NCBI GenBank assembly: GCA_015065505.1
Contig: SVQE01000005.1
Span: forward strand, 1 to 62,913
From: Oscillospiraceae bacterium
Lineage (GTDB): Bacteria > Bacillota > Clostridia > Oscillospirales > Acutalibacteraceae
DNA: 62,913 nucleotides
Reading direction: 5' to 3'
The translations under genes and the position numbers were made by a program. Below, in pieces: positions 1 to 62,913 of this stretch. Below the pieces are notes generated by a model. That model did not search any database and had not been told where the DNA came from. It saw only the letters and a list, made by a program, of their open reading frames with translations. Position 1 is the first letter of the stretch. The number at the start of each line of letters is the position of its first letter.

Positions 1-148
1 AGGTTACAAAGCTCATATCAAGAACCCTTGAGGCATTTGAAACATTAACAAGCGTGCCGCAGCAGAGTCCGCCGGTGCAGCTTTCGGCAAATGAAATATG
101 ATAGTTTTTTTCAATCAGTAAATCAACAAGCTGTTCTTCAAGTGTCAT
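1..148 (-). CDS. CinA C-terminal domain (PncC-like) protein, partial
   Basis: Only the first 49 codons are in the window; the gene runs off the left edge. The start codon is the ATG at 146-148. The N-terminal sequence contains AESCTGGL followed by a TLV..SNAS stretch, the signature of the CinA C-terminal domain, a nicotinamide-nucleotide amidohydrolase (PncC) that recycles NMN to nicotinate mononucleotide in the cytoplasm. Because the domain starts about 20 residues from the start codon, this is probably a stand-alone PncC rather than full-length CinA. The start lies 4 bases after the stop of the upstream CNNM-type gene, with its ribosome site (AAGGAT) inside that gene's end, so the two are probably co-transcribed. 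Family call from motif; length and 3' end unseen. Confidence 0.85.
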   Translation of the reverse strand, partial: MTLEEQLVDLLIEKNYHISFAESCTGGLCCGTLVNVSNASRVLDMSFVT

Positions 149-152
149 TTAA

Positions 153-1469
153 TTAATCCTTTTTATCTTCGGTGTCTTTTTTGGTAACCGTTGCGCTTTG
201 AATCATATGATTTTTAACGGTTTTAACGCTGATAATAAAATCTTCCGTTTCGCAAATAAAGGTTTCACCGTCGTTTGGCACGCGCTGAATAACGGAGCAA
301 ACATAGCCGTTGAAGGTATCGTATAAATCCTCGTCCGTTAAATCAACGCCGAGCACCTCGGAAACCTCGTGGATATCCGCACTGCCCTTAATTCGCCAGT
401 TGCCTTCGGTTAAAAGCTGAATATCGGAAAGCACCTTGCCCTCTTCAATATCATACATATCGCCGACAAGCGCTTCCATAAGGTCGTGCAGGGTTATAAT
501 TCCCTCAAAGCCGCCGTATTCATCAATAATAACGGCGAAATATCTTCTTTTGCTCTTCATCTGCTTGAAAAGCACATTTGCTTTCAAGCCCTCGGGAGCA
601 TAAAACGGCTCGTCAACCGCATTGAGCATAACAGATGCTTTAGACTTCTTGTTTAATCTGAAATAATCCTTTGTGTCGAGTATTCCGATAATGTTTTCGT
701 TATTATCTCTGAAAACGGGATAATATGTATGCCTCGTTTCAAAGATTGTTTTATTCCACTCTTCAATGCTGTCGTCAGCATCAAGGGAATCAACATCTAT
801 TCTGTGGGTGCAAATCTGCTCAATAGTTGTGTCGTTGAACTCAAAAACGTTCTGAATTATTTCGTTTTCATAATCGTTGATTGTTCCCTGCTCCCTGCCC
901 TGTGAGAGCAGCATTCTTATTTCCTCTTCTGTTACCTTTTCATCGTTTTCGTTCGGGTCTATGCCGAATATACGCAAAACAAGGTTTGTTGAAACGGTAA
1001 GAATGAAAACAATCGGCTTGAAAACAACCGAAACGCCGTAGAGCGCCGGGCTCATACCGAGCGCCATTTTTTCGGCTCTTTTCATCGCAATTCTTTTCGG
1101 AACAAGCTCGCCGAAAACAAGATTGAAATATGCAAGAATAAGCGTTATAACAACAAGGGTTATCGTGCTTAATGTTTCTTCGCTGATGCCAACGCCCGAT
1201 TTAATAAGCCGTTCAACAATGGGCTGAGCAAAGCTATCCGCAGCAAAGGCAGAGCTTAAAAGCCCTGCAAGAGTTATTGCAACCTGAATTGTTGCAAGAA
1301 ATCTTGAAGGCTGACTGACAAGCTTTGAAAGCTTTATTGCTTTTTTATTTCCCTCAGATGTTAACTGGCGCAGCTTTGCATCATTCATTGAAATAACCGC
1401 GATTTCCGCGCTTGCGAATACTGCGTTGAGGGAGATAAGGACGATAAGAAGAATTAGTTTACCAATCAT
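153..1469 (-). CDS. CNNM/CorC (HlyC-like) transmembrane protein with CBS pair
   Basis: About 438 residues. The N-terminal half has an amphipathic start, then roughly four hydrophobic segments including SLNAVFASAEIAVISMND, typical of the CNNM (DUF21) fold. Next comes a CBS pair (about residues 205-330, containing YYPVFRDNNENIIGILDTKD and RRYFAVIIDEYGGFEGIITL), then a CorC/HlyC C-terminal domain. The family acts in divalent-cation (Mg/Co) transport or efflux and is often annotated hemolysin, although lysis is not its role. The start is ambiguous: the first ATG in frame is at 1467-1469 and a TTG lies five codons earlier; neither has a strong ribosome site. I chose the ATG. It precedes the cinA-like gene by 4 bases. 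Family certain, substrate inferred. Confidence 0.87.
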   Translation of the reverse strand: MIGKLILLIVLISLNAVFASAEIAVISMNDAKLRQLTSEGNKKAIKLSKLVSQPSRFLATIQVAITLAGLLSSAFAADSFAQPIVERLIKSGVGISEETLSTITLVVITLILAYFNLVFGELVPKRIAMKRAEKMALGMSPALYGVSVVFKPIVFILTVSTNLVLRIFGIDPNENDEKVTEEEIRMLLSQGREQGTINDYENEIIQNVFEFNDTTIEQICTHRIDVDSLDADDSIEEWNKTIFETRHTYYPVFRDNNENIIGILDTKDYFRLNKKSKASVMLNAVDEPFYAPEGLKANVLFKQMKSKRRYFAVIIDEYGGFEGIITLHDLMEALVGDMYDIEEGKVLSDIQLLTEGNWRIKGSADIHEVSEVLGVDLTDEDLYDTFNGYVCSVIQRVPNDGETFICETEDFIISVKTVKNHMIQSATVTKKDTEDKKD

Positions 1470-1480
1470 ATTATAAAGTT

Positions 1481-1545
1481 TCAAGTTTCGTGTTTCGAGT
1501 TACGAGTTGTTCACTACCAACTACCTGCTAACTGCTAACTGCTAA
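1481..1545. repeat. Low-complexity intergenic repeat
   Basis: The spacer between the CNNM gene and folD is made of short degenerate direct repeats: TTTCG(T/A)GTTNCGAG-type units at about 1485-1507, then three copies of a CTGCTAA unit at about 1526-1545. A related TTCGAGTTGCGAG tract occurs after lgt at about 3411-3440. It holds no gene. Confidence 0.5.
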
Positions 1546-2393
1546 TCAATATTATTCTGTATCTTTGCCGCTGTGAGTGTATTTTTCATAAGCATTGAAA
1601 TTGTCATAGGTCCGACGCCGCCCGGAACGGGAGTAATAAATGAGCATTTATCCTTAACATCCTCAAAATCAACATCTCCGCAGAGCTTGCCGTTTTCGTC
1701 CCTATCCATACCGACATCAATAACAATCGCGCCTTCTTTAACCATATTGCGCTTAACAAATTTTGCCTTGCCGATTGCAACAACAAGGATATCCGCGCTT
1801 GCAGCTGCTTCTTCAAGATTCTTTGTTCTTGAATGTGTTATTTCAACAGTTGCATTTTCGTGAAGAAGAAGCATTGCCATGGGCTTGCCAACTATATTGC
1901 TTCTGCCGATAACAACAGCCTTTTTGCCGATTATATCAACGCCAGTTGACCTGATAAGCTCAATAATTCCCGCAGGTGTGCAGGGAAGAAAGCTGTAGTC
2001 GCCAATCATAATTTTGCCGACATTTTCGGGATGGAAGGCATCAACATCCTTAATCGGATCTATGAGATTAATAACCTCTTTATCGTCAAGATGCTCGGGC
2101 AGAGGCAGCTGGCAGAGAATGCCGTTTATGCTCTTATCGTTATTAAGCTCTTTAACAAGATTATTAAGCTCTTCCTGGGTTGTTTCTTTTGGAAGGGCGT
2201 ATTTTTTGCTGTAAAATCCGCATTCCTCGCAGGCTTTTTCCTTGTTGCGAACATAAACCTGGGAAGCCGAATCATCGCCAACGATAATAACAGCAAGCCC
2301 GGGAGTTACACCCTGCTTTTTAAGCTGTTCGCATTCAGCTTTAACCTGCGCTTTAACGCTTGCTGAAACCTCTTTTCCGTTAATTATCTGCAT
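1542..2393 (-). CDS. folD: FolD bifunctional methylenetetrahydrofolate dehydrogenase/cyclohydrolase
   Basis: 283 residues, the usual FolD length. The enzyme interconverts 5,10-methylene-THF and 10-formyl-THF in the cytoplasm, feeding purine and formyl-Met synthesis. Hallmarks are the [18 protein letters not shown] substrate region with the catalytic lysine, [15 protein letters not shown], the NADP-binding [18 protein letters not shown], and the C-terminal [14 protein letters not shown] set the start at the ATG 2391-2393, which gives the standard N terminus MQIINGKEV and has GAGGAAAA about 9 bases upstream; an in-frame upstream ATG would add 14 basic residues that are not part of the family. 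The start overlaps the 3' end of lgt by 14 bases, so the two are probably translationally coupled. Confidence 0.96.
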
Positions 2394-3390
2394 TTTCGTT
2401 TTCCTCGCTGTTTTCTTTTTTATCTTCAATATCAATAACTATTGATGAAAGCTCTTCATCGCCTGCATCCTCTGTAAGCGGAACATCGATTATCGGAAGC
2501 ATCTTCTGCGGAAGAGTTCCCTTCTTTGCCCTTATCATAAAGTATATGAAAAGCATTAGCGAAACAATAACGATAATCAGTGAAAGAAGCTGAGAAACTC
2601 TTATATTTGTGTTTCCGATATAGAGCGAATCAGTTCTCATTCCCTCAACAATCATTCTTTCAACGCCGTATAAAACGCCGTAAAGCATAAAGATTTCGCC
2701 TCTGAATTTTCTGAACCTCTTAACTATTATGTGAAGAACAAGAAAGCTTAAAAGACACCATACGCTTTCATATAAAAATGTTGGATGTACGGGGGTTGAC
2801 GGGTCCACTTCAATGCCCCTTGCAGCGAGCTCAGGAGCTCTGGAGGCGAGTTCATTCTTTATTTTCTCGGACCACATTCTGAAAAGCGCTGTTTCGGTGT
2901 TTGTTCCGAAGGCTTCCTGGTTGAAGAAATTGCCCCATCTGCCTATTCCCTGACCTATAAGCAAGCCTAAAGCGCCCAAATCAAGCAGGTTAAGGAAATT
3001 GATTTTTCCGATTTTACAGCCTATTGCAGCGCCTATTAATGCGCCGATAATTCCGCCGTAAATTGCAATTCCGCCGTTCCATATAGCAGGAATTTCACTT
3101 AAATGCTTAGCATAATAATCCCACTCGAAAGCAACATAATATGCCCTTGCGCCAACAATTCCGAAAATTGTTCCCCAAAGAAGAACATCGGTCATGCCGT
3201 CAAGGCTCATTTTCCATTTATATGCTCCCCTGCCTCCGTATAAAACGGCAAGCGCAAAGCCGAAAGCAATAATTATTCCGTACCAGTGAATTTCATAACC
3301 GAACACGGTAAACGCAACCGACGGAACATTAAAACTGATTCCGAGTCCGTCGAAAACCACTCGGGTAATATTGTTGGTTGTTTCGTCCAT
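2380..3390 (-). CDS. lgt: Prolipoprotein diacylglyceryl transferase Lgt
   Basis: 336 residues, a polytopic membrane enzyme that transfers diacylglyceryl from phosphatidylglycerol to the lipobox cysteine of prolipoproteins. Seen: about seven hydrophobic segments, [17 protein letters not shown] (the Firmicute form of the HGGL region), [13 protein letters not shown] (Lgt signature), PTFLYES and [23 protein letters not shown]. The C terminus carries an acidic, charged tail of about 45 residues that is longer than typical. The ATG at 3388-3390 has TCAGGAGG 7-8 bases upstream. It is the first gene of the lgt-folD pair. Its substrates would include the lipoprotein encoded at 50.2-50.6 kb. Confidence 0.95.
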
Positions 3391-3579
3391 AGTTTGTCCT
3401 CCTGAAAAATAGTTTCGAGTTGCGAGCGCCGAGTTCCGAGTTTAAGGTATACGACCAACGGTGCCCAAAATTTGTTTCGGCTTGGAGCGCCGACAAATTT
3501 TGACCGTTCGGCAGTTCTTATTGCTCCCTTTATCTCCCACCGGGAGCGGTCGCAAACGAACCTCGCTTCGCTCAGACAA
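3391..3579. repeat. Intergenic spacer with inverted repeat
   Basis: No convincing gene. It contains a TTCGAGTTGCGAG-type tract next to lgt and an inverted repeat whose arms are 3467-3481 and 3489-3501 (AAAATTTGT..CGGC against GCCGACAAATTTT), which could fold into a hairpin with one bulge. Probable remnant of a small repeat element. Confidence 0.4.
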
Positions 3580-4857
3580 TTAATTTGCTTTTCTTACAAC
3601 TGATAGCGCGCTGAACTGCTCGTCCATCATTGAAGAAAGGCGTTTTTCGATATCAGAAGCGGTTATATCGCGGTAGATATTAACCGCATCAAACATATTC
3701 CAATTATTGAACTCGCAGGCAATCATTGAATTTGCAATATTATCAATATCGTTGAAAGACATAATTTCTTTGCCGTAAAGGCTTCTTCTTACGCTTTCAA
3801 AAAGCTCGGCGTCTATGCCCTCATTTTTGATTCTTGCAATTTCCTCTTTTATTGCCTTTGCAACCTCTTCGGGGCGCTCGCTTTCGCCCTCAAATATAAC
3901 GGATTCATAGCCGTAGCCCGTAAAGTATTCCTTTGAAAAAGTATTATTAATCAAGCCTTTTTCAAAAAGCTCTGTGTAAAGGGGCGAGGTTTTGCCTGCA
4001 ATAACCTCAAGCAGAATGTTTGTTTCGATATAATCTCTGAAATCGGGAATCGGCTTTTCACAAGCCTCTTTATAACCGAAGCTGAAAACAGGAACGGAAA
4101 CCTCAAGATTATGCTCAATATAGCTTTGAACAATCTCTCTCGGCTCGTCCTCAAACGATTTTTCAATCGAAAGCTCCTCGGATTGCTTAAGGTATTCGTT
4201 GCAAACCTCAAGAACCTCCTCAACACTCGCATTTCCAACAACCGCAAGCGCCATATTGTGAAGATTATAGAAGGTGTTATAGCAGCTGTAAAGCAGCTTG
4301 TCCGTTATCTGTGCAATACTTTCAACAGTTCCTGCAATATCAATTTTTACGGGATGCTTATGATAGAAGCATTTGAGCAGATTAAACATACTCATCCAGC
4401 CTGCTTCATCAAGATACATTCTTATTTCCTGTGCAATAATTCCCTGCTCCTTTTCAACGGTTTGCGCCGTGAAATAGGGATTCTGAACGAAATCAAGAAG
4501 GATTTTCAGACTCTCCTTGAAATTATCGCTGCACTGGAAAAGATAGCAGGTTTTATCAAACGAGGTGTATGCGTTTGCGCTTGCGCCCGTTTTTGCATAT
4601 CTTTCAAATGCGCCGAGCTCCTCGCTTTCAAAAAGCTTGTGTTCAAGGAAATGCGCTATTCCCTCGGGAACCTCGGTCCATTCATCACAGTCCGAGCGCT
4701 TAAACCTTGTGTCTATCGAACCGTAGTTAGTTCCGAAAATCGCATAGGTTGAGGAATAGTTTTCCTTTGGCATTACAAATATTTTAAGTCCCGAAGGGTG
4801 GTTTATTTCAAAATATCTTTCCTGAAGGATTTCGGATTTAATCTCTTTGATATCCAT
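3580..4857 (-). CDS. ymfH: M16 family metallopeptidase, YmfH type
   Basis: 425 residues, single M16 half-unit. The inverted zinc motif HxxEH is present as HFLEH (about residue 70, in EGIAHFLEHKLFE), with the downstream glutamate region EKEQGIIAQEIRMYLDEAGW, so this is the zinc-binding partner of the pair. In Bacillus, YmfF and YmfH are linked to 5-aminopentanol modification of elongation factor P (family knowledge); cytoplasmic, no signal peptide. The start codon at 4855-4857 overlaps the stop of the upstream ymfF-like gene by one base (TAATG), so expression is coupled. A very similar start/stop overlap is usual for heterodimeric M16 pairs. Confidence 0.9.
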   Translation of the reverse strand: MDIKEIKSEILQERYFEINHPSGLKIFVMPKENYSSTYAIFGTNYGSIDTRFKRSDCDEWTEVPEGIAHFLEHKLFESEELGAFERYAKTGASANAYTSFDKTCYLFQCSDNFKESLKILLDFVQNPYFTAQTVEKEQGIIAQEIRMYLDEAGWMSMFNLLKCFYHKHPVKIDIAGTVESIAQITDKLLYSCYNTFYNLHNMALAVVGNASVEEVLEVCNEYLKQSEELSIEKSFEDEPREIVQSYIEHNLEVSVPVFSFGYKEACEKPIPDFRDYIETNILLEVIAGKTSPLYTELFEKGLINNTFSKEYFTGYGYESVIFEGESERPEEVAKAIKEEIARIKNEGIDAELFESVRRSLYGKEIMSFNDIDNIANSMIACEFNNWNMFDAVNIYRDITASDIEKRLSSMMDEQFSALSVVRKAN

Positions 4858-6137
4858 TATTCACCCTCCTTTTTTGAAACAAGCTTATATATTGTGTCGA
4901 GGCTGAGAAGCTCTGCACAGCTTATTATTTCTTCCTGTGAAACCTTATCGTTTTCGTCTGCCGACTGTGCAGGCGATAAAACATTGCCGTCGCAAACCTG
5001 GTTTGCATACCAGCTGAGAAGCGAAATTGAATCATCGGGAACGCTGTTTATTGCATCGTTTATTGCCATCTTGCCTGCGCTGAATTCCTCGTCAATATTG
5101 CCTTTTTTAATTTCGGATAGCTGATTTAAGATTTCCTCAACCGCTTTATCCATATTCTCTTCTTCACAGCCGCACTGAATAATTATGCTGCTTTTTCTTC
5201 TGTCGTATCTTGCAGAGCAGTAGTAGCAAAGGGAAAGCTTTTCGCGAACATTATTAAACAGCTTTGAATACGGTCCGCCGCCGAAAATATCGCTGAAAAG
5301 GCGCATTTTCGGATTGCTTTCAAATTCGCTGTAATTATTCACTCTGAAGCCTAAAACAAGCTTGCCCTGCTTAACATCCATTCTGTCCGTTACGGTTTTA
5401 ACCTCATTTGCCTCAGCTTTGAAAACGCTGTTAACGGGCGGAACATAGCTGCGCTCAATACCGCCGAAATAGCCTTTTGCAGTTTCGCTTATTAAATCAA
5501 TATCAGCATTGCCTACAACGGTTATCTGAATTTTTGCACTCCTGATAAGATATTCAAGCGAGCTTTTCAGTGAATCCGAGCTAACCTCGGCAATACTCTG
5601 CTTGCTGCCGAAACGGTTAACGCTGTAGGGCTCATTTTCAAACATAATGCTTTCAAGACGGCGAAGAGCAAAAACTCTTTTATCGTTTTCTTCGCTCTCT
5701 ATTCTCTCTGTAAGCAGTCTTTTTTCGCGCTGAATATCCTCGTTAAAGAAGCAGCCGTTTTCATGAAGCTTAACATCAAATATCAGCTTGCATAGGAAAT
5801 CAAAAACCTCGGCGCTTATTTTTTCACCGCCTATTGCAAATCTGTCGTCAAGGCAGGAGGCTTCAACGGTTATGCACTGATTTTCGCCGAGCTTTGAAAT
5901 AAACGCATTAATGCTCGCACCGTAAAGCAGTGCAAGCTTTTTATTGAAATCGCTTACCTCGGGGCAGCTTTTTGTTGTTTGCGAAATTAAATATGCAAGC
6001 AGCGCATTTGATGAAGCTGTTTTTTCATCAAGCGGAACAATAAAGCTTATTGATATTTCGTTTGTTTTGAAACGGTTTGTGCAAACGCTGATAATATCAA
6101 CGCCTTCGTTTATACTTATCTTTTCAAATTCCTTCAT
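4857..6137 (-). CDS. ymfF: M16 family non-catalytic partner, YmfF type
   Basis: 426 residues. It has the M16 fold signature around ALLAYLISQTTKSCPEV and KLALLYGASINAF, and the R/Y pair region REKLSLCYYCSARYD near residue 305, but the HxxEH zinc motif is absent from the N-terminal strand. That is characteristic of the inactive subunit of two-gene M16 peptidases. It lies directly upstream of the zinc-binding partner in the order usual for ymfF-ymfH. The ATG at 6135-6137 is followed by a typical cytoplasmic sequence with no signal peptide. Probably an EF-P modification-associated protein by analogy with Bacillus; that role is inferred. Confidence 0.87.
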   Translation of the reverse strand: MKEFEKISINEGVDIISVCTNRFKTNEISISFIVPLDEKTASSNALLAYLISQTTKSCPEVSDFNKKLALLYGASINAFISKLGENQCITVEASCLDDRFAIGGEKISAEVFDFLCKLIFDVKLHENGCFFNEDIQREKRLLTERIESEENDKRVFALRRLESIMFENEPYSVNRFGSKQSIAEVSSDSLKSSLEYLIRSAKIQITVVGNADIDLISETAKGYFGGIERSYVPPVNSVFKAEANEVKTVTDRMDVKQGKLVLGFRVNNYSEFESNPKMRLFSDIFGGGPYSKLFNNVREKLSLCYYCSARYDRRKSSIIIQCGCEEENMDKAVEEILNQLSEIKKGNIDEEFSAGKMAINDAINSVPDDSISLLSWYANQVCDGNVLSPAQSADENDKVSQEEIISCAELLSLDTIYKLVSKKEGE

Positions 6138-6205
6138 TTAATCACCATTTTTTAACATTCTAAATAATAACTATAACATATTCTTTATTGAATTTCCATA
6201 TTTTA

Positions 6206-6502
6206 TTATAACAAAATATACAGAAGGGCAAAAATGAGCATATTATCCGCTTTTTCCTTTGAAAGAATCATAATCAGCGCAAGAATAAGCCCCTTTGAGG
6301 AATCGTCACCGCTTGATAAATCACCCAGTAAATCAAATAAGCCGAACGCAGAATGCTGCTCGCCTTTCTTTTCGCTGTTTTTGTTTTCGGTTTGCTCGGG
6401 GTGCGTGGTATTATTCGATTCGGTGTAGCTCTTTGCTCTGTCCTGCATTTCCTTAACTCTTCTTTTAGCCTCGTTTATATCGGAGTAAGAAAAATCGGGC
6501 AT
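6206..6502 (-). CDS. Small protein of unknown function, hydrophobic C terminus
   Basis: 98 residues. The first 55 are hydrophilic and rich in Asn, Glu, Lys and Ser; the last 35 hold a predicted helix (GLILALIMILSKEKADNMLIFALLYILL), so it may be tail-anchored. Its ATG (6500-6502) overlaps the stop of the next gene upstream by one base. With its two upstream neighbours it forms a three-gene operon of short proteins (6206-7062). I do not recognise a named family. Confidence 0.65.
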   Translation of the reverse strand: MPDFSYSDINEAKRRVKEMQDRAKSYTESNNTTHPEQTENKNSEKKGEQHSAFGLFDLLGDLSSGDDSSKGLILALIMILSKEKADNMLIFALLYILL

Positions 6503-6855
6503 TAAAACAACTCCTTTAAGTATGGCAGAACCTCAAAAAGCTTCAGTATTCTGATTGCGTTATCCGCCTTTTTCTGTGATTCGGGTGAAAGATGGGGCTT
6601 TAAGGCGTTTATTAAATCGGCATTTTTTGAAGAGGCTGAATTCATTTTATCAAGTATTCCTTTTGCCCTCATAAGCATCTGAAAATCCGAGGCGTTAAGC
6701 CCTAAATTTGCAATGGGATTTGCGGACGGCGCTACGGGCATAACCTCGGTGGTTTTCTTTTCCTTTTCTTCACCCAAAATCGAGCTTGCAACACCCTTTA
6801 GCATTTCAATATCTTCGCTTGAAAGCGAGGATATTATTTCATTTATATTGTCCAT
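6502..6855 (-). CDS. Small conserved-looking protein of unknown function
   Basis: 117 residues, no signal peptide. It is predicted mostly helical, with a Pro/Ala-rich linker (VMPVAPSANPIANLGLN) between an N-terminal SSLSSEDIEMLKGVASSIL helix and a C-terminal region ending in KKADNAIRILKLFEVLPYLK. GGAGTG lies about 7 bases before the ATG at 6853-6855. It overlaps the downstream gene by one base and follows the 64-aa gene by 12 bases. Function unknown; the tight spacing says the three products probably act together. Confidence 0.68.
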   Translation of the reverse strand: MDNINEIISSLSSEDIEMLKGVASSILGEEKEKKTTEVMPVAPSANPIANLGLNASDFQMLMRAKGILDKMNSASSKNADLINALKPHLSPESQKKADNAIRILKLFEVLPYLKELF

Positions 6856-6867
6856 TATTTCACTCCA

Positions 6868-7062
6868 TTATTCGGTGAATTTTTTAAACAGCGCCTTTGC
6901 CTCGGGCGTTGAGAGAAGCTTTTCCATAGACGCTCTGTCGCTTAATATCTGCTTAACCTTTTTAGCCGAATCGCTCGAAAGGTTTTTATCAATAAAATCA
7001 TCAACATTTCCGCTTTCGGCAGCATTTTTCAGTTCATTAATATTTATGTTATCTTTTTTCAT
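6868..7062 (-). CDS. Small helical protein of unknown function
   Basis: 64 residues from the ATG at 7060-7062 (MKKDNINI...). An ATG four codons earlier is possible, but the only ribosome site (CGGAG) would then touch the start codon, so the downstream start is preferred. The protein is charged and helical with SDSAKKVKQILSDRASMEKLLS and ends in LFKKFTE. First gene of the three-gene small-protein operon. No family recognised. Confidence 0.6.
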   Translation of the reverse strand: MKKDNININELKNAAESGNVDDFIDKNLSSDSAKKVKQILSDRASMEKLLSTPEAKALFKKFTE

Positions 7063-7092
7063 TGAAAAAATCATCTCCGTATAATATAATTA

Positions 7093-7367
7093 GGCATTAG
7101 GGATTCGAACATAACAAGGTTTTGACCGTCCCTTTTTCACAAATACTGCGTTAAAGCGCCTTGTAAGGCGCCAGCCTTGCTTCACCGCTTTGCCTTGTCT
7201 TTGCAAAAAATGAACAGGTCAAAACTGCGAAGCACCTTAAATTCCATAGTTTGCGTTCATTTTTTTGTTTTTTGGTGCAAGCATACTATCGTATGGTAAA
7301 ACAAAAAGCGGAAAAAGGAGCGTAAAATATGCAATTTAAGGCTTATTAGGTTCGAATCTCTAATGCC
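7093..7367. mobile_element. MITE-like element with 26-bp terminal inverted repeats
   Basis: The 275-bp segment is bounded by inverted repeats: GGCATTAGGGATTCGAAC at 7093-7110 and its complement GTTCGAATCTCTAATGCC at 7350-7367, extendable to about 26 bp with three mismatches. The interior has no ORF and includes a short inverted repeat CATAC-TATC-GTATG. The terminal sequence resembles the T-arm of a tRNA (GGTTCGAATC). No transposase is present, so mobility would need one supplied elsewhere. This also accounts for the 330-bp gene-free gap at 7075-7405. Confidence 0.6.
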
Positions 7368-7405
7368 CACACTATTAAAATATGTTGATATACGGAGTTT
7401 TATGA

Positions 7406-7867
7406 ATGAGAATAGTTGTTACGTCTGATGTTCACAGAAGAACCTCTGCTCTTTTTGACATTGTTGAAAGGCATATGAAAAATGCGGATTTATTCATCAA
7501 CCTCGGCGACAGCGCGGATGAAATAGAAACGCTTCTTACTGTTTACCCGAATTTGAAAATTGAATGTGTTGCAGGTAACTGCGATTTTTCAAGCACCCAT
7601 CCCCTGACAAAGCTTATTAACTGCGCAGGCAAAAAGGTTTTTATAACCCACGGGCACCCCTTCTATGTTAAGCACGGATACGAGGTGTTAAAGCAAAAGG
7701 CAAGGGATGTTAAAGCGGATATATGCTTATTCGGGCACACCCATATGCCCATATGCGAAATTGAAGACGGAATATATTATATGAACCCCGGCGCAGTGTG
7801 TGACTACAGCTACGGAATAATTGATCTAGAGCCTTCGGGAATTATGGCATACACAACAAGGATATAA
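7406..7867 (+). CDS. YfcE/MJ0936-type metallophosphoesterase
   Basis: 153 residues, the normal size of the family. The calcineurin-like phosphoesterase motifs appear in order: SDVH (residues 7-10), LGDSADE, AGNCD, ITHGHPF and FGHTHMP, which together coordinate two metal ions. Members hydrolyse phosphodiesters; the physiological substrate is often unknown. The ATG at 7406 has CGGAG 8 bases upstream; an ATG four bases earlier is out of frame. The gene stands alone on the plus strand and ends at a strong shared terminator with the convergent TetR gene. Confidence 0.92.
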   Translation: MRIVVTSDVHRRTSALFDIVERHMKNADLFINLGDSADEIETLLTVYPNLKIECVAGNCDFSSTHPLTKLINCAGKKVFITHGHPFYVKHGYEVLKQKARDVKADICLFGHTHMPICEIEDGIYYMNPGAVCDYSYGIIDLEPSGIMAYTTRI

Positions 7868-7885
7868 ATAAAAATCGAAATTCAA

Positions 7886-7918
7886 AAGGCACCCTGACTG
7901 AAATAGTCAGGGTGCCTT
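7886..7918. terminator. Bidirectional rho-independent terminator
   Basis: A perfect 14-bp stem, AAGGCACCCTGACT with loop GAAAT, followed by its complement. It lies between the convergent phosphodiesterase (+) and TetR (-) genes. Outer AATCGAAA/TTTCGATT sequences extend the stem, and T/A-rich tracts lie on both sides. Confidence 0.88.
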
Positions 7919-7935
7919 AAAGTTTCGATTATTTT

Positions 7936-8499
7936 TTATGATTTAATCTTTTTGTAGTTAATAAAGAAATTATCAAGCTTATCGGTCATTGCCTTAGGCG
8001 GCTCTTTCATACCGCGAAGCGCCCAGCTCATAACAATTCCGCATATGCCGTATCCGAAAAACTCTGCCATAAGCTCGTCTGCTTCATCGTCGGAATTAAT
8101 TCCGCTTTCCTTTGAAACATTTTTGAAAATTACAAGATACTGTTCGGAAGCAATTTTGCTGATGTATCTGATTAAATCATCACTGTTTGTCTGAAGTGCG
8201 TGCTGATAGAATTTTTTATTCTCTGCCATTGTTTCAAAGAGATTATAAACCTTTTCCTGAAGATTATCAGAATTAATATTATCGGTAAAGGGCTCAATCA
8301 GCTCTTTTGCAAATATCCAGTCAAGCAGCTCATATCTATCCTGAAAATGATAGTAGAAGGTCTGACGATGAACATTGCATTTTTCGGTAATATCCGAAAC
8401 TGTAATCTTATCAAATGTTGTGGTTTGCATTAGTTCTTTCAACGCGCCTGCAAGCTTCTTCTTGGTTTTTATTGCACAGGGCGAATCCAGTTGACACAT
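7936..8499 (-). CDS. TetR/AcrR (DhaS-like) transcriptional regulator
   Basis: 187 residues. The N-terminal helix-turn-helix is clear (FDKITVSDITEKCNVHRQTFYYHFQDRYELLDWIF, about residues 29-63), with the YYHF turn diagnostic of TetR proteins; the rest is the helical ligand/dimer domain of the type seen in DhaS-like proteins. AGGAG lies 11 bases before the ATG at 8497-8499. It is on the same strand and downstream of two ABC exporter genes, so it may control them. A palindrome between its own -10 box and start codon suggests autoregulation. Confidence 0.9.
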   Translation of the reverse strand: MCQLDSPCAIKTKKKLAGALKELMQTTTFDKITVSDITEKCNVHRQTFYYHFQDRYELLDWIFAKELIEPFTDNINSDNLQEKVYNLFETMAENKKFYQHALQTNSDDLIRYISKIASEQYLVIFKNVSKESGINSDDEADELMAEFFGYGICGIVMSWALRGMKEPPKAMTDKLDNFFINYKKIKS

Positions 8500-8535
8500 T
8501 TAAAATTCATCTCCTATTTTTTGACGCTGAATAAA

Positions 8536-8557
8536 TTAAACTTTGTGAAAAGTTTAA
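8536..8557. promoter_or_regulatory. Putative operator of the 7936-8499 TetR gene
   Basis: A perfect 9-bp inverted repeat with a 4-bp spacer, TTAAACTTT-GTGA-AAAGTTTAA. It lies just downstream of the -10 box of the TetR promoter, a position suited to repression. No second copy was noticed near the ABC exporter operon. Confidence 0.6.
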
Positions 8558-8567
8558 CATACAGTTA

Positions 8568-8595
8568 ATTATAGCACACTTTTCTCAATTTTCAA
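8568..8595 (-). promoter_or_regulatory. Putative sigma-A promoter of the TetR gene
   Basis: On the minus strand, TTGAAA (8590-8595), a 16-bp spacer and TATAAT (8568-8573), reading toward the TetR start at 8499. Confidence 0.6.
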
Positions 8596-8663
8596 TATAG
8601 AAAGTAAAATTTGTATAGTTTTTTAACATTTAGTTTATTATTTCAACACTTGTCTATAACCTG

Positions 8664-10418
8664 TCAAATTTTCAAATCAATAAACTGCGAATAATAAAGC
8701 TTATAATAGAAGCCCTGTTTTTCAAGCAGCTCGCTGTGACTTCCCTGCTCTATTATTCTTCCCTCGTTCATAACAAGAATAACATCCGCTTCTTTAATGG
8801 TTGCAAGACGGTGAGCAACAATAAAGGTTGTTCTGCCCTGCATAAGCTTTGCAAATGCCTTTTGAATACGGATTTCGGTTCTTGTATCGATTGACGAGGT
8901 AGCCTCATCAAGAATAAGCATTGCAGGCGGTCTGAGCATAAGCCTTGCAATACATATAAGCTGTTTCTGACCCTGCGAAAGCGAGCCGCCGTCCTCGCCT
9001 ATTTCGGTATCATATCCATTTTCAAGCCTTTTGATGAACGAATGAGCGTGCGCTTTTTTCGCAGCCTCAATAATTTCTTCATCGGTTGCATCGGGCGCAC
9101 CAACGGTTATGTTTTCCTTAATTGTTCCCGATTTAAGCCATGTATCCTGCAAAACCATACCGTAGCTTTGTCGCAGAGATTGCATGGTTATATCGTCATA
9201 AGCATTTCCGTCAAGAGCGATTTTTCCGCTGTTAACATCATAAAAACGCATAAGCAGATTAATAAGCGTTGTTTTTCCGCAGCCCGTGGGACCTACTATT
9301 GCAATTCTCTGACCGGGTTTAACGCTCAGATTGAAGTCCTCAATCAGCTTTTTGTTTTCGGTGTATGAGAAACAAACATTTTTAATTTCAAGTCTGCCGT
9401 CAACCGCTTTGATTTCAATGGCGTCTTCCTTATCGGGTGCAACGCTTTCCTCTTCAAGCAGTTCAAACAGCCTTGCAGCGCAGGCAAAAGCATTCTGAAG
9501 CTCGGTTATTACACCGCTGATTTCGTTAAACGGCTTTGTGTACTGATTTGCATATGCAAGAAAGCTTGCAAGAACGCCGACAGTTATTGCCTCCTGCTGG
9601 GTTTTAACAGCAAGCAATGCGCCGAAGAATGCAACAGCGGCGTAAACTATTGAGTTTACAAACCTTGTTGCAGGATTTGTTATTGATGAATAGAAAATTG
9701 CCTTTAACGAATACTTGCCGAGCCTTTGGTTAATCTCATCAAAGCGCTTGATATTTTCATCCTGCATTGAATAAGCATCAACAATTTTCTGATTGCCAAT
9801 CATTTCATCGATGAATGCAGTCTGCTCGCCCCTTGTTTTGCTCTGCAGGGTGAACATTTTGTGCGTTTTCTTTGCAACAAATGCCGCAATAACAAACGAA
9901 AGCGGAGTAACAATAACAACAACTATGGAAATCCAGATGTTGATTGAAAGCATAAAAGCAAGGGTTATTATTATTGTAACAATGCCCGTGAAGAACTGAG
10001 CAAAGCCCATGAGCAGACCGTCTGCAAACTGGTCTACATCCGAAATAACTCTTGAAACAATATCGCCCGTTTTGTGCGAATCAATATAGGATATGGGCAG
10101 GCTTTCAATTTTTGAAAACGCCCTCGCCCTCATATCGCGGACAACATTATAGGTTATCTTATTATTAAGCGCATTCATAACCCACTGTGAAAGCGCACAG
10201 GCAGCAATGATTATGCATATTTCAAGAAGAATTCCGCCTATTGCCTTAAAATCAACCTCGCCTGCACCGACTATTTTATCAATGGCTCTGCCAATCAGAA
10301 TAGGTATATAAAGTATTCCTGCCGTGCTGATGAGCGCAAGCAGCATTGAAACAATAAGATGGAATTTATATCTGCCGATATAGGAGGATACTCTTTTAAT
10401 AACTTCTTTATTGCTCAT
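8664..10418 (-). CDS. ABC exporter, catalytic-site half of a heterodimer
   Basis: 584 residues: an N-terminal type IV exporter membrane domain (six predicted helices, about residues 20-320) fused to an ATPase domain. Seen: Walker A GPTGCGKTTL, signature LSQGQKQL, Walker B MLILDEATSSID with the catalytic glutamate intact, and a switch histidine in IVAHRLATI. I chose the ATG at 10416-10418 (MSNKEVIKR) because AAAAGGAGG lies just upstream; an in-frame ATG 42 codons earlier is inside the preceding gene. It overlaps the upstream ABC gene by 11 bases. Probable multidrug or lipid/peptide exporter of the inner membrane; substrate not deducible. Confidence 0.92.
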   Translation of the reverse strand: MSNKEVIKRVSSYIGRYKFHLIVSMLLALISTAGILYIPILIGRAIDKIVGAGEVDFKAIGGILLEICIIIAACALSQWVMNALNNKITYNVVRDMRARAFSKIESLPISYIDSHKTGDIVSRVISDVDQFADGLLMGFAQFFTGIVTIIITLAFMLSINIWISIVVVIVTPLSFVIAAFVAKKTHKMFTLQSKTRGEQTAFIDEMIGNQKIVDAYSMQDENIKRFDEINQRLGKYSLKAIFYSSITNPATRFVNSIVYAAVAFFGALLAVKTQQEAITVGVLASFLAYANQYTKPFNEISGVITELQNAFACAARLFELLEEESVAPDKEDAIEIKAVDGRLEIKNVCFSYTENKKLIEDFNLSVKPGQRIAIVGPTGCGKTTLINLLMRFYDVNSGKIALDGNAYDDITMQSLRQSYGMVLQDTWLKSGTIKENITVGAPDATDEEIIEAAKKAHAHSFIKRLENGYDTEIGEDGGSLSQGQKQLICIARLMLRPPAMLILDEATSSIDTRTEIRIQKAFAKLMQGRTTFIVAHRLATIKEADVILVMNEGRIIEQGSHSELLEKQGFYYKLYYSQFIDLKI

Positions 10419-12150
10419 TATTATCCTCCTTTTCAAACTGGGAATAATAGATTTCCCTGTATACCTCGCAGAAGGATAAAAGCTCGGAATTATTGCCAAT
10501 GCCAACGCAGCAACCGTCATCAAGAACAATAATTCTGTCTGCATTTATAATTGAAGAGCAGCGCTGTGAAACAATGAAAAGCGTGGGCTTGTAGTCAAGC
10601 TTTAAAACAGCTTCCCTCATAGCTTTTTCCGTTGCAAAATCAAGTGCCGAAGCGCTGTCGTCAAGAATTATGATTTCGGGCTTTTTAATAATTGCTCTTG
10701 CAACCGAAAGCCTCTGCTTCTGACCGCCCGAAAGGTTTGCGCCGCCCTGCTCTATTTCGGTTTCAAGACCGTCTTTTTCACAGATTGAATCATAAATCTG
10801 AGCAATTTTCAGCGCCTCGTTTATTTCTTCATCAGTTGCGTCATTCTTGCCCCAGCGCATATTATCCCTTACGCTTCCGCTGAAAAGAACGGGCTTCTGC
10901 TCGGCAAAGCCTATTTTGCTTCTGAGCTCTTCATTTGAATAGGATTTAACATCTCTGCCGTCAACATAAACGGTGCCGTCGGTTGAATCGTAATAGCGTG
11001 CAATCAGGTTAACAAGCGAGGATTTACCGCTTCCCGTTGAGCCGATAACGCCGATGGTTTCGCCCCTATCCGCATAAAAACTGATGTTCTTTAAGCTTTC
11101 GTCGCCTGCGCCTTTATAGGTAAGCGAAACATTCTCAAAGCAAACAGCATGCGAGTTTTTAACCTCGCTGTTATCGTTGCTTTCAAGCGTGTTTTCAACC
11201 TCGAGTAGCGCCGCAATTCTTGATGATGAAGCAAAGCCCTTTGTAACGGTTACAATAAGATTTGCGAATTTTATGAGCTCAACTAAAATCTGGCTCATAT
11301 AGTTATAAAGCGCAACAACATTACCCTGCGAAAGATGCGAGGAATTAACGCGCACTGCGCCGTACTGAATGAGCGCAATTATTCCGATATTTATAATAAC
11401 ATATGTTGCAGGATTCATTATTGCAGAAATACGCCCTGCAACTCTTTGAAGATGTGCAAGCCATTCGTTTTTTTCTTCAAACTTCTTAAGCTCGTTTTCC
11501 TCGTTTGTAAATGCTCGGATAACCCTTGCTCCCTTAAGGTTTTCGCGAGTTAAAAGCGTTACATTATCAAGGGTTTTCTGAACCTCTTTATATTTCGGAA
11601 CCGTTATTTTCATAACAGTCACTATAACCAAAGTTAAAAGAGCAACAACGGCAAGAAAAATAAGCCCTGCCTTAACATCTATAAACAGAGCCATAATAAT
11701 CGCGCCTGCAACGATGAACGGTGAACGCAGAAACAGCCTTAAAACCATATTAACGCCGCTCTGAGCCTGGTTAACATCGGTTGTAATGCGGTTAATAAGC
11801 GTTGAAGTTCCGATTTTATCAATCTCGCTGTAGGAAAAGCTTTGAATCTTTTTGAAAAGTGAAAGTCTCAGCTCGGTTGCAAAGCCCGTTGCAGCCTTTG
11901 CAGCAAAAAACTGAGCGCTGATTGCGGCAGTCATTCCGACAAGAGCAAGCAAAACAAGCACTCCAGTTCTTGAATAAACTACGCCCATATTCCCTTTTCT
12001 GATACCGTTGTCGATAATTGAAGCAACAACAAGGGGCACAATGAGTTCAAAGCTCGCCTCCAGCATCTTAAACAGTGGAGCAAGCACGCATTGCCATTTG
12101 TAGTTTTTCAGGTAAACTAATAGTTTTTTCATAGGTTTTAGGTTTCTCAT
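10408..12150 (-). CDS. ABC exporter, degenerate-site half of a heterodimer
   Basis: 580 residues with the same membrane-plus-ATPase architecture. Walker A is GSTGSGKSSL and the signature LSGGQKQRLSVARA, but the Walker B region reads IIILDDSASALD, with Asp where the catalytic Glu should be, and the switch region has SQR in place of AHR. This is the usual asymmetric pattern of heterodimeric exporters such as BmrCD or TM287/288, so it pairs with the gene at 8664-10418. I place the start at the ATG 12148-12150, because GGGGAAG in the adjacent repeat element forms the ribosome site; MKKLLVYLK at 12132 is an alternative without a ribosome site. Confidence 0.9.
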   Translation of the reverse strand: MRNLKPMKKLLVYLKNYKWQCVLAPLFKMLEASFELIVPLVVASIIDNGIRKGNMGVVYSRTGVLVLLALVGMTAAISAQFFAAKAATGFATELRLSLFKKIQSFSYSEIDKIGTSTLINRITTDVNQAQSGVNMVLRLFLRSPFIVAGAIIMALFIDVKAGLIFLAVVALLTLVIVTVMKITVPKYKEVQKTLDNVTLLTRENLKGARVIRAFTNEENELKKFEEKNEWLAHLQRVAGRISAIMNPATYVIINIGIIALIQYGAVRVNSSHLSQGNVVALYNYMSQILVELIKFANLIVTVTKGFASSSRIAALLEVENTLESNDNSEVKNSHAVCFENVSLTYKGAGDESLKNISFYADRGETIGVIGSTGSGKSSLVNLIARYYDSTDGTVYVDGRDVKSYSNEELRSKIGFAEQKPVLFSGSVRDNMRWGKNDATDEEINEALKIAQIYDSICEKDGLETEIEQGGANLSGGQKQRLSVARAIIKKPEIIILDDSASALDFATEKAMREAVLKLDYKPTLFIVSQRCSSIINADRIIVLDDGCCVGIGNNSELLSFCEVYREIYYSQFEKEDNNEQ

Positions 12151-12306
12151 AGCTTCCCCTTGAGGGGAAGCTGTCACCGAAGGTGACTGATGAGGTGTCT
12201 TATTGTTATGACTGCTATCGGCGAATTGCTTAAACTGTGCTGTTAATTCAACACACCTCATCCACCGCAAGCGGTCCCCCTTCCCCTCAAGGGGAAGGTG
12301 TGAGGT
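12146..12306. mobile_element. Palindromic MITE-like repeat with hairpin ends
   Basis: About 160 bp with inverted termini. The left end reads GCTTCCCCTTGAGGGGAAGC then GTGACTGATGAGGTG (about 12151-12195); the right end is the inverse, CACCTCATCCACC then CCTTCCCCTCAAGGGGAAGG (about 12253-12299). Each end is itself a hairpin. Similar CTTCCCCTTGAGGGGAAG elements are widespread in gut Clostridia. It lies between cysK and the ABC exporter and supplies the latter's ribosome-site sequence. No coding capacity. Confidence 0.7.
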
Positions 12307-12314
12307 TTTAATAA

Positions 12315-13241
12315 TTAATCAAACAGCTCGGTACTGAAATACCTTTCTCCTGTATCGGGAAGAACTGTTACAACGGTTTTGCCCTTGCCAAGACGCTTTG
12401 CAAGGCGCAGCGCTGCGGCAACATTTGAACCGCTTGAAATTCCGCACATAATTCCCTCTTCACTTGCAAGACGGCGCGCGGTTTCAATAGCCTCTTTATC
12501 CGAAACAACGCAGATATTATCATAGATCTTGGTGTTGAGGTTTTCGGGAATAAGTCCGTCGCCGATACCCATCTGAAGATGCGTGCCAACCGAACCGCCG
12601 CTTAATATTGCAGCATTCGCAGGCTCAACTGCCCAGATAGTTATTGAGGGATTCTGTCTCTTTAAAACCTCACCTATACCGCTGATTGTTCCGCCCGTTC
12701 CAACACCCGAACAGAAGCCGTCTATATCGCAGTTAACCTGCTCAAGAATTTCGGTTGCGGTGTAATAGATATGTGCCTTCGGATTATCGGGGTTATCAAA
12801 CTGAGAAGGAATAAATACATTCGGGTTTTCATCCCTCATTTTTTCAGATAATGAAATGCACTCGGCAATACATGCGCCGATATCGCCTGCATCGTGAACA
12901 AGAATAACCTCTGCACCGTAGTTTTTGATGAGCTTTCTTCTCTCTTCCGAAACAGAATCGGGCATAATTATTTTAACCTGATAGCCCATAACCGCGCCGA
13001 CAAGCGCAATGCCGATTCCCTGATTTCCGCTTGTGGGCTCAACGATAATAGAATTCTCGTTAATTCTGCCCTTCTGTGCAGCGCTTTTGAGCATATTATA
13101 TGCCGTTCTTGTTTTAATTGAGCCGCCGATATTAACGCCCTCATATTTAACAAAAATCTGAGCGCTGTCCTCATCAACAAGCTTATTTAATCTTATCATC
13201 GGCGTGTGGCCGATAGCGTCAAGAATTGTATTGCAAACCAT
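12315..13241 (-). CDS. cysK: PLP-dependent cysteine synthase family protein
   Basis: 308 residues. Forms L-cysteine from O-acetylserine and sulfide, or a related beta-substitution. Seen: the PLP lysine in GGSIKTRTAYNM (the usual motif is NPGGSVKDR), the substrate loop EPTSGNQGIGIAL, the phosphate-binding GVGTGGTISGIGEVL and the C-terminal ISSGSNVAAAL. The ATG at 13239-13241 follows AAGGAA by about 10 bases. The variant NIGGSIKTR marks a divergent branch, so a homologous beta-synthase activity cannot be excluded. Monocistronic, with its own promoter upstream. Confidence 0.88.
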   Translation of the reverse strand: MVCNTILDAIGHTPMIRLNKLVDEDSAQIFVKYEGVNIGGSIKTRTAYNMLKSAAQKGRINENSIIVEPTSGNQGIGIALVGAVMGYQVKIIMPDSVSEERRKLIKNYGAEVILVHDAGDIGACIAECISLSEKMRDENPNVFIPSQFDNPDNPKAHIYYTATEILEQVNCDIDGFCSGVGTGGTISGIGEVLKRQNPSITIWAVEPANAAILSGGSVGTHLQMGIGDGLIPENLNTKIYDNICVVSDKEAIETARRLASEEGIMCGISSGSNVAAALRLAKRLGKGKTVVTVLPDTGERYFSTELFD

Positions 13242-13276
13242 AATAAATTATTCCTTATTTTAAATTTCTTTTAAAT

Positions 13277-13305
13277 AAAATAACTTGAAAAGCGCTATTT
13301 GTCAA
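13277..13305 (-). promoter_or_regulatory. Putative cysK promoter
   Basis: Consensus -35 TTGACA (complement of 13300-13305), a 17-bp spacer and TATTTT (13277-13282) on the minus strand, about 35 bases before the cysK start. The -10 box is weak. Confidence 0.45.
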
Positions 13306-13345
13306 GTGTTGCAATACAATAATACAGTAATGTGTAAAATAAGTG

Positions 13346-13373
13346 TTGAAAAATTAAATTTATATGCTATAAT
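13346..13373 (+). promoter_or_regulatory. Putative promoter of the Gfo/Idh/MocA gene
   Basis: TTGAAA at 13346-13351, a 16-bp spacer and a consensus TATAAT at 13368-13373, 33 bases before the ATG at 13407. Confidence 0.65.
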
Positions 13374-13406
13374 CTTATTGTTATTTAGTGATGCGAGGTG
13401 CTATCT

Positions 13407-14717
13407 ATGGAACAGAAACCGGTTACCGCTATTATTGTAGGTGCAGGTCACAGAGCTTTTGTTTACAGTGAGCTTGCAAAAACAAACCCCGAGCTTCTTA
13501 AAATCGTAGGCGTTGCAGACCCCAATCCCGTAAGACGCCAGAAGGCAATGGAATATTTCGGCTTCGGCGAGGATATGTGCTTTGAAAGCGCTCAGGAGCT
13601 TGCTCGTCACGGCAAGCTTGCAGACACCGTTATCAACGGCACAATGGACGAGCTTCACCTTGAAACAACTCTTCCCCTTCTCGACGCAGGCTATGATATG
13701 CTGCTTGAAAAGCCCTTCGCAGTTAATGAAGACGAGATGTGGCAGATTGTTGAATGTGCTAAGAAAAATAACTCAAAGGTTATGATTTGCCACGTTCTTC
13801 GCTACACTCCCTTCTATTACTCAATTAAGGAAAGAGTTGCAAGCGGCGAAATCGGCGATATTATCAATATTCAGACAAGTGAGCACGTTTCATATCACCA
13901 CCTTTCAACCTCTTATGTAAGAGGTAAGTGGGCAAATTCAGATAAGTGCCACACAAGTATGCTTCTTGCAAAGTGCTGCCACGACCTTGATATTATGATG
14001 TGGCTTATGAGCGAAACAAAGCCGAGTCAGATAAGCTCTTACGGAAGCAAATATCAGTTCAAAGAGGAAAACGCACCCGAAGGCGCAGGAACAATCTGTA
14101 TGCTCGACTGTCCCCATGTTGACACCTGCGATTTCTCAACAAAGAGACTTTATATCGACCATCCCGACCGTTGGTCCTTCTATGTCTGGGATGCGCTTGA
14201 GCATCTTCCGAACCCGACTATTGAAGACAAAATCGAGCTTATGAAGAGCGATAATCAGTACGCTCGCTGCATTTATAAGTGCGATAATAATATTGTTGAC
14301 CATCAGTCAGTTCTTGTTAACTTCAAGTCAGGCGCAACAGGAACTCACAATATGGTTGGCGGTTCATCAGAGCCGAGAAGATACATCCATATTATCGGCA
14401 CAAAGGGCGAAATCTACGGCAACTTCGAGGAATCAAAGTTCACAGTGCTTAAGATTAACCCCTCACCCGACGCTCATCACGAGGAATGCGATGTTGAAGA
14501 GGTTGATTTAAGAGTAAGCGGCGATATGGTTGGCGCATACGGCGGCCACGGCGGCGGCGACGAAAGACTCGCAGAGGACTTCGTTATGTTCATCAGAGGC
14601 GGCAAGCCCTCCCTTGCATGCACCTCCGTTTTCGATTCAATCGCAGGTCACCTCTGCGTTTACCTTGCAGATAAATCAATGGAAAGCAACGGACAACCGC
14701 AGAGCGTTAAGCTCTAA
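13407..14717 (+). CDS. Gfo/Idh/MocA family NAD(P)-dependent oxidoreductase
   Basis: 436 residues from the ATG at 13407, which has GAGGTG 5-10 bases upstream; a GTG three codons earlier overlaps that ribosome site. The N-terminal Rossmann fold shows AIIVGAGHRAFVYSEL, then VGVADPNPVRRQKAMEYFG, LLEKPFAVNEDEMWQIV with the conserved EKP, and the catalytic-type HDLDIMMWLM histidine in the C-terminal domain. The family oxidises or reduces sugars, inositols or their derivatives. A Cys-rich stretch (TICMLDCPHVDTCDF) is unusual for the fold and might bind metal. Codon use is strongly optimised, suggesting high expression. Substrate not deducible. Confidence 0.9.
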   Translation: MEQKPVTAIIVGAGHRAFVYSELAKTNPELLKIVGVADPNPVRRQKAMEYFGFGEDMCFESAQELARHGKLADTVINGTMDELHLETTLPLLDAGYDMLLEKPFAVNEDEMWQIVECAKKNNSKVMICHVLRYTPFYYSIKERVASGEIGDIINIQTSEHVSYHHLSTSYVRGKWANSDKCHTSMLLAKCCHDLDIMMWLMSETKPSQISSYGSKYQFKEENAPEGAGTICMLDCPHVDTCDFSTKRLYIDHPDRWSFYVWDALEHLPNPTIEDKIELMKSDNQYARCIYKCDNNIVDHQSVLVNFKSGATGTHNMVGGSSEPRRYIHIIGTKGEIYGNFEESKFTVLKINPSPDAHHEECDVEEVDLRVSGDMVGAYGGHGGGDERLAEDFVMFIRGGKPSLACTSVFDSIAGHLCVYLADKSMESNGQPQSVKL

Positions 14718-14797
14718 TTAAGAGTCAAGAATTTCGGGAGGGCTTCGCCCTCACCCAAATATAAAAGTAGCTTCCTTGCAAGCAAGGAAGCATAAAT

Positions 14798-14836
14798 GCA
14801 GGAGTGGCGGAATGGCAGACGCGCTAGATTCAGGTC
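14798..14836 (+). pseudogene. tRNA-Leu 5' fragment
   Basis: The first ~39 bases match the acceptor, D-arm and half the anticodon arm of the intact tRNA-Leu at 14961 (GCAGGAGTGGCGGAAT.GGCAGACGCG..TTCAGGT). After TTCAGGT the similarity stops and no T-arm or acceptor 3' strand follows. It is probably a relic of a tandem tRNA-Leu pair. A 22-bp palindrome (GCTTCCTTGC twice, inverted) lies just upstream at 14770-14791. Confidence 0.7.
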
Positions 14837-14960
14837 GCGCTGCCTCTGTGTAAAGTTGATAATATCGGCATAGCCGTTATTATATAAGCGGATTAAGTTG
14901 AATTTCGACTCCGCCTCGGTAGCCTCACCGTGTAAAAATGAGAGGTAAAATTGAATATGT

Positions 14961-15045
14961 GCAGGAGTGGCGGAATAGGCAGACGCGCAGGTTTCAGGTA
15001 CCTGTTGTGCAAGCAGTGTGGGTTCAAGTCCCATCTCCTGCACCA
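14961..15045 (+). tRNA. tRNA-Leu (anticodon CAG)
   Basis: 85 bases including the encoded CCA. The acceptor stem GCAGGAG pairs with CTCCTGC; the D-arm contains GGCGGAATAGGCAGACGC; the anticodon stem CAGGT/ACCTG encloses loop TTCAGGT (anticodon CAG). A long class II variable arm follows, then the T-arm TGGGTTCAAGTCCCA. Followed directly by a terminator hairpin. Confidence 0.95.
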
Positions 15046-15074
15046 ATGCCTTGGAACTAAACTTCCAAGGCATT
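15045..15074 (+). terminator. Terminator after tRNA-Leu
   Basis: A 12-bp perfect stem, AATGCCTTGGAA and its complement, with loop CTAAAC, followed by ATTTATGTTT. Confidence 0.75.
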
Positions 15075-15097
15075 ATTTATGTTTAAGGAGTAAAACT

Positions 15098-16309
15098 ATG
15101 TCTGATAACAAAATACAAGTGGATGATGGTAGCCAAGAAATAACGTTTATTCTTGAAAACATAAAATATACAGCTGTAGTTTCAATTGGAAGACTGTTAC
15201 TCCCCGATATTATTGATGCCAATACTTTTAATTATAAAAAGCATGTTTCTTCAGTACTGGTTGATTCCGTAATTACAGAAAATATACCTTCTGTTGAAAC
15301 AGTTGTTGCACAGGACGATGAATTTTTCATCAATGTTTTTAATGAGTTTTCCTTTGATGAAGAGTTTTATCAATTTTTTGATGATATTATATGTCCTGAA
15401 ATATGTGAACATTATATTCGCACATATTATAGGTATTGCGTAAGGAATATTCCTGATGCAGTAGAACACCTAAAAAGTAATATGGCAAACACTTTCAATG
15501 ATATAAAAAGAAAGTATTTTGACGCATTTGCAGTAGTTGAAAAGCCTAATCTTGATCGCTTAGGTGAAATATTGTTAGGTGTTTTTTCTTGGTATAATGA
15601 AAACTCAAAAGCTATCTCAAAAACTATTACAAACGCATTATCTGAATTAGCTGAAGCAAGCAGAAAAATCGTTTCCTTAGTTAACTCTCTCGATATTAAA
15701 GAGTATTCCGAAAAAGAAAAGGAACAACTGCTGAAATCTTATAAACAGTGGGGAAGATTTGGGTGGACATTGCCCCCATTTGCAGAATATGATTGTTTTC
15801 ATAAATGTCCATCAACGCAGCAAGAGGCTGATCAACTAATTATTCAATGCTGTAAAAAGGATAACATTGTAAATCTTTTTGATACTCTTGAAGAAATGTG
15901 TAGTAGAAAGAAAGATTTGAAAGAGGCTATATTCTGCTATAATAACCGTCAATATAAAGCTTGTGCTATGTTATTGTTCTCGATAATTGATTCAAGGATT
16001 ATAAGACTTCAGAAAAAAGGAGAAGGAAAGCTTGATGTTGGTATTCGTGCAATAAAAAAGTTTAAAAAGTTAACAAGAAAAGCTATAACCAATAAGGATA
16101 TTTTCTTTTTTTCACTAATATCATCGAATATTCTTGAGTGCTTATTTATGATTTTTGAAGATACTGAAAACTTTACAAAAGAAACTACTGTGGTTAATAG
16201 AAATTATATTGACCACGGAATGACCAGCAAACCTGTTCGAAAGACAGACTGTATCAAACTATTTATTCTTTTGTATAATATTTTAGAATTGATTGATTAT
16301 ATCAAATAA
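15098..16309 (+). CDS. HEPN-like domain protein of unknown role
   Basis: 403 residues from the ATG at 15098, with AAGGAG 9 bases upstream; longer readings start inside the tRNA. It is cytoplasmic and AT-rich, unlike its chromosomal neighbours. The C-terminal third is helical and contains a Cys-rich AIFCYNNRQYKACAMLLFSIIDSRI segment, then RNYIDHG near residue 370, an R-x4-H motif like the catalytic motif of HEPN RNases. HEPN proteins are frequent in toxin-antitoxin and phage-defence loci. It lies between a tRNA and a recombinase and is followed 20 bases later by a metallopeptidase-like gene, so the two probably form one unit. HEPN assignment is by motif and context only. Confidence 0.6.
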   Translation: MSDNKIQVDDGSQEITFILENIKYTAVVSIGRLLLPDIIDANTFNYKKHVSSVLVDSVITENIPSVETVVAQDDEFFINVFNEFSFDEEFYQFFDDIICPEICEHYIRTYYRYCVRNIPDAVEHLKSNMANTFNDIKRKYFDAFAVVEKPNLDRLGEILLGVFSWYNENSKAISKTITNALSELAEASRKIVSLVNSLDIKEYSEKEKEQLLKSYKQWGRFGWTLPPFAEYDCFHKCPSTQQEADQLIIQCCKKDNIVNLFDTLEEMCSRKKDLKEAIFCYNNRQYKACAMLLFSIIDSRIIRLQKKGEGKLDVGIRAIKKFKKLTRKAITNKDIFFFSLISSNILECLFMIFEDTENFTKETTVVNRNYIDHGMTSKPVRKTDCIKLFILLYNILELIDYIK

Positions 16310-16329
16310 AAGTTAGTTAAGGAGAAATA

Positions 16330-17124
16330 ATGAATAACTATTCTTTACAAGACATATTAGGTATGATTGTTAGTGATTACAATAGAGTATTTGATGTAGA
16401 GCCTATAAATGCAAACTATATAATCACCGACAACATGAAGGATGAGTATTTCAAATTACGCCCCGATGTTGCAAAGAAAGAACCTTTAAAAATGAATACA
16501 CTTAACAGATATAATGGTGTGACTGTTTGTCCAAGGTCTGTTGGCGAAGATTTTAATATTCTAATTAATAAAGACTTAATGCTGAAATATCTTAACGACA
16601 ACAACGCAACTTGGGTTGGAACTATCGTTCATGAAACTACTCATGCAAGGGACTATACAGATTTTGCACTATTAATTAACGCTCAAGACTATGACGATAT
16701 ACTCAGCATATCAAAAAATCTACCATTTCAACTGTGGACAGAATTTAATGCGCGTAGCAAAGGATACTATTTTGTAAGAAAATATAGTTTTGATAATATG
16801 TTTGATTATTCTCAAGTTACAGATATTGTAAATGTTGAATTACCCGCTCAACTAGAATTATTACAAAATGACTGTACTTCTACAATCGATTATGTGCAAA
16901 AGGCATACTATATCGCACAGTTTCTTGGCAGATTACACGCTCTACAAATAATATTTCCTAATCATTTTACTGATGAATATATTAATGAATATCAATATTT
17001 TTCTGATAATCAATGGATAAAGGATTGGTATTGGTTTTTATCTAATAATCTATCTGTTGAAAAACTATACAAAAACCAGAACGAAATGATAAAAATCTTA
17101 GAAGAAAACCTTTTTATATTATAA
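16330..17124 (+). CDS. HExxH metallopeptidase-like protein
   Basis: 264 residues. The zinc-protease motif is explicit: TIVHETTHARDYTDF (HETTH at about residues 102-106), followed about 35 residues later by LWTEFNARSKGY, whose glutamate could be the third zinc ligand as in gluzincins. No signal peptide or TM segment. AAGGAG lies 6 bases before the ATG and the gap to the HEPN-like gene is 20 bases. It resembles small cytosolic HExxH proteins found with toxins or regulators, but no specific family is recognised. AT-rich like its partner. Ends at a strong terminator. Confidence 0.65.
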   Translation: MNNYSLQDILGMIVSDYNRVFDVEPINANYIITDNMKDEYFKLRPDVAKKEPLKMNTLNRYNGVTVCPRSVGEDFNILINKDLMLKYLNDNNATWVGTIVHETTHARDYTDFALLINAQDYDDILSISKNLPFQLWTEFNARSKGYYFVRKYSFDNMFDYSQVTDIVNVELPAQLELLQNDCTSTIDYVQKAYYIAQFLGRLHALQIIFPNHFTDEYINEYQYFSDNQWIKDWYWFLSNNLSVEKLYKNQNEMIKILEENLFIL

Positions 17125-17131
17125 TAGCAGC

Positions 17132-17158
17132 AACAGCGAGCATTATGCTCGCTGTTTT
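17132..17158. terminator. Bidirectional terminator
   Basis: Stem AACAGCGAGC / GCTCGCTGTT with loop ATTAT, followed by TTTTC. It lies between the convergent metallopeptidase-like gene and the recombinase gene. Confidence 0.8.
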
Positions 17159-17166
17159 CGGTCTTG

Positions 17167-18789
17167 TTACGATGCCATGCACCAGCTTTCCATATAGCGT
17201 TCATTGAGTTTGCCGCCCTTGTATAAGTCGATGTGCTGCCTGAAGTTGCCGTTCAGGATAACCGTTACAGTGATCTGTCCGTCTTTTTCGGCAATCTCTA
17301 TTTTGTCAACGAGCAGCCGCAAATCCGAATCGCTGATTTCACCGTCTTTTGCAATTTGGTCAAGGACTTCAATGCTGTTTTTGATTTCCTTTTTCCTTGC
17401 GTTTACGGTTGATTCGATATCCCGAAGGTTTTCTATCTCTTGGGATATTTTCTTTATGTCGCTTTCGCAGGCTTCAAGCATTTGTGTGTACACGGATACT
17501 CTTTCTTTGTCCCTGATTCGCTCCAGAAGGATATCTTGCTGATCCTGCTGTCGTTGTTCCAACTTTGCCTTAAATTCGCTTATACGGCTCTCTGTCGTGC
17601 CTTTGTTGGCTTTCCATCGTCTGAAGTCAGCATCTATTCTCGAACAGTTTTCCTGCGCTATCGCTCTGATATTTTCAAGCTCGTCATAGATGATTTGGTC
17701 CATGTCCGATTCTCTTATCATATGCGAGGTGCAGTGCTCTTTGCCGTAGCGGTGATAACCGTTGCAGACATATTCGTAATATCTGTCGGGAGAATTCTTT
17801 CTGCGAATTTTGCATACGAACACGGAACCGCAGTCTGCACACTTTATCAGACCGGTGTATCTGTGGCAGGGTTGTCCTGAACTCGCTCTGACGTTTGTGC
17901 GCTTTCGGTTATCAATTATCTTTTGTACCTTGTCAAAGGTTTCTTTGGATATTATCGCAGGGACAAAGTTTTCGTGAACGAAGTGTTCTTCATCGGGCAG
18001 TTCTTTTCTGATGTGATTAATCCTGCTCGTGTAGGACTTGTGGCACACCAGAGTGCCGATATAGAACTCGTTTGTCAGTATCCGCTTTATGCCTGAACCG
18101 TTCCATAAATATCGGTTGGCGATTTCAGGCTTGTTGTAGCCGTGCTTTTTGCCAATGGTCTGCTGCTGATAGTATCCGGCGGATTTAATACCTTCCGAAT
18201 TCAGCAGGTGAGCGATGTTTTTCATTCCGTAACCGTCAAGGAATAACTTGAATATCCGCTTCACTATTTCAGCCGCTTCGTCAAGGATAACCACTTCGCC
18301 GGTAATCTTGTCCTTGTAGTAACCCATCGGAGGTATCAGTATGATACCTTCTTTTTGTTTCTGTTTGTAGCCGGCTCGGATTTTCTTACTGATGTCACGC
18401 GCATACATATCGTTGAAGATACCTTTGAATCCGACCATCAAGTCGTCATCCTCGTTGCTCGTATCAATGTTTTCGGTTACGGACAGCACACGCACGTCGT
18501 TTTCACGAAGGTAATCAATGAACAGCGCAGTCTGCGTTCTGTGCCTGCCGAGACGGGAAAGGTCTTTAACTATTACGGCATCAATCTTTTTATTCTCAAC
18601 TGCACTGTAGATTTCGTTGATGCCGGGTCTGTTGAAATGCATTCCGCTTATGTTGTCGTCAGCAGATTCGCCTGCAATTTCATAGCCGTTGCTTTCTGCA
18701 TATTCACGCAGTATTTTCTGCTGATTACTAAGCGAATTCAGCTCGGCATCTTCATCACGCGATAGTCTTGAATATAACCATACTTTCAT
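17167..18789 (-). CDS. Large serine recombinase
   Basis: 540 residues. The N-terminal resolvase domain has the catalytic serine in LYSRLSRDEDAE, DAVIVKDLSRLGRHRT and the arginine-rich active site; the recombinase domain follows (GYGMKNIAHLLNSEGI...NEFYIGTLV). Next are a zinc ribbon (CADCGSVFVCK...YVCNGYHRYGKEHC) and a C-terminal coiled coil (about residues 400-480). This is the integrase/excisionase type of Tn4451/Tn5397-like elements, catalysing site-specific insertion with 2-bp core exchange. The ATG at 18787-18789 has AAAGGAG upstream; an in-frame ATG 11 codons earlier is less supported. Such genes normally sit at one end of their element, which suggests an end close to 17.1 kb. Confidence 0.93.
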   Translation of the reverse strand: MKVWLYSRLSRDEDAELNSLSNQQKILREYAESNGYEIAGESADDNISGMHFNRPGINEIYSAVENKKIDAVIVKDLSRLGRHRTQTALFIDYLRENDVRVLSVTENIDTSNEDDDLMVGFKGIFNDMYARDISKKIRAGYKQKQKEGIILIPPMGYYKDKITGEVVILDEAAEIVKRIFKLFLDGYGMKNIAHLLNSEGIKSAGYYQQQTIGKKHGYNKPEIANRYLWNGSGIKRILTNEFYIGTLVCHKSYTSRINHIRKELPDEEHFVHENFVPAIISKETFDKVQKIIDNRKRTNVRASSGQPCHRYTGLIKCADCGSVFVCKIRRKNSPDRYYEYVCNGYHRYGKEHCTSHMIRESDMDQIIYDELENIRAIAQENCSRIDADFRRWKANKGTTESRISEFKAKLEQRQQDQQDILLERIRDKERVSVYTQMLEACESDIKKISQEIENLRDIESTVNARKKEIKNSIEVLDQIAKDGEISDSDLRLLVDKIEIAEKDGQITVTVILNGNFRQHIDLYKGGKLNERYMESWCMAS

Positions 18790-18863
18790 TTTCAGAACTC
18801 CTTTCGGTATTTTTTCAAACACAACATATCACAAAGAATCTATAATATCCAGACAAATAAAAA

Positions 18864-19013
18864 CTAATTATCATCGCTGTTTTCCGCGGAGATTGTGTCG
18901 TCTGAAACATAGCCTTTTATAATACTTTTCAGGAAATCCTGGAATTCATTTTCTTTGCCGTTGTAGTAGACTTCAACAGCAGAGATGTTTTCTTGTAATT
19001 CTATCTTTATCAT
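18864..19013 (-). CDS. Small acidic ORF behind the relaxase
   Basis: 49 residues starting MIKIELQENISAVEVYYNGK and ending with acidic SDDDN-type residues. The ATG at 19011-19013 is 5 bases past the relaxase stop, and the ribosome site GAGGAGG lies across that stop, so translation is coupled. The function is unknown; short acidic ORFs are common in mobilizable elements, perhaps as recombination directionality factors or regulators, but nothing here proves that. Confidence 0.6.
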   Translation of the reverse strand: MIKIELQENISAVEVYYNGKENEFQDFLKSIIKGYVSDDTISAENSDDN

Positions 19014-19018
19014 CCTCC

Positions 19019-20533
19019 TCAGATACCGCCCATTGAGAATCCTTCGTCTTCATCAAAGTTATCGGTATCGTCATAATAGTTTTGTACTTGACTGGTTTGT
19101 TGCTGCGATGGGATGTGCTTCGCTAAATCAATAATGCCACTTGCAATAGCAAATAGAGCCTCTGCGTTTTCAGTTGCTCTGCGAGAATCTTCCTTGTTCT
19201 TTTCTTTCTTGTCGTAGCTGACGTCAATAGAACGCTCACCGTGAGCAATCCGTTTCTGCTGCTCTTTTGAAAGCACCTTGCCGTCTTTTTGATTACGCTT
19301 CTGTGCGTTGATTGCGTTGATGCGGTCTGTTGCTTTGCTGCTGAACAGCGATGCTATTGATTTCAGTATCCTGTTGAACAGATTAATGTTACTATCGGCG
19401 CTTTCCCATTCGCTTTCAGCAACGCTGATTTGCACTTCCAGCACGGTTTTTATCAGCATATTTTTAAGGGAACGGAACTCTTTGTTATCCTCAATAGGAA
19501 TGTCGCTGTCTTTATCGCTTTCATAATAAAGCGAAAGTTTCAGGTGATTGATTTCGTTCCATTTGGCGTACATATACCGAAGCGCACTGTTTTCATTAAC
19601 AATATGTCCGAGCAATTTATTTACAGTTTCTTTCACGTTTTTAGGAAGATAACCGTAAACCTTTTTGCCCTTGCAGTTGTTAAGCTCGTTTTGCAACTGC
19701 AAAATAAGTTCAGCAGTTTCATCAGTTATCGGATAGCGCATTGATGCAAAACCTTCAAGCACGTCTTCCATTTCCGCTTTCAGTGCATCACGGATTTCCG
19801 TCTGCTCCCTGAACAGTTTCATCTGCTCGTTGCGGAATATATCGTTACCGAAGGTGCTGCGCATCTTTTCCATACCTTTTTTAGTGAGATAGCCCTGACC
19901 TGACTTTGAATATACAATCAAATGTATATGCGGATGATGCGAGGTGTTATGAAAGGCGGCGTACCACTGCATATCACTCACGGGAATCTTATGCGCTTCG
20001 GCAAGTTCATTCATGTTCCTTCTGACGCAATCCTTCCACGCCTGAGCGTTGTTATAGCCGAGCCGTTCGGCATCTTCACGGCGCAAACTGACTACATGAG
20101 TCCACACAACGCCCTGATGATTTGATACCTGCTCGGCAACTTTATCGATGTTAATAGCATCGTCGCTTTGAGAAAACAAACCGTGTGAGCCGAGCTTTTC
20201 AACGCCGGGGCGCTCTGCAATATATGAAACCAAGCTTTTAAGTTCATCGGTTCTGTCAGCATTTCTTTCCACTACCGCGCTGATAAACTCCGTTGCATTT
20301 GCTTTTGAAGGCAGATTTAAATAGTCATCAAACTCAACGTAATCCATTGTATCTGGATAGTGTTTTATGATTCTGCTGATGAGAGTCCTCTGCTGTTTTG
20401 TTGAAGGTGAATTATCAATACCTTTTGGAAGCTTTTCAACTCCTTCTCTCGTTCCCATATAACGAATGAGTTTTCCGGTGTTTTGCGCTGACGGATTCTT
20501 AACGAACCTGCTCGAAACAATTATTTTTGCCAT
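19019..20533 (-). CDS. MobP-type relaxase
   Basis: 504 residues. It starts MAKIIVSSRFVKN, followed by a MobP3-like domain with the metal-binding histidine cluster in WYAAFHNTSHHPHIHLIVYS (about residues 190-209) and LVSYIAERPGVEKLGSHGLF. Relaxases nick oriT and pilot the strand during conjugative transfer; an element with a relaxase but no transfer channel is mobilizable in trans. The C-terminal third is helical and charged. Its ATG overlaps the stop of the upstream accessory gene (TGATG). Together with the recombinase it defines an integrative mobilizable element. Confidence 0.9.
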   Translation of the reverse strand: MAKIIVSSRFVKNPSAQNTGKLIRYMGTREGVEKLPKGIDNSPSTKQQRTLISRIIKHYPDTMDYVEFDDYLNLPSKANATEFISAVVERNADRTDELKSLVSYIAERPGVEKLGSHGLFSQSDDAINIDKVAEQVSNHQGVVWTHVVSLRREDAERLGYNNAQAWKDCVRRNMNELAEAHKIPVSDMQWYAAFHNTSHHPHIHLIVYSKSGQGYLTKKGMEKMRSTFGNDIFRNEQMKLFREQTEIRDALKAEMEDVLEGFASMRYPITDETAELILQLQNELNNCKGKKVYGYLPKNVKETVNKLLGHIVNENSALRYMYAKWNEINHLKLSLYYESDKDSDIPIEDNKEFRSLKNMLIKTVLEVQISVAESEWESADSNINLFNRILKSIASLFSSKATDRINAINAQKRNQKDGKVLSKEQQKRIAHGERSIDVSYDKKEKNKEDSRRATENAEALFAIASGIIDLAKHIPSQQQTSQVQNYYDDTDNFDEDEGFSMGGI

Positions 20534-20946
20534 CAGCGTTTACCGTACATGAGATCATTTGCTTCTTTAAGAGATATAAACCCGTTAGAATAAGCAACGT
20601 CTTCACAGCAAACCTTGTTCAGTTTTTCCCAGTCAATGCTTGAATAATTATAAGAAACTGCGCTGAGTCGGTTGAGTTTATCAAGCTCAACTGCCATCTT
20701 AAACAGCATTTCGCACATTCCTTTTTCCGTTTGCTGTATTTCATTTTTGATAACAGAAGTTATCATAGGGGAAAGATAATCCACGTTTTGAGTCTGCAGA
20801 ACGTATCCGATATAGAAATCAACTGCAGTACGAACGAGGTCGCCTCGCGAAGTACAGTTCGTTAAAGGAAGTACTTTATCCATCATTTCAACCTGACTCG
20901 GTAACTGAAAGTATGCGAACTTTTTCTTCTTTTCTATTAATATCAT
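20533..20946 (-). CDS. Relaxosome accessory (RHH-like) protein
   Basis: 137 residues from the ATG at 20944-20946 (MILIEKKKK); AGGAA lies about 7 bases upstream. A TTG two codons earlier is an alternative. The N-terminal half looks like a ribbon-helix-helix DNA-binding domain (FAYFQLPSQVEMMDKVLP..TSRGDLVRTAVDFYIGYVL), as in MobC-type relaxosome proteins that help the relaxase bind oriT. The C-terminal half is helical. Overlaps the relaxase by one base. Confidence 0.72.
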   Translation of the reverse strand: MILIEKKKKFAYFQLPSQVEMMDKVLPLTNCTSRGDLVRTAVDFYIGYVLQTQNVDYLSPMITSVIKNEIQQTEKGMCEMLFKMAVELDKLNRLSAVSYNYSSIDWEKLNKVCCEDVAYSNGFISLKEANDLMYGKR

Positions 20947-21020
20947 CTCCAATTCCTGATTTTTGGTATACCCCTGTTAAAACATCCCAAAAACCGTCGG
21001 CACTGCCGTCGGATGTGTGT

Positions 21021-21046
21021 GTCGGGCGACAGAGCATACGCCCGAC
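21021..21046. other. Hairpin in mob upstream region, possible oriT part
   Basis: Inverted repeat GTCGGGCG / CGCCCGAC with a 10-base loop, followed by TTTT on the plus strand. It lies between the accessory/relaxase genes and the winged-helix gene, where oriT is often located. It could equally be a terminator for rightward transcription. Confidence 0.35.
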
Positions 21047-21143
21047 TTTTACCTGCTTTCAATAATTTCTTCGAAATAATGAAAGAAAAATCGAATAATT
21101 TCGAAGGGATTTTTTATTGTTTTTATTAAGTTTTAAATAAGGG

Positions 21144-21452
21144 TTACCAAATTTTATTGATAGTATACATATGCGAGGTGCGGTTGCCGTTTAAATCATA
21201 TCTGCGCGAGACGTTAATCAAGCCTTTTTCCTCAAGCACTTTTGTTGCTTCATCGACTGTAGGCGGACTCATTTCACAGGCTTTGGCGATAGTCTTTCTT
21301 GCAGGATAGCAGTCAAAAGTGACGCGGTCCGCACAGTATATCAGATAGCAGTAAACAGCAAGGTCCCTTGCTTTCAGACGCTCTTTAAATATACGGTTCG
21401 GTATGATAAAGAAGTTACCTGAAGGCGGTTTTATCTGATTATGAATTGCCAT
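21144..21452 (-). CDS. Winged-helix DNA-binding protein of the mobile element
   Basis: 102 residues. It starts MAIHNQIKPPSGNFFIIPNRIF, then ARDLAVYCYLIYCAD..TFDCYPARKTIAKACEMSPPTVDEATKVLEEKGLINVSRRY, a winged helix of the kind at the N terminus of replication initiators and accessory regulators of Clostridial mobile elements. AAAGGAGG lies just before the ATG. It is short for a full replication protein, so it is probably a regulator or an initiator lacking the catalytic part. The repeats at 21.6-21.9 kb lie directly upstream and are plausible binding sites. Confidence 0.75.
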   Translation of the reverse strand: MAIHNQIKPPSGNFFIIPNRIFKERLKARDLAVYCYLIYCADRVTFDCYPARKTIAKACEMSPPTVDEATKVLEEKGLINVSRRYDLNGNRTSHMYTINKIW

Positions 21453-21590
21453 ATACTTTTCCTCCTTTCTTCAGATTTTTGCAGTATTAAGTTGTCAAAG
21501 TGCAGTCCCGTTATTTCATATAACGGGTATATCAAACTCGTCAGAGTTTTGATAACAAAAGCGGACGCAGTATTCATTTTACGTTTTACC

Positions 21591-21912
21591 CCCTCATTAA
21601 GACATTGTGGAATTTTTTCGGATTTTACCGAAGCTATTATTTAACCCCTTCACTATTCCCGACAAAAAAGTCTGAAATATGACCCCCTCAATAAGCTATT
21701 GCACACCTTTTTCGGATTTGATAACCAAAATTTCAAATCATAAAAATATCTTCCATTATGCTATTGCACACTTTTTTCGGATTATATCGAAATTATTTTT
21801 ATTTCTTCCCAATTGTATAGGAGTATTCGGAGGTTAAATAGGGGGGTCAGAGACGAATATTTTTTTAATTCTCCCATTATGCTATTAGCGAATTATTTCT
21901 GATTTGATAACC
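21591..21912. repeat. Iteron-like degenerate direct repeats
   Basis: Four related units of about 40 bp, at 21591-21629, 21685-21726, 21751-21789 and 21871-21912. Shared core: (C)CCATTATGCTATTGCACAC then TTTTTTCGGATT(TGATAACC). Units two and three are the best preserved. The region is very AT-rich, gene-free and upstream of the winged-helix gene, which fits an origin, transfer or regulatory region. Confidence 0.55.
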
Positions 21913-21957
21913 AGAATTTATAAATCATTTCTATTTGTACTATGGCAAAAAAAGAAA

Positions 21958-22016
21958 GAGCCGTACATTTCAAAAGGGTATAGTCTTGCTATATCCTAAT
22001 TGAGAATGTACGGCTC
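21958..22016. other. Long imperfect hairpin in gene-free region
   Basis: Arms GAGCCGTACATT (21958-21969) and AATGTACGGCTC (22005-22016) are perfectly complementary. The inner sequences GGGTATAG and CTATATCC also pair, around a TCTTG loop. It could be a recombination site, a transfer-origin hairpin or a terminator. The 21453-22388 interval contains no credible gene. Confidence 0.5.
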
Positions 22017-22290
22017 TATCACCGCCATAATGAATATGAGATGAGTGGCGCGGTTAAATTCTGCTATTGAATTGTATCAGAATGTACTTCTGAATCTCAA
22101 TTGACCCGAAGCAATCCACATTAAAACAAGCGTTCTAATTTGCTTGCAAGGTTATATTAACACATCTGAAAATATTTGTCGATACTTTTTTAGCACGCCT
22201 GTTCTGTTTTTTGTTTTTTTCAAAGGTTAAGGCTCGGAGCATTGGTCCAAGAAGTGAAGCGTTAACAAATCTTAACAATTAAAAAAAACA

Positions 22291-22330
22291 AAAAACACTG
22301 ATATCCGCTGAATAGGATATCAGTGTTTTT
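22291..22330. terminator. Terminator of operon A
   Basis: A 16-bp perfect stem, AAAAACACTGATATCC and its complement, with an 8-base loop. It is followed on the minus strand by a TTTTTTGTTTTTTTT tract. It lies 59 bases after the last gene of operon A and works in both directions. Confidence 0.9.
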
Positions 22331-22388
22331 CATTGTGTCTTGCTAAATTTGTATATTAGTTTTTATCAAACATTATCTGCTTTTCTAA

Positions 22389-22868
22389 TCAGTGCGTATC
22401 TGACTTGGCATCCATAACCGCGTCAATAGCAAGAATAACGGCAAGCGCCATAACTTCATCGGCATTATCATCAATATCAAGTTCAAATGCATCGCCCCAG
22501 GAAAGCCACTTTTTGTGAATAGAAGCAATCATTCTGCCATTCTCTGTAATGCTGTAGTCGTGCGAAAGATAATCGCCTTCAATTTTCCAACCGATACCTT
22601 CAATTTCATATTTTGGCTTCAGGAGCGAGAACTTTTTGCAAATCTGCGCTACTTCCGTGCCGCCAATTTCCACAACATAGCGTGGGAGCAGGCTCACCAG
22701 TTTTTGTTTCACAAATGCCTTTTCATTCCCGTCCATGTCCCATATAGTCAGTTGTCTTCCCAAAGAGATTAATTTGCTCTCAATGTGATAATGCGGGTTT
22801 TCGAACTCATCGGTAATGTCATATTTCTGCTTTAAGGAAAGCACCTTTTGTTTAATATACAGTCTCAT
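22389..22868 (-). CDS. LURP-one-related (LOR/tubby-like) protein
   Basis: 159 residues from the ATG at 22866-22868 (MRLYIKQKV), with AAAGAG upstream; the longer reading adds an unlikely N terminus. The repeated beta-strand pattern (LYIKQKVLSLKQKYDITD..., YHIESKLISLGRQLTIWD, AFVKQKLVSLLPRYVV, IASIHKKWLSWGDAFELDI) and the C-terminal hydrophobic helix (VMALAVILAIDAVMD) are typical of LOR proteins, a 12-stranded beta-barrel around a central helix, related to scramblases. Bacterial roles are poorly known. It is the last gene of operon A, 57 bases after the 800-codon gene, and precedes the operon terminator. Confidence 0.82.
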   Translation of the reverse strand: MRLYIKQKVLSLKQKYDITDEFENPHYHIESKLISLGRQLTIWDMDGNEKAFVKQKLVSLLPRYVVEIGGTEVAQICKKFSLLKPKYEIEGIGWKIEGDYLSHDYSITENGRMIASIHKKWLSWGDAFELDIDDNADEVMALAVILAIDAVMDAKSDTH

Positions 22869-22925
22869 AATAACTCTTTGCGCCCCAAGCGTTTCTGCTC
22901 GGGGCAAGTATTTTTTAATAGCGCA

Positions 22926-25325
22926 TTATTCATGCTTTTGTTTTTTGCGTTTAGCGGTCATAACAAGTGATGTGCCAAAGATACCTAATGCCAGTCCGCC
23001 GATACCGGTGAGGGCGAGATAACCCTGGCTGAAGGTGGACGCCGTGTATGCTGACTCATCCGATTTCCAGAAGAGGTACATTCCCTTGTTGTCCTCGCGG
23101 TAGCAATAGGCAATATCGTCAATCTTAACCGGATTTTTATAATTGAACATATGTAACCAGCCGTTGCAATCCGAGGGCGTTTTGTCGCTGCCCTTCTGCA
23201 GCTTGAGCGAATCGGCGAGAATCGGATTGCCCTTACCGGACGAGCGATTTACATAGAGTGCAACCCACTGCTTGCCGACATCCGCATTGATATCCGCAGC
23301 ATCGCCGCAACCCCATTCCTTATAATCCGCTACGCCGTTTTGTGCATTGGTGTGGATTCCGATTTCCTGACGATTGCATTTTACAACTTCATAGTACGCA
23401 AACTGGTCGAAATCAATCAGTTCAACCTGATTGCCTTCTTCATCCGTATCATGGGAAACAATGTCCGCTTCGTCGACCATCATCGTTGGTATTGCCGAGA
23501 AATCACGGTGATAGAACTGATAGAGTTCAGCACCCTTAAGCGCTGCAGCAATTAACATAAACGCACCGCCGATACCCATCATCCAACGACCCGAGGTACC
23601 GAGCTCTGCCATTTTAGTGATGGCTACGCCCTCCTCCTGTGTCCAGGATGTACCAACGATATAGTTAAAGTCTGAAACCGGACGCGCCCTTAACTCAACA
23701 ATGCGCATAACATCTTTTAAGTGTCTCATCTGCAGTCCAATAGCATTCATCATTCCGGGAAGTGCCCTTGCCGAATAGATTGCCATCGCGGCACCTGCGG
23801 CTAAGGTAATAAAACCTGCGCCCAAAGTAGCATAGGAAAGAATATCCACCAAACCAAACTCATCCCAGAGAATGTCATACGGGTCCTTGCCGAAGCTCTT
23901 TTGCTCGAGCGCTTTGCTTGTCAGGGCAACGCCCTTGCGGAAGATGGCACGGTTCATACCGCTGTAAATGGAGATATTTTCCAGTTCTTCGCCATCTTTA
24001 TCCGAAAACGCATCTTCAACAGAGGGGAAATCCGCTTTCGTCACGGCGGCACTGTTCACACCAAGTTTTAACAAGGTGGAAAGACTGATGAACTCCAGCG
24101 CTGCACGCTGTCCGTCGGAGAGTGATGCTGCAAGCGGTGCGAAGGCTTCGATGTCCTCGCTGTAATCCGCGTCCTCATCCTCGGGGCGCAGGAAATCGTA
24201 AAGCTTGTCGCCCCAGTCGCCCGAGTAATTCACTTTCTTAATCGCGAAATAATAGGTGCTGACACGGGAAAAGCGCGTAAACTCCTCCTGGTAGCGCGCT
24301 TCGTCCTCCTCCTTCAGTTGAGCAAAGAACTCCTCGCAGTCAGTGCCATCCTCGGCATCCGTGCTTTCCTCAATCGCAAATCCGTTTTCTTCGCAGTATT
24401 CCTCCTACCAGCGGATATCCTCGTTGACGTCGCTCCACTGTTCGGCGAGTTTGGTGGCGTAGTCCTCAAAATGTGCCGCCAGCAGAGTCAGCGCTGCGGA
24501 AGAAGCCAGGTCCTGTCCCGCTGCCTCGGGTGCATATTGGTCGATTTTATTGACCAAATCGTTGCCGGTCAGACCATCCAGACGGTCCATCCAGGATTTC
24601 TTCGATGAATCGGTTGCCAGGGCAAGCGCCTGCTCAATCATCAGTACGGCAGGTCCCGAGCTTTCGAGAATAATCTGCTGCAGGTCTGCGGTGTTTTTCT
24701 TTTCTTCATCGGAAAGGCTCTTGTAAGCGCTGTCGCCGATTTCGGTTTTCGTTTCATTCAGCAGCAAATCACCGAGGGGCTTACCCGTATCGTTGACGGC
24801 ATACTCGTCGTTCGGGTCGCCGTCGTAGAATTTATTAAGCAAATCGTGCGCTGCCTGCGCGCGAATCTTGCCGCCCTTACTGCCCTTGCCGCTGTAATTC
24901 TGACGGTATTCTTCCAACGCGGGTACAAATGTATTGATAAATTCGGTGATGTCCTTCTTTTTCTTTGCTACGAGGTTGTCGTAGTCGTCGAAGCTGTAAC
25001 CGCCCTTCATATACATCGTCGCCATATCCGTAATGGCTTCGTCAGGGTCGGAAGTACGCTTGATGCCCATCATAGCAACAGCGTTATGAATACCCGTCGC
25101 TTTCGAGCTTTTGCCTTCATTCAGGTCGGCAATCGGCTCCCAGCCATTTTTCTTTAGCCACGCCTCGGCGTCTTCTTTTTTCTCACCGTATGCGATGTAG
25201 ACATCCTTTACATATTTGCCGCTATTATCCGCCGCTGCTGCGCCGAAAGTTGCAGCAGAAGCGGAGAATGCCGTAATCATCGCCAGAGAAACGGAAATCA
25301 GTTTTTTTAGAAACGGTCTTTTCAT
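22926..25325 (-). pseudogene. Secreted/membrane MABP-like protein interrupted by an amber codon
   Basis: About 800 codons read in one continuous frame except for a single TAG at 24405-24407 (codon 307, after DVNEDIRW). Signal peptide at the N terminus (MKRPFLKKLISVSLAMITAF...), then an MABP-like unit ending in KRTSDPDEAITDM. A helical domain (SHDLLNKF-type motif AHDLLNKFYDGDPNDEYAV, LSDGQRAALEFISLSTL) is followed by internal hydrophobic segments, a second MABP-like unit (INADVGKQWVALYVN...GNPILADSL), and a C-terminal TM helix plus KRKKQK. Paralogous throughout to the intact 789-aa protein at 47787-50156. Either one point mutation silenced the gene or the codon is suppressed. Start ATG at 25323-25325, ribosome site AAAGGA. 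Confidence 0.8.
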
Positions 25326-25412
25326 AATGCACAAATTCCTTTCAACAAAAAATTGTATATAAATATTATATCTGTCTTAATATAGATTGTCAATCACCGG
25401 AATGGTTAATAC

Positions 25413-28400
25413 TTAACCAGCCTGCTTAATAACGCCGAATGTTTCGGTGGGACTGTAATAGCCGAATTCCGGTAGTTCGCCGTTTGGACGAATCTGATAG
25501 GTAACGGCATCGTCGCTGCTGTCGGCTCTGTCCGTGTACATATATACGCGGTTATCGGAGGCTTCCCAGGTTTTGCCGTCAACGCCCGGAAGAACGCCCC
25601 TGTTCAGCGAGAAGCGGGATGCGCCTTCACCGGTGAGTTTCCAGTTTTCAGGCGAGCCCTCCACGCCGAGCACACACTCCCAGATGGGAGACTCGTACGC
25701 GGAAGCGTCGAATGTCTTTGCGCCGTAGTAGGAATGCTCAAATACTGCCGCAAGGTCGCTGGCAGTCGCATAACGCGGTGAAATATCGCCGTAGGTGAAG
25801 CAGATATTCGTAATCGGCGTCACCTCTGTTTCAACTGCTTTATCGCGGAAAAACTTTGACGATGTGTAATAGAGATACAGGCCGCAGTCCTTGCCGTTGC
25901 CCTCATTGAGCGAAACGACTTCTGCGCCGGACTTCAGATTATGCTTGAGAAGCGTATACGGCACACCGGTGCCTTTCGAATCCTCGAAAGTCTGGAAGAT
26001 TTCTCCGGGATTACCCGTATCATCGGTTTCTTCTTCCTCTTCGTCCTCTTCCTCTTCGTCCTCTTCCTCTTCGTCCTCTTCCTCATCGGCTTTTAACATA
26101 TAGCCATCCCTGATACGCACCTCTGCGGGCGGATTGTCGCCTTGATAGAGGAAAATATCGCGAATCGCATTTTTTTTGATATTCGTGCGTCGGTATCCGA
26201 TTGCAATCCACTTGTCGGAACCCGAATTATAATTGCAATCCACATCAATCGCTGCATACGCATTGGTTGTGCCGACCATATCGGCATACGCCTCTTCCTT
26301 CGTGTTGCCGATACCGATGTACAATTTTTCATAATACTTCAGTTCTGATTTGTCATAGCCAAGATGAATGTATTTGTATTCATCCGTGCGCATACGCAGC
26401 TTGCCATACTGAGGCAGTTCGTTCTTGACACGGTCACTTTCGCTGACGGTAAACGCTGTATTGTAGCCGTTGATGAATATCTCTTTATCAATTTGGATAC
26501 CCGTAACGGGCGCCTGATAGTTCGCCGTACCGGTATTGGTCGAATAGTAAAGGAAATAGTTGCCCTCGGGCGATTTAACCGGTCCGCCGGCAAGAATATT
26601 CTTGGTCGAACCCGTATTCAGTGTATCCGACGCCGTTTTCTCATCCGTATAGTATTTCAGAACACCGTAAACTGCATTCGTCTTTTTCGCCGTACGGACA
26701 ACGCCGATATAGGCGCATTTGAAATCCTTTTCATAATCGTCAATAGAGCTGTCGCTATAGTCATGACCATACCAACGGTAATACGACATCAGATTGCCGC
26801 GTGCCCATTTTCCGTTTGGCAGACTCTTTACATCCGTGCTGTTAGTATTTAGCGTATACCAGGGATGCTCGGAGGAAAGGTCAACCGGGATAATTTCATC
26901 AAATTCCGTCACCATCGGACGGCAGGAAATATCATCGTGTGCCGCAGAAACGCTTGCCCACTGGGTTTTGGCATTGCTGTATAAATCCGCAATCGCTGCC
27001 TCGGGGGTTCTGCCAACGCCACAGAATACCGCGGCAACATATTTCTTTGCTTTATATTGATTTGTCAGCGGAACCGCTTTGCGTTTCTGGGTAATTTTTC
27101 TTTTACTGTCGCGTTTTTCCTCAGCGTCCGCCACTCTTGCGCCGGCATTCTTATTCAGATAGAGATAAAGGTATTTCGAGCCCTTATTCGTCGTATCGAG
27201 CGCCAGATTCATCGGGTGCTCATAGTCGCCCGGTGTGCGCAAATCGCACAGTGGCACAAAGCCCTTCATCTCAACAGGCTCTTCCTGCGTACTGAAAGCA
27301 ATATCTTCCTCTTTCAGCGGGCTGACGCCGTCTCGCGAACCCGCGGTCATCAGATAGTGCGACAGGATTTCGGTTTCCCGATGGGTCATCCAGTCAAGAT
27401 TTGAGCGCTGCCGCGCCTCGTAGTTGGTATAAAGCGGCAGTGCCATCGTGTACGGGTTATAATAACCCGCCGTAATGCCCGCCGAGGTAATCGGTGTGCC
27501 CTGAATGCTGACGTTGCACGCCCGGAAGGTACCTGCGGGCGTTGTCAGTCCCGTGTACTTAATCTGTGCGCTGCTCTCGGAATACGGAGTAATCAGCCCC
27601 GAGATACCCGTAATCGCCCTGTAAGGATTATAGGTATACGCTACACCAAAATACATCGCCGTATGGTAAATCATATCCTCGTTTTCACGGGAAAGATACT
27701 TGATTGCGAAGTACGGTCTTTGTTTCATCGTTGCGTGGATGAGACCGCCGTCACCCTCTGCAATAACATTGTTTCCGTGCAGGGTGTGGACCTGGTCGAA
27801 ATTGTATGTATCAACAGAATGTCCGCCAACGTCGCGCCAGGTGAGCGCCATGGTCATTTCGCCCGCGCTCTCCGTCATAACGCGCATAGGCTCGCCATTC
27901 TCTTTCAGCAACTCAAAGCCGTTTTCCTTGGCAAAGGTCTGCATAAATTCGTAGTTAGTGCCATATGTTTTGTCCGCCGTTTTCTTATCGCCTGCAAGGA
28001 AATAAGAGAATCCCGCAACATAGCGCTGCTGTGCTTTTCCCTTCCCGTCTTTGGCGAGGAATTGCTCCTTCGGCTGGAAATAAAGATAATAGCCTTCCGA
28101 CGGGTTCTTCTGGCTCATAAACTCATACGCTTCACTCTTCTTAGATGTCTGGTAATTATCGAAGCCTCTGTCCAAGAAAAAGAACGCGTCATCATCGTTA
28201 GTCGTGGAAAGGATGTTTTCGCTCCACATTGCGCCAAGGTCCACGGCGTTACCGCCGCTGAACAGACAAACGGGTTCCATACCGCTGCCGAGTTCCAGAC
28301 GCTCGTTCTGAATCGCCAGTTTTACGATGGGCGTGCCTGCAGATTTGGACGCAGTCGCATAGAGTGTCAGTCCGTCGGGGGTCGTTTCGTAATCATCCTC

Positions 28401-30887
28401 ACCCATTTTTGCATAACTTGCGTCGCCGAAAACGATTGATTTATCCTTACAGCTTGCAAGACGGATATCGGTTAAAGCGTTCTTTTCGCTTCCGACCTGA
28501 TAGCCGAGGTAGGTATAGCCCTGTTTCGGTGTCAGATTGACATCATAGTACTGAAAACTTCCTGATTTCAGTCGGTTGATGGCATCTTCCCGGTTGTCCG
28601 CATGGGAGAGCCTTACCTTCGTGATATATTTTCCGTCGTCAGCACTGATGGTGCCGGATGTTTTGCCGGCTTCGATACCGGGGAAGAACACATAAAGGGG
28701 CGAGCCTTTCTGGTCTCTGATCTCAACATCGTTTACGTTAACCGCCGTGCCGCCGATAATAAGTTTCAGCGGACGGTATCCCTCGGGCGCTTGATAATTG
28801 CTGTTTGTGACAAACGGCTCCTCGCCCTCGACCACCTCAATTGGCTTACCCGCCGCCGGTGCTTTACTGTAATACATCGTCATCCAACGGTCGTACACAC
28901 TTAGGTAACCGTTCATTTCGGCGTGCTCGGGATCGATGTTTTCCAACATCTTATTCCTTTCATACGCTTCTTTCGGCAGAGCAGTACTACTGTTGTCGCT
29001 GAATACCGATTTTGACGCATTACTCGTCACGGTATCATAGCGCACCGAATAGGTGCCGGAACTGTTTTGGCGTGCATCAAAAACAACATCGGGGATATTG
29101 CTGTAGTCAATCTCTTCCCGCTGTTCCAAGGCGCCCGTCCACTGCAGGATGCTATATACCAGCATCGCCAGACCGACAACCAAGGCAAGAACGTTCAGCG
29201 CCCACATCGCGCAGAGCAAACCGCCGATGATATAGCCTGCGGCAGCCGAGCCGATGAGTCCCGCTGCCAGGTTCATACCGGCAACGGCAAGAATATTAGA
29301 ACCAACGGTCCACAGGGTGCTGCCGATGATGGCGGAGGCAACGGATACAAAGCCACCGAAACCAAGGGTGCATACATCAATGATAATCAGCGTTTGGCTC
29401 AGTGTGTCCTGCTCTTTTCGCTCCGCTTCGTTGACGGAATTCGTCAGGTCAACGCCGGACGCGGATGCCTCGTTTGCAGCGTCGGTCTGTACGACCTTCT
29501 TGCTGTAAATCGAAGAATCGGTTCCCACCCAGAGAGAAACCTTGCCGTCTTTGTAGCCCTGTTCCTGCAGGTTTTGTGCCGTCTCTTTCAGCGCTTTTTC
29601 GCGTTTTGCAATATATTTATCCGTCTGATACAGTCCCTCGATGATGGTACTGAATCCGCCGAGCGAAAGCGCAATGCGCTGCGCCTGCGTCAACGCCTGA
29701 ATGATGGGGTACACCGTGGAGGGATGGTCCTCGAGCGTCTCATCGTTTGCCAGCTTCATAATGTACTGGGCAAGCGTCACATCTGATTTGTATTTTTCCG
29801 ACGAAGCATTCTCGTCTTCCGTGTTGTCGCTGAGAAGGTCAGCGTTGTTGACGACAGTTTCCCCTTTTTCCTGGTAGGGGAACTCGTCGAGAAGCGCATA
29901 GGTGCCGAGCGTCTCGGAAAACTCGGGGAAACGGCAGTCCGTACCTGCATTGGAAAGCTTTTCAATACTGTTTTCCTCCGTCATTCCCTCGAGCTCTTCG
30001 TAGCCCAGCGTTTCGCCGTAGGTATCGTAACGCTTCTTTGCCTCTTTATAAGTAGCCGCAAAATCTTTGATTGCGGTAATCAGCTTTTTTGCGGGGTCCT
30101 GGCAGTTCTCGTCATACATATTCCTTGTTTCGGAAGTGCCGTTTTCATACTCATCCGCGACCTCGCTCTCTCGTGCGCGGTCCACCCATGTAGTGCCGTC
30201 CTCGTTATAGTCAGCGGCTGCGCTGCATAGCAAGTCGGTAATCTTGCCGAGCACCATCGAATTACCGCGCTGAATAAACTTTTCAAAAAATGTAATATCT
30301 GCCTTGTGAACAAGATAGTAACCGAGCAGGTTTTCCTGCGCCGTGTGCGACTTATCCTCATCCACATAGAACATATTCAGCGAGTCGTACGCCATCATGG
30401 CGTTAGGGCTGCCCGCCTCCACTTTCCTCGCAAGCTCATTGACAAGTACCATCATCTGTCCTGCTTCGTCCTTAAAATCCGCAATATGAGCATCCAGAAA
30501 TTCCTGATAGTTCATCTCTTCAAAATGCGTGTTTTTCAAATCCAGCAGCGTGATGTCGGTGATGGCGTCGCCCGCATCCTCCGTGGTCTTGTATCCCATA
30601 TAAACGCCGACCGGTACGCGGCTTGAGCTTCCGCTGACAATAAAGACGCCCGGAGCGCCCTCATTAAGATTGGTGGGGCAGAAAATATAGCCTTCTTTCT
30701 CGCAGTCAGCGCGCGCAAGCGCCTCCGTTTGACCGTAAAACATCTTAACCTCGCTCAGGTACTGCTTGGCATAAGCCTGTTCCTGCGTGGTGACAGCGTA
30801 CACCGGCTGCAACGTCGGTTGGGTGAAAAATGTACATACGGCAAGCACAAATGCAATTACCGCAGTGAAAACAGTCGTTCGTTTCAT
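25413..30887 (-). CDS. Giant secreted MABP-like repeat protein (1824 aa)
   Basis: Signal peptide (residues 1-31), an MABP-like unit at 43-117 (YLSEVKMFYG...TNLNEG...VYMGYKTT...AITDITLL), a helical region to about 490, a block of about four hydrophobic segments at about 496-586, then some ten further MABP-like units. These show YLGYQVG..ALTDIRLA, LYYTSSK...TPITNICF, YLYLNK, YIGVVRT and LYIGIGNTKEEAYADM. There is an acidic EEDEEEE tract near residue 1605. No C-terminal anchor or sortase signal, so retention may depend on the central hydrophobic block. Paralogous in full to the 1643-aa protein of operon B. Its ATG overlaps the upstream gene by 4 bases, with AAGGGGGAAA as ribosome site. Function unknown; adhesin or membrane-inserting role is inference. 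Confidence 0.85.
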   Translation of the reverse strand: MKRTTVFTAVIAFVLAVCTFFTQPTLQPVYAVTTQEQAYAKQYLSEVKMFYGQTEALARADCEKEGYIFCPTNLNEGAPGVFIVSGSSSRVPVGVYMGYKTTEDAGDAITDITLLDLKNTHFEEMNYQEFLDAHIADFKDEAGQMMVLVNELARKVEAGSPNAMMAYDSLNMFYVDEDKSHTAQENLLGYYLVHKADITFFEKFIQRGNSMVLGKITDLLCSAAADYNEDGTTWVDRARESEVADEYENGTSETRNMYDENCQDPAKKLITAIKDFAATYKEAKKRYDTYGETLGYEELEGMTEENSIEKLSNAGTDCRFPEFSETLGTYALLDEFPYQEKGETVVNNADLLSDNTEDENASSEKYKSDVTLAQYIMKLANDETLEDHPSTVYPIIQALTQAQRIALSLGGFSTIIEGLYQTDKYIAKREKALKETAQNLQEQGYKDGKVSLWVGTDSSIYSKKVVQTDAANEASASGVDLTNSVNEAERKEQDTLSQTLIIIDVCTLGFGGFVSVASAIIGSTLWTVGSNILAVAGMNLAAGLIGSAAAGYIIGGLLCAMWALNVLALVVGLAMLVYSILQWTGALEQREEIDYSNIPDVVFDARQNSSGTYSVRYDTVTSNASKSVFSDNSSTALPKEAYERNKMLENIDPEHAEMNGYLSVYDRWMTMYYSKAPAAGKPIEVVEGEEPFVTNSNYQAPEGYRPLKLIIGGTAVNVNDVEIRDQKGSPLYVFFPGIEAGKTSGTISADDGKYITKVRLSHADNREDAINRLKSGSFQYYDVNLTPKQGYTYLGYQVGSEKNALTDIRLASCKDKSIVFGDASYAKMGEDDYETTPDGLTLYATASKSAGTPIVKLAIQNERLELGSGMEPVCLFSGGNAVDLGAMWSENILSTTNDDDAFFFLDRGFDNYQTSKKSEAYEFMSQKNPSEGYYLYFQPKEQFLAKDGKGKAQQRYVAGFSYFLAGDKKTADKTYGTNYEFMQTFAKENGFELLKENGEPMRVMTESAGEMTMALTWRDVGGHSVDTYNFDQVHTLHGNNVIAEGDGGLIHATMKQRPYFAIKYLSRENEDMIYHTAMYFGVAYTYNPYRAITGISGLITPYSESSAQIKYTGLTTPAGTFRACNVSIQGTPITSAGITAGYYNPYTMALPLYTNYEARQRSNLDWMTHRETEILSHYLMTAGSRDGVSPLKEEDIAFSTQEEPVEMKGFVPLCDLRTPGDYEHPMNLALDTTNKGSKYLYLYLNKNAGARVADAEEKRDSKRKITQKRKAVPLTNQYKAKKYVAAVFCGVGRTPEAAIADLYSNAKTQWASVSAAHDDISCRPMVTEFDEIIPVDLSSEHPWYTLNTNSTDVKSLPNGKWARGNLMSYYRWYGHDYSDSSIDDYEKDFKCAYIGVVRTAKKTNAVYGVLKYYTDEKTASDTLNTGSTKNILAGGPVKSPEGNYFLYYSTNTGTANYQAPVTGIQIDKEIFINGYNTAFTVSESDRVKNELPQYGKLRMRTDEYKYIHLGYDKSELKYYEKLYIGIGNTKEEAYADMVGTTNAYAAIDVDCNYNSGSDKWIAIGYRRTNIKKNAIRDIFLYQGDNPPAEVRIRDGYMLKADEEEDEEEEDEEEEDEEEEETDDTGNPGEIFQTFEDSKGTGVPYTLLKHNLKSGAEVVSLNEGNGKDCGLYLYYTSSKFFRDKAVETEVTPITNICFTYGDISPRYATASDLAAVFEHSYYGAKTFDASAYESPIWECVLGVEGSPENWKLTGEGASRFSLNRGVLPGVDGKTWEASDNRVYMYTDRADSSDDAVTYQIRPNGELPEFGYYSPTETFGVIKQAG
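26041..26085. repeat. 15-bp tandem repeat encoding acidic tract
   Basis: Three copies of TCGTCCTCTTCCTC(T/A), encoding EEEDE-type residues in the 1824-aa protein. The unit is a multiple of three, so copy number could change without shifting the frame. Confidence 0.85.
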
Positions 30888-33800
30888 TGTTTTTCCCCCT
30901 TCCGCCGCTTACGGTTGCAGACAAATCCGCCCGCCGTCACGGCTATAATAATCATAGCGCCGATAAAGAGCGCCGCTCTTCCGTCAGAAAAGACGGAGGC
31001 GCGCAGTTCGGTGTCTACTGTCTCGGTATCGGCAAGCTCGAGTTTGCCGTAGTCTGCGCGGAAATATTCCTTCAGCTGGTATGCGCTCGTGAGCGTTTTG
31101 CCGAGTTTTACGTTGCCGTCGGAATCGCTTCGCAGTCTGATTTCCGAATCCGGTTCAAGACCGTGGTCATAGATGACCGCGCCGTTTTCAAGCACAAGAT
31201 TATCCATCGTGCCGACGCCGTCATTTTCGCGAATGACTGTCTTGCCGGCAACGCCGATGGAGCCGGGGCTATCGATATACAGTCCGCCGCCTTCTCCGCC
31301 CGTGGCATTCGCCGTAATGGAACAATCTTTCAGATACATATCATTATAGTAAGAGTAAACCGCGCCGCCAGCGTCTTCTGCACTGTTACGTTTCATCGTG
31401 CAGCCAATGAGCCACAGACCGTCTTCGGAATCCGCATAAATTGCGCCGCCGTAATCCTCGGAATAATTACCTTCAAAGACAACGTCCTGCATACGGACGG
31501 TTCCGCGGTGGTGATAGAATCCGCCGCCGTCGTCCGCCTCGGCGCGGCAGTAGCTGACAGCGCCGCCGACCCAGCGGGTCTCGCCGCGATTCTGATAAAT
31601 GCCGCCGCCCTGGTCGCCGTTCGCCGTACAGGCGAGCGTATTCACGTTCTCGCAGTTCAGGCTGTTACCGTCGCTCTCCATATAGATTCCGCCGCCGTAA
31701 TCAAGCGCGCGGCAGTTGCGTATGGTACAGTCTTTCAGCGTAGCTTCTGCGGTGTCCTTCATATAAATCGCGCCGCCCTCGTTCTGCGTGAGGATTGCCT
31801 TATCCGTCCAGCAATCGGAAATCAGCACGTCGGTGAGTTTTGCCGTGCCTCCTCCAGACAGTCTGATAGCGCCGCCCTTGTTGGTGGTGCCGCCGTTATA
31901 GAGCGTGCCGCCCGTCATCACGAGCGCGCCGCGGCATTCAATCAGTCCTGCGGAATTATTACTTCTTCCGCCCTGAATACTGCCGCCGGAAAAACTACCG
32001 CTGCTCCTTCGCGTCGGGGCGGAGTCGGAAACCGTCAGTTTCGCACCGGAGCTTATTTCAAACAGCTCGCCGTTATTCTGTGTCTTTTTAACAGTACGGA
32101 TAATGGGATAACCATTCAAATCGAGATTGACTCTCTCGCCGGCATCCAGTTGCAAAACGCTATCAAGCAGCCATACGCTTTCGATACGCAGGGTGAGCGA
32201 CGTGTCGCTCTTCGCCTTTTCCCACGCTTCCTTGCAGGAGGTGTAAGAGGTCCATTTACCCGTTTTGTCGCTGCCGACGCTGGACTTGCCCGAATCTCCG
32301 AAAGAGATGTTCATATAGTCGCCGCCGTATTTGGAGGAAATAAACGGCCACGAACGAATGATAACCTCGTTGCTCTCGAGAGAGGTTGCGCTGCCGTTAA
32401 TCCACATACGCGCTTTCAGCCCGTAGCTGCGGAAGGTCACACCGCCGCCGAAATCGGGAGTAACGTATACCGCGACAGGGCTTGCCGTCTTTAAGTCAAA
32501 GGTGCGGTTCGTCTTTTTCCCTACCTCATCGAGATTCGCGTTATTGATTTCCCAGTGGTGCTTTTCACCCGCTGAATCTATTAAGTCGACGGGGATAATA
32601 TTGCTGTTCCAGCCACCCACGTCGTCCGTACATTCGAGTTCAAGTTTGACGGAGTTTTTCAAATCGTCCGGGGTGTCGTCAAAAACAGTGAATACCGCAC
32701 GGACGGTGTAACTTTTGTCAATATTATCTGTAAGTGTGATTGTTTCGTCTTTGTATGTTTTAACTGTTTCGGATGGGTAATCGTATTTGTTGCCGTTCCA
32801 TCCTGTCATTTTGCCGGGGGTGGGACTTTTGACTTCAAAGTGGTCAAACACACAGCCCGCTGCCGGTTTTGCAGTGAGCGTGACCTTGCCGGAAGTATAC
32901 GCTCCCGCGCCTTCAACACTGCCGTAAGAGCTGTCGCATTCAACAGTGACGCGATATTCTTCGTTCACATAAGCGCTGCTGCTTTGCGATACCTGTGAGG
33001 AGCCGAAGGTGGGATAGGGGTCACCGCCGATATTCTGGGTGAAAATAGACTTCATTCCCAAGGCGTAATTGTCCCTGAATGTTGGAAGGCCCTTGCTACC
33101 GCCGTTTAACAGCCGGCAAATCTTACCGCTGATAATTTGCGATGCCGTTACATAGTCGGCGCCCGTGCTGCTGACACCGTTCAGATATTGACCTGTCCAC
33201 GCCAGCGCATAACAGCTCGGCGCGCTGTCAGCCTCGCCCGCTATGGCGCCTACATAACTGTCGCCTGTTACAGTGCCAAGATTCAGGCAGTTGGTAGGAT
33301 TACCGTATCCGCAGATACCGCCGATATCGTCGTCGCCCGAAACCCTGCCGAGGTTAATACAGCCGATAACACGCAGGTTATCGTTCAGCATACCGCAGAT
33401 ACCGCCGACATAATCGTATTCACTGTTAATAGTTCCGTCATTAAAACAGCCGAATATAATACCGCTTGATGCCATCTGACCTGCGATTCCGCCGCTGTTT
33501 CCGGAATAATAGCCGCAGCCGACCTTTCCGTGATTGGCACAGTATTCAACAATTCCGCTGCCAAGTGTGCCAACGATTCCACCGCCGTAATTCCAATTAT
33601 GGTTGACAGTTGCGTTGTTGACGCAGTAGCGGATAGCGCCGTCGCTGTATCCTGCGATACCGCCCCTGTGCGGGTCTTTGTCACTGGAATTGACCGAGGC
33701 ATTCTGAGTACAGTGCTCAAGGTAGCCGCCGTATGCAATGGCGCCGACAATACCGCCCTCACGGTAATCCGTGGCGTTTGTAATCGTTACCTCGCTATAG

Positions 33801-34837
33801 ATATTATAAAGATGTCCTGCCTGAAGGATTCCGACCACGCCGCCAATATGGTCGTCGCCGGATACTGTTCCTTTCACCGCAAGATTACAGATGGAGCCGC
33901 ACTCCACACCGCCGAACAGAGCGTTAAAGTCATCGCCGGTTGTTCGTGAAAGACCGACAATGGCGTGCCCGTGACCGTTAAAGCTGCCACGGAACGTGTG
34001 CCCCTGATAACCAATGGGAATCCAGTCGATTCCCGCAAGATTGATATCGCGGGTCAGGTGGATGGTTTTGCCCTTCATTTCATAATTGTTGTTGACAAGC
34101 GAAGCCAGTCCGCCGAAGTCCGAGGCGCTGTTAATATAAAGGTCAGTATCCTTTGCGTGTTTGTGGTACCAATCCACCGTTCTGGAGCCGTTCCATACGT
34201 CCCAATCTGTTCCGCTGCAATCCTTACGCGTAGCGCCCCAATCGCTCATTTGCTCCACAGTAGAAGTGTGAACAAAGCGGAATCTCTGATTGTTATTTCT
34301 GTTTTGCGAACACAGTATAACCTTTGTGCCGTTATTCCAGTTTGCCCCCTGAACGCCCCAGACAAAGGAGTCGTTGAGTTTGCTGTGAAGCGAATAGGTG
34401 CCGTCGTTCATATCCTCCAGTCGCCAGAGCTGACGGTCGGAGCCGTCGTATGTATTCACCTCAAGTTTCTGGTCTGTAACGACGTTGCCGTTTGGAACCT
34501 CAATCACTTTTTCGTTTTTCTTTGATTTTATATAGTAAAAGTCGCCCTCTTTGCCAAGAGTCCACATCTGGTTGGTTTTACGACCTGTTTTATAAATCTG
34601 AACATCTTTTAAGTTAGTACCGTGCAGGTCAACCGAAGAGCAGCCCGCATTACACGGCACGATGGAGTATTCCTCGTCAAGCCCCCAACGCTCGAGGTCG
34701 GTTGCCTCGTCAAAAGCACCGGTTGTTTCTGCCGCATTATCAGTTCCCTGTGCGGCAAGTGCCGAAATGGTGAAGGAGGACAGCATCAGAAGGAGCGCCA
34801 TGAAAAGCGCAGTTATTCGTTTTTTTATGTCGTTCAC
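30884..34837 (-). CDS. Surface protein: ricin-type lectin, GLUG repeats, beta-helix, TM anchor
   Basis: 1317 residues. A signal peptide (to about 29) is followed by a ricin-type beta-trefoil (57-190) with three QxW-like motifs (NQMWTL, RQLWRL, NQRFRF). GLUG repeats (about 250-600; GGVVGI, GGIAGY, GGIVGT, GGICGM) come next, then a beta-rich VTVECDSSYGSVEGAGAY repeat near 640 and a beta-sandwich-like region. A right-handed beta-helix with GGAIY/GGGIY turns (about 915-1210) and a C-terminal TM helix plus RKRRK complete it. The start is a GTG at 34835-34837, overlapping the previous stop as GTGA, with GGAGGG 6-7 bases upstream. The lectin suggests glycan binding outside the cell. The beta-helix half is paralogous to the first protein of operon B. 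Confidence 0.87.
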   Translation of the reverse strand: MNDIKKRITALFMALLLMLSSFTISALAAQGTDNAAETTGAFDEATDLERWGLDEEYSIVPCNAGCSSVDLHGTNLKDVQIYKTGRKTNQMWTLGKEGDFYYIKSKKNEKVIEVPNGNVVTDQKLEVNTYDGSDRQLWRLEDMNDGTYSLHSKLNDSFVWGVQGANWNNGTKVILCSQNRNNNQRFRFVHTSTVEQMSDWGATRKDCSGTDWDVWNGSRTVDWYHKHAKDTDLYINSASDFGGLASLVNNNYEMKGKTIHLTRDINLAGIDWIPIGYQGHTFRGSFNGHGHAIVGLSRTTGDDFNALFGGVECGSICNLAVKGTVSGDDHIGGVVGILQAGHLYNIYSEVTITNATDYREGGIVGAIAYGGYLEHCTQNASVNSSDKDPHRGGIAGYSDGAIRYCVNNATVNHNWNYGGGIVGTLGSGIVEYCANHGKVGCGYYSGNSGGIAGQMASSGIIFGCFNDGTINSEYDYVGGICGMLNDNLRVIGCINLGRVSGDDDIGGICGYGNPTNCLNLGTVTGDSYVGAIAGEADSAPSCYALAWTGQYLNGVSSTGADYVTASQIISGKICRLLNGGSKGLPTFRDNYALGMKSIFTQNIGGDPYPTFGSSQVSQSSSAYVNEEYRVTVECDSSYGSVEGAGAYTSGKVTLTAKPAAGCVFDHFEVKSPTPGKMTGWNGNKYDYPSETVKTYKDETITLTDNIDKSYTVRAVFTVFDDTPDDLKNSVKLELECTDDVGGWNSNIIPVDLIDSAGEKHHWEINNANLDEVGKKTNRTFDLKTASPVAVYVTPDFGGGVTFRSYGLKARMWINGSATSLESNEVIIRSWPFISSKYGGDYMNISFGDSGKSSVGSDKTGKWTSYTSCKEAWEKAKSDTSLTLRIESVWLLDSVLQLDAGERVNLDLNGYPIIRTVKKTQNNGELFEISSGAKLTVSDSAPTRRSSGSFSGGSIQGGRSNNSAGLIECRGALVMTGGTLYNGGTTNKGGAIRLSGGGTAKLTDVLISDCWTDKAILTQNEGGAIYMKDTAEATLKDCTIRNCRALDYGGGIYMESDGNSLNCENVNTLACTANGDQGGGIYQNRGETRWVGGAVSYCRAEADDGGGFYHHRGTVRMQDVVFEGNYSEDYGGAIYADSEDGLWLIGCTMKRNSAEDAGGAVYSYYNDMYLKDCSITANATGGEGGGLYIDSPGSIGVAGKTVIRENDGVGTMDNLVLENGAVIYDHGLEPDSEIRLRSDSDGNVKLGKTLTSAYQLKEYFRADYGKLELADTETVDTELRASVFSDGRAALFIGAMIIIAVTAGGFVCNRKRRKGEKQ

Positions 34838-36561
34838 CTCGTTCCCTCCACCTTTACGGATTTCTTTTTGACAATAATCTTTTTGTAAATAACTAACGCA
34901 AACGCTGCCGCTATTACTGCAATGCCCGCAATGAGTGCAACTCCGCCCTGCTTGCCAAATACGGACGCCTGGAATTTGTTGGAGCGTTCGCTGCGCTGCG
35001 TGCGCTCAACATAGGGCGAATCAGAGGATTCGTTACGCATACCTGTGAGTCTAAACGCCTCCTCGGGCAGTCCGTCACGGGCGGTAAGCATTGTGAGTTT
35101 GATATATTTAGCCGAATCGGAGTTCTCCTCTTCCGGTTCTGCTGTTGTTTCTTCCTTTGTTGTAGTTTCTTTTGTTGTTTCTTCTTTCTGCTCCTGTGTT
35201 GTAGTTTCTTTTGTTGTTTCTTCTTTCTGCTCCTGTGTTGCAGGTTCAGTCGTCCCTTCAGATTCCTCGCCGGCATCTTCTTCGCTCTCTGCGTCTGCTT
35301 CATCAGCATTTGCCGTTGTTTCCTCTTGTGAACTTTGAGTTGTGGTTTCCTCTTCTTCAACCACTTTTATTTCTTCGGCAGCAGTTGCCGACTGTGCAAA
35401 ACTGTTCAGCAGACGAACAGGAATTTTCGTGCAAACGGTTTGGTCCTGCCAGAGTGTTTCATACAGGTCTTCGTTCATACTGTACGTATACGCCGTGGTG
35501 ACGCCGGGGGAGAAGAAGTAGGCGTTCGCCCAGGTGCCAAGAAGGAAATTCTGCGTCTCCTTCGTTTTTTCCGCATAGAGCATAGAAATGGGATTGCCTG
35601 CGTCAGAATCCTTTGTTCTGTAAATATAATATGATTCTTTCGCCTTGACTGGCTTGCTTGAAATTCTGACATATTCCGCGCCCGAAATGCTTACAGCCGC
35701 CGCGGTAACATTCTTTGATTTTTTTGACGCTTCGTCAACAATCTGCGACTTTTCAAGTTCTTTGACCGTTTTTTCGGACACCGCGGTAATATTGGTCACC
35801 GCTTTTTTGGGGTCTGCCGTTCGTTCGTATACGATTATGGTATAAGTGTCAGGCGAGTTGTCAATATCGCCTTCGACATAATAATTGTAGCCGCGCTCGC
35901 ATGCCGTGTAGATAGCGTTCCACTTGTCCTTGTCCGTAACAATTCCAACTTCGCTGATGTACGGGCGCACAATACCGTCGCGTATCTGTGCGAGATAAAC
36001 CACACTTTTTTTGCTGTTGCTCTCAAGGTCGGCGGGAGTGCCCTTCGGTGTGCGGACAATTTCCGCGCCGTCGTTTGTGATGGGATACAAAGTGTCCTTT
36101 TCCGCCGCGCTGGCGCGAAGAACATCTATTCCGACAATCGGATTTCCCGCGTGCTTGTCACGGGTTGCGTAAATGCATCCGCTTTTGCCGCCGAGCCCTT
36201 TGTCCACGTCGGTGTGGCTCACGCAGCTATACTTGATTCCGTCTGAATCCGTGACGGTATCACCCTCGTCTGACGAAACGACAATATTTGTAATCGGGTC
36301 ACCCGTATTCGTTTTGTACGCAAGATACACCTGCTTTTCGGCATCGGAGGTTATATTCAGACCAACCATCATAACAGACCAGCCGTCTTTCTCGAGTTTG
36401 TCTATTGCTCCTTCGCCCGATTCCACACGGAGTTCGGTTATATATCGCTGTTTGGTGTTGGCAGCGCTTACCGGAGAAACTGACGCAGCAACAAGCATTA
36501 CCGCCAAAAACGCAGTGAAAAGCAATGAGACAATCCGTCTGCAAATATGTTTTTTATTCAT
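34834..36561 (-). CDS. Membrane-anchored MABP-like repeat protein (575 aa)
   Basis: Signal peptide (MNKKHICRRIVSLLFTAFLAV...SAA), then at least three MABP-like units: ITELRVESG...VYLAYKTNTGDPITNIVV, CIYATRDKHAGNPIVGIDV and YYIYRTKDSDAGNPISMLY. An acidic Thr/Glu-rich stalk (about 395-480) follows, and a single C-terminal TM helix ends in KKIIVKKKS. The stalk contains a 39-bp tandem duplication. I use the ATG at 36559-36561 (MNKKHI); a GTG three codons upstream overlaps the ribosome site. Probably lifts MABP-like domains away from the membrane as a partner for the giant proteins. Overlaps the next gene by 4 bases. Confidence 0.83.
   Translation of the reverse strand: MNKKHICRRIVSLLFTAFLAVMLVAASVSPVSAANTKQRYITELRVESGEGAIDKLEKDGWSVMMVGLNITSDAEKQVYLAYKTNTGDPITNIVVSSDEGDTVTDSDGIKYSCVSHTDVDKGLGGKSGCIYATRDKHAGNPIVGIDVLRASAAEKDTLYPITNDGAEIVRTPKGTPADLESNSKKSVVYLAQIRDGIVRPYISEVGIVTDKDKWNAIYTACERGYNYYVEGDIDNSPDTYTIIVYERTADPKKAVTNITAVSEKTVKELEKSQIVDEASKKSKNVTAAAVSISGAEYVRISSKPVKAKESYYIYRTKDSDAGNPISMLYAEKTKETQNFLLGTWANAYFFSPGVTTAYTYSMNEDLYETLWQDQTVCTKIPVRLLNSFAQSATAAEEIKVVEEEETTTQSSQEETTANADEADAESEEDAGEESEGTTEPATQEQKEETTKETTTQEQKEETTKETTTKEETTAEPEEENSDSAKYIKLTMLTARDGLPEEAFRLTGMRNESSDSPYVERTQRSERSNKFQASVFGKQGGVALIAGIAVIAAAFALVIYKKIIVKKKSVKVEGTR
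35161..35238. repeat. 39-bp perfect tandem duplication
   Basis: Two identical 39-bp copies (35161-35199 and 35200-35238), adding 13 residues of the Thr/Glu/Lys stalk each. In frame. Confidence 0.9.
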
Positions 36562-36673
36562 AGAAATCACCGTGAAATACAGAACACTTCACAAACAGGG
36601 AAATTTCCGTTTTGCATTCGCGCCTGTCCTTTCTGAAAAAAGTTTTGACCAAATACCCGTCAAAGACAGAAAA

Positions 36674-37306
36674 TCAAGAGGTTTTTTCTCTTTTTGTTCC
36701 GGTCAGAAGCAGCACCGGAACATATGTTATGATAGGCAAAACGATGCCGACATAATGGTATTTGGACTGCACAAGCAGATTGTAAGTTGAGTGATAGATT
36801 ATCGCCGCACTGAGCAGGGCGAATGTACCGCAATAGAATAACTTGCGGCGCTTTTTGATATATGATATTCCCCATCCTACCATAACGGTACAGATGCCGT
36901 GAACGAGTCCTGAACCGAAACCGCGCACCAGCGACCACAGGATGGACACATTTTCAATATTCTGCGTCAGAATGACAACATTCTCCAGCAGTGCAAAGCC
37001 AACGCCAACGGCATACGCACACGAAATCAGCGTGCGGCGGTCATCGGAAACCATAATTGCAAAATAGAGAATCGGCAGCGCCTTTACGATTTCTTCAGTG
37101 ACAGGAGTAATTGTTGTTGTGACATAAAAAATATCGTTATGAAGCTTTCTCAAAAGAAGGCTGTTGAGTTCGGATACAAATAAGCAGGAAAAAATACCCA
37201 CAATCATAAATATCATAATTCGGCGGGTTTTCTTTTCCATCAACGGCAGCATCAAAACGAGCGATACTGACAGGCAGATAAAAGCAATATAGGTCAGGTT
37301 GTCCAT
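36674..37306 (-). CDS. PrsW-like intramembrane protease
   Basis: 210 residues from the ATG at 37304-37306 (MDNLTYIAF), with AAAGAGGTG 6-8 bases upstream; a longer reading lies inside the upstream gene. About seven TM segments. PrsW motifs are all present in order: TEEIVKALPILYFAI (EExxK), GVGFALLENVVIL, RGFGSGLVHGICTVM and IIYHSTYNLL. PrsW proteases cleave anti-sigma factors or membrane proteins (B. subtilis PrsW acts on RsiW). In this operon it could process the anchored surface proteins or a regulator; that is inference. Overlaps the upstream gene by 13 bases. Confidence 0.87.
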   Translation of the reverse strand: MDNLTYIAFICLSVSLVLMLPLMEKKTRRIMIFMIVGIFSCLFVSELNSLLLRKLHNDIFYVTTTITPVTEEIVKALPILYFAIMVSDDRRTLISCAYAVGVGFALLENVVILTQNIENVSILWSLVRGFGSGLVHGICTVMVGWGISYIKKRRKLFYCGTFALLSAAIIYHSTYNLLVQSKYHYVGIVLPIITYVPVLLLTGTKREKTS

Positions 37307-37953
37307 TTTTTCACACCTCTTTCCAGAATCGGTAAAATCGCCAAAAGCACAGCAAACTGAAGAACACATACCGCAACAGCAAAAAACGCCGGGAGGTTAA
37401 AGCTTCTCACAAGCATCTCGAGCATACACAAAAGTGCATACACAAGAGCGAGCAGGTTATAGCTGCGTATTGACCTTATCAAGCCGTAGTCAATATCGTT
37501 AATAATCAAATGTTTCAGATGGAAATATGACGCCTGTGCGATGAACACTGCTTCCACGCCAAACCACAGAGTTGTTTTGCTGATGCCCTTTGCCGCAACA
37601 AGCACAAACCAGAGCGCTGCCACAACGAAAGGCGCCGCAAAAGAGATTATTCTCGTTTTGCGAAATTCAGGGAAGTGGTCGTCGACGATGGAGTCCATCT
37701 GCCCGAAATTTGCGCTGAATAAAAACAGGAAACTGCCGATAACTCCAAGCATACCGACATTGAAACCGTCGTTCAGAGTTCCTGTTACCAGTAACTGCAG
37801 TGTTTCAAAAAGTCGTCCGAGCATTGCGCATCCGACAGCAAAAACTATCATCCTTACATAAAGCGCCGATTTGTTGCGGAAAAACCGAACCACGCCATAG
37901 GTGAATCCAATTCCCGATGCAATCGTAAGTGCAAGCGATATATACAAATACAT
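37294..37953 (-). CDS. Polytopic membrane protein, first gene of operon A
   Basis: 219 residues from the ATG at 37951-37953, with AAAGGGGG about 10 bases upstream; a TTG 15 codons earlier is possible. About seven hydrophobic helices, short loops and a basic C terminus (GVKKWTT). No enzyme motif is visible. It might be a sensor-like 7TM module or a partner of the PrsW-like protease, with whose gene it overlaps. Transcribed from the promoter at 38067-38095, giving a leader of roughly 105 bases. Confidence 0.7.
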   Translation of the reverse strand: MYLYISLALTIASGIGFTYGVVRFFRNKSALYVRMIVFAVGCAMLGRLFETLQLLVTGTLNDGFNVGMLGVIGSFLFLFSANFGQMDSIVDDHFPEFRKTRIISFAAPFVVAALWFVLVAAKGISKTTLWFGVEAVFIAQASYFHLKHLIINDIDYGLIRSIRSYNLLALVYALLCMLEMLVRSFNLPAFFAVAVCVLQFAVLLAILPILERGVKKWTT

Positions 37954-38066
37954 TTTTAAAAGCCCCCTTTGCCTGTCGCTTTGTATTTTATTGTCCAAAA
38001 GAAAATTCTTTTTATTTTTTTCGATTTGTGATATAATTATAATATCTAATAATTGTATTTTTTCTC

Positions 38067-38095
38067 ATCATATCATATTTGTATGCGAACTTCAA
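38067..38095 (-). promoter_or_regulatory. Operon A promoter
   Basis: On the minus strand, TTGAAG (38090-38095), a 17-bp spacer and TATGAT (38067-38072). The palindrome at 38114-38133 begins 18 bp upstream of the -35 box, exactly as in operon B. Confidence 0.72.
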
Positions 38096-38113
38096 TAATC
38101 AATATCGCCCAAA

Positions 38114-38133
38114 TTTGTAGCCAAAACTACAAA
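38114..38133. promoter_or_regulatory. Palindromic operator of operon A
   Basis: TTTGTAGCCAAAACTACAAA, a 20-bp inverted repeat with 7-bp arms. It differs from the operon B site by one base. It is centred near -63 relative to the predicted operon A start and lies between the operon and the divergent TetR gene. Confidence 0.75.
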
Positions 38134-38185
38134 GCGATTACGTTTTGCAAACATATTTATGCCAGCAGAAAGCGAGAAGTCGAAG

Positions 38186-38761
38186 ATGAATAAGAAAATA
38201 GACCCGCGGACACAAAAAACGAGAAAATCCCTGCAGGATGCACTGGCAGTGCTCCTGGCGGAAAAGGCGCTGCGCAAAATCACTGTTCAGGAGGTTGCCG
38301 ACATCGCGCATGTCAACCGCGTAACTTTTTACAAGCACAACCGGGATATTTACGATTTATATGAGCAGATGGAAAAGGACATCCTTGCGGAACTCGGAAT
38401 GTTGATACTTGATTATCAAAACAAAACAAAGCCTGATTTTTGCTATGCCCTGATTGATTATATAGAGAAAAATCCTAAAACATTCAAGATGATTTTCAGC
38501 CCTCATAACACGGGTGAGATGCGTGATAAATTCTGCAAAATGGTCGAGGGATTATTCCGACTGATGCAGACCGAGAAGAATAACACGCAGTTAAATGATG
38601 TTAAAATCGACTATTACACCACCTATCAATCCAAGGCGTTTGTCGCCCTGCTCGAAAAATGGGTGCAGGAGGACTTTGTGCAGTCAAGAGATTTCATCAT
38701 CAAAACCGCCGCCGAATTTGACACACATACAGAGGAGTTAATTGCCAATCTTTATTCATAA
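38186..38761 (+). CDS. TetR/DhaS-like regulator of operon A
   Basis: 191 residues from the ATG at 38186 (MNKKIDPRTQKT). I chose this start by alignment with the paralog at 57212-57784, whose N terminus matches from there; the first ATG (38159) lacks a ribosome site. TetR helix-turn-helix: LRKITVQEVADIAHVNRVTFYKHNRDIYDLYEQM, about residues 30-63. The C-terminal helices contain NPKTFKMIFSPHNTGEMRDKFCKMVEGLFRLMQTEKNN, almost identical in the paralog. Divergent from operon A with the palindrome in between. Predicted to bind that site; the upstream position suggests activation of operon A. Confidence 0.9.
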   Translation: MNKKIDPRTQKTRKSLQDALAVLLAEKALRKITVQEVADIAHVNRVTFYKHNRDIYDLYEQMEKDILAELGMLILDYQNKTKPDFCYALIDYIEKNPKTFKMIFSPHNTGEMRDKFCKMVEGLFRLMQTEKNNTQLNDVKIDYYTTYQSKAFVALLEKWVQEDFVQSRDFIIKTAAEFDTHTEELIANLYS

Positions 38762-38824
38762 TTATCGGACACCCATTGCGAAAAAGCGTGTGAACTGAAA
38801 AGGTTAAATTTTGAAAAAAATACT

Positions 38825-38847
38825 CCCTGCTACTTTAAATAGCAGGG
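38825..38847 (+). terminator. Terminator after the TetR gene
   Basis: Stem CCCTGCTA / TAGCAGGG with a 7-base loop, followed by CGTCTTTT. Confidence 0.75.
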
Positions 38848-38853
38848 CGTCTT

Positions 38854-38990
38854 TTACATACATTCAATCATTATTTGCGTTGCCAGGCGGTAGCCTGATT
38901 TGAAGGTTTCTTCGTTAATGACAATGGATAATTCATTCGCTGACGTGAGATACTTTTCAAAGAGTTCTTTCTGTTCTTCATTCAGCGTTT
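38854..38990 (-). pseudogene. DUF6809-like gene fragment
   Basis: The minus-strand reading ...LNEEQKELFEKYLTSANELSIVINEETFKSGYRLATQIMIECM looks like the C-terminal part of a DUF6809-like small protein. Upstream of about 38990 the reading frame continues but is only the antisense of the phosphatase fragment on the other strand. The 5' part is therefore missing and the gene was cut at a junction near 38990. Confidence 0.55.
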
Positions 38991-39395
38991 CCGTTAGGTA
39001 TTCTTGAGTTATCAACAGGCAAATTAACCGCCGCGAACGCAGGTCATGAATTTCCTGCATTGATGCCTACTGACGGCAAGTTCACACTATACAGGGACAA
39101 GCACGGATTTGTTATCGGCGGCATGGAAGGTATGAAATACAAGGAATATGAGATACAACTCACTCCCGGCGCAAAGCTCTTCCTTTATACCGACGGTGTA
39201 CCCGAAGCAACAAATGCTGCAGGCGAGCTGTTCGGTACGGAGCGTATGCTTGAGGCGCTGAACAGCAATCCGAATGTCGAGCCCGAACAAATACTAAAGA
39301 ACGTAAGGACGTATGTTGATGAATTTGTCAAAGATGCAGAACAGTTCGATGATTTGACCATGCTTTGCGTGGAATACAGGGGCAGTACAAATTGA
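38991..39395 (+). pseudogene. SpoIIE/RsbU-type PP2C phosphatase fragment
   Basis: The plus-strand frame from about 38994 reads LGILELSTGKLTAANAGHEF, then GKFTLYRDKHGFVIGG, LFLYTDGVPEATNAAGELFG and FDDLTMLCVEY. This is the C-terminal half of a PP2C-like serine phosphatase, with the NAGH, YTDG and DDxT motifs. The N-terminal half, including the first metal-binding aspartates, is missing, so it is not a working enzyme. Confidence 0.8.
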
Positions 39396-39405
39396 CGGTT
39401 TTAAA

Positions 39406-39435
39406 AAACTCCTCATCCATTTGGATGGGGAGTTT
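39406..39435. terminator. Terminator hairpin
   Basis: A 13-bp stem, AAACTCCTCATCC and its near-perfect complement, around ATTT. It lies between the phosphatase fragment and the convergent DUF5684-like gene. Confidence 0.7.
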
Positions 39436-39466
39436 CTGGTGTCTTTATGTTTTCATTTTTGCATAA

Positions 39467-39862
39467 TCAGTTTTTCTTACCCTGCGGTCCGACGTATTCT
39501 GAACTGCCAAAGGCAAGAATAAGCTGGAACAGGTTCGGAAGCAAAATCAATCCGATAGCAAATCCCGTACCCTTTCCGTATGCTTTTGCCATACGAAGGT
39601 TAAGGATAATGCCGTAAACAATATTGACAATCGGAAGGCAAAGCAGCAGGAATTTAATTCCGTTGCCGTCAACGATTTTAACGAGCGTGTAAATATTATA
39701 AATCGGAATAAGCGATTTCCAACCTGCCACGCCCGCCTTTGAAAACAGCTTCCAGTCAGCAATAATCATCAGCACAATAGCAATACAAGCACCGATAATA
39801 GTACCTGTCTGCTGTGCAGGGTTCATATTCTGAAATTGTTCAGCGGTCATTGCGTAATCCAT
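39467..39862 (-). CDS. DUF5684-like small membrane protein
   Basis: 131 residues with four predicted hydrophobic segments. DWKLFSKAGVAGWKSLIPIYNIYTLVKI and LNLRMAKAYGKGTGFAIGLILLPNLFQLILAF are the usual conserved regions. Function unknown; the family often neighbours signal peptidase or secretion genes. The ATG at 39860-39862 has AAAGGAG upstream. It lies 107 bases after the 50-aa peptide gene of operon B, with a small hairpin (39889-39906) between, so co-transcription is uncertain. Confidence 0.78.
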   Translation of the reverse strand: MDYAMTAEQFQNMNPAQQTGTIIGACIAIVLMIIADWKLFSKAGVAGWKSLIPIYNIYTLVKIVDGNGIKFLLLCLPIVNIVYGIILNLRMAKAYGKGTGFAIGLILLPNLFQLILAFGSSEYVGPQGKKN

Positions 39863-39969
39863 ATTTTCTCTCCTTTCGTAAATTTATAAAAATGCGTTTG
39901 CATTTTATATGAAATAATCTTCAATCGTCATTTCGGATTTTCGGTGTTTTTTCATAGCGTTTTCTCATT

Positions 39970-40122
39970 TTATATTCCAATAATCGGAATTGTTCCTCCG
40001 CCTTCCTGTGAGGAGCCTGTTTCCCATCCCGAAGTCATATCATCCAGAGTTGACGTTGTTAAAACGTCTTCTCCGTTTGTTTCAAGAACTTTAAATTCGG
40101 GATTATAATATTGCTTTTTCAT
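39970..40122 (-). CDS. 50-aa peptide, last gene of operon B
   Basis: MKKQYYNPEFKVLETNGEDV followed by LTTS, an acidic Thr/Ser/Gly-rich middle and a hydrophobic TIPIIGI end. The ATG at 40120-40122 has AAGGAGGAG 6-7 bases upstream and lies 12 bases after the 2550-aa gene stop. A homologous 44-aa peptide (59753-59887) follows the ubiquitin-domain giant in the same position. The shared core is (Y)(Y)N.PEFKV...N..DV.TTS. No signal peptide or cysteines. A leader-like or exported peptide is possible; function unknown. Confidence 0.8.
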   Translation of the reverse strand: MKKQYYNPEFKVLETNGEDVLTTSTLDDMTSGWETGSSQEGGGTIPIIGI

Positions 40123-40134
40123 CAAAACTCCTCC

Positions 40135-43100
40135 TTATATGAACTTTGCTTCGCAGGCTGCCGCATATCTGAATACACCCTTTGCAAGGTTTTTAAGATT
40201 TTCATCAGCCGTGCTTTCGCTTCTTAAAACCGTGTACAGGTAAGCATATCCGTTATAGGTAATTTCGGTTGTTCCGATTGTCAGAGTAAAGATTTTTCCG
40301 AAATCATCTGCCTTGAGTCCCGTTACGCTTACGCAGTTACCGTTTTCGGTTTTAATCCACTTGGCTGTTAACGTCGGGTCGCTGATACTAAGCTCAGTAT
40401 AGTAGCACCACACTTCGTTAGTCTGCGATACATAGAATCTGAATTCGGGTTCAAGAAGTGCCAGGTATGTAACACCCGTTATATTAAGGTCTTTGCCCGA
40501 AGCATCTTTACCAACCGAACACGATGCTTTTGCCTTGCTTCTGAAACTTTCAGCGTCAACATCGGCTTTATAATCAAGCGAATGACTAATTGAATAATCA
40601 TTACCCGTTTCATTCTTTGAAAGAGCTGCATAGTCAAAATATTCATCTGCAAGAGCACCATAGTTGAGAAGTGACTGAACAAGTTCATGATAATCCGAAT
40701 ATGCCTCAGCTCCCAGAATAGCATTGCAGTAATCCTCGATTGAAGCAGTTATCGGTTCATAATTCATCTTCTCGCCTGCTGCGTTATAGATATAAATCGA
40801 ATACTCTTCTGCAAGCTGTGCAGGAGCCGCTTTCAATATGAGCTTTCTTGTTCCGTCGTCCTGAATATCAAGCGCTGAATCGTTTACTGAATATGTTTTT
40901 CTTGAAGCGTTCTTATCGTCGGTTGTTTCAAGATAAGTGTATTCAATGTGTCCGCCCTCGGCGTTATAGTACGGCATATCAATGAAGAAATTAACCTTAA
41001 TTCCGCTTTCAAGACTCAGATTGTATGCGTTTTCAGGCTCGCTGAACGGAAGCATAATGTACTTATATTCGCCCAGCGAGGTTGAGCCATTCCACTTAGT
41101 TGAATCAGCTTTGTTTCCTGTTGCACTTACCTTAACTCCGAGAGTCTTTGTTGCTGATGTGAGAATGAATTGAGAGTTAAACGCTGCATTTCCTGAAACA
41201 GCTTCAAGCATAGTTCCCTCTTCGGCAATGAGATTATCGTTATTCCTGTCGTTATAGAAGGAATAAGTGTTTTCATTGCTGCCTGTTACAGCCTTGAGAC
41301 TTGCGCCGTTTTCAAGGGTTAACTGATTTGAATACATCAGATAGTAACCATATGTCGGTGCTGTTCCTGGGATATTTATAGAAACCCCTGCACCGTCGAT
41401 ATTTGTATTCTGACGGCTCTGGATACCGTAATATGTATTCTCGTCATCGGCATTCATTTCAATTGACAAGCTGCCGTTCCCATTGACGGTGAAGCTCTGA
41501 GTGCTTGCAACAAAGATACCGTATTTTTCCGTTACTCCCTCTTCATCAGTTGAAGCATCAACAATTCTGTTTTCGCCGACAAGCTTAATTGTAAACGGTT
41601 CGTCCTGATTATAACGGATACCGAATGCCTGCGTGGGTGTACCGTTATCCGCTCTCTTGTCAACCTCAACGGTTGCGCCGTTAAGAGTGAGCTCATTTGT
41701 CTGAACATTGAAGCTTACTTTGCCGTCGCCGAGAACATCATTGCAGTTTGCGCTGTTAACATGAACGCCGCCAACATAGAGATTATAGTTTATCACATTG
41801 AAGGTTGCGCTGATAGTTACATCTGATGCAGGCATAGTAAACTTGCCGTCTGTTACGGTTATTTCGTTTTCGTCCGCATCTTTAACGGTAAGCGCGCTGA
41901 GACGATAACCTTCATCGGGAGTAACTGTTAACGTTACCTCGTCGTCTTTATAGGCTCCGCTGCTCTCGAAGCTGACAGTACCGTTTTCAGATTCGTTAAT
42001 TGTAATAGTGTGCCAGTTCGGGCTTACAGTTTCTGTATAAACCGCTGTATAGGTAACGTCTTCAGTTACAGCCGGAAGTTCATCCGCTGCATAGGTTGCA
42101 GTACCGTCATTCCAACCAAAGAAAGTATAATCATAATGTCCCTCGGAATAAGGTGCAGGCGTTTCGCCGTTGTATTCGGGGATTGACGTTATAATAACGT
42201 TTTCGTCCGTTTCTTCAAGCTCGCCGTTTACAATCCAGTCAACGGTGTGATAGGTTGCCTTGCGGAGAGTTTTATTTGCAATCGAAGAAATCTCGCTGTC
42301 CGAAAGCGCGCCGTCATAAAGCTTAGTTCCATCAGTCAGTATCTGACCGTCGGCAACTGCAACCACATTACCCGAATATGTGCAGACCTTAATCGTGCTG
42401 CTGTTATCAGCACAGCCAAGGATAAGATTACCTTGCGAAACATAAAGCGAAATTGCTTCAACGTTGCCGCCGTAAATGCCCATATTTCCGGCAACAACCG
42501 AACCAAGATTTATGTTGCCGCCGTAAATATCAGCATCCATAAGTGCGCTTGTATCGTTTAAATTTAGAGCTCCTGTTTTGGTGCTCTGTGCGTAAACGGA
42601 GAGAGTCCACGCAGTGTTAGCATCAGCATAGCCGAGCTTATTAGCGGTCATAGTCTTGCCGTCTGCAAGAATTATATTGGTATTTGCTGCAATCTTTAAC
42701 TCAGTGCTATAAGAAACGTCCTGATTTACAACGTACCATCCGCCGTTAAGAACGGTTTCCGCTCCCGTGAGAGGCGTAGCAGTAACGCTTTGCTCTTCTC
42801 CGTTTTCATCAAGATAATTAGTTTTTACTTTTCCGCTTGAAACATATGCTGCCGTATAGGTTGCATCATCTGTTACCGCAGTAATTTCAGGCGTCCATCC
42901 GGAGAATATGTATTCGTTTTCGCCGTCGAAATACGAGTCGGGTGTTTCGCCGTTGTATTCGGGAGTCGTGCCGTAAGGAACGCCCTCGTCCGTTTCAACG
43001 GCTTCGCCGTTTGCAATCCAGTTCACAGTGAAGGTAAGTATGCTGAACTCTGCATTAACGGTAACTTCGCTGTCAGGCATCATAAAGGTATTATTCTCGG

Positions 43101-46100
43101 TTAAAGTAACGGGATTACCCTCAGCATCCGTTACTGTAAGGCTGTCAAGCCGCCAGCCCGTATTAACGTTTACTTCAAGTTCAATATCGCTGCCTTCTCT
43201 TGCCGCATCAACACCGCTGACAGTTCCGCCTTCGGTGTTTACATAATTTATCGTGTAGCCCGTCTTTCTGTAACTAACGCTTACGGTAACTTCATCCTCG
43301 GGCATCACGAAGGAATTATTCGTAACGGTTATCTGATGGCTCTTGGAGTCTGTAACAGTTATTTTTTCAAATTCATAGCCCTTCGAAGCAGCAACCTCAA
43401 CGCTTACCGTGTCACCTGCCATTGCCTTTTCGGGAACGGTTACCGCACCCTGCGTGCCGTCATTATCGAGAGCAATCTGATAATACGGCGCAAATTCAGC
43501 CGTTACGGTTGCACCGCCATATGGCATAGAAATTCTGTTTTTAGAGTCAATATTCAGCGTATTTCCGTTAAGTGTAGCCGTTGCAGAAAGACTCTTTAAG
43601 CCGCAGCCTTCATCAGGGCTGGCTGTTAATGTAACGTAGGTGTTGGTCGGAACATTATAATGGTCTGCAGAAAGCGTTCCGCCCTCAGACTGAACAAGCG
43701 TTAAATCAAAATAATTACTGCTTGTAAAGGTTGCGTTGACAAGACTTCCGAACTTTGAATTGTAGGTATTGAGATATGCGCTTTTAACATAAATCTTTGC
43801 TTGCTTGACACCGTAAAAACCATATGTATTATCACCCCATGTCATATTATCGGGGTTTGCAGGGCAGTATACACTCGACAAGTAGTCGGCATTCTGAAAT
43901 ACGTAATCTCCCACATAATTTAGAGTTTCGGGAAGATATAGCGTTCTGAGATTTTCACAGCCTACAAATGCGCGGTCATAGATTGATTCAAGGTTTTGGG
44001 AAATATGTATATTCGTAAGGTCCTGGAAGTTACAAAATGCATATTCACCAATGGTTTTAACACTGTCAGCCATATAAACATCTATGTCGTCCCAGCATCT
44101 GAATTCGCTGAAAGCGTTTTCACCGATAGAAGTAATGCCGTCCTCTATTCTGATATGCTTGCAGTGAAGGTCGTCAAAGGTGTTTCTATGCCAAGGTGCA
44201 TACTTACCGTAAGCGGAGCCGGAACCGTAATTGAACATAGCTCCTTCGCCGTAGATAATAAGTGTCTCTGTATCCGCGTCAACCTTCCAATACGCCTTAG
44301 GTCCGCACTGATTCGGCGCAGCGTCTGCAAAGAGTCCTTTAACCGTTACATTTCTGCTCGGCATGGTAAAGGTGTCGTCGTCAAGCAGTGTTTCGCTGCC
44401 TGCAACAAGCGTTGCCTGATATAAGAATTTGCCTGTTTCGGGATATGAGAAAATTCTTATTGTCTCGCCCGGGAAAGCCGCAGTCGGCGTTGTGCTGATA
44501 GTACCGCCGCCGCTTGACTGAACGGAAACAGTGTAAATATCCGTACCGATATTAAGGGTTTTTGACACGGTGCGGCCGTTAATTGTTGCCTCTAAGAGAT
44601 AGCCGCCCTCCTGCTCTGTTACGGTAATAGGCGCTGAAATGCTGTGCTCTTCGTCATTATTACACTTAACGGACGCCGAGCCTGTAATAAAGCCGTCTGA
44701 CGTAGCAAGTTTCCACTCTACGTTGTCATAATCCCAGTTATGGCCGATGGCAGGTATTGAATTACCGTCCTGAATAATCTGTCCGCATGCAAGACATTTA
44801 ATAACGGTTTCGTGACCGTTCTCCGTACAGGTTGCAGCATACGAATCGTAGGTAACCACTTCTCTATGTCCTACGGGAACAATCTCGGTTTCTTCATAAC
44901 CGCAATCCTGACAGGTGTATATATTCTTGCCTTCTATGTCACACCGATAACCGACAACTATCGGGTCACCGAAACGGTGCTCCTTCTTTTCATAGGTAAG
45001 AGTTGCCGTTACGTTTGCTTTAATATTAGTAAGTTTCTTGTTTGAGGAAACAAACTCATAGTGTCCCTCTTCGCCGAAATCGTAGAAGGTTTCGGGAGTG
45101 ATAGAGCCGCCGTAAGGAACGTTGTTAACCTCATCCTCCATATTCATAGCGGCAGGATACTTAAAGGTTACCTTGTAGGTCTTTTCCGCCCACTGCGCAT
45201 AAAGAGTTACAACTTCACCTTCGCCCGAAGCAAGATTTCTTACCATTTGTTTGTTATTGTAGGAAGTGCCGCTTCCGTCCGCTTCGGTATTCCATCCAAC
45301 GAAATTATATCCCGTTCTGGTGAAGCCGTTTGTCGGGAGCTGATAATAACTTGCGTCATAGGTAAGTTGCTTTGACGTCATAGAGCCCTTTGTGGCACCG
45401 TTTCCGTCATACTCAACAGTATAGGTGTTTGCCGTGCAGTTCGCCTCGATAACGCCGTCACCGTCGCCGAAGGTATAAACCATTTTTTCTTTGCTGTTCT
45501 CGGTAATGGTTTCGAGAGTACCCTTTGCGGACTTTTCAAAGCCCGTAATCGTATAGCCCGTCGGGTTATCTATTTCGGGTAAGGTTACCTTTGTGCCGTC
45601 AATACCCGTTGCTGACCATACAGTTTCATCGCGAACAATCACATTAAGCGTGTTCAGGAATTTGAACGAAGCGCTGAAATTGGCTTCTACCTCGGGATAA
45701 ACGATGTTCTTCGTTTTATATACAGCCGTAAGGTTGCTCGTGTGGTCAACCTCTCCTTCACCCTCGCTGCACAGCGTTTTGGCTATGTAATAATATGTAT
45801 CGTCGTCTATATCTTTATAGCCGTATTCGTCGCTGCCGACTGTATGTTCTTTTATTTTGTTGTAATTATTTTCATTGATTGTAACGTCGGGGTTTTTCCA
45901 GTAAACGTTATACTGGTCGGAGGCGTATGCATACACCTTGCCCTTGCTCGACTTTTCTTTTTTATCAATCGCAGCATCCGTGCAAATGATATCGTCTGAG
46001 TCCTCGCCCTTGAAGAAAATCTTTTTCGGGTATGGCTTCTTATCCTCGGGAACAGCAATTTCCCACGTTTTATCCGAACTGTCCCAGGGAGATGAGGAGG

Positions 46101-47787
46101 TACTGTAACGGCTGCCGTGAACATTTACGCCGTTAATATACAGTTTAAGTTCGCCTTCCCAGTCGTGCCAGGTAAAACCGCCGCCAAAGTCGATATAGAG
46201 TTCGAGCTTGTCAAGGAAATGATCACTCGTGAAGGTCAGCGTTGCCTGGTCACCCTCATCGTCAATTTCGCCCTCAAAGAAAACTGTTTTTGCGTGCTCG
46301 CTTGCACCAAAACCGTTATAGCCGTCGGTTGTAAAGAACCTCAGCTTAGCGTGGTTCCAACCGTCGGCGTCGTCGATGGTTTTTACGGTTACGCGATAGG
46401 TATATTCCTCTGTCGGCGGATAATCCGTAAAGCCCGTAATATCGTATCTTATTTCACCGTTAAGGAGAGTGAGGCAGTCGCTCTTTCTCTTTTTGTCCAC
46501 GTCTGCAAAGAAGTAGAGCAGCGGGTCGCTTCCTTCGGTGTAGTTCATATTATTTGAATAATTTGCAGAAATTGTGCCGGTGTCGTCTCCGTAGGTGACA
46601 CCGATATTAGTATTGCCGCTTAAATGATAACCCGCAAAGCTCAGTTTGAGACCTTTTTTCAAATAAAGGTTATTCGTGGTGCTGTTAACGTCGTTCCCCG
46701 TAACAACTAAGCCGTCGTATATCGTTATTGTATCGTTGCCGACATAAATACCGCCACCGTTTTTGCCTGCGATATTGCCTGTTATTTCAGTTGATTTGAA
46801 TTCTGTATCATGAAGTGACTGAACGCCGCCGCCGTTTTCAGAGGCAACGTTGTTTTTGATTGTCGAACCTTCAATAAGGTTAGCTTCTACGCTTGAATTA
46901 ATGCATATAGCACCACCGTTTTTCGCTTTATTTTCTTCAAGCGTTGAGTACTGAACCGTCAGGTGGCGTACAGCAGCATCATAATAAATTGCGCCGCCGT
47001 CGCTGCCTGCGCTGTTATCTGTGAACGTACATCCGATTGCTACGGCTTCCCAATGGCTGCATATAGCGCCGCCGTTATTGGTCGCGTTGTTGCCCAGCAT
47101 CTGTACGTTTTCAAGGTAACAGTATTTTAAATTTTCATTGGTTGAATTGATACCCGAATGAAGGGCGCCGCCGTAAGACGCTTTGTTATTCGAGATAACG
47201 CCGTCGTACATATTAAGAACATTATTGTTTTTGATTGCGCCGCCGTCCCAGGTCGCGGTATTGCCTGTGAAAATACCGCCGTAAGTGGTCATTTTGCCGT
47301 CGTTAAAAACAGCACCGCCGTTCTGTGCGGTATTCGCAGCAAAGGTACCTCCCCTGATTTCAAGCGTACCGTGGTTTTCAATAGCACCGCCGTTACCCGT
47401 TGTCCAGCCGCCATAAACACGTCCGGTAATACCTGCGCTATCGCGTACTGTAAGTTTTGCGCCGGAGGCAACGTAGAATATATTACCGTTTGCCGTTGCC
47501 TTTTCAAGGGTACGATACAGACGATGACCGTCAAGGTCAACGTCTGCCGTGTTTCCGTTTTCTATCTGAATTCTGTCTTGCAGATTGATATGCTGCGTCA
47601 GTTTGACCTTTACGTCGCTGCCGCTTGCAAGGGCAGTTCTGAGCTGAGCCTCGGTGCTTACCGATACGGCATCGTCAGCAAATACTACCGACGGAGCAAG
47701 CGATGAAAGCACCATTAAAAGCGCAAGAAAAACGCTCAGAATACGCCTTGGCATTTTTTCTGTTTTAATAAAATTATTCTGATTCAT
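40135..47787 (-). CDS. Giant secreted beta-helix/InlB-repeat/LRR protein (2550 aa)
   Basis: Signal peptide (about 1-38), then a right-handed beta-helix with GGAI/GGAV(F/I) turns (about 40-365). A PLAT-like beta-sandwich region follows (about 464-562; VTVKTIDDADGWNHAKLRFF), then a Listeria-Bacteroides (Flg_new) repeat (about 785-867) and two CxxCG zinc-ribbon-like repeats with VGH/IGH ends (about 934-1019). After these come BspA-like LRR_5 repeats (about 1204-1342), several divergent InlB B-repeats (GWRLDSLTVTDAEGN, FTMPASDVTIS) and a C-terminal module with LLNYGALADEYF and RYAAACEAKF. No TM anchor. The module recurs in the protein at 59.9-62.9 kb. Start ATG overlaps the previous stop (TAATG). 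Probably an extracellular adhesin or matrix protein. Confidence 0.87.
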   Translation of the reverse strand: MNQNNFIKTEKMPRRILSVFLALLMVLSSLAPSVVFADDAVSVSTEAQLRTALASGSDVKVKLTQHINLQDRIQIENGNTADVDLDGHRLYRTLEKATANGNIFYVASGAKLTVRDSAGITGRVYGGWTTGNGGAIENHGTLEIRGGTFAANTAQNGGAVFNDGKMTTYGGIFTGNTATWDGGAIKNNNVLNMYDGVISNNKASYGGALHSGINSTNENLKYCYLENVQMLGNNATNNGGAICSHWEAVAIGCTFTDNSAGSDGGAIYYDAAVRHLTVQYSTLEENKAKNGGAICINSSVEANLIEGSTIKNNVASENGGGVQSLHDTEFKSTEITGNIAGKNGGGIYVGNDTITIYDGLVVTGNDVNSTTNNLYLKKGLKLSFAGYHLSGNTNIGVTYGDDTGTISANYSNNMNYTEGSDPLLYFFADVDKKRKSDCLTLLNGEIRYDITGFTDYPPTEEYTYRVTVKTIDDADGWNHAKLRFFTTDGYNGFGASEHAKTVFFEGEIDDEGDQATLTFTSDHFLDKLELYIDFGGGFTWHDWEGELKLYINGVNVHGSRYSTSSSPWDSSDKTWEIAVPEDKKPYPKKIFFKGEDSDDIICTDAAIDKKEKSSKGKVYAYASDQYNVYWKNPDVTINENNYNKIKEHTVGSDEYGYKDIDDDTYYYIAKTLCSEGEGEVDHTSNLTAVYKTKNIVYPEVEANFSASFKFLNTLNVIVRDETVWSATGIDGTKVTLPEIDNPTGYTITGFEKSAKGTLETITENSKEKMVYTFGDGDGVIEANCTANTYTVEYDGNGATKGSMTSKQLTYDASYYQLPTNGFTRTGYNFVGWNTEADGSGTSYNNKQMVRNLASGEGEVVTLYAQWAEKTYKVTFKYPAAMNMEDEVNNVPYGGSITPETFYDFGEEGHYEFVSSNKKLTNIKANVTATLTYEKKEHRFGDPIVVGYRCDIEGKNIYTCQDCGYEETEIVPVGHREVVTYDSYAATCTENGHETVIKCLACGQIIQDGNSIPAIGHNWDYDNVEWKLATSDGFITGSASVKCNNDEEHSISAPITVTEQEGGYLLEATINGRTVSKTLNIGTDIYTVSVQSSGGGTISTTPTAAFPGETIRIFSYPETGKFLYQATLVAGSETLLDDDTFTMPSRNVTVKGLFADAAPNQCGPKAYWKVDADTETLIIYGEGAMFNYGSGSAYGKYAPWHRNTFDDLHCKHIRIEDGITSIGENAFSEFRCWDDIDVYMADSVKTIGEYAFCNFQDLTNIHISQNLESIYDRAFVGCENLRTLYLPETLNYVGDYVFQNADYLSSVYCPANPDNMTWGDNTYGFYGVKQAKIYVKSAYLNTYNSKFGSLVNATFTSSNYFDLTLVQSEGGTLSADHYNVPTNTYVTLTASPDEGCGLKSLSATATLNGNTLNIDSKNRISMPYGGATVTAEFAPYYQIALDNDGTQGAVTVPEKAMAGDTVSVEVAASKGYEFEKITVTDSKSHQITVTNNSFVMPEDEVTVSVSYRKTGYTINYVNTEGGTVSGVDAAREGSDIELEVNVNTGWRLDSLTVTDAEGNPVTLTENNTFMMPDSEVTVNAEFSILTFTVNWIANGEAVETDEGVPYGTTPEYNGETPDSYFDGENEYIFSGWTPEITAVTDDATYTAAYVSSGKVKTNYLDENGEEQSVTATPLTGAETVLNGGWYVVNQDVSYSTELKIAANTNIILADGKTMTANKLGYADANTAWTLSVYAQSTKTGALNLNDTSALMDADIYGGNINLGSVVAGNMGIYGGNVEAISLYVSQGNLILGCADNSSTIKVCTYSGNVVAVADGQILTDGTKLYDGALSDSEISSIANKTLRKATYHTVDWIVNGELEETDENVIITSIPEYNGETPAPYSEGHYDYTFFGWNDGTATYAADELPAVTEDVTYTAVYTETVSPNWHTITINESENGTVSFESSGAYKDDEVTLTVTPDEGYRLSALTVKDADENEITVTDGKFTMPASDVTISATFNVINYNLYVGGVHVNSANCNDVLGDGKVSFNVQTNELTLNGATVEVDKRADNGTPTQAFGIRYNQDEPFTIKLVGENRIVDASTDEEGVTEKYGIFVASTQSFTVNGNGSLSIEMNADDENTYYGIQSRQNTNIDGAGVSINIPGTAPTYGYYLMYSNQLTLENGASLKAVTGSNENTYSFYNDRNNDNLIAEEGTMLEAVSGNAAFNSQFILTSATKTLGVKVSATGNKADSTKWNGSTSLGEYKYIMLPFSEPENAYNLSLESGIKVNFFIDMPYYNAEGGHIEYTYLETTDDKNASRKTYSVNDSALDIQDDGTRKLILKAAPAQLAEEYSIYIYNAAGEKMNYEPITASIEDYCNAILGAEAYSDYHELVQSLLNYGALADEYFDYAALSKNETGNDYSISHSLDYKADVDAESFRSKAKASCSVGKDASGKDLNITGVTYLALLEPEFRFYVSQTNEVWCYYTELSISDPTLTAKWIKTENGNCVSVTGLKADDFGKIFTLTIGTTEITYNGYAYLYTVLRSESTADENLKNLAKGVFRYAAACEAKFI

Positions 47788-50156
47788 TATTTTTCTTCCG
47801 CCTTTCTTTTTCTGCTGACCGTCATCGTTACCGCAGTAATGGCTGCGCCGAATACTGCCCCTCCGACGCCGATTAAGGCAACCGTTCCGTTAGAAAAAAC
47901 TGAGCCCGTTACGGATGCTCCCGTATCTCTTTTGAAGAATACCCATATACCGTCTTTGCCGTGATCCCAGCAAAAGTCTTTGTTATTCAAGTCCACAGCG
48001 CCCGTTGTTCCAAACAGGTGAAGACCCGTTTTGTAGCCCGCGGGAAGATTGTTGTTGCCGTACTGTACCTTAAACGAATCCGCCAATATCGGGTCAAGCG
48101 CCTGGTCCTTGGTTGCGTAAAGGATGAGCCACTGTTTTCCGACGTCGCCGTTCAAGTCGGACTTATCGCCGAGTGCGTCTCTGTAGTCTTCGTCCTCTCT
48201 TTCGCAGGTGCAAGCCTTGTAACGTATCGGCTTTGAATCAACAGAAATTCTTTCGCCGTTTTCATTATATCTGTTAAAACTAATAGTGTCATAAACGATA
48301 GCGGGTCCCGGGGTATACTCAATATCATACTGGGTAGAAAGTGTATAAAGACCTGCCGCCGCTACTACAAAGGTAATACCGTAAGCAATATATCCGAAAA
48401 CATTTCCGCCGTTTATATTCATCCACTCTCTGATGTCCTCTTTAATCATTTCCATTTCTTCCGCGGATGTATGCCATATTGTTTTAGTGCCATCCATTGT
48501 AAAGACTTCCTGCGTTTCCCAGAAGCCCGTAGAAAACTTATCAAAGCAATCCATAAGATACTTCGTTCTTTCCGGAGCAATCGTATCGGTTACAAAAAGG
48601 AGTTTTCCGTTTTCGGCAATATTGGAATAAACCGCATAGATTTTGTAAATAGGCATAATAACGTTTACCTTCGGCATTACAAAGTCGTCTTTCATATACT
48701 TAAACGCTTCCATAAAAGCGTTGGCAACCACTGCGTCGGTGCCCACCTTGAAATTCTGCCAAACAAGCGCCGCGTTTGAGTCAACGTTCAGCATATCGGT
48801 AACACTTTCAGAAGTGGTGTTCGGCGTTAATGCAATACCGCCGATATCATACATCTCTCTGTCAACGCCGAAGTAAATAGAAAGCGGCTCCTGTTCGGTA
48901 ATCTTCGCCTCGTTATACGCCTTTTTATTCTGCATTGTCATCATAATCAGCGTTTCAAGGCTCATAAAGTTAAGCGCGGCGCGCTGACCTTCCGAAAGGG
49001 AGGCAATCAATGGATAAATAGTCGTTGACGTTTTTGCAATATCCTCATACGGCTGAAGGAAGAAATCGAGCATCGTCTCATTTCCGTAAGGCATTTCTTC
49101 AAGATATTCTTTGATAGTGACGATAGCTTCCATATCCGAAGCAATATCTGCATACTTGCCGATAACTGTGTTTGCTTCGGCATACTCTTTAATTTCTTCT
49201 TCGCTTGAAGAGTCAAGGTCCGTTCCCTCAATCGTTGCAAAAGCTCTTTCATAGTCAACGCCGTCAGCTATTGCTTCAAGTACTTTTCTGTAAACATCAG
49301 CCTTTTCAAGCCTTTTCTGAAAATCATCCCACAAAGCAAGAATTAACTGCGTGTCGTCATAGTATTCACGGCTGAGCGCTTTCTTTGCGTCTTTCGGCGG
49401 AAGTCCCGTCTGATAAATCATATTTTTATACGTCAGTTTCGGAAAGCGGTCAAGCCAGTTATCCTCGCTTGTATCACTTGCCATAGCAAGCGCATATTCC
49501 ATAGTCTGAACAGCAATATTGGTTGACTGAAGTAAAATAGTTACAAGGTCTGCGTGTTGCTTCTTTTCATCGTCCGAAAGCTCATTATACTCTTCCTCGC
49601 CGATTTCGTACCTCGTTTCGTTAAGGAACAAATCGCCGAGCGACATCTCGGTGTCATCGTCAAACAAGGTGTTCAGAAGGTCGTGAGAGGCTCTTGCTCT
49701 GTCCTTGTTTTCCTTATTGTCCGAGGTGTAGTTAATTCTGTATTCTTCGAGTGATTTAACGAAGTTATCAAGAAGCGGAGTAATCTCGGTGTCCATTTTT
49801 TCCTGAATAAAAATGCCTAAATCGTCATATTTAACGTCTGCACCCATATTCAGTATACTGAGGTCGGTAATGGCGTCGCTTTTCACGGTTGTAGTCTTAT
49901 AACCGATTAAAACCGCTCTTTCGCCCTTGCCGCCGCCGTAGCTTCCTGCTTTGGCATTGATATCGGCGTATTCGCCGTCCATCGTTACTATTTCATAACC
50001 TTCGAGGTCCTCGCTCGCGTCGTCAACGTCAGAGCCTATGCCGATTTTAACCTCGCTGATATATTCAGGCTGGTCAGCATAGACCTGAACGGGAAAAAGC
50101 GCAGCGATTAACACTACCAATATAAGAGCAATTATTTTAGTTGATAATTTTTTCAA
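47787..50156 (-). CDS. Secreted/membrane MABP-like protein (789 aa)
   Basis: Intact paralog of the amber-interrupted gene in operon A. Signal peptide (1-27), MABP-like unit (32-102; YISEVKIGIG...VLIGYKTTTVKSDAITDLSIL), a helical domain (about 110-560) with ASHDLLNTLFDDD, LSDDEKKQHADLVTILLQST and LSEGQRAALNFMSLETL. A hydrophobic segment lies near 578-600, then a second MABP-like unit (DLNGDVGKQWLILYATKDQALDPILADSF) and a C-terminal TM helix followed by RKRKAEEK. The start is a TTG at 50154-50156, supported by GGGAGGG 6 bases upstream and by no better ATG. Type I membrane topology is likely. Confidence 0.85.
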   Translation of the reverse strand: MKKLSTKIIALILVVLIAALFPVQVYADQPEYISEVKIGIGSDVDDASEDLEGYEIVTMDGEYADINAKAGSYGGGKGERAVLIGYKTTTVKSDAITDLSILNMGADVKYDDLGIFIQEKMDTEITPLLDNFVKSLEEYRINYTSDNKENKDRARASHDLLNTLFDDDTEMSLGDLFLNETRYEIGEEEYNELSDDEKKQHADLVTILLQSTNIAVQTMEYALAMASDTSEDNWLDRFPKLTYKNMIYQTGLPPKDAKKALSREYYDDTQLILALWDDFQKRLEKADVYRKVLEAIADGVDYERAFATIEGTDLDSSSEEEIKEYAEANTVIGKYADIASDMEAIVTIKEYLEEMPYGNETMLDFFLQPYEDIAKTSTTIYPLIASLSEGQRAALNFMSLETLIMMTMQNKKAYNEAKITEQEPLSIYFGVDREMYDIGGIALTPNTTSESVTDMLNVDSNAALVWQNFKVGTDAVVANAFMEAFKYMKDDFVMPKVNVIMPIYKIYAVYSNIAENGKLLFVTDTIAPERTKYLMDCFDKFSTGFWETQEVFTMDGTKTIWHTSAEEMEMIKEDIREWMNINGGNVFGYIAYGITFVVAAAGLYTLSTQYDIEYTPGPAIVYDTISFNRYNENGERISVDSKPIRYKACTCEREDEDYRDALGDKSDLNGDVGKQWLILYATKDQALDPILADSFKVQYGNNNLPAGYKTGLHLFGTTGAVDLNNKDFCWDHGKDGIWVFFKRDTGASVTGSVFSNGTVALIGVGGAVFGAAITAVTMTVSRKRKAEEK

Positions 50157-50169
50157 TGCGTTCCCTCCC

Positions 50170-50643
50170 TTACTGTTTACTCAGTGTATCGCTGCCCGAA
50201 AGCGGCTCCATTTCGTTAGTCCATTTAAGCGAGCCGTTTTCGTCAAACTGAATTCTGCCGAGTCCGTTTTCATATTCGGCAGCGCGTTTCGTTTCCTTGC
50301 CGGTGTTATCATAGGAAATGTTATATTTTACTGCGTTTTTGTAATTAACGCGATATGTCGTTTCGCTGAACCAACCCTTAATTTGCCACTCGTCGCCCTT
50401 TGCCTTTTCAATCTTTGAGGTAATGACAATGTTGAATTTTCCGTCCTCGTCCTTTGTGATGACTGCCGTGTAATCGTCGTTTTTATAAGTGCCGAGGAAG
50501 TTGTCTTCGGGCAAAAGATTTGACGTATCAATCTTTTCGGTTGGTTTAAGCACGATATCATTATCCGCTTTGGGCGCCGAGCAGGCTGCGAAAACGCAGG
50601 TGCAAAGGACGCAGCACAGTATAAAACTAATTATTTTTTTCAT
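50170..50643 (-). CDS. Lipoprotein of operon B
   Basis: 157 residues. Classic lipoprotein signal: MKKIISFILCCVLCTCVFAAC, with lipobox VFAAC, so Lgt would lipidate Cys21. The mature domain is about 135 residues and beta-rich (YKNDDYTAVITKDEDGKFNIVITSKI...GWFSETTYRVNYKNAVKYNISYD), resembling a small beta-sandwich or lipocalin-like fold; no family recognised. It lies between the 1643-aa and 789-aa genes, 18 and 13 bases away. Operon A has no lipoprotein at this position, so it may be an operon B-specific accessory. The ATG has AAAGGAG about 8 bases upstream. Confidence 0.86.
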   Translation of the reverse strand: MKKIISFILCCVLCTCVFAACSAPKADNDIVLKPTEKIDTSNLLPEDNFLGTYKNDDYTAVITKDEDGKFNIVITSKIEKAKGDEWQIKGWFSETTYRVNYKNAVKYNISYDNTGKETKRAAEYENGLGRIQFDENGSLKWTNEMEPLSGSDTLSKQ

Positions 50644-50661
50644 ATCCTTATCTCCTTTGCA

Positions 50662-53600
50662 TTATTCCTGGTTTTCGAGATAGAGCTCGCCTTTGTTCGT
50701 TGACTCTGCGTTAAATCCGCCCGTGATTTCTGCTCCGTATTTAACAGAACCGTCATAGCGCTGAGCGAACATCATCACTCGGTTATCAACCGTATAATAA
50801 TCGTCGTTAAACTTGATAGCACCATAGTTCAAATCGGCGGGAAGCCTTGTTTCGTTATCCATAATGTGTTCCCACTTTATAATACTTTCGCCCGAGGTTG
50901 ACTCAACGTCCTTGTCAAAATCGTAAGGAACTCTGTCGTATCGAGCCATGGCAAGCGCCGTGTAAGGTGTTGAGTAAACATCCATCGGAAGCAGGGTATT
51001 TGCATTATTGAGCGTATTATATCTGCCCGAATAAAATTCGCTTGCATAGTACATATAAAGCGGAGTGCCCGAAGTGCCTTCGTTCAAATCGACGTTCGCA
51101 ACCGGGTGGTAATACATATTATTTTTCTTTGAAACGAAACCGTCCTTCTGATACGGTTTATCGTTGGTTACGATAATATCGTAAATTGCGCCTTCCCATT
51201 GTTCGCGCCTTGCATTTTCCCTGGCGGTCTTGGTTTTAAGAGAGTTAATCAAATCAACGTCAAGTGAGTCAACTCTCATACCGAGATAAATGCATTTGCC
51301 CCTTGCGTCAGTGTTAAGGTCAAGGTCAATAACCTCAACACATTCCTGAGTTATAAGATCGCATAGAGCCTCTTTTTTACTGTTGCCTACGCCGATATAG
51401 AGTTCATCGTAGAAAAGGTTTGTATTGTTATGGTCATAGTGCAGATGAATATATTTTTCCTGAGAAACATCGCCAAAGAGTTTGTTGCCCTCATCACCCT
51501 TGCGGTTGTCATATGCAAGGCAGGAAGCAGTACCGCGTTTGAGCGGCATATCGTCGATTGAGATATTTTCAATCGGCATGCCTGCATTTACGCCCGTGTT
51601 TGTGGTATAGTACAGGAAATATTTCTTTCCTCCCATTTCAATCGGCGAGGTGTTGCTTGCACATATATATTTTACTCTGTCAATCGTTTTTGAAACGGGC
51701 GCGGTGTTGCTGTCCGAAATCAAAAGGATTGCGCCTGTGATTGCTTTGCTTGGGTCATCCGTTCTGTTTACGCCTATATATGCTGCAGGAACGTTTGACG
51801 GTGGGTCCCAGGAGGCTCTTGACGGGTGGTCGTCGTCATCCTGCTTGCGGTTGTACCACAAATTTTGTCCGTTTGCGCACATATTTGTAACGATTACTTC
51901 GTCGCTTGCTGCGCACGCCCTTGACATTGCGGTCACATCAACGAGCCTGTCAACCTCGCCGAGCGTATCATCGTCCGTCTTTGCGCCGGGTGCCGCCTTG
52001 TACTGATTTCTTGAGAAAGAACCGACAGTAAGAGAAGCAATATACTTTTTCTTCGACTTAGCGCCTCTGAGATAAACGTAAAGGGAGCTGCCCTTATCAA
52101 GGTCGTCGTCGCTGTCGTCAGTCCAGCTCGGGAAAGAGAGATTAAACGGTGTTTCAGTATTTGGGTTTTTCATTTCATAAAGAGAATGGAAAACGCCCTG
52201 CGCAGGAGTGCCGTCAATCGTCTTTTCGCCCTCTAAGAAGGTTGACATCTCGCCGTCGGAAACAGTCGGCTTATACTCTTTATCGGTAATTACAATATCG
52301 TTACTCTTAATCGGACTTGCGCCCTTTGTGTAGCCGCTGATATAGAGGTTAGTCGGAAGGAAGCACATCTGCTCATATCCGTATTCTATCCCTTCGGTTT
52401 CAGCCTTGGCATAACCCGATTCATCAAAGTAGCTCATCTCGTCCCAGCTGTGCTTTGCATAACGGTCACCGTCCCAGATAAGGTTACCGCTTCGGTTCAT
52501 ATAGGTATTACCCGGTGCGATATAGCGCCAGATACTCTGTTTATCGTAATCCTTTTTCTGCATACCGATATAGTTAGTTGCCACATAGTGAGCGCCGCTC
52601 TTACTGATAGCATAGGGAAGCGAGTCGGTATAAGTCGTTCCCTGGAACGCCGCAACGTTATATATTGCACGGTAGGGATTATAAGTGAATTTGTAACCTA
52701 TAAACACTCTGTAATTTCTTCCGTCAACGTCAAGGTGGTTCTTAATAGACTGTGCCATATTGATATCCTGATTAACGCTTACGTTGGGGTCTTTTTCAAG
52801 ATACTCGGGCAGATAATCAAAGGTAGAGCCAAGACAGTTGTCATACCAGTTTGACGATACGTAGCTTGCGCCGCCTACAAAGAACACGCCTGATACGTAA
52901 CGCTGACCGCCTGTGTATTTTGTTTCCGGCTCAAAGTAGATATATCTTTTTTTAACCGTGCCCCACTTACTGTCAGCCCAATAGCCTTTACCGCCGTGCT
53001 TAACAGTATTTTTAACGAAATAGCCCGTTACCATTGTGGAGTCGTCATACTGCTCGTAATGAGCGTTGAAGTTATACGGAATATCGCTGCCGAAGAGTGA
53101 AACCGCCTCCCAGCCTGCTTCTGTTGAATACTTGGTGCAGATATGTATTTTATCCACGCCGATAGGCGTGCCCGCCTTCGGGTCGGTTGTATAATACATT
53201 GCGTCGCAGCTTGGCATATTCGTGCCCTTTGCGTCGTCGGCATAGCCGCCCGAATTGCCCGCATAATAATACTGAATATCGCCGTAGAAAATGCTGTCCG
53301 TTCTTCCCTGATAAGGAGCAACGCGTATATCCGTAATCGCTTTTGAGCGGTCCTCGGTAATGGTGTAGCCAAGATATGTGTACTGATTAACGGTAGCCTT
53401 TACCGACCAGCCTCTTGACCAACCGGGCGAAAGGTTTTCATCAATAAGATAATAGCCCTTGCTCTGTTGCTGCATTCTTGCTTTTGCAGCCTCAGCGGTT
53501 GCTGCAGTTGAAAGGTAGAGAGAGCTTATGTATTGTTCGCTCGTTTCGGTTTCGGTGTCGCTGCTGCCGTCAGCAGGCGCTTCGGATTTGATTGACTTTT

Positions 53601-55593
53601 CCGTTCTGTAATGTAAGTAAAGACCGTTTACGTCATTTTTGCTGCAGAAGCGGTTAAGGTCACCGGGGTTACGCTGTCCGAAATATTTTGCAGAGTCATA
53701 GCCGTTTTGCTTTGCACCGTTGCCCGTAACACGCTTAAAGATATTACCTTCTGTATCTTCTCTTATCGGAGAGCCTACGCGGGTATCCTTGGTGAAGCAG
53801 ATAATATCCCATTTTTTCTGCTCTCGGGAGTTAAGGTCGCCTATTTCGGTTTCGCCGTTTTCGTTCTCGCCCTTTGCGGACCTGTATTTAACGGTAATCG
53901 TTTTATCTCCGTAGGTAGGTGCGTCGAATACATACGCAGGCATTGTTGTATGGTTTTCGCTCGGGTCGGAGAAATTTTCTTCATACCATTTAATAAACCA
54001 AAGAACAATGGAAACAATAGCGTTGACAAGTGTTACCACAGCGCCTACCCAGAACATTATAGCCGAACAAACGCTAACAACGGACAGCGCGGTTGCCATA
54101 TAACCTGATACGCTTACGGCATATGCAGATACCGCATAACTTGTAGCAACGTGCGTAAGAATTTCATTTGCAATAAATACAGCAACGCTCATAAGACCGC
54201 TGATAGACGAAATCCAGCTCATAACTATTCCGAATTTTTCTTCAAACTCAAGCAAGTCGTTGCCTGTTTCGTCAAGAATATTAGCCGCGCTCTGATTTCT
54301 GATAGCCTCGGTTGTAAGGGCGATATCGCTCGTTTCAATGTCAGTGTCTGCGCACTCCCAGATTGAAACAGCCTCGCCGCCGTTATATTCTTCAATCGCT
54401 TCCTGTGCGGTTTCGATTGTTTTTTCAACATCCTTGCTGTGCTCATTTTCGCCGAGGTTGGTAACTGCCGAAATCAATCCATTCGTTTCGATAATGCCGA
54501 TTTGAGCTTCGGTCATTACGTCAAGTATAGGATAAAGTTCTTGAAAATCTACTTCTTCTATCGTCTGGAGTCCGTAATCAAGAAGCCAGTCGCCGAGTTT
54601 CATTTTGCCGCGGTAAATGAAGTTATTAAGCATTTCATACGCAGCAATGAAAATCGCGTCGGCATCCTCCTCCTCGAATTCGTCCATATACTCAATAGCG
54701 TCCTCAGCGTTATTGATTTTGTCAGGAGCGTCAATGCTTTTTGCTTTTTCGCTGTGTCTTTCGGCAGCGTTGTAATAACTTGTTGTAAAGGACTGAATCT
54801 GACGGAAAACAAGCTTTGCGTCGTCGTCAAAACGCTTCTGGAGTTCTTTTTCCTGGTCTGTTGTAAGGCCTTTTTCCTGCATATCCCAGATTGCGCTTTC
54901 GGAAATCTGCTCAGCCCATGTTTTCGTTACCGACTCTTCTTTTTCCTCATCGATAGCGTTTTCATAGGGTGCGGCGCCTGAGTTAAGATAGTTGATAATT
55001 GCGTTAGTTGTACCGTTGCTCGCCTTAACAAGCAAGGTCATAAAGAAATCCTCGTCGGCATTTCCGTCAATGATATAGTCGCCGAGCAAATTATCCTCAT
55101 CAACCATAAACAGGTTAAGTGCGTCATACGCGTCCTGCGCCTTCGGGCTGCCGGCTTCGTAAGCGTCAACGAATTCCCTTGCCGCAATATCCATATTAAA
55201 CGCAGTTCCCGCCTGCTCTTCTTTCAGAGCTTCCAGCAGTTGTTTGTAGTTATAAAGCTGATAATCGGTATCCATACCGAGAAGACGGATATCTGTAATC
55301 GCTTCTTTTTCATTCTTGGTTGTTTTGTAACCCATATACACGAACTTTTTGCCCGTGCCCTGGTTTAAGTCAGAGCCAAACATTTTGTAGCCCTGGGCGT
55401 CCATTCTCTTTTTTGCGTCGCTCTTTGCGTCGTCATCGTTTTCTTCATAGAAAAGCTTGATATCCGCAAGATAATAAACGTCGCTTGCCTCACCGAAGGT
55501 TTGGAACGTAACGCCTGCGCCCATAACCACAGAAAGGAGAACGCAAAGAACAGCGGTCAGTGTTTTCTTATAATTCATTTTTGTTTTAGTCAT
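50662..55593 (-). CDS. Giant secreted MABP-like repeat protein (1643 aa)
   Basis: Paralog of the 1824-aa protein of operon A, with the same domain order. Signal peptide (1-36), MABP-like unit (41-106; YLADIKLFYE...SDLNQGTGKKFVYMGYKTTKNEKEAITDIRLL) and a helical region with DAYDALNLFMVDEDNLLGDY and LLDYGLQTIEEVDF. A hydrophobic block at about 454-541 holds roughly four segments, followed by about ten MABP-like units (YLGYTITEDRSKAITDIRVA, MYYTTDPKAGTPIGVD, YIGVNRTDDPSKAITGAILL, LYIGVGNSKKEALCDL, LYMYYAS). No C-terminal anchor. The start ATG (55591-55593) has AAGGGGGAG 9 bases upstream and overlaps the beta-helix gene by 8 bases. Function unknown; extracellular and membrane-associated by inference. 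Confidence 0.86.
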   Translation of the reverse strand: MTKTKMNYKKTLTAVLCVLLSVVMGAGVTFQTFGEASDVYYLADIKLFYEENDDDAKSDAKKRMDAQGYKMFGSDLNQGTGKKFVYMGYKTTKNEKEAITDIRLLGMDTDYQLYNYKQLLEALKEEQAGTAFNMDIAAREFVDAYEAGSPKAQDAYDALNLFMVDEDNLLGDYIIDGNADEDFFMTLLVKASNGTTNAIINYLNSGAAPYENAIDEEKEESVTKTWAEQISESAIWDMQEKGLTTDQEKELQKRFDDDAKLVFRQIQSFTTSYYNAAERHSEKAKSIDAPDKINNAEDAIEYMDEFEEEDADAIFIAAYEMLNNFIYRGKMKLGDWLLDYGLQTIEEVDFQELYPILDVMTEAQIGIIETNGLISAVTNLGENEHSKDVEKTIETAQEAIEEYNGGEAVSIWECADTDIETSDIALTTEAIRNQSAANILDETGNDLLEFEEKFGIVMSWISSISGLMSVAVFIANEILTHVATSYAVSAYAVSVSGYMATALSVVSVCSAIMFWVGAVVTLVNAIVSIVLWFIKWYEENFSDPSENHTTMPAYVFDAPTYGDKTITVKYRSAKGENENGETEIGDLNSREQKKWDIICFTKDTRVGSPIREDTEGNIFKRVTGNGAKQNGYDSAKYFGQRNPGDLNRFCSKNDVNGLYLHYRTEKSIKSEAPADGSSDTETETSEQYISSLYLSTAATAEAAKARMQQQSKGYYLIDENLSPGWSRGWSVKATVNQYTYLGYTITEDRSKAITDIRVAPYQGRTDSIFYGDIQYYYAGNSGGYADDAKGTNMPSCDAMYYTTDPKAGTPIGVDKIHICTKYSTEAGWEAVSLFGSDIPYNFNAHYEQYDDSTMVTGYFVKNTVKHGGKGYWADSKWGTVKKRYIYFEPETKYTGGQRYVSGVFFVGGASYVSSNWYDNCLGSTFDYLPEYLEKDPNVSVNQDINMAQSIKNHLDVDGRNYRVFIGYKFTYNPYRAIYNVAAFQGTTYTDSLPYAISKSGAHYVATNYIGMQKKDYDKQSIWRYIAPGNTYMNRSGNLIWDGDRYAKHSWDEMSYFDESGYAKAETEGIEYGYEQMCFLPTNLYISGYTKGASPIKSNDIVITDKEYKPTVSDGEMSTFLEGEKTIDGTPAQGVFHSLYEMKNPNTETPFNLSFPSWTDDSDDDLDKGSSLYVYLRGAKSKKKYIASLTVGSFSRNQYKAAPGAKTDDDTLGEVDRLVDVTAMSRACAASDEVIVTNMCANGQNLWYNRKQDDDDHPSRASWDPPSNVPAAYIGVNRTDDPSKAITGAILLISDSNTAPVSKTIDRVKYICASNTSPIEMGGKKYFLYYTTNTGVNAGMPIENISIDDMPLKRGTASCLAYDNRKGDEGNKLFGDVSQEKYIHLHYDHNNTNLFYDELYIGVGNSKKEALCDLITQECVEVIDLDLNTDARGKCIYLGMRVDSLDVDLINSLKTKTARENARREQWEGAIYDIIVTNDKPYQKDGFVSKKNNMYYHPVANVDLNEGTSGTPLYMYYASEFYSGRYNTLNNANTLLPMDVYSTPYTALAMARYDRVPYDFDKDVESTSGESIIKWEHIMDNETRLPADLNYGAIKFNDDYYTVDNRVMMFAQRYDGSVKYGAEITGGFNAESTNKGELYLENQE

Positions 55594-57076
55594 TCTTTTT
55601 CTCCCCCTTCTTTTTTACTATTATTGCAATTGCTATTGCCGCAATTCCAAGTGCGATTATTCCTATTATCACAAATGCGGAGCCTGTTCCGAAAATAGAA
55701 GCATATAGCGGAGTGCTTACTGTATCCTTCTTCTCAAAGGACAAATCTCCGTCTTCAGCATGGAAATATCTTGCCTGATACTCCGTGATATTTTTTGAAA
55801 AATGAGTTTCATCGTCAGTCGTGCTGACCACAATATATGAGTTTCTGTAAAGACCTCCGCTGTAAACACGCGCTGTGGAAGCGGCTCCCTCCTGAAGACA
55901 CAGATTGTTGTGACGCGTATCCTCGGATTCGTTGTCGCGGATAATTACGGAGCCTTTCACGCTTAAATCGTAATAACTGTCAACGTAAATGCCGCCGCCT
56001 TCTTTCTTGGCTTTGTTCTCGATAACGGAGCAATCGGTTACGGCAACATATCTGTCGTTAACATAAATTGCACCGCCCTCATCCTCTGAAATATTTTTCT
56101 TGAAGACGCATCCCGTAAAGAGCACCGGATTTTCATTTTTCTTATCTCTTCCGTTTACGTAAACCGCGCCGCCCTCGTCAACGCTTGTGTTGTTAACGAA
56201 GAAGCTGTTTACTGCCTTAACATCGGTTGTTGCGTCACCCGACATGGAGCCGATATAAATGGCGCCGCCCTGCTCATTTGCTCTGTTCGCCGAAAATATT
56301 GCGTTGTGCATATAAAGCGTTTTGCCCAGGTTTTCAAAATAAATTGCGCCACCGTCGTCCTCGCAGTAGCAGGAGTCAATCGTTGAATCTTCAATAACGG
56401 TTTTTGTGTTATCCTCGATGTACATTCCGCCGCCGTAACAGTTATCAGAACTGTCGGCTGCCTGACAGAAATAAATTCGGCTGTTTCTGAGTTCGATATT
56501 CTTAGAACCCTCATTCGCACAAATGCCGCCGCCGTTATATTGAGAAGTACATTCGTAGATAGTACCTCCATTCATATAAAGGGAGGAATCTTTTGCCAAA
56601 TGAATACCACCCGCGGTATCCGAGCTTGCGCCGCCTGTAATAACGCCGCCTTCAACACCATCATAGCCCTTTGAATAAGGTCTGGAATCCTTGATGGTTA
56701 ACGTTGCGCCTTTGCTCACGTAGAACACCTCGCCGTCTGATACGTACTCGCGGTTGCGCGTTCTGTGGATATAGTAGCCGTTCAAATCAAGCGTAACGTT
56801 ACTGTTTTCAGGGATTTTAAGGCAATCGTCGTGCGACCAGTTGTCGCCGAGCGTAATGCTGACCTGATTTGAAGAGTTGGCATAAGAAATCGCCTTGTCC
56901 CATCCCTTTTTCACGTCGTTGAAATTCTCTTCATTCGTGAGCGTATCGTTTTGATACACCTTTACCTCGGTAACGCCGCTGACTCCGAGCACGGCGTTTG
57001 AAACGCCAAACGCACAAATCAGCAGCATTATTGCCGCAGCAAATGAAATTATTTTTTTCAGATTCTGATGCATCAT
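55586..57076 (-). CDS. Membrane-anchored right-handed beta-helix protein, first gene of operon B
   Basis: 496 residues. Signal peptide (to about 28), then NVTLDLNGYYIHRT and a parallel beta-helix (about 95-400) whose turns read GGGIC, GGGMY, GGAIYFEN, GGAIYIGS and GGGIYVDS, as in polymorphic outer-membrane-type and pectate-lyase-like stalks. A C-terminal TM helix (about 464-490) and KKKGEKK complete it. No catalytic Asp cluster is apparent, so a structural or adhesive role is likelier than a lyase. Homologous to the C-terminal half of the 1317-aa protein. The ATG at 57074-57076 has AAAGGA upstream; the promoter is about 50 bases before it. Confidence 0.86.
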   Translation of the reverse strand: MMHQNLKKIISFAAAIMLLICAFGVSNAVLGVSGVTEVKVYQNDTLTNEENFNDVKKGWDKAISYANSSNQVSITLGDNWSHDDCLKIPENSNVTLDLNGYYIHRTRNREYVSDGEVFYVSKGATLTIKDSRPYSKGYDGVEGGVITGGASSDTAGGIHLAKDSSLYMNGGTIYECTSQYNGGGICANEGSKNIELRNSRIYFCQAADSSDNCYGGGMYIEDNTKTVIEDSTIDSCYCEDDGGAIYFENLGKTLYMHNAIFSANRANEQGGAIYIGSMSGDATTDVKAVNSFFVNNTSVDEGGAVYVNGRDKKNENPVLFTGCVFKKNISEDEGGAIYVNDRYVAVTDCSVIENKAKKEGGGIYVDSYYDLSVKGSVIIRDNESEDTRHNNLCLQEGAASTARVYSGGLYRNSYIVVSTTDDETHFSKNITEYQARYFHAEDGDLSFEKKDTVSTPLYASIFGTGSAFVIIGIIALGIAAIAIAIIVKKKGEKKND

Positions 57077-57126
57077 ATTCTCATCCTTTCTGTTTTTGTT
57101 TTAGTCAGTTTTTTCTTTGTAATTTA

Positions 57127-57155
57127 ATTGTAACTCTCAGTGATTTTTGTTTCAA
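57127..57155 (-). promoter_or_regulatory. Operon B promoter
   Basis: TTGAAA (57150-57155), a 17-bp spacer and TACAAT (57127-57132) on the minus strand. The palindrome begins 18 bp upstream of the -35 box, as in operon A. Confidence 0.75.
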
Positions 57156-57173
57156 TATTCAATACTGCGCCGA

Positions 57174-57193
57174 TTTGTAGCCAAAGCTACAAA
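57174..57193. promoter_or_regulatory. Palindromic operator of operon B
   Basis: TTTGTAGCCAAAGCTACAAA, a perfect 8-bp inverted repeat with a 4-bp centre. Nineteen of 20 positions match the operon A site. It is centred near -63 of the predicted operon B start, downstream of the TetR paralog's stop codon. Confidence 0.8.
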
Positions 57194-57211
57194 AAGCAAG
57201 TTATCTGTAAA

Positions 57212-57784
57212 TTAAAACTGTTGCGAAATAAGTTTTTCGGTGTGGGTATCAAACTCGGCTGCGGTTTTGATAATGAAATCCCTCGACTGAGAAAAATCTT
57301 CAAGTACCCATTTTTCAATGAGCGAGATAAACCCCTGTGACTGATAGGTGGAGTAATAATCCATCCTTGCATCGCTGAAAACAACATTGTTCTTTTCTGT
57401 CTGCATCAGTCTGAATAAACCCTTAATCATTTTGCAAATTTTATCCCTGAGTTCGCCCGTGTTATACGGAGAGAAAATCATTTTCATTATTTTTGGATTG
57501 TTTTCAATGTAGTTAAGCAATCCCTCACAGAATTCACTTTTTGATTTTTCTTCGTAGCTGAGTATCAGCAAACCGAGTTCGGATAAAACCTCTGCTTCCA
57601 TCTGCTCATATAAATCATAAATATCCAGATAGTGCTTATAGAAGGTTACTCTGTTCACCTGAGCGATATCAGCAACCTCCTGCACTGTAATTTTACGAAG
57701 GACCCTGTCGGTCAGCAACTGGGCAAGTGCTTCCTGCAAAGCCTTTTTTGTTTTTAGTGTTCTTTTGTCGGTTTTCTTTTCCAT
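57212..57784 (-). CDS. TetR/DhaS-like regulator of operon B
   Basis: 190 residues, closely related to the operon A regulator along its whole length (TVQEVADIAQVNRVTFYKHYLDIYDLYEQM; NPKIMKMIFSPYNTGELRDKICKMIKGLFRLMQTEKNN; KWVLEDFSQSRDFIIKTAAEFDTHTE). The ATG at 57782-57784 has AAGGA 7 bases upstream. It is co-directional with operon B, and the palindrome lies in the 135-base gap between its stop and the operon. Since the site is not upstream of this gene, the conserved target is the surface operon rather than the regulator itself. Cross-regulation of both operons by either protein is plausible because the sites are nearly identical. Confidence 0.9.
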   Translation of the reverse strand: MEKKTDKRTLKTKKALQEALAQLLTDRVLRKITVQEVADIAQVNRVTFYKHYLDIYDLYEQMEAEVLSELGLLILSYEEKSKSEFCEGLLNYIENNPKIMKMIFSPYNTGELRDKICKMIKGLFRLMQTEKNNVVFSDARMDYYSTYQSQGFISLIEKWVLEDFSQSRDFIIKTAAEFDTHTEKLISQQF

Positions 57785-57900
57785 AAATATCCTTATATTT
57801 AATAATTTATTATTTTATATAGCAAGCCATGTATATTATAATAAGCTATGTATAACAAATGTATAACAAATACGCCGATTTCCGTAGCTTTTAAAAAAAA

Positions 57901-57929
57901 TACCTTCTGTACATTTAATACCGAAGGCA
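57901..57929 (-). terminator. Terminator after response-regulator fragment
   Basis: On the minus strand, stem TGCCTTC / GAAGGTA followed by a run of T residues (complement of 57893-57900). Confidence 0.6.
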
Positions 57930-57937
57930 TTTTACAT

Positions 57938-58369
57938 CTATTCATTTCTCAAGGATTTATCAACAAAAGCTTCCGTCATATTTGCCCAGTAATAATTGGA
58001 CATATACTCGCCTCTGTACGAGTTAACCGCATGCACATCACCCTGCAGCAGTCGGTACAAATCGCAGTCAATCAAAGCTGGATTTATACGCAATTCACCC
58101 GAATTCATTTCAAAAATCTCGCCTATACCGTTTTCCGTAAGCGTTGTTTTAAGACTGTGAACGATTACGTTAAAGCTTTTCTGCATTTTGCGGTCATATA
58201 ACTCATCCTCATATAACGCTGCAAAGGCAACGGCTCGCTTTACGCCCGCTCCCTGTTTATCAATAAGAAAAGCGAGCAATTCCTCGACGGTATGTTCCGA
58301 TTTGAAAAAACAATAAAGTAAAATAGCAAAGGGCGCGGAGTAATCCCTGCCTTTTGATATCCTTCTATC
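57938..58369 (-). pseudogene. C-terminal fragment of a BTAD/SARP-type response regulator
   Basis: The frame is open from 58369 (just after a stop at 58370-58372) with no usable start. It reads FFKSEHTVEELLAFLIDKQGA..., then SFNVIVHSLKTTLTENGIGEI and LLQGDVHAVNSYRGEYMSNY, which match the winged-helix and bacterial transcriptional activator domains of gut-Clostridial response regulators. The N-terminal receiver domain is missing. It lies upstream of the operon B TetR gene and is probably a decayed remnant. Confidence 0.7.
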
Positions 58370-58402
58370 CTATTTTACAGAATGTCAAACATTTGTTAAG
58401 AA

Positions 58403-58430
58403 AACTGCCTCTCATTTCTGCGAGGCAGTT
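58403..58430 (-). terminator. Terminator after the Fn3-type gene
   Basis: Stem AACTGCCTC / GAGGCAGTT with a 10-base loop; on the minus strand it is followed by TTCTTAAC after the TT of the stem. Confidence 0.75.
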
Positions 58431-58445
58431 CGTGAATAGTATTGA

Positions 58446-59176
58446 TTACTTAACCTTAATCGCTTTGGAGTATTTCTTCCAGCCGGAATAGTATTTTGTG
58501 CCCTTTACCGTCTTGTAGGCGCGGATGCGGACATAATACTTTTTCTTGCTCTTAAGCTTGGTAAGCGTCTTTGATTTCGTTTTGTTTTTGGATACAGTCA
58601 CCGTCTTGTTGCCCTTTTTGAAGTTCTTATCGGCGGAACACTGAATCTGATAGCCCGTTGTCTGCTGGTCTGTTTTTTCCAAGTGACTTTGAGTTGTTGC
58701 TTCTTCGGGCTTGTCGCTTTAGTTACGCTTGTGCCTTTTGGATTAATCTTAAAGGTCAGTTTCTTTGTGCCGGTGTAATCACCCTTGCCGGTTACGGTAA
58801 CGGTTGCCGTGCCTACATTAGTATTTGCCGAATAGGTCAGTGTGTAGTCCGTGCCTTTTTTCAAGGTTTGACCGCTATATTTAACAGTCGGCGAGGGCTT
58901 GATTGCCTTCCCGCTGTAGGTTACATTAGCGATTTTTGAAAACGTGCATTTGCTTATTGCAACGGGTTCTTTTTTTGCCTCGGTTGTACTGACATCTACA
59001 GAAGGTGTTTCCCAGTTGCCGCCTGTGCTGTCTTCCAAGTTTCCGCCCTGCGAAGCTGAATTGCCGGGTACGGGAATTATCGGTGTGTCGTAATCACCAC
59101 CGAGCACTGTAATACTAAAGCACATTGAAAAAACTATTAGCGTAATTACAGCAATAATAGCCGATTTGTTTTTCAT
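58446..59176 (-). pseudogene. Secreted Ig-like/Fn3 protein with frameshift at an A6 run
   Basis: From the ATG at 59174-59176 (ribosome site AGGAAG): a signal peptide, a Ser/Gly/Thr linker, an Ig-like YSGKAIKPSPTVKYSG...GTDYTLTYSAN domain (about 78-145), and the start of an Fn3 domain (KKQQLKVTWKK). The frame then diverges. The rest of the Fn3 domain (TTGYQIQCSADKNFKKG...KYYVRIRAYKTVKGTKYY) continues in the -1 frame to 58446. The switch falls at GGAAAAAACAG (A6 at 58673-58678); one more A would restore about 243 residues. A mutation, sequencing error, transcript slippage or -1 frameshifting are all possible. Preceded 21 bases upstream by the 158-aa gene. Confidence 0.8.
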
Positions 59177-59197
59177 GGTATTTCTTCCTATAACGTA

Positions 59198-59674
59198 TTA
59201 ATATATATGCGAAATGGCAAACGCTATAAAGAATAGCAATTTGTCATTGTTTTTTTCACTTTTAAATCTTATTGTTTTGGATTCGCTTTTCGTTTTCATA
59301 CGGGCGGAGCCGAGCTCCTCGCCGTCCTGAAAAATACGATAAACCGAGTCGTCATCGTTTAAGTTGGTTAGTCGCAACGTTATGCCGAGCTGACCGAACC
59401 ATTTCCACACGTCAACGCCGTCAAAATCAAAGGATGCGTTGCGGTAATTGAACACAGTATCATCTTTGGTAGTTTTGCCGATAGTATGAGATGTTCTGAT
59501 TTTTTTGCCAATATCGTGAAAACAGTAGGTGTTTTCGCTTTGTCCCTTTTCGGTGACATACGCTCTGTAAACGGGTTTGTTTTTATAATTATAAAGCGTG
59601 TCTATTTCCACGCCATGGTCGTTATATTCTTTTTTGAAACGATATATGTTTTTCTGTGTCTTGTTTCTTAACAT
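59198..59674 (-). CDS. 158-aa protein, possibly LOR-like
   Basis: Starts MLRNKTQKNIYRFKKEYNDH and is beta-rich, with a C-terminal hydrophobic stretch (DKLLFFIAFAISHIY). The pattern of paired strands followed by a terminal hydrophobic helix recalls LURP-one-like proteins such as the last gene of operon A, but sequence similarity is too weak to be sure. The ribosome site before the ATG at 59672-59674 is poor. Probably co-transcribed with the downstream Fn3-type gene. Function unknown. Confidence 0.55.
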   Translation of the reverse strand: MLRNKTQKNIYRFKKEYNDHGVEIDTLYNYKNKPVYRAYVTEKGQSENTYCFHDIGKKIRTSHTIGKTTKDDTVFNYRNASFDFDGVDVWKWFGQLGITLRLTNLNDDDSVYRIFQDGEELGSARMKTKSESKTIRFKSEKNNDKLLFFIAFAISHIY

Positions 59675-59710
59675 AATTGCAGTTTCCCGAATAAATATTT
59701 TTGCAAATCA

Positions 59711-59732
59711 GGGCTACTTTTTCAAGTAGCCC
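59711..59732 (-). terminator. Hairpin after the 44-aa peptide gene
   Basis: A 9-bp perfect stem, GGGCTACTT / AAGTAGCCC, with a 4-base loop, 21 bases past the peptide stop. The T tract on the minus strand is weak (TGATTTGC). Confidence 0.55.
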
Positions 59733-59752
59733 CTTTGCATTATTGTTACTTG

Positions 59753-59887
59753 TTAAATAGAGAAATTAAACTGGTTTGATTCAAACTGTCCGGGTGTGTA
59801 GGTTGGTGTTTCGCCTGAGGTGGTGATAACATCCTGAGTGTTTGAAACTACTACCTTGAATTCAGGCTCGTTATAAAACTTTGTCAT
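59753..59887 (-). CDS. 44-aa peptide paired with the ubiquitin-domain protein
   Basis: MTKFYNEPEFKVVVSNTQDV followed by ITTSGE and a Pro/Gln/Asn/Phe-rich tail. The ATG at 59885-59887 has AAGGAGGG about 8 bases upstream and is 14 bases after the giant gene's stop. The N-terminal half matches the 50-aa peptide at 39970-40122 (PEFKV, N..DV, TTS), while the C-terminal halves differ. This is the leader-plus-variable-core look of processed peptides, but no maturation enzyme is in the window. Function unknown. Confidence 0.8.
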   Translation of the reverse strand: MTKFYNEPEFKVVVSNTQDVITTSGETPTYTPGQFESNQFNFSI

Positions 59888-59901
59888 TGTGTTATCCCTC
59901 C

Positions 59902-62900
59902 TTAGTCAAAATATGTGTTTGCGGCTGCACCGTAAAGATACATTGCCTTTGCAAGCGTTACAAGCTTTGCGTCGTTGCTATTCAGCATCATCTTAATGAT
60001 AGCATTCGCTGTCATAACAATATCGCCATCTGACGTGTTTACCGTAATGGTGTTGTCCATATTTGCCGGCTCAATGCCCGCAATGTGTACAACATAGTAA
60101 TCGCCGCTCTGATAGCTTGTTGCTGCAAATCTGTCTTTGCCCTTTGTTGAATCCATGCTTGCGCCTGTTACTTCAATAGGTGTAAGCGAGAAAAGATTGA
60201 TTTCAAGGTCTGACTTAACTACAACAGATGCTTTTGTAATGCAGCTCGGTGCTGCGCTTACGCCTGCAACAGTTGAAAGGTCTGCCCCTGCAACATTATT
60301 GTAGAAGCCGCCTGTTGCATCTTTGGTTGCCATATTCTCGGTATTGTAACCGAAGTAATCCTGAGCAGATGCTGCGTAGTCAAGAGTTGCTTTTGCAAGG
60401 TCTTTGAGATTTTCAGCATAATCGCCTGTGATAATCTGACGGCAGTAGTTATATACGCTGTAATCAATAGTATCAATTGCGTTTTCGCCTGCCTGTGCGT
60501 CTTCAGCATTTGCGTAAACATTAATTGTGATAGGCTCTGTTGCCTGTGCGGGAGCCTGAACTACCGAAAACTTTCTTGCGCCGTTATATTCGCTTGTGCT
60601 GTCATCAAGCTCGGGAAGTGAATTCATTGCAACAACATCAGTACGGAAATCATCTGTCTCGCTCACATTACTGTTGTGGTTGTAGTTTACGGTTATAAAT
60701 GAATCCTCACCGTAGAACTCATCATCAAGATAGAAATTCTCGCTGATGGTGTCCGCAACGGTGATGTTTGTTCCGTTGTTGGCAACGACAACAAGATGGA
60801 GTGTGCTTTCCTTCTGGATACTGTAATCAGCAAGCGTTCCGCTGTCATCAAGCAGCTTGCCTGCAAAAATCAGCTTCTGATTTGCAACAGGGATTCCGTC
60901 AAACTGAGCAATCTTTTCTTTCACATAGCCGATAGTAGCCGTCGGCTCGAAGCGATAGGTGAGCGTTTCACCTGTCAGCTTCTTGAAAAACAGCAGCATA
61001 CCTTTTGAAACCTCTTCAAAGGTTGCGGTATACTCTGCATCCTCAGTTGCTGCGGCGAGCTCGGGTGACCATCCGTTAAAGGAATATGTATACTGACGGT
61101 CCTCAGCTTTGGTCGGTTCTTCACCTGTGAAGGTAGGAACAGTGCCTTCTTCAACCTCGGCGGTGTCGAGAATAGTGTCGCCGTTTTTCCAAGTGATGGT
61201 GTATTTGTTGGGTTCAAGAATTTCAAACGCTTGCTCTGTTGTACCCGTGTAGTTGCCCTTGTAATTGATAATCTGGGTATAGGTTCCGATTTCTGTCGGT
61301 GATGCGTTTGTCTGCGCATACTCCGTGTCGCCTGTGCCGACATATTCCAAATCGTAATCTTTACCTTCTACAAGTGTGTAAGCACCATCGGTTATATTCA
61401 AAGCCGGAGCTTTGGCGGTCGTGTCATACACCAAGCCGGATGCATCAATCTGCTCATCAATTTCACTCTTGTTTTTCGGTTCAATCGTTACCGTAGCGTG
61501 GTCGGTCAGCGTTACCCATGTGCCGACATCATCACTCGGAGCGGATACCTGATAATATATATCATAAATGCCTGCGTCCGTGTATTCAGGTGCTTCTGTT
61601 AATGTGTAGGCATTGTTGGCATCTCTATATTTAATGGTTGTGCCTGCAATCGGTGCAATCACGTTCACGCTGCCGATGGTATGGGCATTTTGGTCATAAA
61701 CGCCACTGTAGCTTGTTGCCGTATCAGCCGTGCACTCACGCTCTATCTTGGCTTGAATAGAAACATTACCGCCGTTAACGGCAGATGTATGTGCGTTATT
61801 AGTATAAGCCTGTGTGATGTTCGCAGAACCGGTGCCAAGGCCGTTTAAATTGACTTTTAAGTTATTGCGATTGCTCCAACTGGTAATATTATTACCGGAT
61901 ATGGACATAATGCCCGTATTGCTGCCTCTGTTTTGATAAATCCACCAATTTCCGGAGGTATGCCCGATTGCATACATAAAGTCGCCGCCGCCAATGGAAA
62001 AAGACGTGGTGGTCTGGTGCGATCTATAAACCCTCCAACTCTTATCGCTCTTATAGATAGATACCTGGTACGTACAATTTACTATGATAAGCCCATCAAT
62101 GGCGGAATAAATGTCTGCCGCCGCATTGTCAAGTTCAGCATTGGTCGCCTCATTATTAGTAAGAAGTGCATTTGCTGCACTAACAGAATCTGTGATCGCA
62201 TCACGGGTAACCTTTTCATAGGTTTGCCTATAATTGCTTTCCGCTTCTTTAGCGCTTGCGGCTGCAATCGCTGCTTCAAGCGCGATGAGATGCACATTTT
62301 TGTAAGCTGCAATGAAGGTTATATCACCGCTTACGTTCGGCAGAGCGCTTGCGGCATAAGTGGTTGTGCCGTCCGACCAACCTACAAAGGCATATTCCGT
62401 TTCGCCGTCAAAATAATTTGCCGGTGTTTCGCCATTATAAACAGGCATTGTACCATAAGCTATGTTTTCATCGGTTTCAAGCACGGTATCGCCGTTTTTC
62501 CAAATTACGGTGTAAGTATTCACCGTATTGCTGTAAGTGGCAGTGTAGGTTACATCGCCGGTAACTGCCGCAACTTCGGGGGACCAGCCTGCAAAGGTGT
62601 AAGTATACTGTGCGTCTGCCAACTGTACCGGAGGTTCGCTATCATAAGTAGGGACCGTTCCGTAAGGCACATTTTCATCGGTTTCAAGCACGGTATCGCC
62701 GTTTTTCCAAATCACAGTGTATGTTTTCACGGTGGCGCTGTAGGCTGCCGTGTAGGTCACATCGCCGGTCACAGCGGGAATCTCGTTTGAGGCATAGGTG
62801 TTTGTGCCGTCACTCCAGCCTACGAAGGTGTAGGTGTACTGTGCGTCTGCCAACTGTACCGGAGGTTCGCTATCATAAGTAGGGACCGTTCCGTAAGGCA

Positions 62901-62913
62901 CATTTTCATCGGT
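59902..62913 (-). CDS. Giant secreted protein with ubiquitin-like domain (5' end outside window)
   Basis: At least 1003 residues; the frame is open to the right edge and no start is visible. Order from the N-terminal side: three InlB B/Flg_new-type repeats ([18 protein letters not shown]...), a FIVAR-like helical segment ([20 protein letters not shown]), a beta-rich region, Ig-like MBG-type units ([30 protein letters not shown]), another Flg_new repeat and a ubiquitin-like domain (60784-60999). A C-terminal module follows, with [16 protein letters not shown] and [16 protein letters not shown], shared in pattern with the 2550-aa protein. No C-terminal anchor. Likely extracellular; host-facing role is inferred. 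Confidence 0.87.
60784..60999 (-). other. Ubiquitin-like domain within the giant secreted protein
   Basis: 72 residues beginning [14 protein letters not shown] and ending [12 protein letters not shown]. By eye, about 42 of 72 positions equal those of eukaryotic ubiquitin without gaps, including QKLIFAGK and [10 protein letters not shown]. The hydrophobic patch residues L8, I44, H68 and V70 and lysines 6, 27, 29, 48 and 63 are kept; K11 and K33 are not. The C-terminal RLRGG tail is replaced by VVANNGTN, so the domain cannot be conjugated. Confidence 0.92.
62611..62913. repeat. 231-bp near-identical direct repeats
   Basis: The segment starting TGCGTCTGCCAACTGTACCG at 62611 recurs at 62842, 231 bp (77 codons) later, almost base for base, and continues past the window edge. 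It encodes consecutive InlB B-type repeats, so recent in-frame amplification is likely. Confidence 0.85.

Follow-up and report, generated by a model that had tools for sequence, protein, structure and literature searches.

As a rule, ubiquitin is regarded as a protein of eukaryotes, and the locus considered here raises the question of why a ubiquitin should lie inside a large repeat protein of a bacterium, and what it might do there. The whole stretch of DNA analysed, 62,913 nucleotides from an Oscillospiraceae bacterium, is called the window below. The reading that we favour, with a probability of about 0.5, is that a captured ubiquitin has been reused as an extracellular recognition module with a putative binding role. 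The features on which the argument turns are the following.

59902 to 62913, minus strand: host open reading frame (ORF), 1003 aa, with its 5' end open at the contig end and its stop codon at 59902-59904
62515 to 62727, minus strand: a copy of the YTITWKNGD...YTATF repeat, found by sequence comparison
62299 to 62520, minus strand: another copy of this repeat, aligned with an insert of 8 residues
61006 to 61203, minus strand: beta-rich repeat (YTITWKNGD...YTATF) immediately N-terminal of the ubiquitin domain, four strands modelled with confidence
60784 to 60999, minus strand: ubiquitin domain, ubiquitin residues 1-72 in register and ungapped, protein residues 639-710
59905 to 60777, minus strand: C-terminal module, 291 aa, directly after the ubiquitin domain
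40558 to 41031, minus strand: distant partial copy of the C-terminal module (25% identity, query residues 1-173 of 291), in a 2550-aa ORF at 40135-47787

By sequence and structure model, the window domain is a true ubiquitin in family and in predicted fold. The 72 ubiquitin-like residues are read only on the minus strand, the plus-strand reading of 60784-60999 being an unrelated frame; the sequence-only reading had named no strand. They share 42 of 72 positions (58%) with ubiquitin in an ungapped alignment, exactly the approximate count that an earlier, sequence-only reading had made, and 43 of 76 in a local alignment; the BLOSUM62 score of the domain with short flanks was 203, against a maximum of 44 among 2000 shuffles. 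The Pfam ubiquitin model PF00240 scored the domain at 79.7 bits (E 1.3e-22; curated cut-off 25.4 bits), which places it in the family, and matched the whole ORF at E 1.1e-20. The sequence-only reading had proposed a profile search and a structure prediction as checks. In the former, the other ubiquitin-like Pfam models scored far below PF00240 and no non-ubiquitin family outscored it; NCBIfam rad23 gave E 3.6e-12, far under the cut-off of that model. The latter gave a model with the ubiquitin beta-grasp fold (pLDDT 92.9), fitting 1UBQ at 1.0 Å over 76 residues; the VIA-align rows of the structure comparison were mostly residues 68-145. A phmmer search of the PDB with the domain matched 380 sequences, and the best 60 of these were ubiquitin or polyubiquitin, one viral ubiquitin and engineered ubiquitin-based binders.

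The domain retains L8, I44, H68 and V70 as well as K48 and K63, and it differs from ubiquitin in, among others, K11 (to E), K33 (to F) and R72 (to V). At positions 71-76 it reads VVANNG in place of LRLRGG, and 289 more residues follow position 76. Of the features of a modifier, K48, K63 and the I44 face are present; the C-terminal di-glycine and a free or processing-released form are not. Because the GG tail is lost, the domain is not a conjugated tag; together with its internal position, this indicates that it is a fixed part of a larger protein and not a modifier. The earlier claims of a kept recognition patch, kept lysines, an absent tail and a fixed domain thus agree with the alignment. 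The same points set it apart from eukaryotic ubiquitin (1UBQ): the window domain is bacterial, lacks the GG tail, is not processed free and is probably extracellular. A fixed, unconjugated ubiquitin fold within a larger protein is also found in Rad23 and parkin; however, the ubiquitin-like domains of these proteins act in the cytosol or nucleus, and the window domain is called by Pfam as ubiquitin itself, far above the other ubiquitin-like models.

The contig end at 62913 truncates the host ORF on its 5' side, and 638 open-frame residues precede the domain and 293 follow its residue 72. The protein consists of repeat copies, a stretch without any Pfam model over cut-off, the repeat at 61006-61203, ubiquitin and the 291-residue C-terminal module. 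It had been proposed that ubiquitin lies between InlB-type repeats and a C-terminal module. The domain does directly precede such a module; on the other side stands a single repeat copy, and its InlB type finds no support in Pfam, as the host-ORF repeats gave no match to Flg_new (PF09479) or Flg_new_2 (PF18998) at E<=1. PF18998, an InlB-type repeat, does match a related protein (L020), at residues 523-590 and outside its YTITWKNGD-type repeats. Counting the window gene, the C-terminal module is encoded 13 times in the genome, hence at 12 further places, some at 25-31% identity. Its structure model, built from two sequences, is poor (pLDDT 58.5), and a fold search of the PDB was uninformative, the 50 matches listed having query TM-scores of at most 0.23 and being largely antibodies and receptors. 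In the neighbouring repeat-rich 2550-aa protein, which carries the partial module copy, Pfam finds no ubiquitin domain.

A second ubiquitin domain is encoded in the same genome, on contig C12, in a 1237-aa ORF (L011, 5036-8749) with the same C-terminal module and a start that is, by eye, signal-peptide-like. Secretion of the window protein is not visible in the window because the contig end removes the 5' end of the ORF; we infer it from this start of the paralogue, and the earlier description of the protein as secreted is therefore putative. "Giant" was generous, the complete paralogue having 1237 residues. A gene at the end of another contig, C37, also has a signal-peptide-like start, and over its final 89 bases it matches bases 77-165 of the window ORF at 98% identity; judged by this overlap, it may be the missing front of the window gene. 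Both break inside repeats. A protein of like architecture is present in G030, a genome of the same genus, and was also recovered as L020 from the uncultured Clostridiales bacterium RUG177 (RUG presumably standing for rumen). The copy of G956 was recovered again as L021, from a record of a Clostridia bacterium of sheep duodenum. In the C12, G030 and G956 proteins a repeat follows the ubiquitin domain.

Other parts of the surroundings may be mentioned here. Seven large minus-strand ORFs lie near the gene at 25413-57076 (1824, 1317, 578, 2550, 789, 1643 and 496 aa). A domain scan that covered the ORFs of 1824, 1317, 578, 2550, 789 and 496 aa found a ricin-type lectin domain in the 1317-aa ORF, and five InlB-type repeats with BspA-type leucine-rich repeats in the 2550-aa ORF. 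To judge by eye, a 113-aa ORF at 57938-58279 is almost the same as the C-terminal part of a C37 ORF that resembles a response regulator (L012, 1624-2427); it may be a shortened duplicate close to the ubiquitin gene.

The wider collection comprises 34 bacterial domains at 31 loci, obtained with a local profile at 20 bits or more. It excludes L049-L051, L076 and L077, which are over the Pfam cut-off but weak (L077 with an internal stop), and L026, L031, L032, L052 and L078, which are under it; L075 (G1322), a clear signal peptide-ubiquitin protein, was found later. Some loci are duplicates of one another, among them L017 and L020, L033 and L057, and L040 and L021. Two architectures can be distinguished. 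Internal domains number six (the window, C12, G030, G956, G862 and G1078). In 21 of the 28 non-internal ones, Met1 of ubiquitin directly follows an AxA-type, signal-peptidase-like site behind a hydrophobic stretch; the other seven are three domains of G880 and those of L019, G871, G872 and Pseudoalteromonas, and in the last three the match starts within the domain. At least 60 of 72 residues are shared with ubiquitin by 11 of the 34 domains, the best being 67/72 (G371), and many of the non-internal domains are nearer to ubiquitin than is the window copy. Apart from G880, the non-internal domains are followed by C-terminal extensions of about 50 to about 1600 residues. Some of the proteins bear signals for the cell surface or wall: SLH domains were found in two (L055, L058) of the six non-internal proteins run in full through Pfam, and LPxTG-like tails in five of 34 rows by regular expression, one of them a loose match. 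The domain at L058 3329-5383 (G584) is the sole one of the 34 with a full LRLRGG, and more than 500 residues, including SLH domains, come after it.

One member of the N-terminal class belongs to a cultured organism. RUMAL_RS21475 of Ruminococcus albus 7 (L073, NC_014824.1 387760-388500) encodes a ubiquitin domain behind a signal-peptide-like start and is carried by pRUMAL01, the record of which is a complete mobilizable plasmid. Its neighbours comprise small hypothetical genes as well as one gene with a phospholipase C domain and one for a dockerin. Like the window protein, it combines a ubiquitin domain (here 65/72 identical to ubiquitin) with a host among Clostridia; it differs in the N-terminal position of the domain, a short C-terminal part, a length of 246 aa and its plasmid location. 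It could serve as a tractable model for signal peptide-ubiquitin proteins. Since it is annotated as "ubiquitin family protein", databases already carry a label for domains of this kind; among the matches listed from open-licence full texts, no published account of the class or the architecture was found.

The internal domains appear to be exchangeable. The C12 gene and that of G862 (L068, genus g440), compared in 54-base windows over bases 1900-2817 of the C12 ORF, are 94-100% identical in DNA over 1900-2331, 52-65% over the repeat-ubiquitin-repeat segment (2332-2763) and 81% thereafter; as a single BLAST match they show 88.7% over 2203 columns. The reverse pattern is seen with G956, which also belongs to g440, a genus other than that of C12: DNA of the ubiquitin domain is 94-100% identical (dS 0.029), whereas dS is 0.87 in the 70 codons before the domain and 0.38 in the 60 after it. 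Within this domain dN (0.046) exceeds dS, on few sites. Gene backbone and ubiquitin cassette of L011 (C12), L068 (G862) and L021 (G956) thus differ in their closest relatives. The simplest reading of these alignments would be a transfer of the ubiquitin domain, as a cassette, from one repeat protein to another, also across genera; draft assemblies stand behind the mosaic, and a chimaera is a possible alternative. For the ubiquitin domain of the window copy no donor was found.

Occurrence of the domain is sparse. Within the genus it was present in two of 37 genomes, and 23 other genomes in the same search had none. With all architectures counted, the draws gave, over the Pfam cut-off, 19 of 398 genomes for the family (20 with any match), 5 of 394 for the order, 5 of 391 for the class (7 with any match) and 4 of 348 for the phylum (5 with any match), counts that are not additive because the draws overlap and each includes the genome of the window; the 14 control genomes had none in each draw. 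Since 19 of 398 family genomes carry it, and copies reach 67/72 identity, ubiquitin exported by bacteria is more than an isolated curiosity; by these sequence searches the domain recurs as a module across Clostridia, beyond what one window shows. Among 50,697 phage records there was no ubiquitin-domain match, and 45 pattern matches in viral contigs included no relative; two plasmid records had matches, one of them weak. No OTU deubiquitinase was found in the genome of the window, which is uninformative because the control genomes also gave none. Records of three further phyla also hold such domains: behind a signal-peptide-like start in L018 (Lentisphaerae, RUG673), in an ORF with an LPxTG-like tail in L019 (an actinobacterium), and close to the beginning of a giant Ig-like protein in L074 (a Pseudoalteromonas plasmid; 37% to the window copy).

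As to origin, the ubiquitin appears to have been captured from eukaryotes by gut-type bacteria. Capture had already been suggested by the sequence-only reading, and the relatives at 67/72 and the patchy occurrence support it as an inference. Built on 74 columns, a tree of 34 bacterial and 8 eukaryotic domains (42 in all) has good support on eight of 39 inner branches and places neither donor nor direction; the joins of the window copy with RAD23A (83/45) and of the C12 type with parkin (89/44) were set aside as weak long-branch joins. The first half of the C12-type domain (..VTGxTTxAQxK..; L011, L020, L021, L068, L072) appears to resemble FUBI/FAU, and the second half ubiquitin, so that a FUBI or chimaeric origin is conceivable for it. 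The poor resolution of the tree, together with a 58% identity that gives no direction, could be taken to favour an old bacterial beta-grasp lineage, but relatives so close to ubiquitin, a best profile that is ubiquitin itself and the absence from all 14 control genomes make this extremely improbable. Almost as improbable is an artefact of assembly or binning, that is, eukaryotic contamination or a chimaeric contig. The source genome is indeed a 95-contig draft in which the window gene and C37 both break in repeats, and the cassette mosaic is based on draft, apparently metagenome-assembled genomes; but an uninterrupted ORF joins the domain to a module recurrent in the genome, the contamination figure is 0.15%, like architecture is shown by a second gene and by another species of the genus, and a signal peptide-ubiquitin gene lies on the complete plasmid of the cultured R. 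albus 7.

According to the mechanism that we propose, a captured eukaryotic ubiquitin would have become a fixed but exchangeable part of extracellular proteins that are Sec-secreted and built from repeats. In the window gene it would be held between a beta-rich repeat and the common C-terminal module, and the exposed domain would probably bind a partner through the retained face L8/I44/H68/V70. The partner may be a ubiquitin-binding protein that protists or an animal host release, or else a target on the surface of other bacteria. Like its secretion, the surface exposure and the binding role of the window copy are putative. Conservation of the face was assessed with assumed classes of face, exposed and buried positions. 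Across the six internal domains, 23 of 24 core-face residues are kept (all four in five domains, three in the sixth), as are 47 of 60 positions of the wider face, compared with 79 of 210 elsewhere on the exposed surface and 98 of 162 in the buried class, pooled counts that are not independent because the sequences are related; a misplacement of residues 71-72 in the G862 pairwise alignment affects the wider-face count and not the core. In the 28 non-internal domains the corresponding counts are 71/109 (core face), 190/275 (wider face), 653/967 (other exposed) and 616/742 (buried). Here the face is not favoured, since the core is kept at 71/109 against 653/967 for other exposed positions, and it must be dispensable in some relatives, because core residues have been lost in G875 (0/4), G871 (0/3) and G872 (0/3), among several. 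Taken singly, C12, G956 and G030 keep the face better than all other positions (P 0.0007 to 0.014), and three of the six internal domains, including the window copy (P 0.33), show no significant difference. Outside the face, all six are more conserved in residues 41-72 than in 1-40, and within 41-72 the face is favoured only in G956 (P 0.029, uncorrected, one of six; window P 0.80). Among bacterial copies the face is no more invariant than other positions (P 0.06 to 0.76), whether the assumed lists or the list in PMC10892293 were used. By alignment, face retention in the internal domains is thus inseparable from a general conservation of the C-terminal half, and the mimicry of ubiquitin toward released or extracellular proteins that bind it, as the sequence-only reading had suggested, is conjectural.

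A rival reading is structural: a very stable small fold would have been taken as one further spacer among beta-rich repeats, its surface having no ligand. The domain is aligned in a row with the repeats and abuts one of them directly, the constraint on the face is not detectably above that on the rest of the domain, and distant N-terminal relatives retain the fold positions and not the face; moreover, InlB B-repeats are themselves beta-grasp folds. Nevertheless, the near-complete core face of the internal domains, set against 79/210 at other exposed positions, and the 21 of 28 non-internal relatives that have the domain at the mature N-terminus, which is no place for a spacer, lead us to consider it less likely than a binding role. 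Another possibility is suggested by BfUbb of Bacteroides fragilis, a precedent for ubiquitin acting extracellularly, with a signal peptide-Met1 junction: according to PMC5705921, the mature 76-aa protein inhibits sensitive B. fragilis strains, and the window domain could likewise inhibit related bacteria. A second argument for competition comes from G880, a 1.1-Mb genome of the same family. At L080 5497-7003 (G880:C22), it has four small tandem ORFs, in each of which a double-glycine-type leader with LSEEELELVIGG at its end precedes a ubiquitin-like domain. The Pfam ubiquitin cut-off is exceeded by three of these domains (the fourth has E 0.047), three ORFs end in a single glycine, the leaders match the bacteriocin model NF038167 weakly and below cut-off (E 0.0013 to 0.017), and a single C39 peptidase is encoded on a different contig of the genome. 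From their sequences, these proteins look as if they were exported in the manner of bacteriocins. Yet the window domain is internal in a protein of at least 1000 residues, not a small free protein, and a general scan of nine neighbouring ORFs named no immunity or dedicated transport gene, so that an antibacterial role by analogy with BfUbb seems less likely still for it.

Reuse as an extracellular recognition module, the reading that we prefer, invites a fuller comparison with BfUbb. As described in PMC3352274 and PMC5705921, BfUbb is likewise a ubiquitin homologue of a gut bacterium without a GG tail; it is exported, as the window protein probably is, and its signal peptide-Met1 junction is common to the 21 non-internal relatives. 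However, BfUbb is a free 76-residue protein, and a signal peptide directly before Met1 of such a small protein is not what the window domain has, which is internal in a large repeat protein from a different phylum; the non-internal relatives, too, differ from BfUbb in carrying C-terminal parts, some long and some with SLH or LPxTG-like ends. As far as the searches show, an internal ubiquitin in a repeat protein, present in several genera and with apparent cassette exchange, is new relative to BfUbb within the literature searched.

It is nearly as likely as not, and we put it forward tentatively, that gut-type Clostridia have repeatedly made eukaryotic ubiquitin into an extracellular interaction module, by display at the N-terminus of mature exported and surface proteins, by cassette swaps between repeat proteins of different genera and, in one lineage, by multiplication behind bacteriocin-type leaders. 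If this is true, bacteria that live with protists or animal hosts would use extracellular ubiquitin as a general tool, with BfUbb as only one case. The role that ubiquitin plays in the gut outside cells, toward protist or host proteins or toward rival bacteria, is in any case opened to testing.
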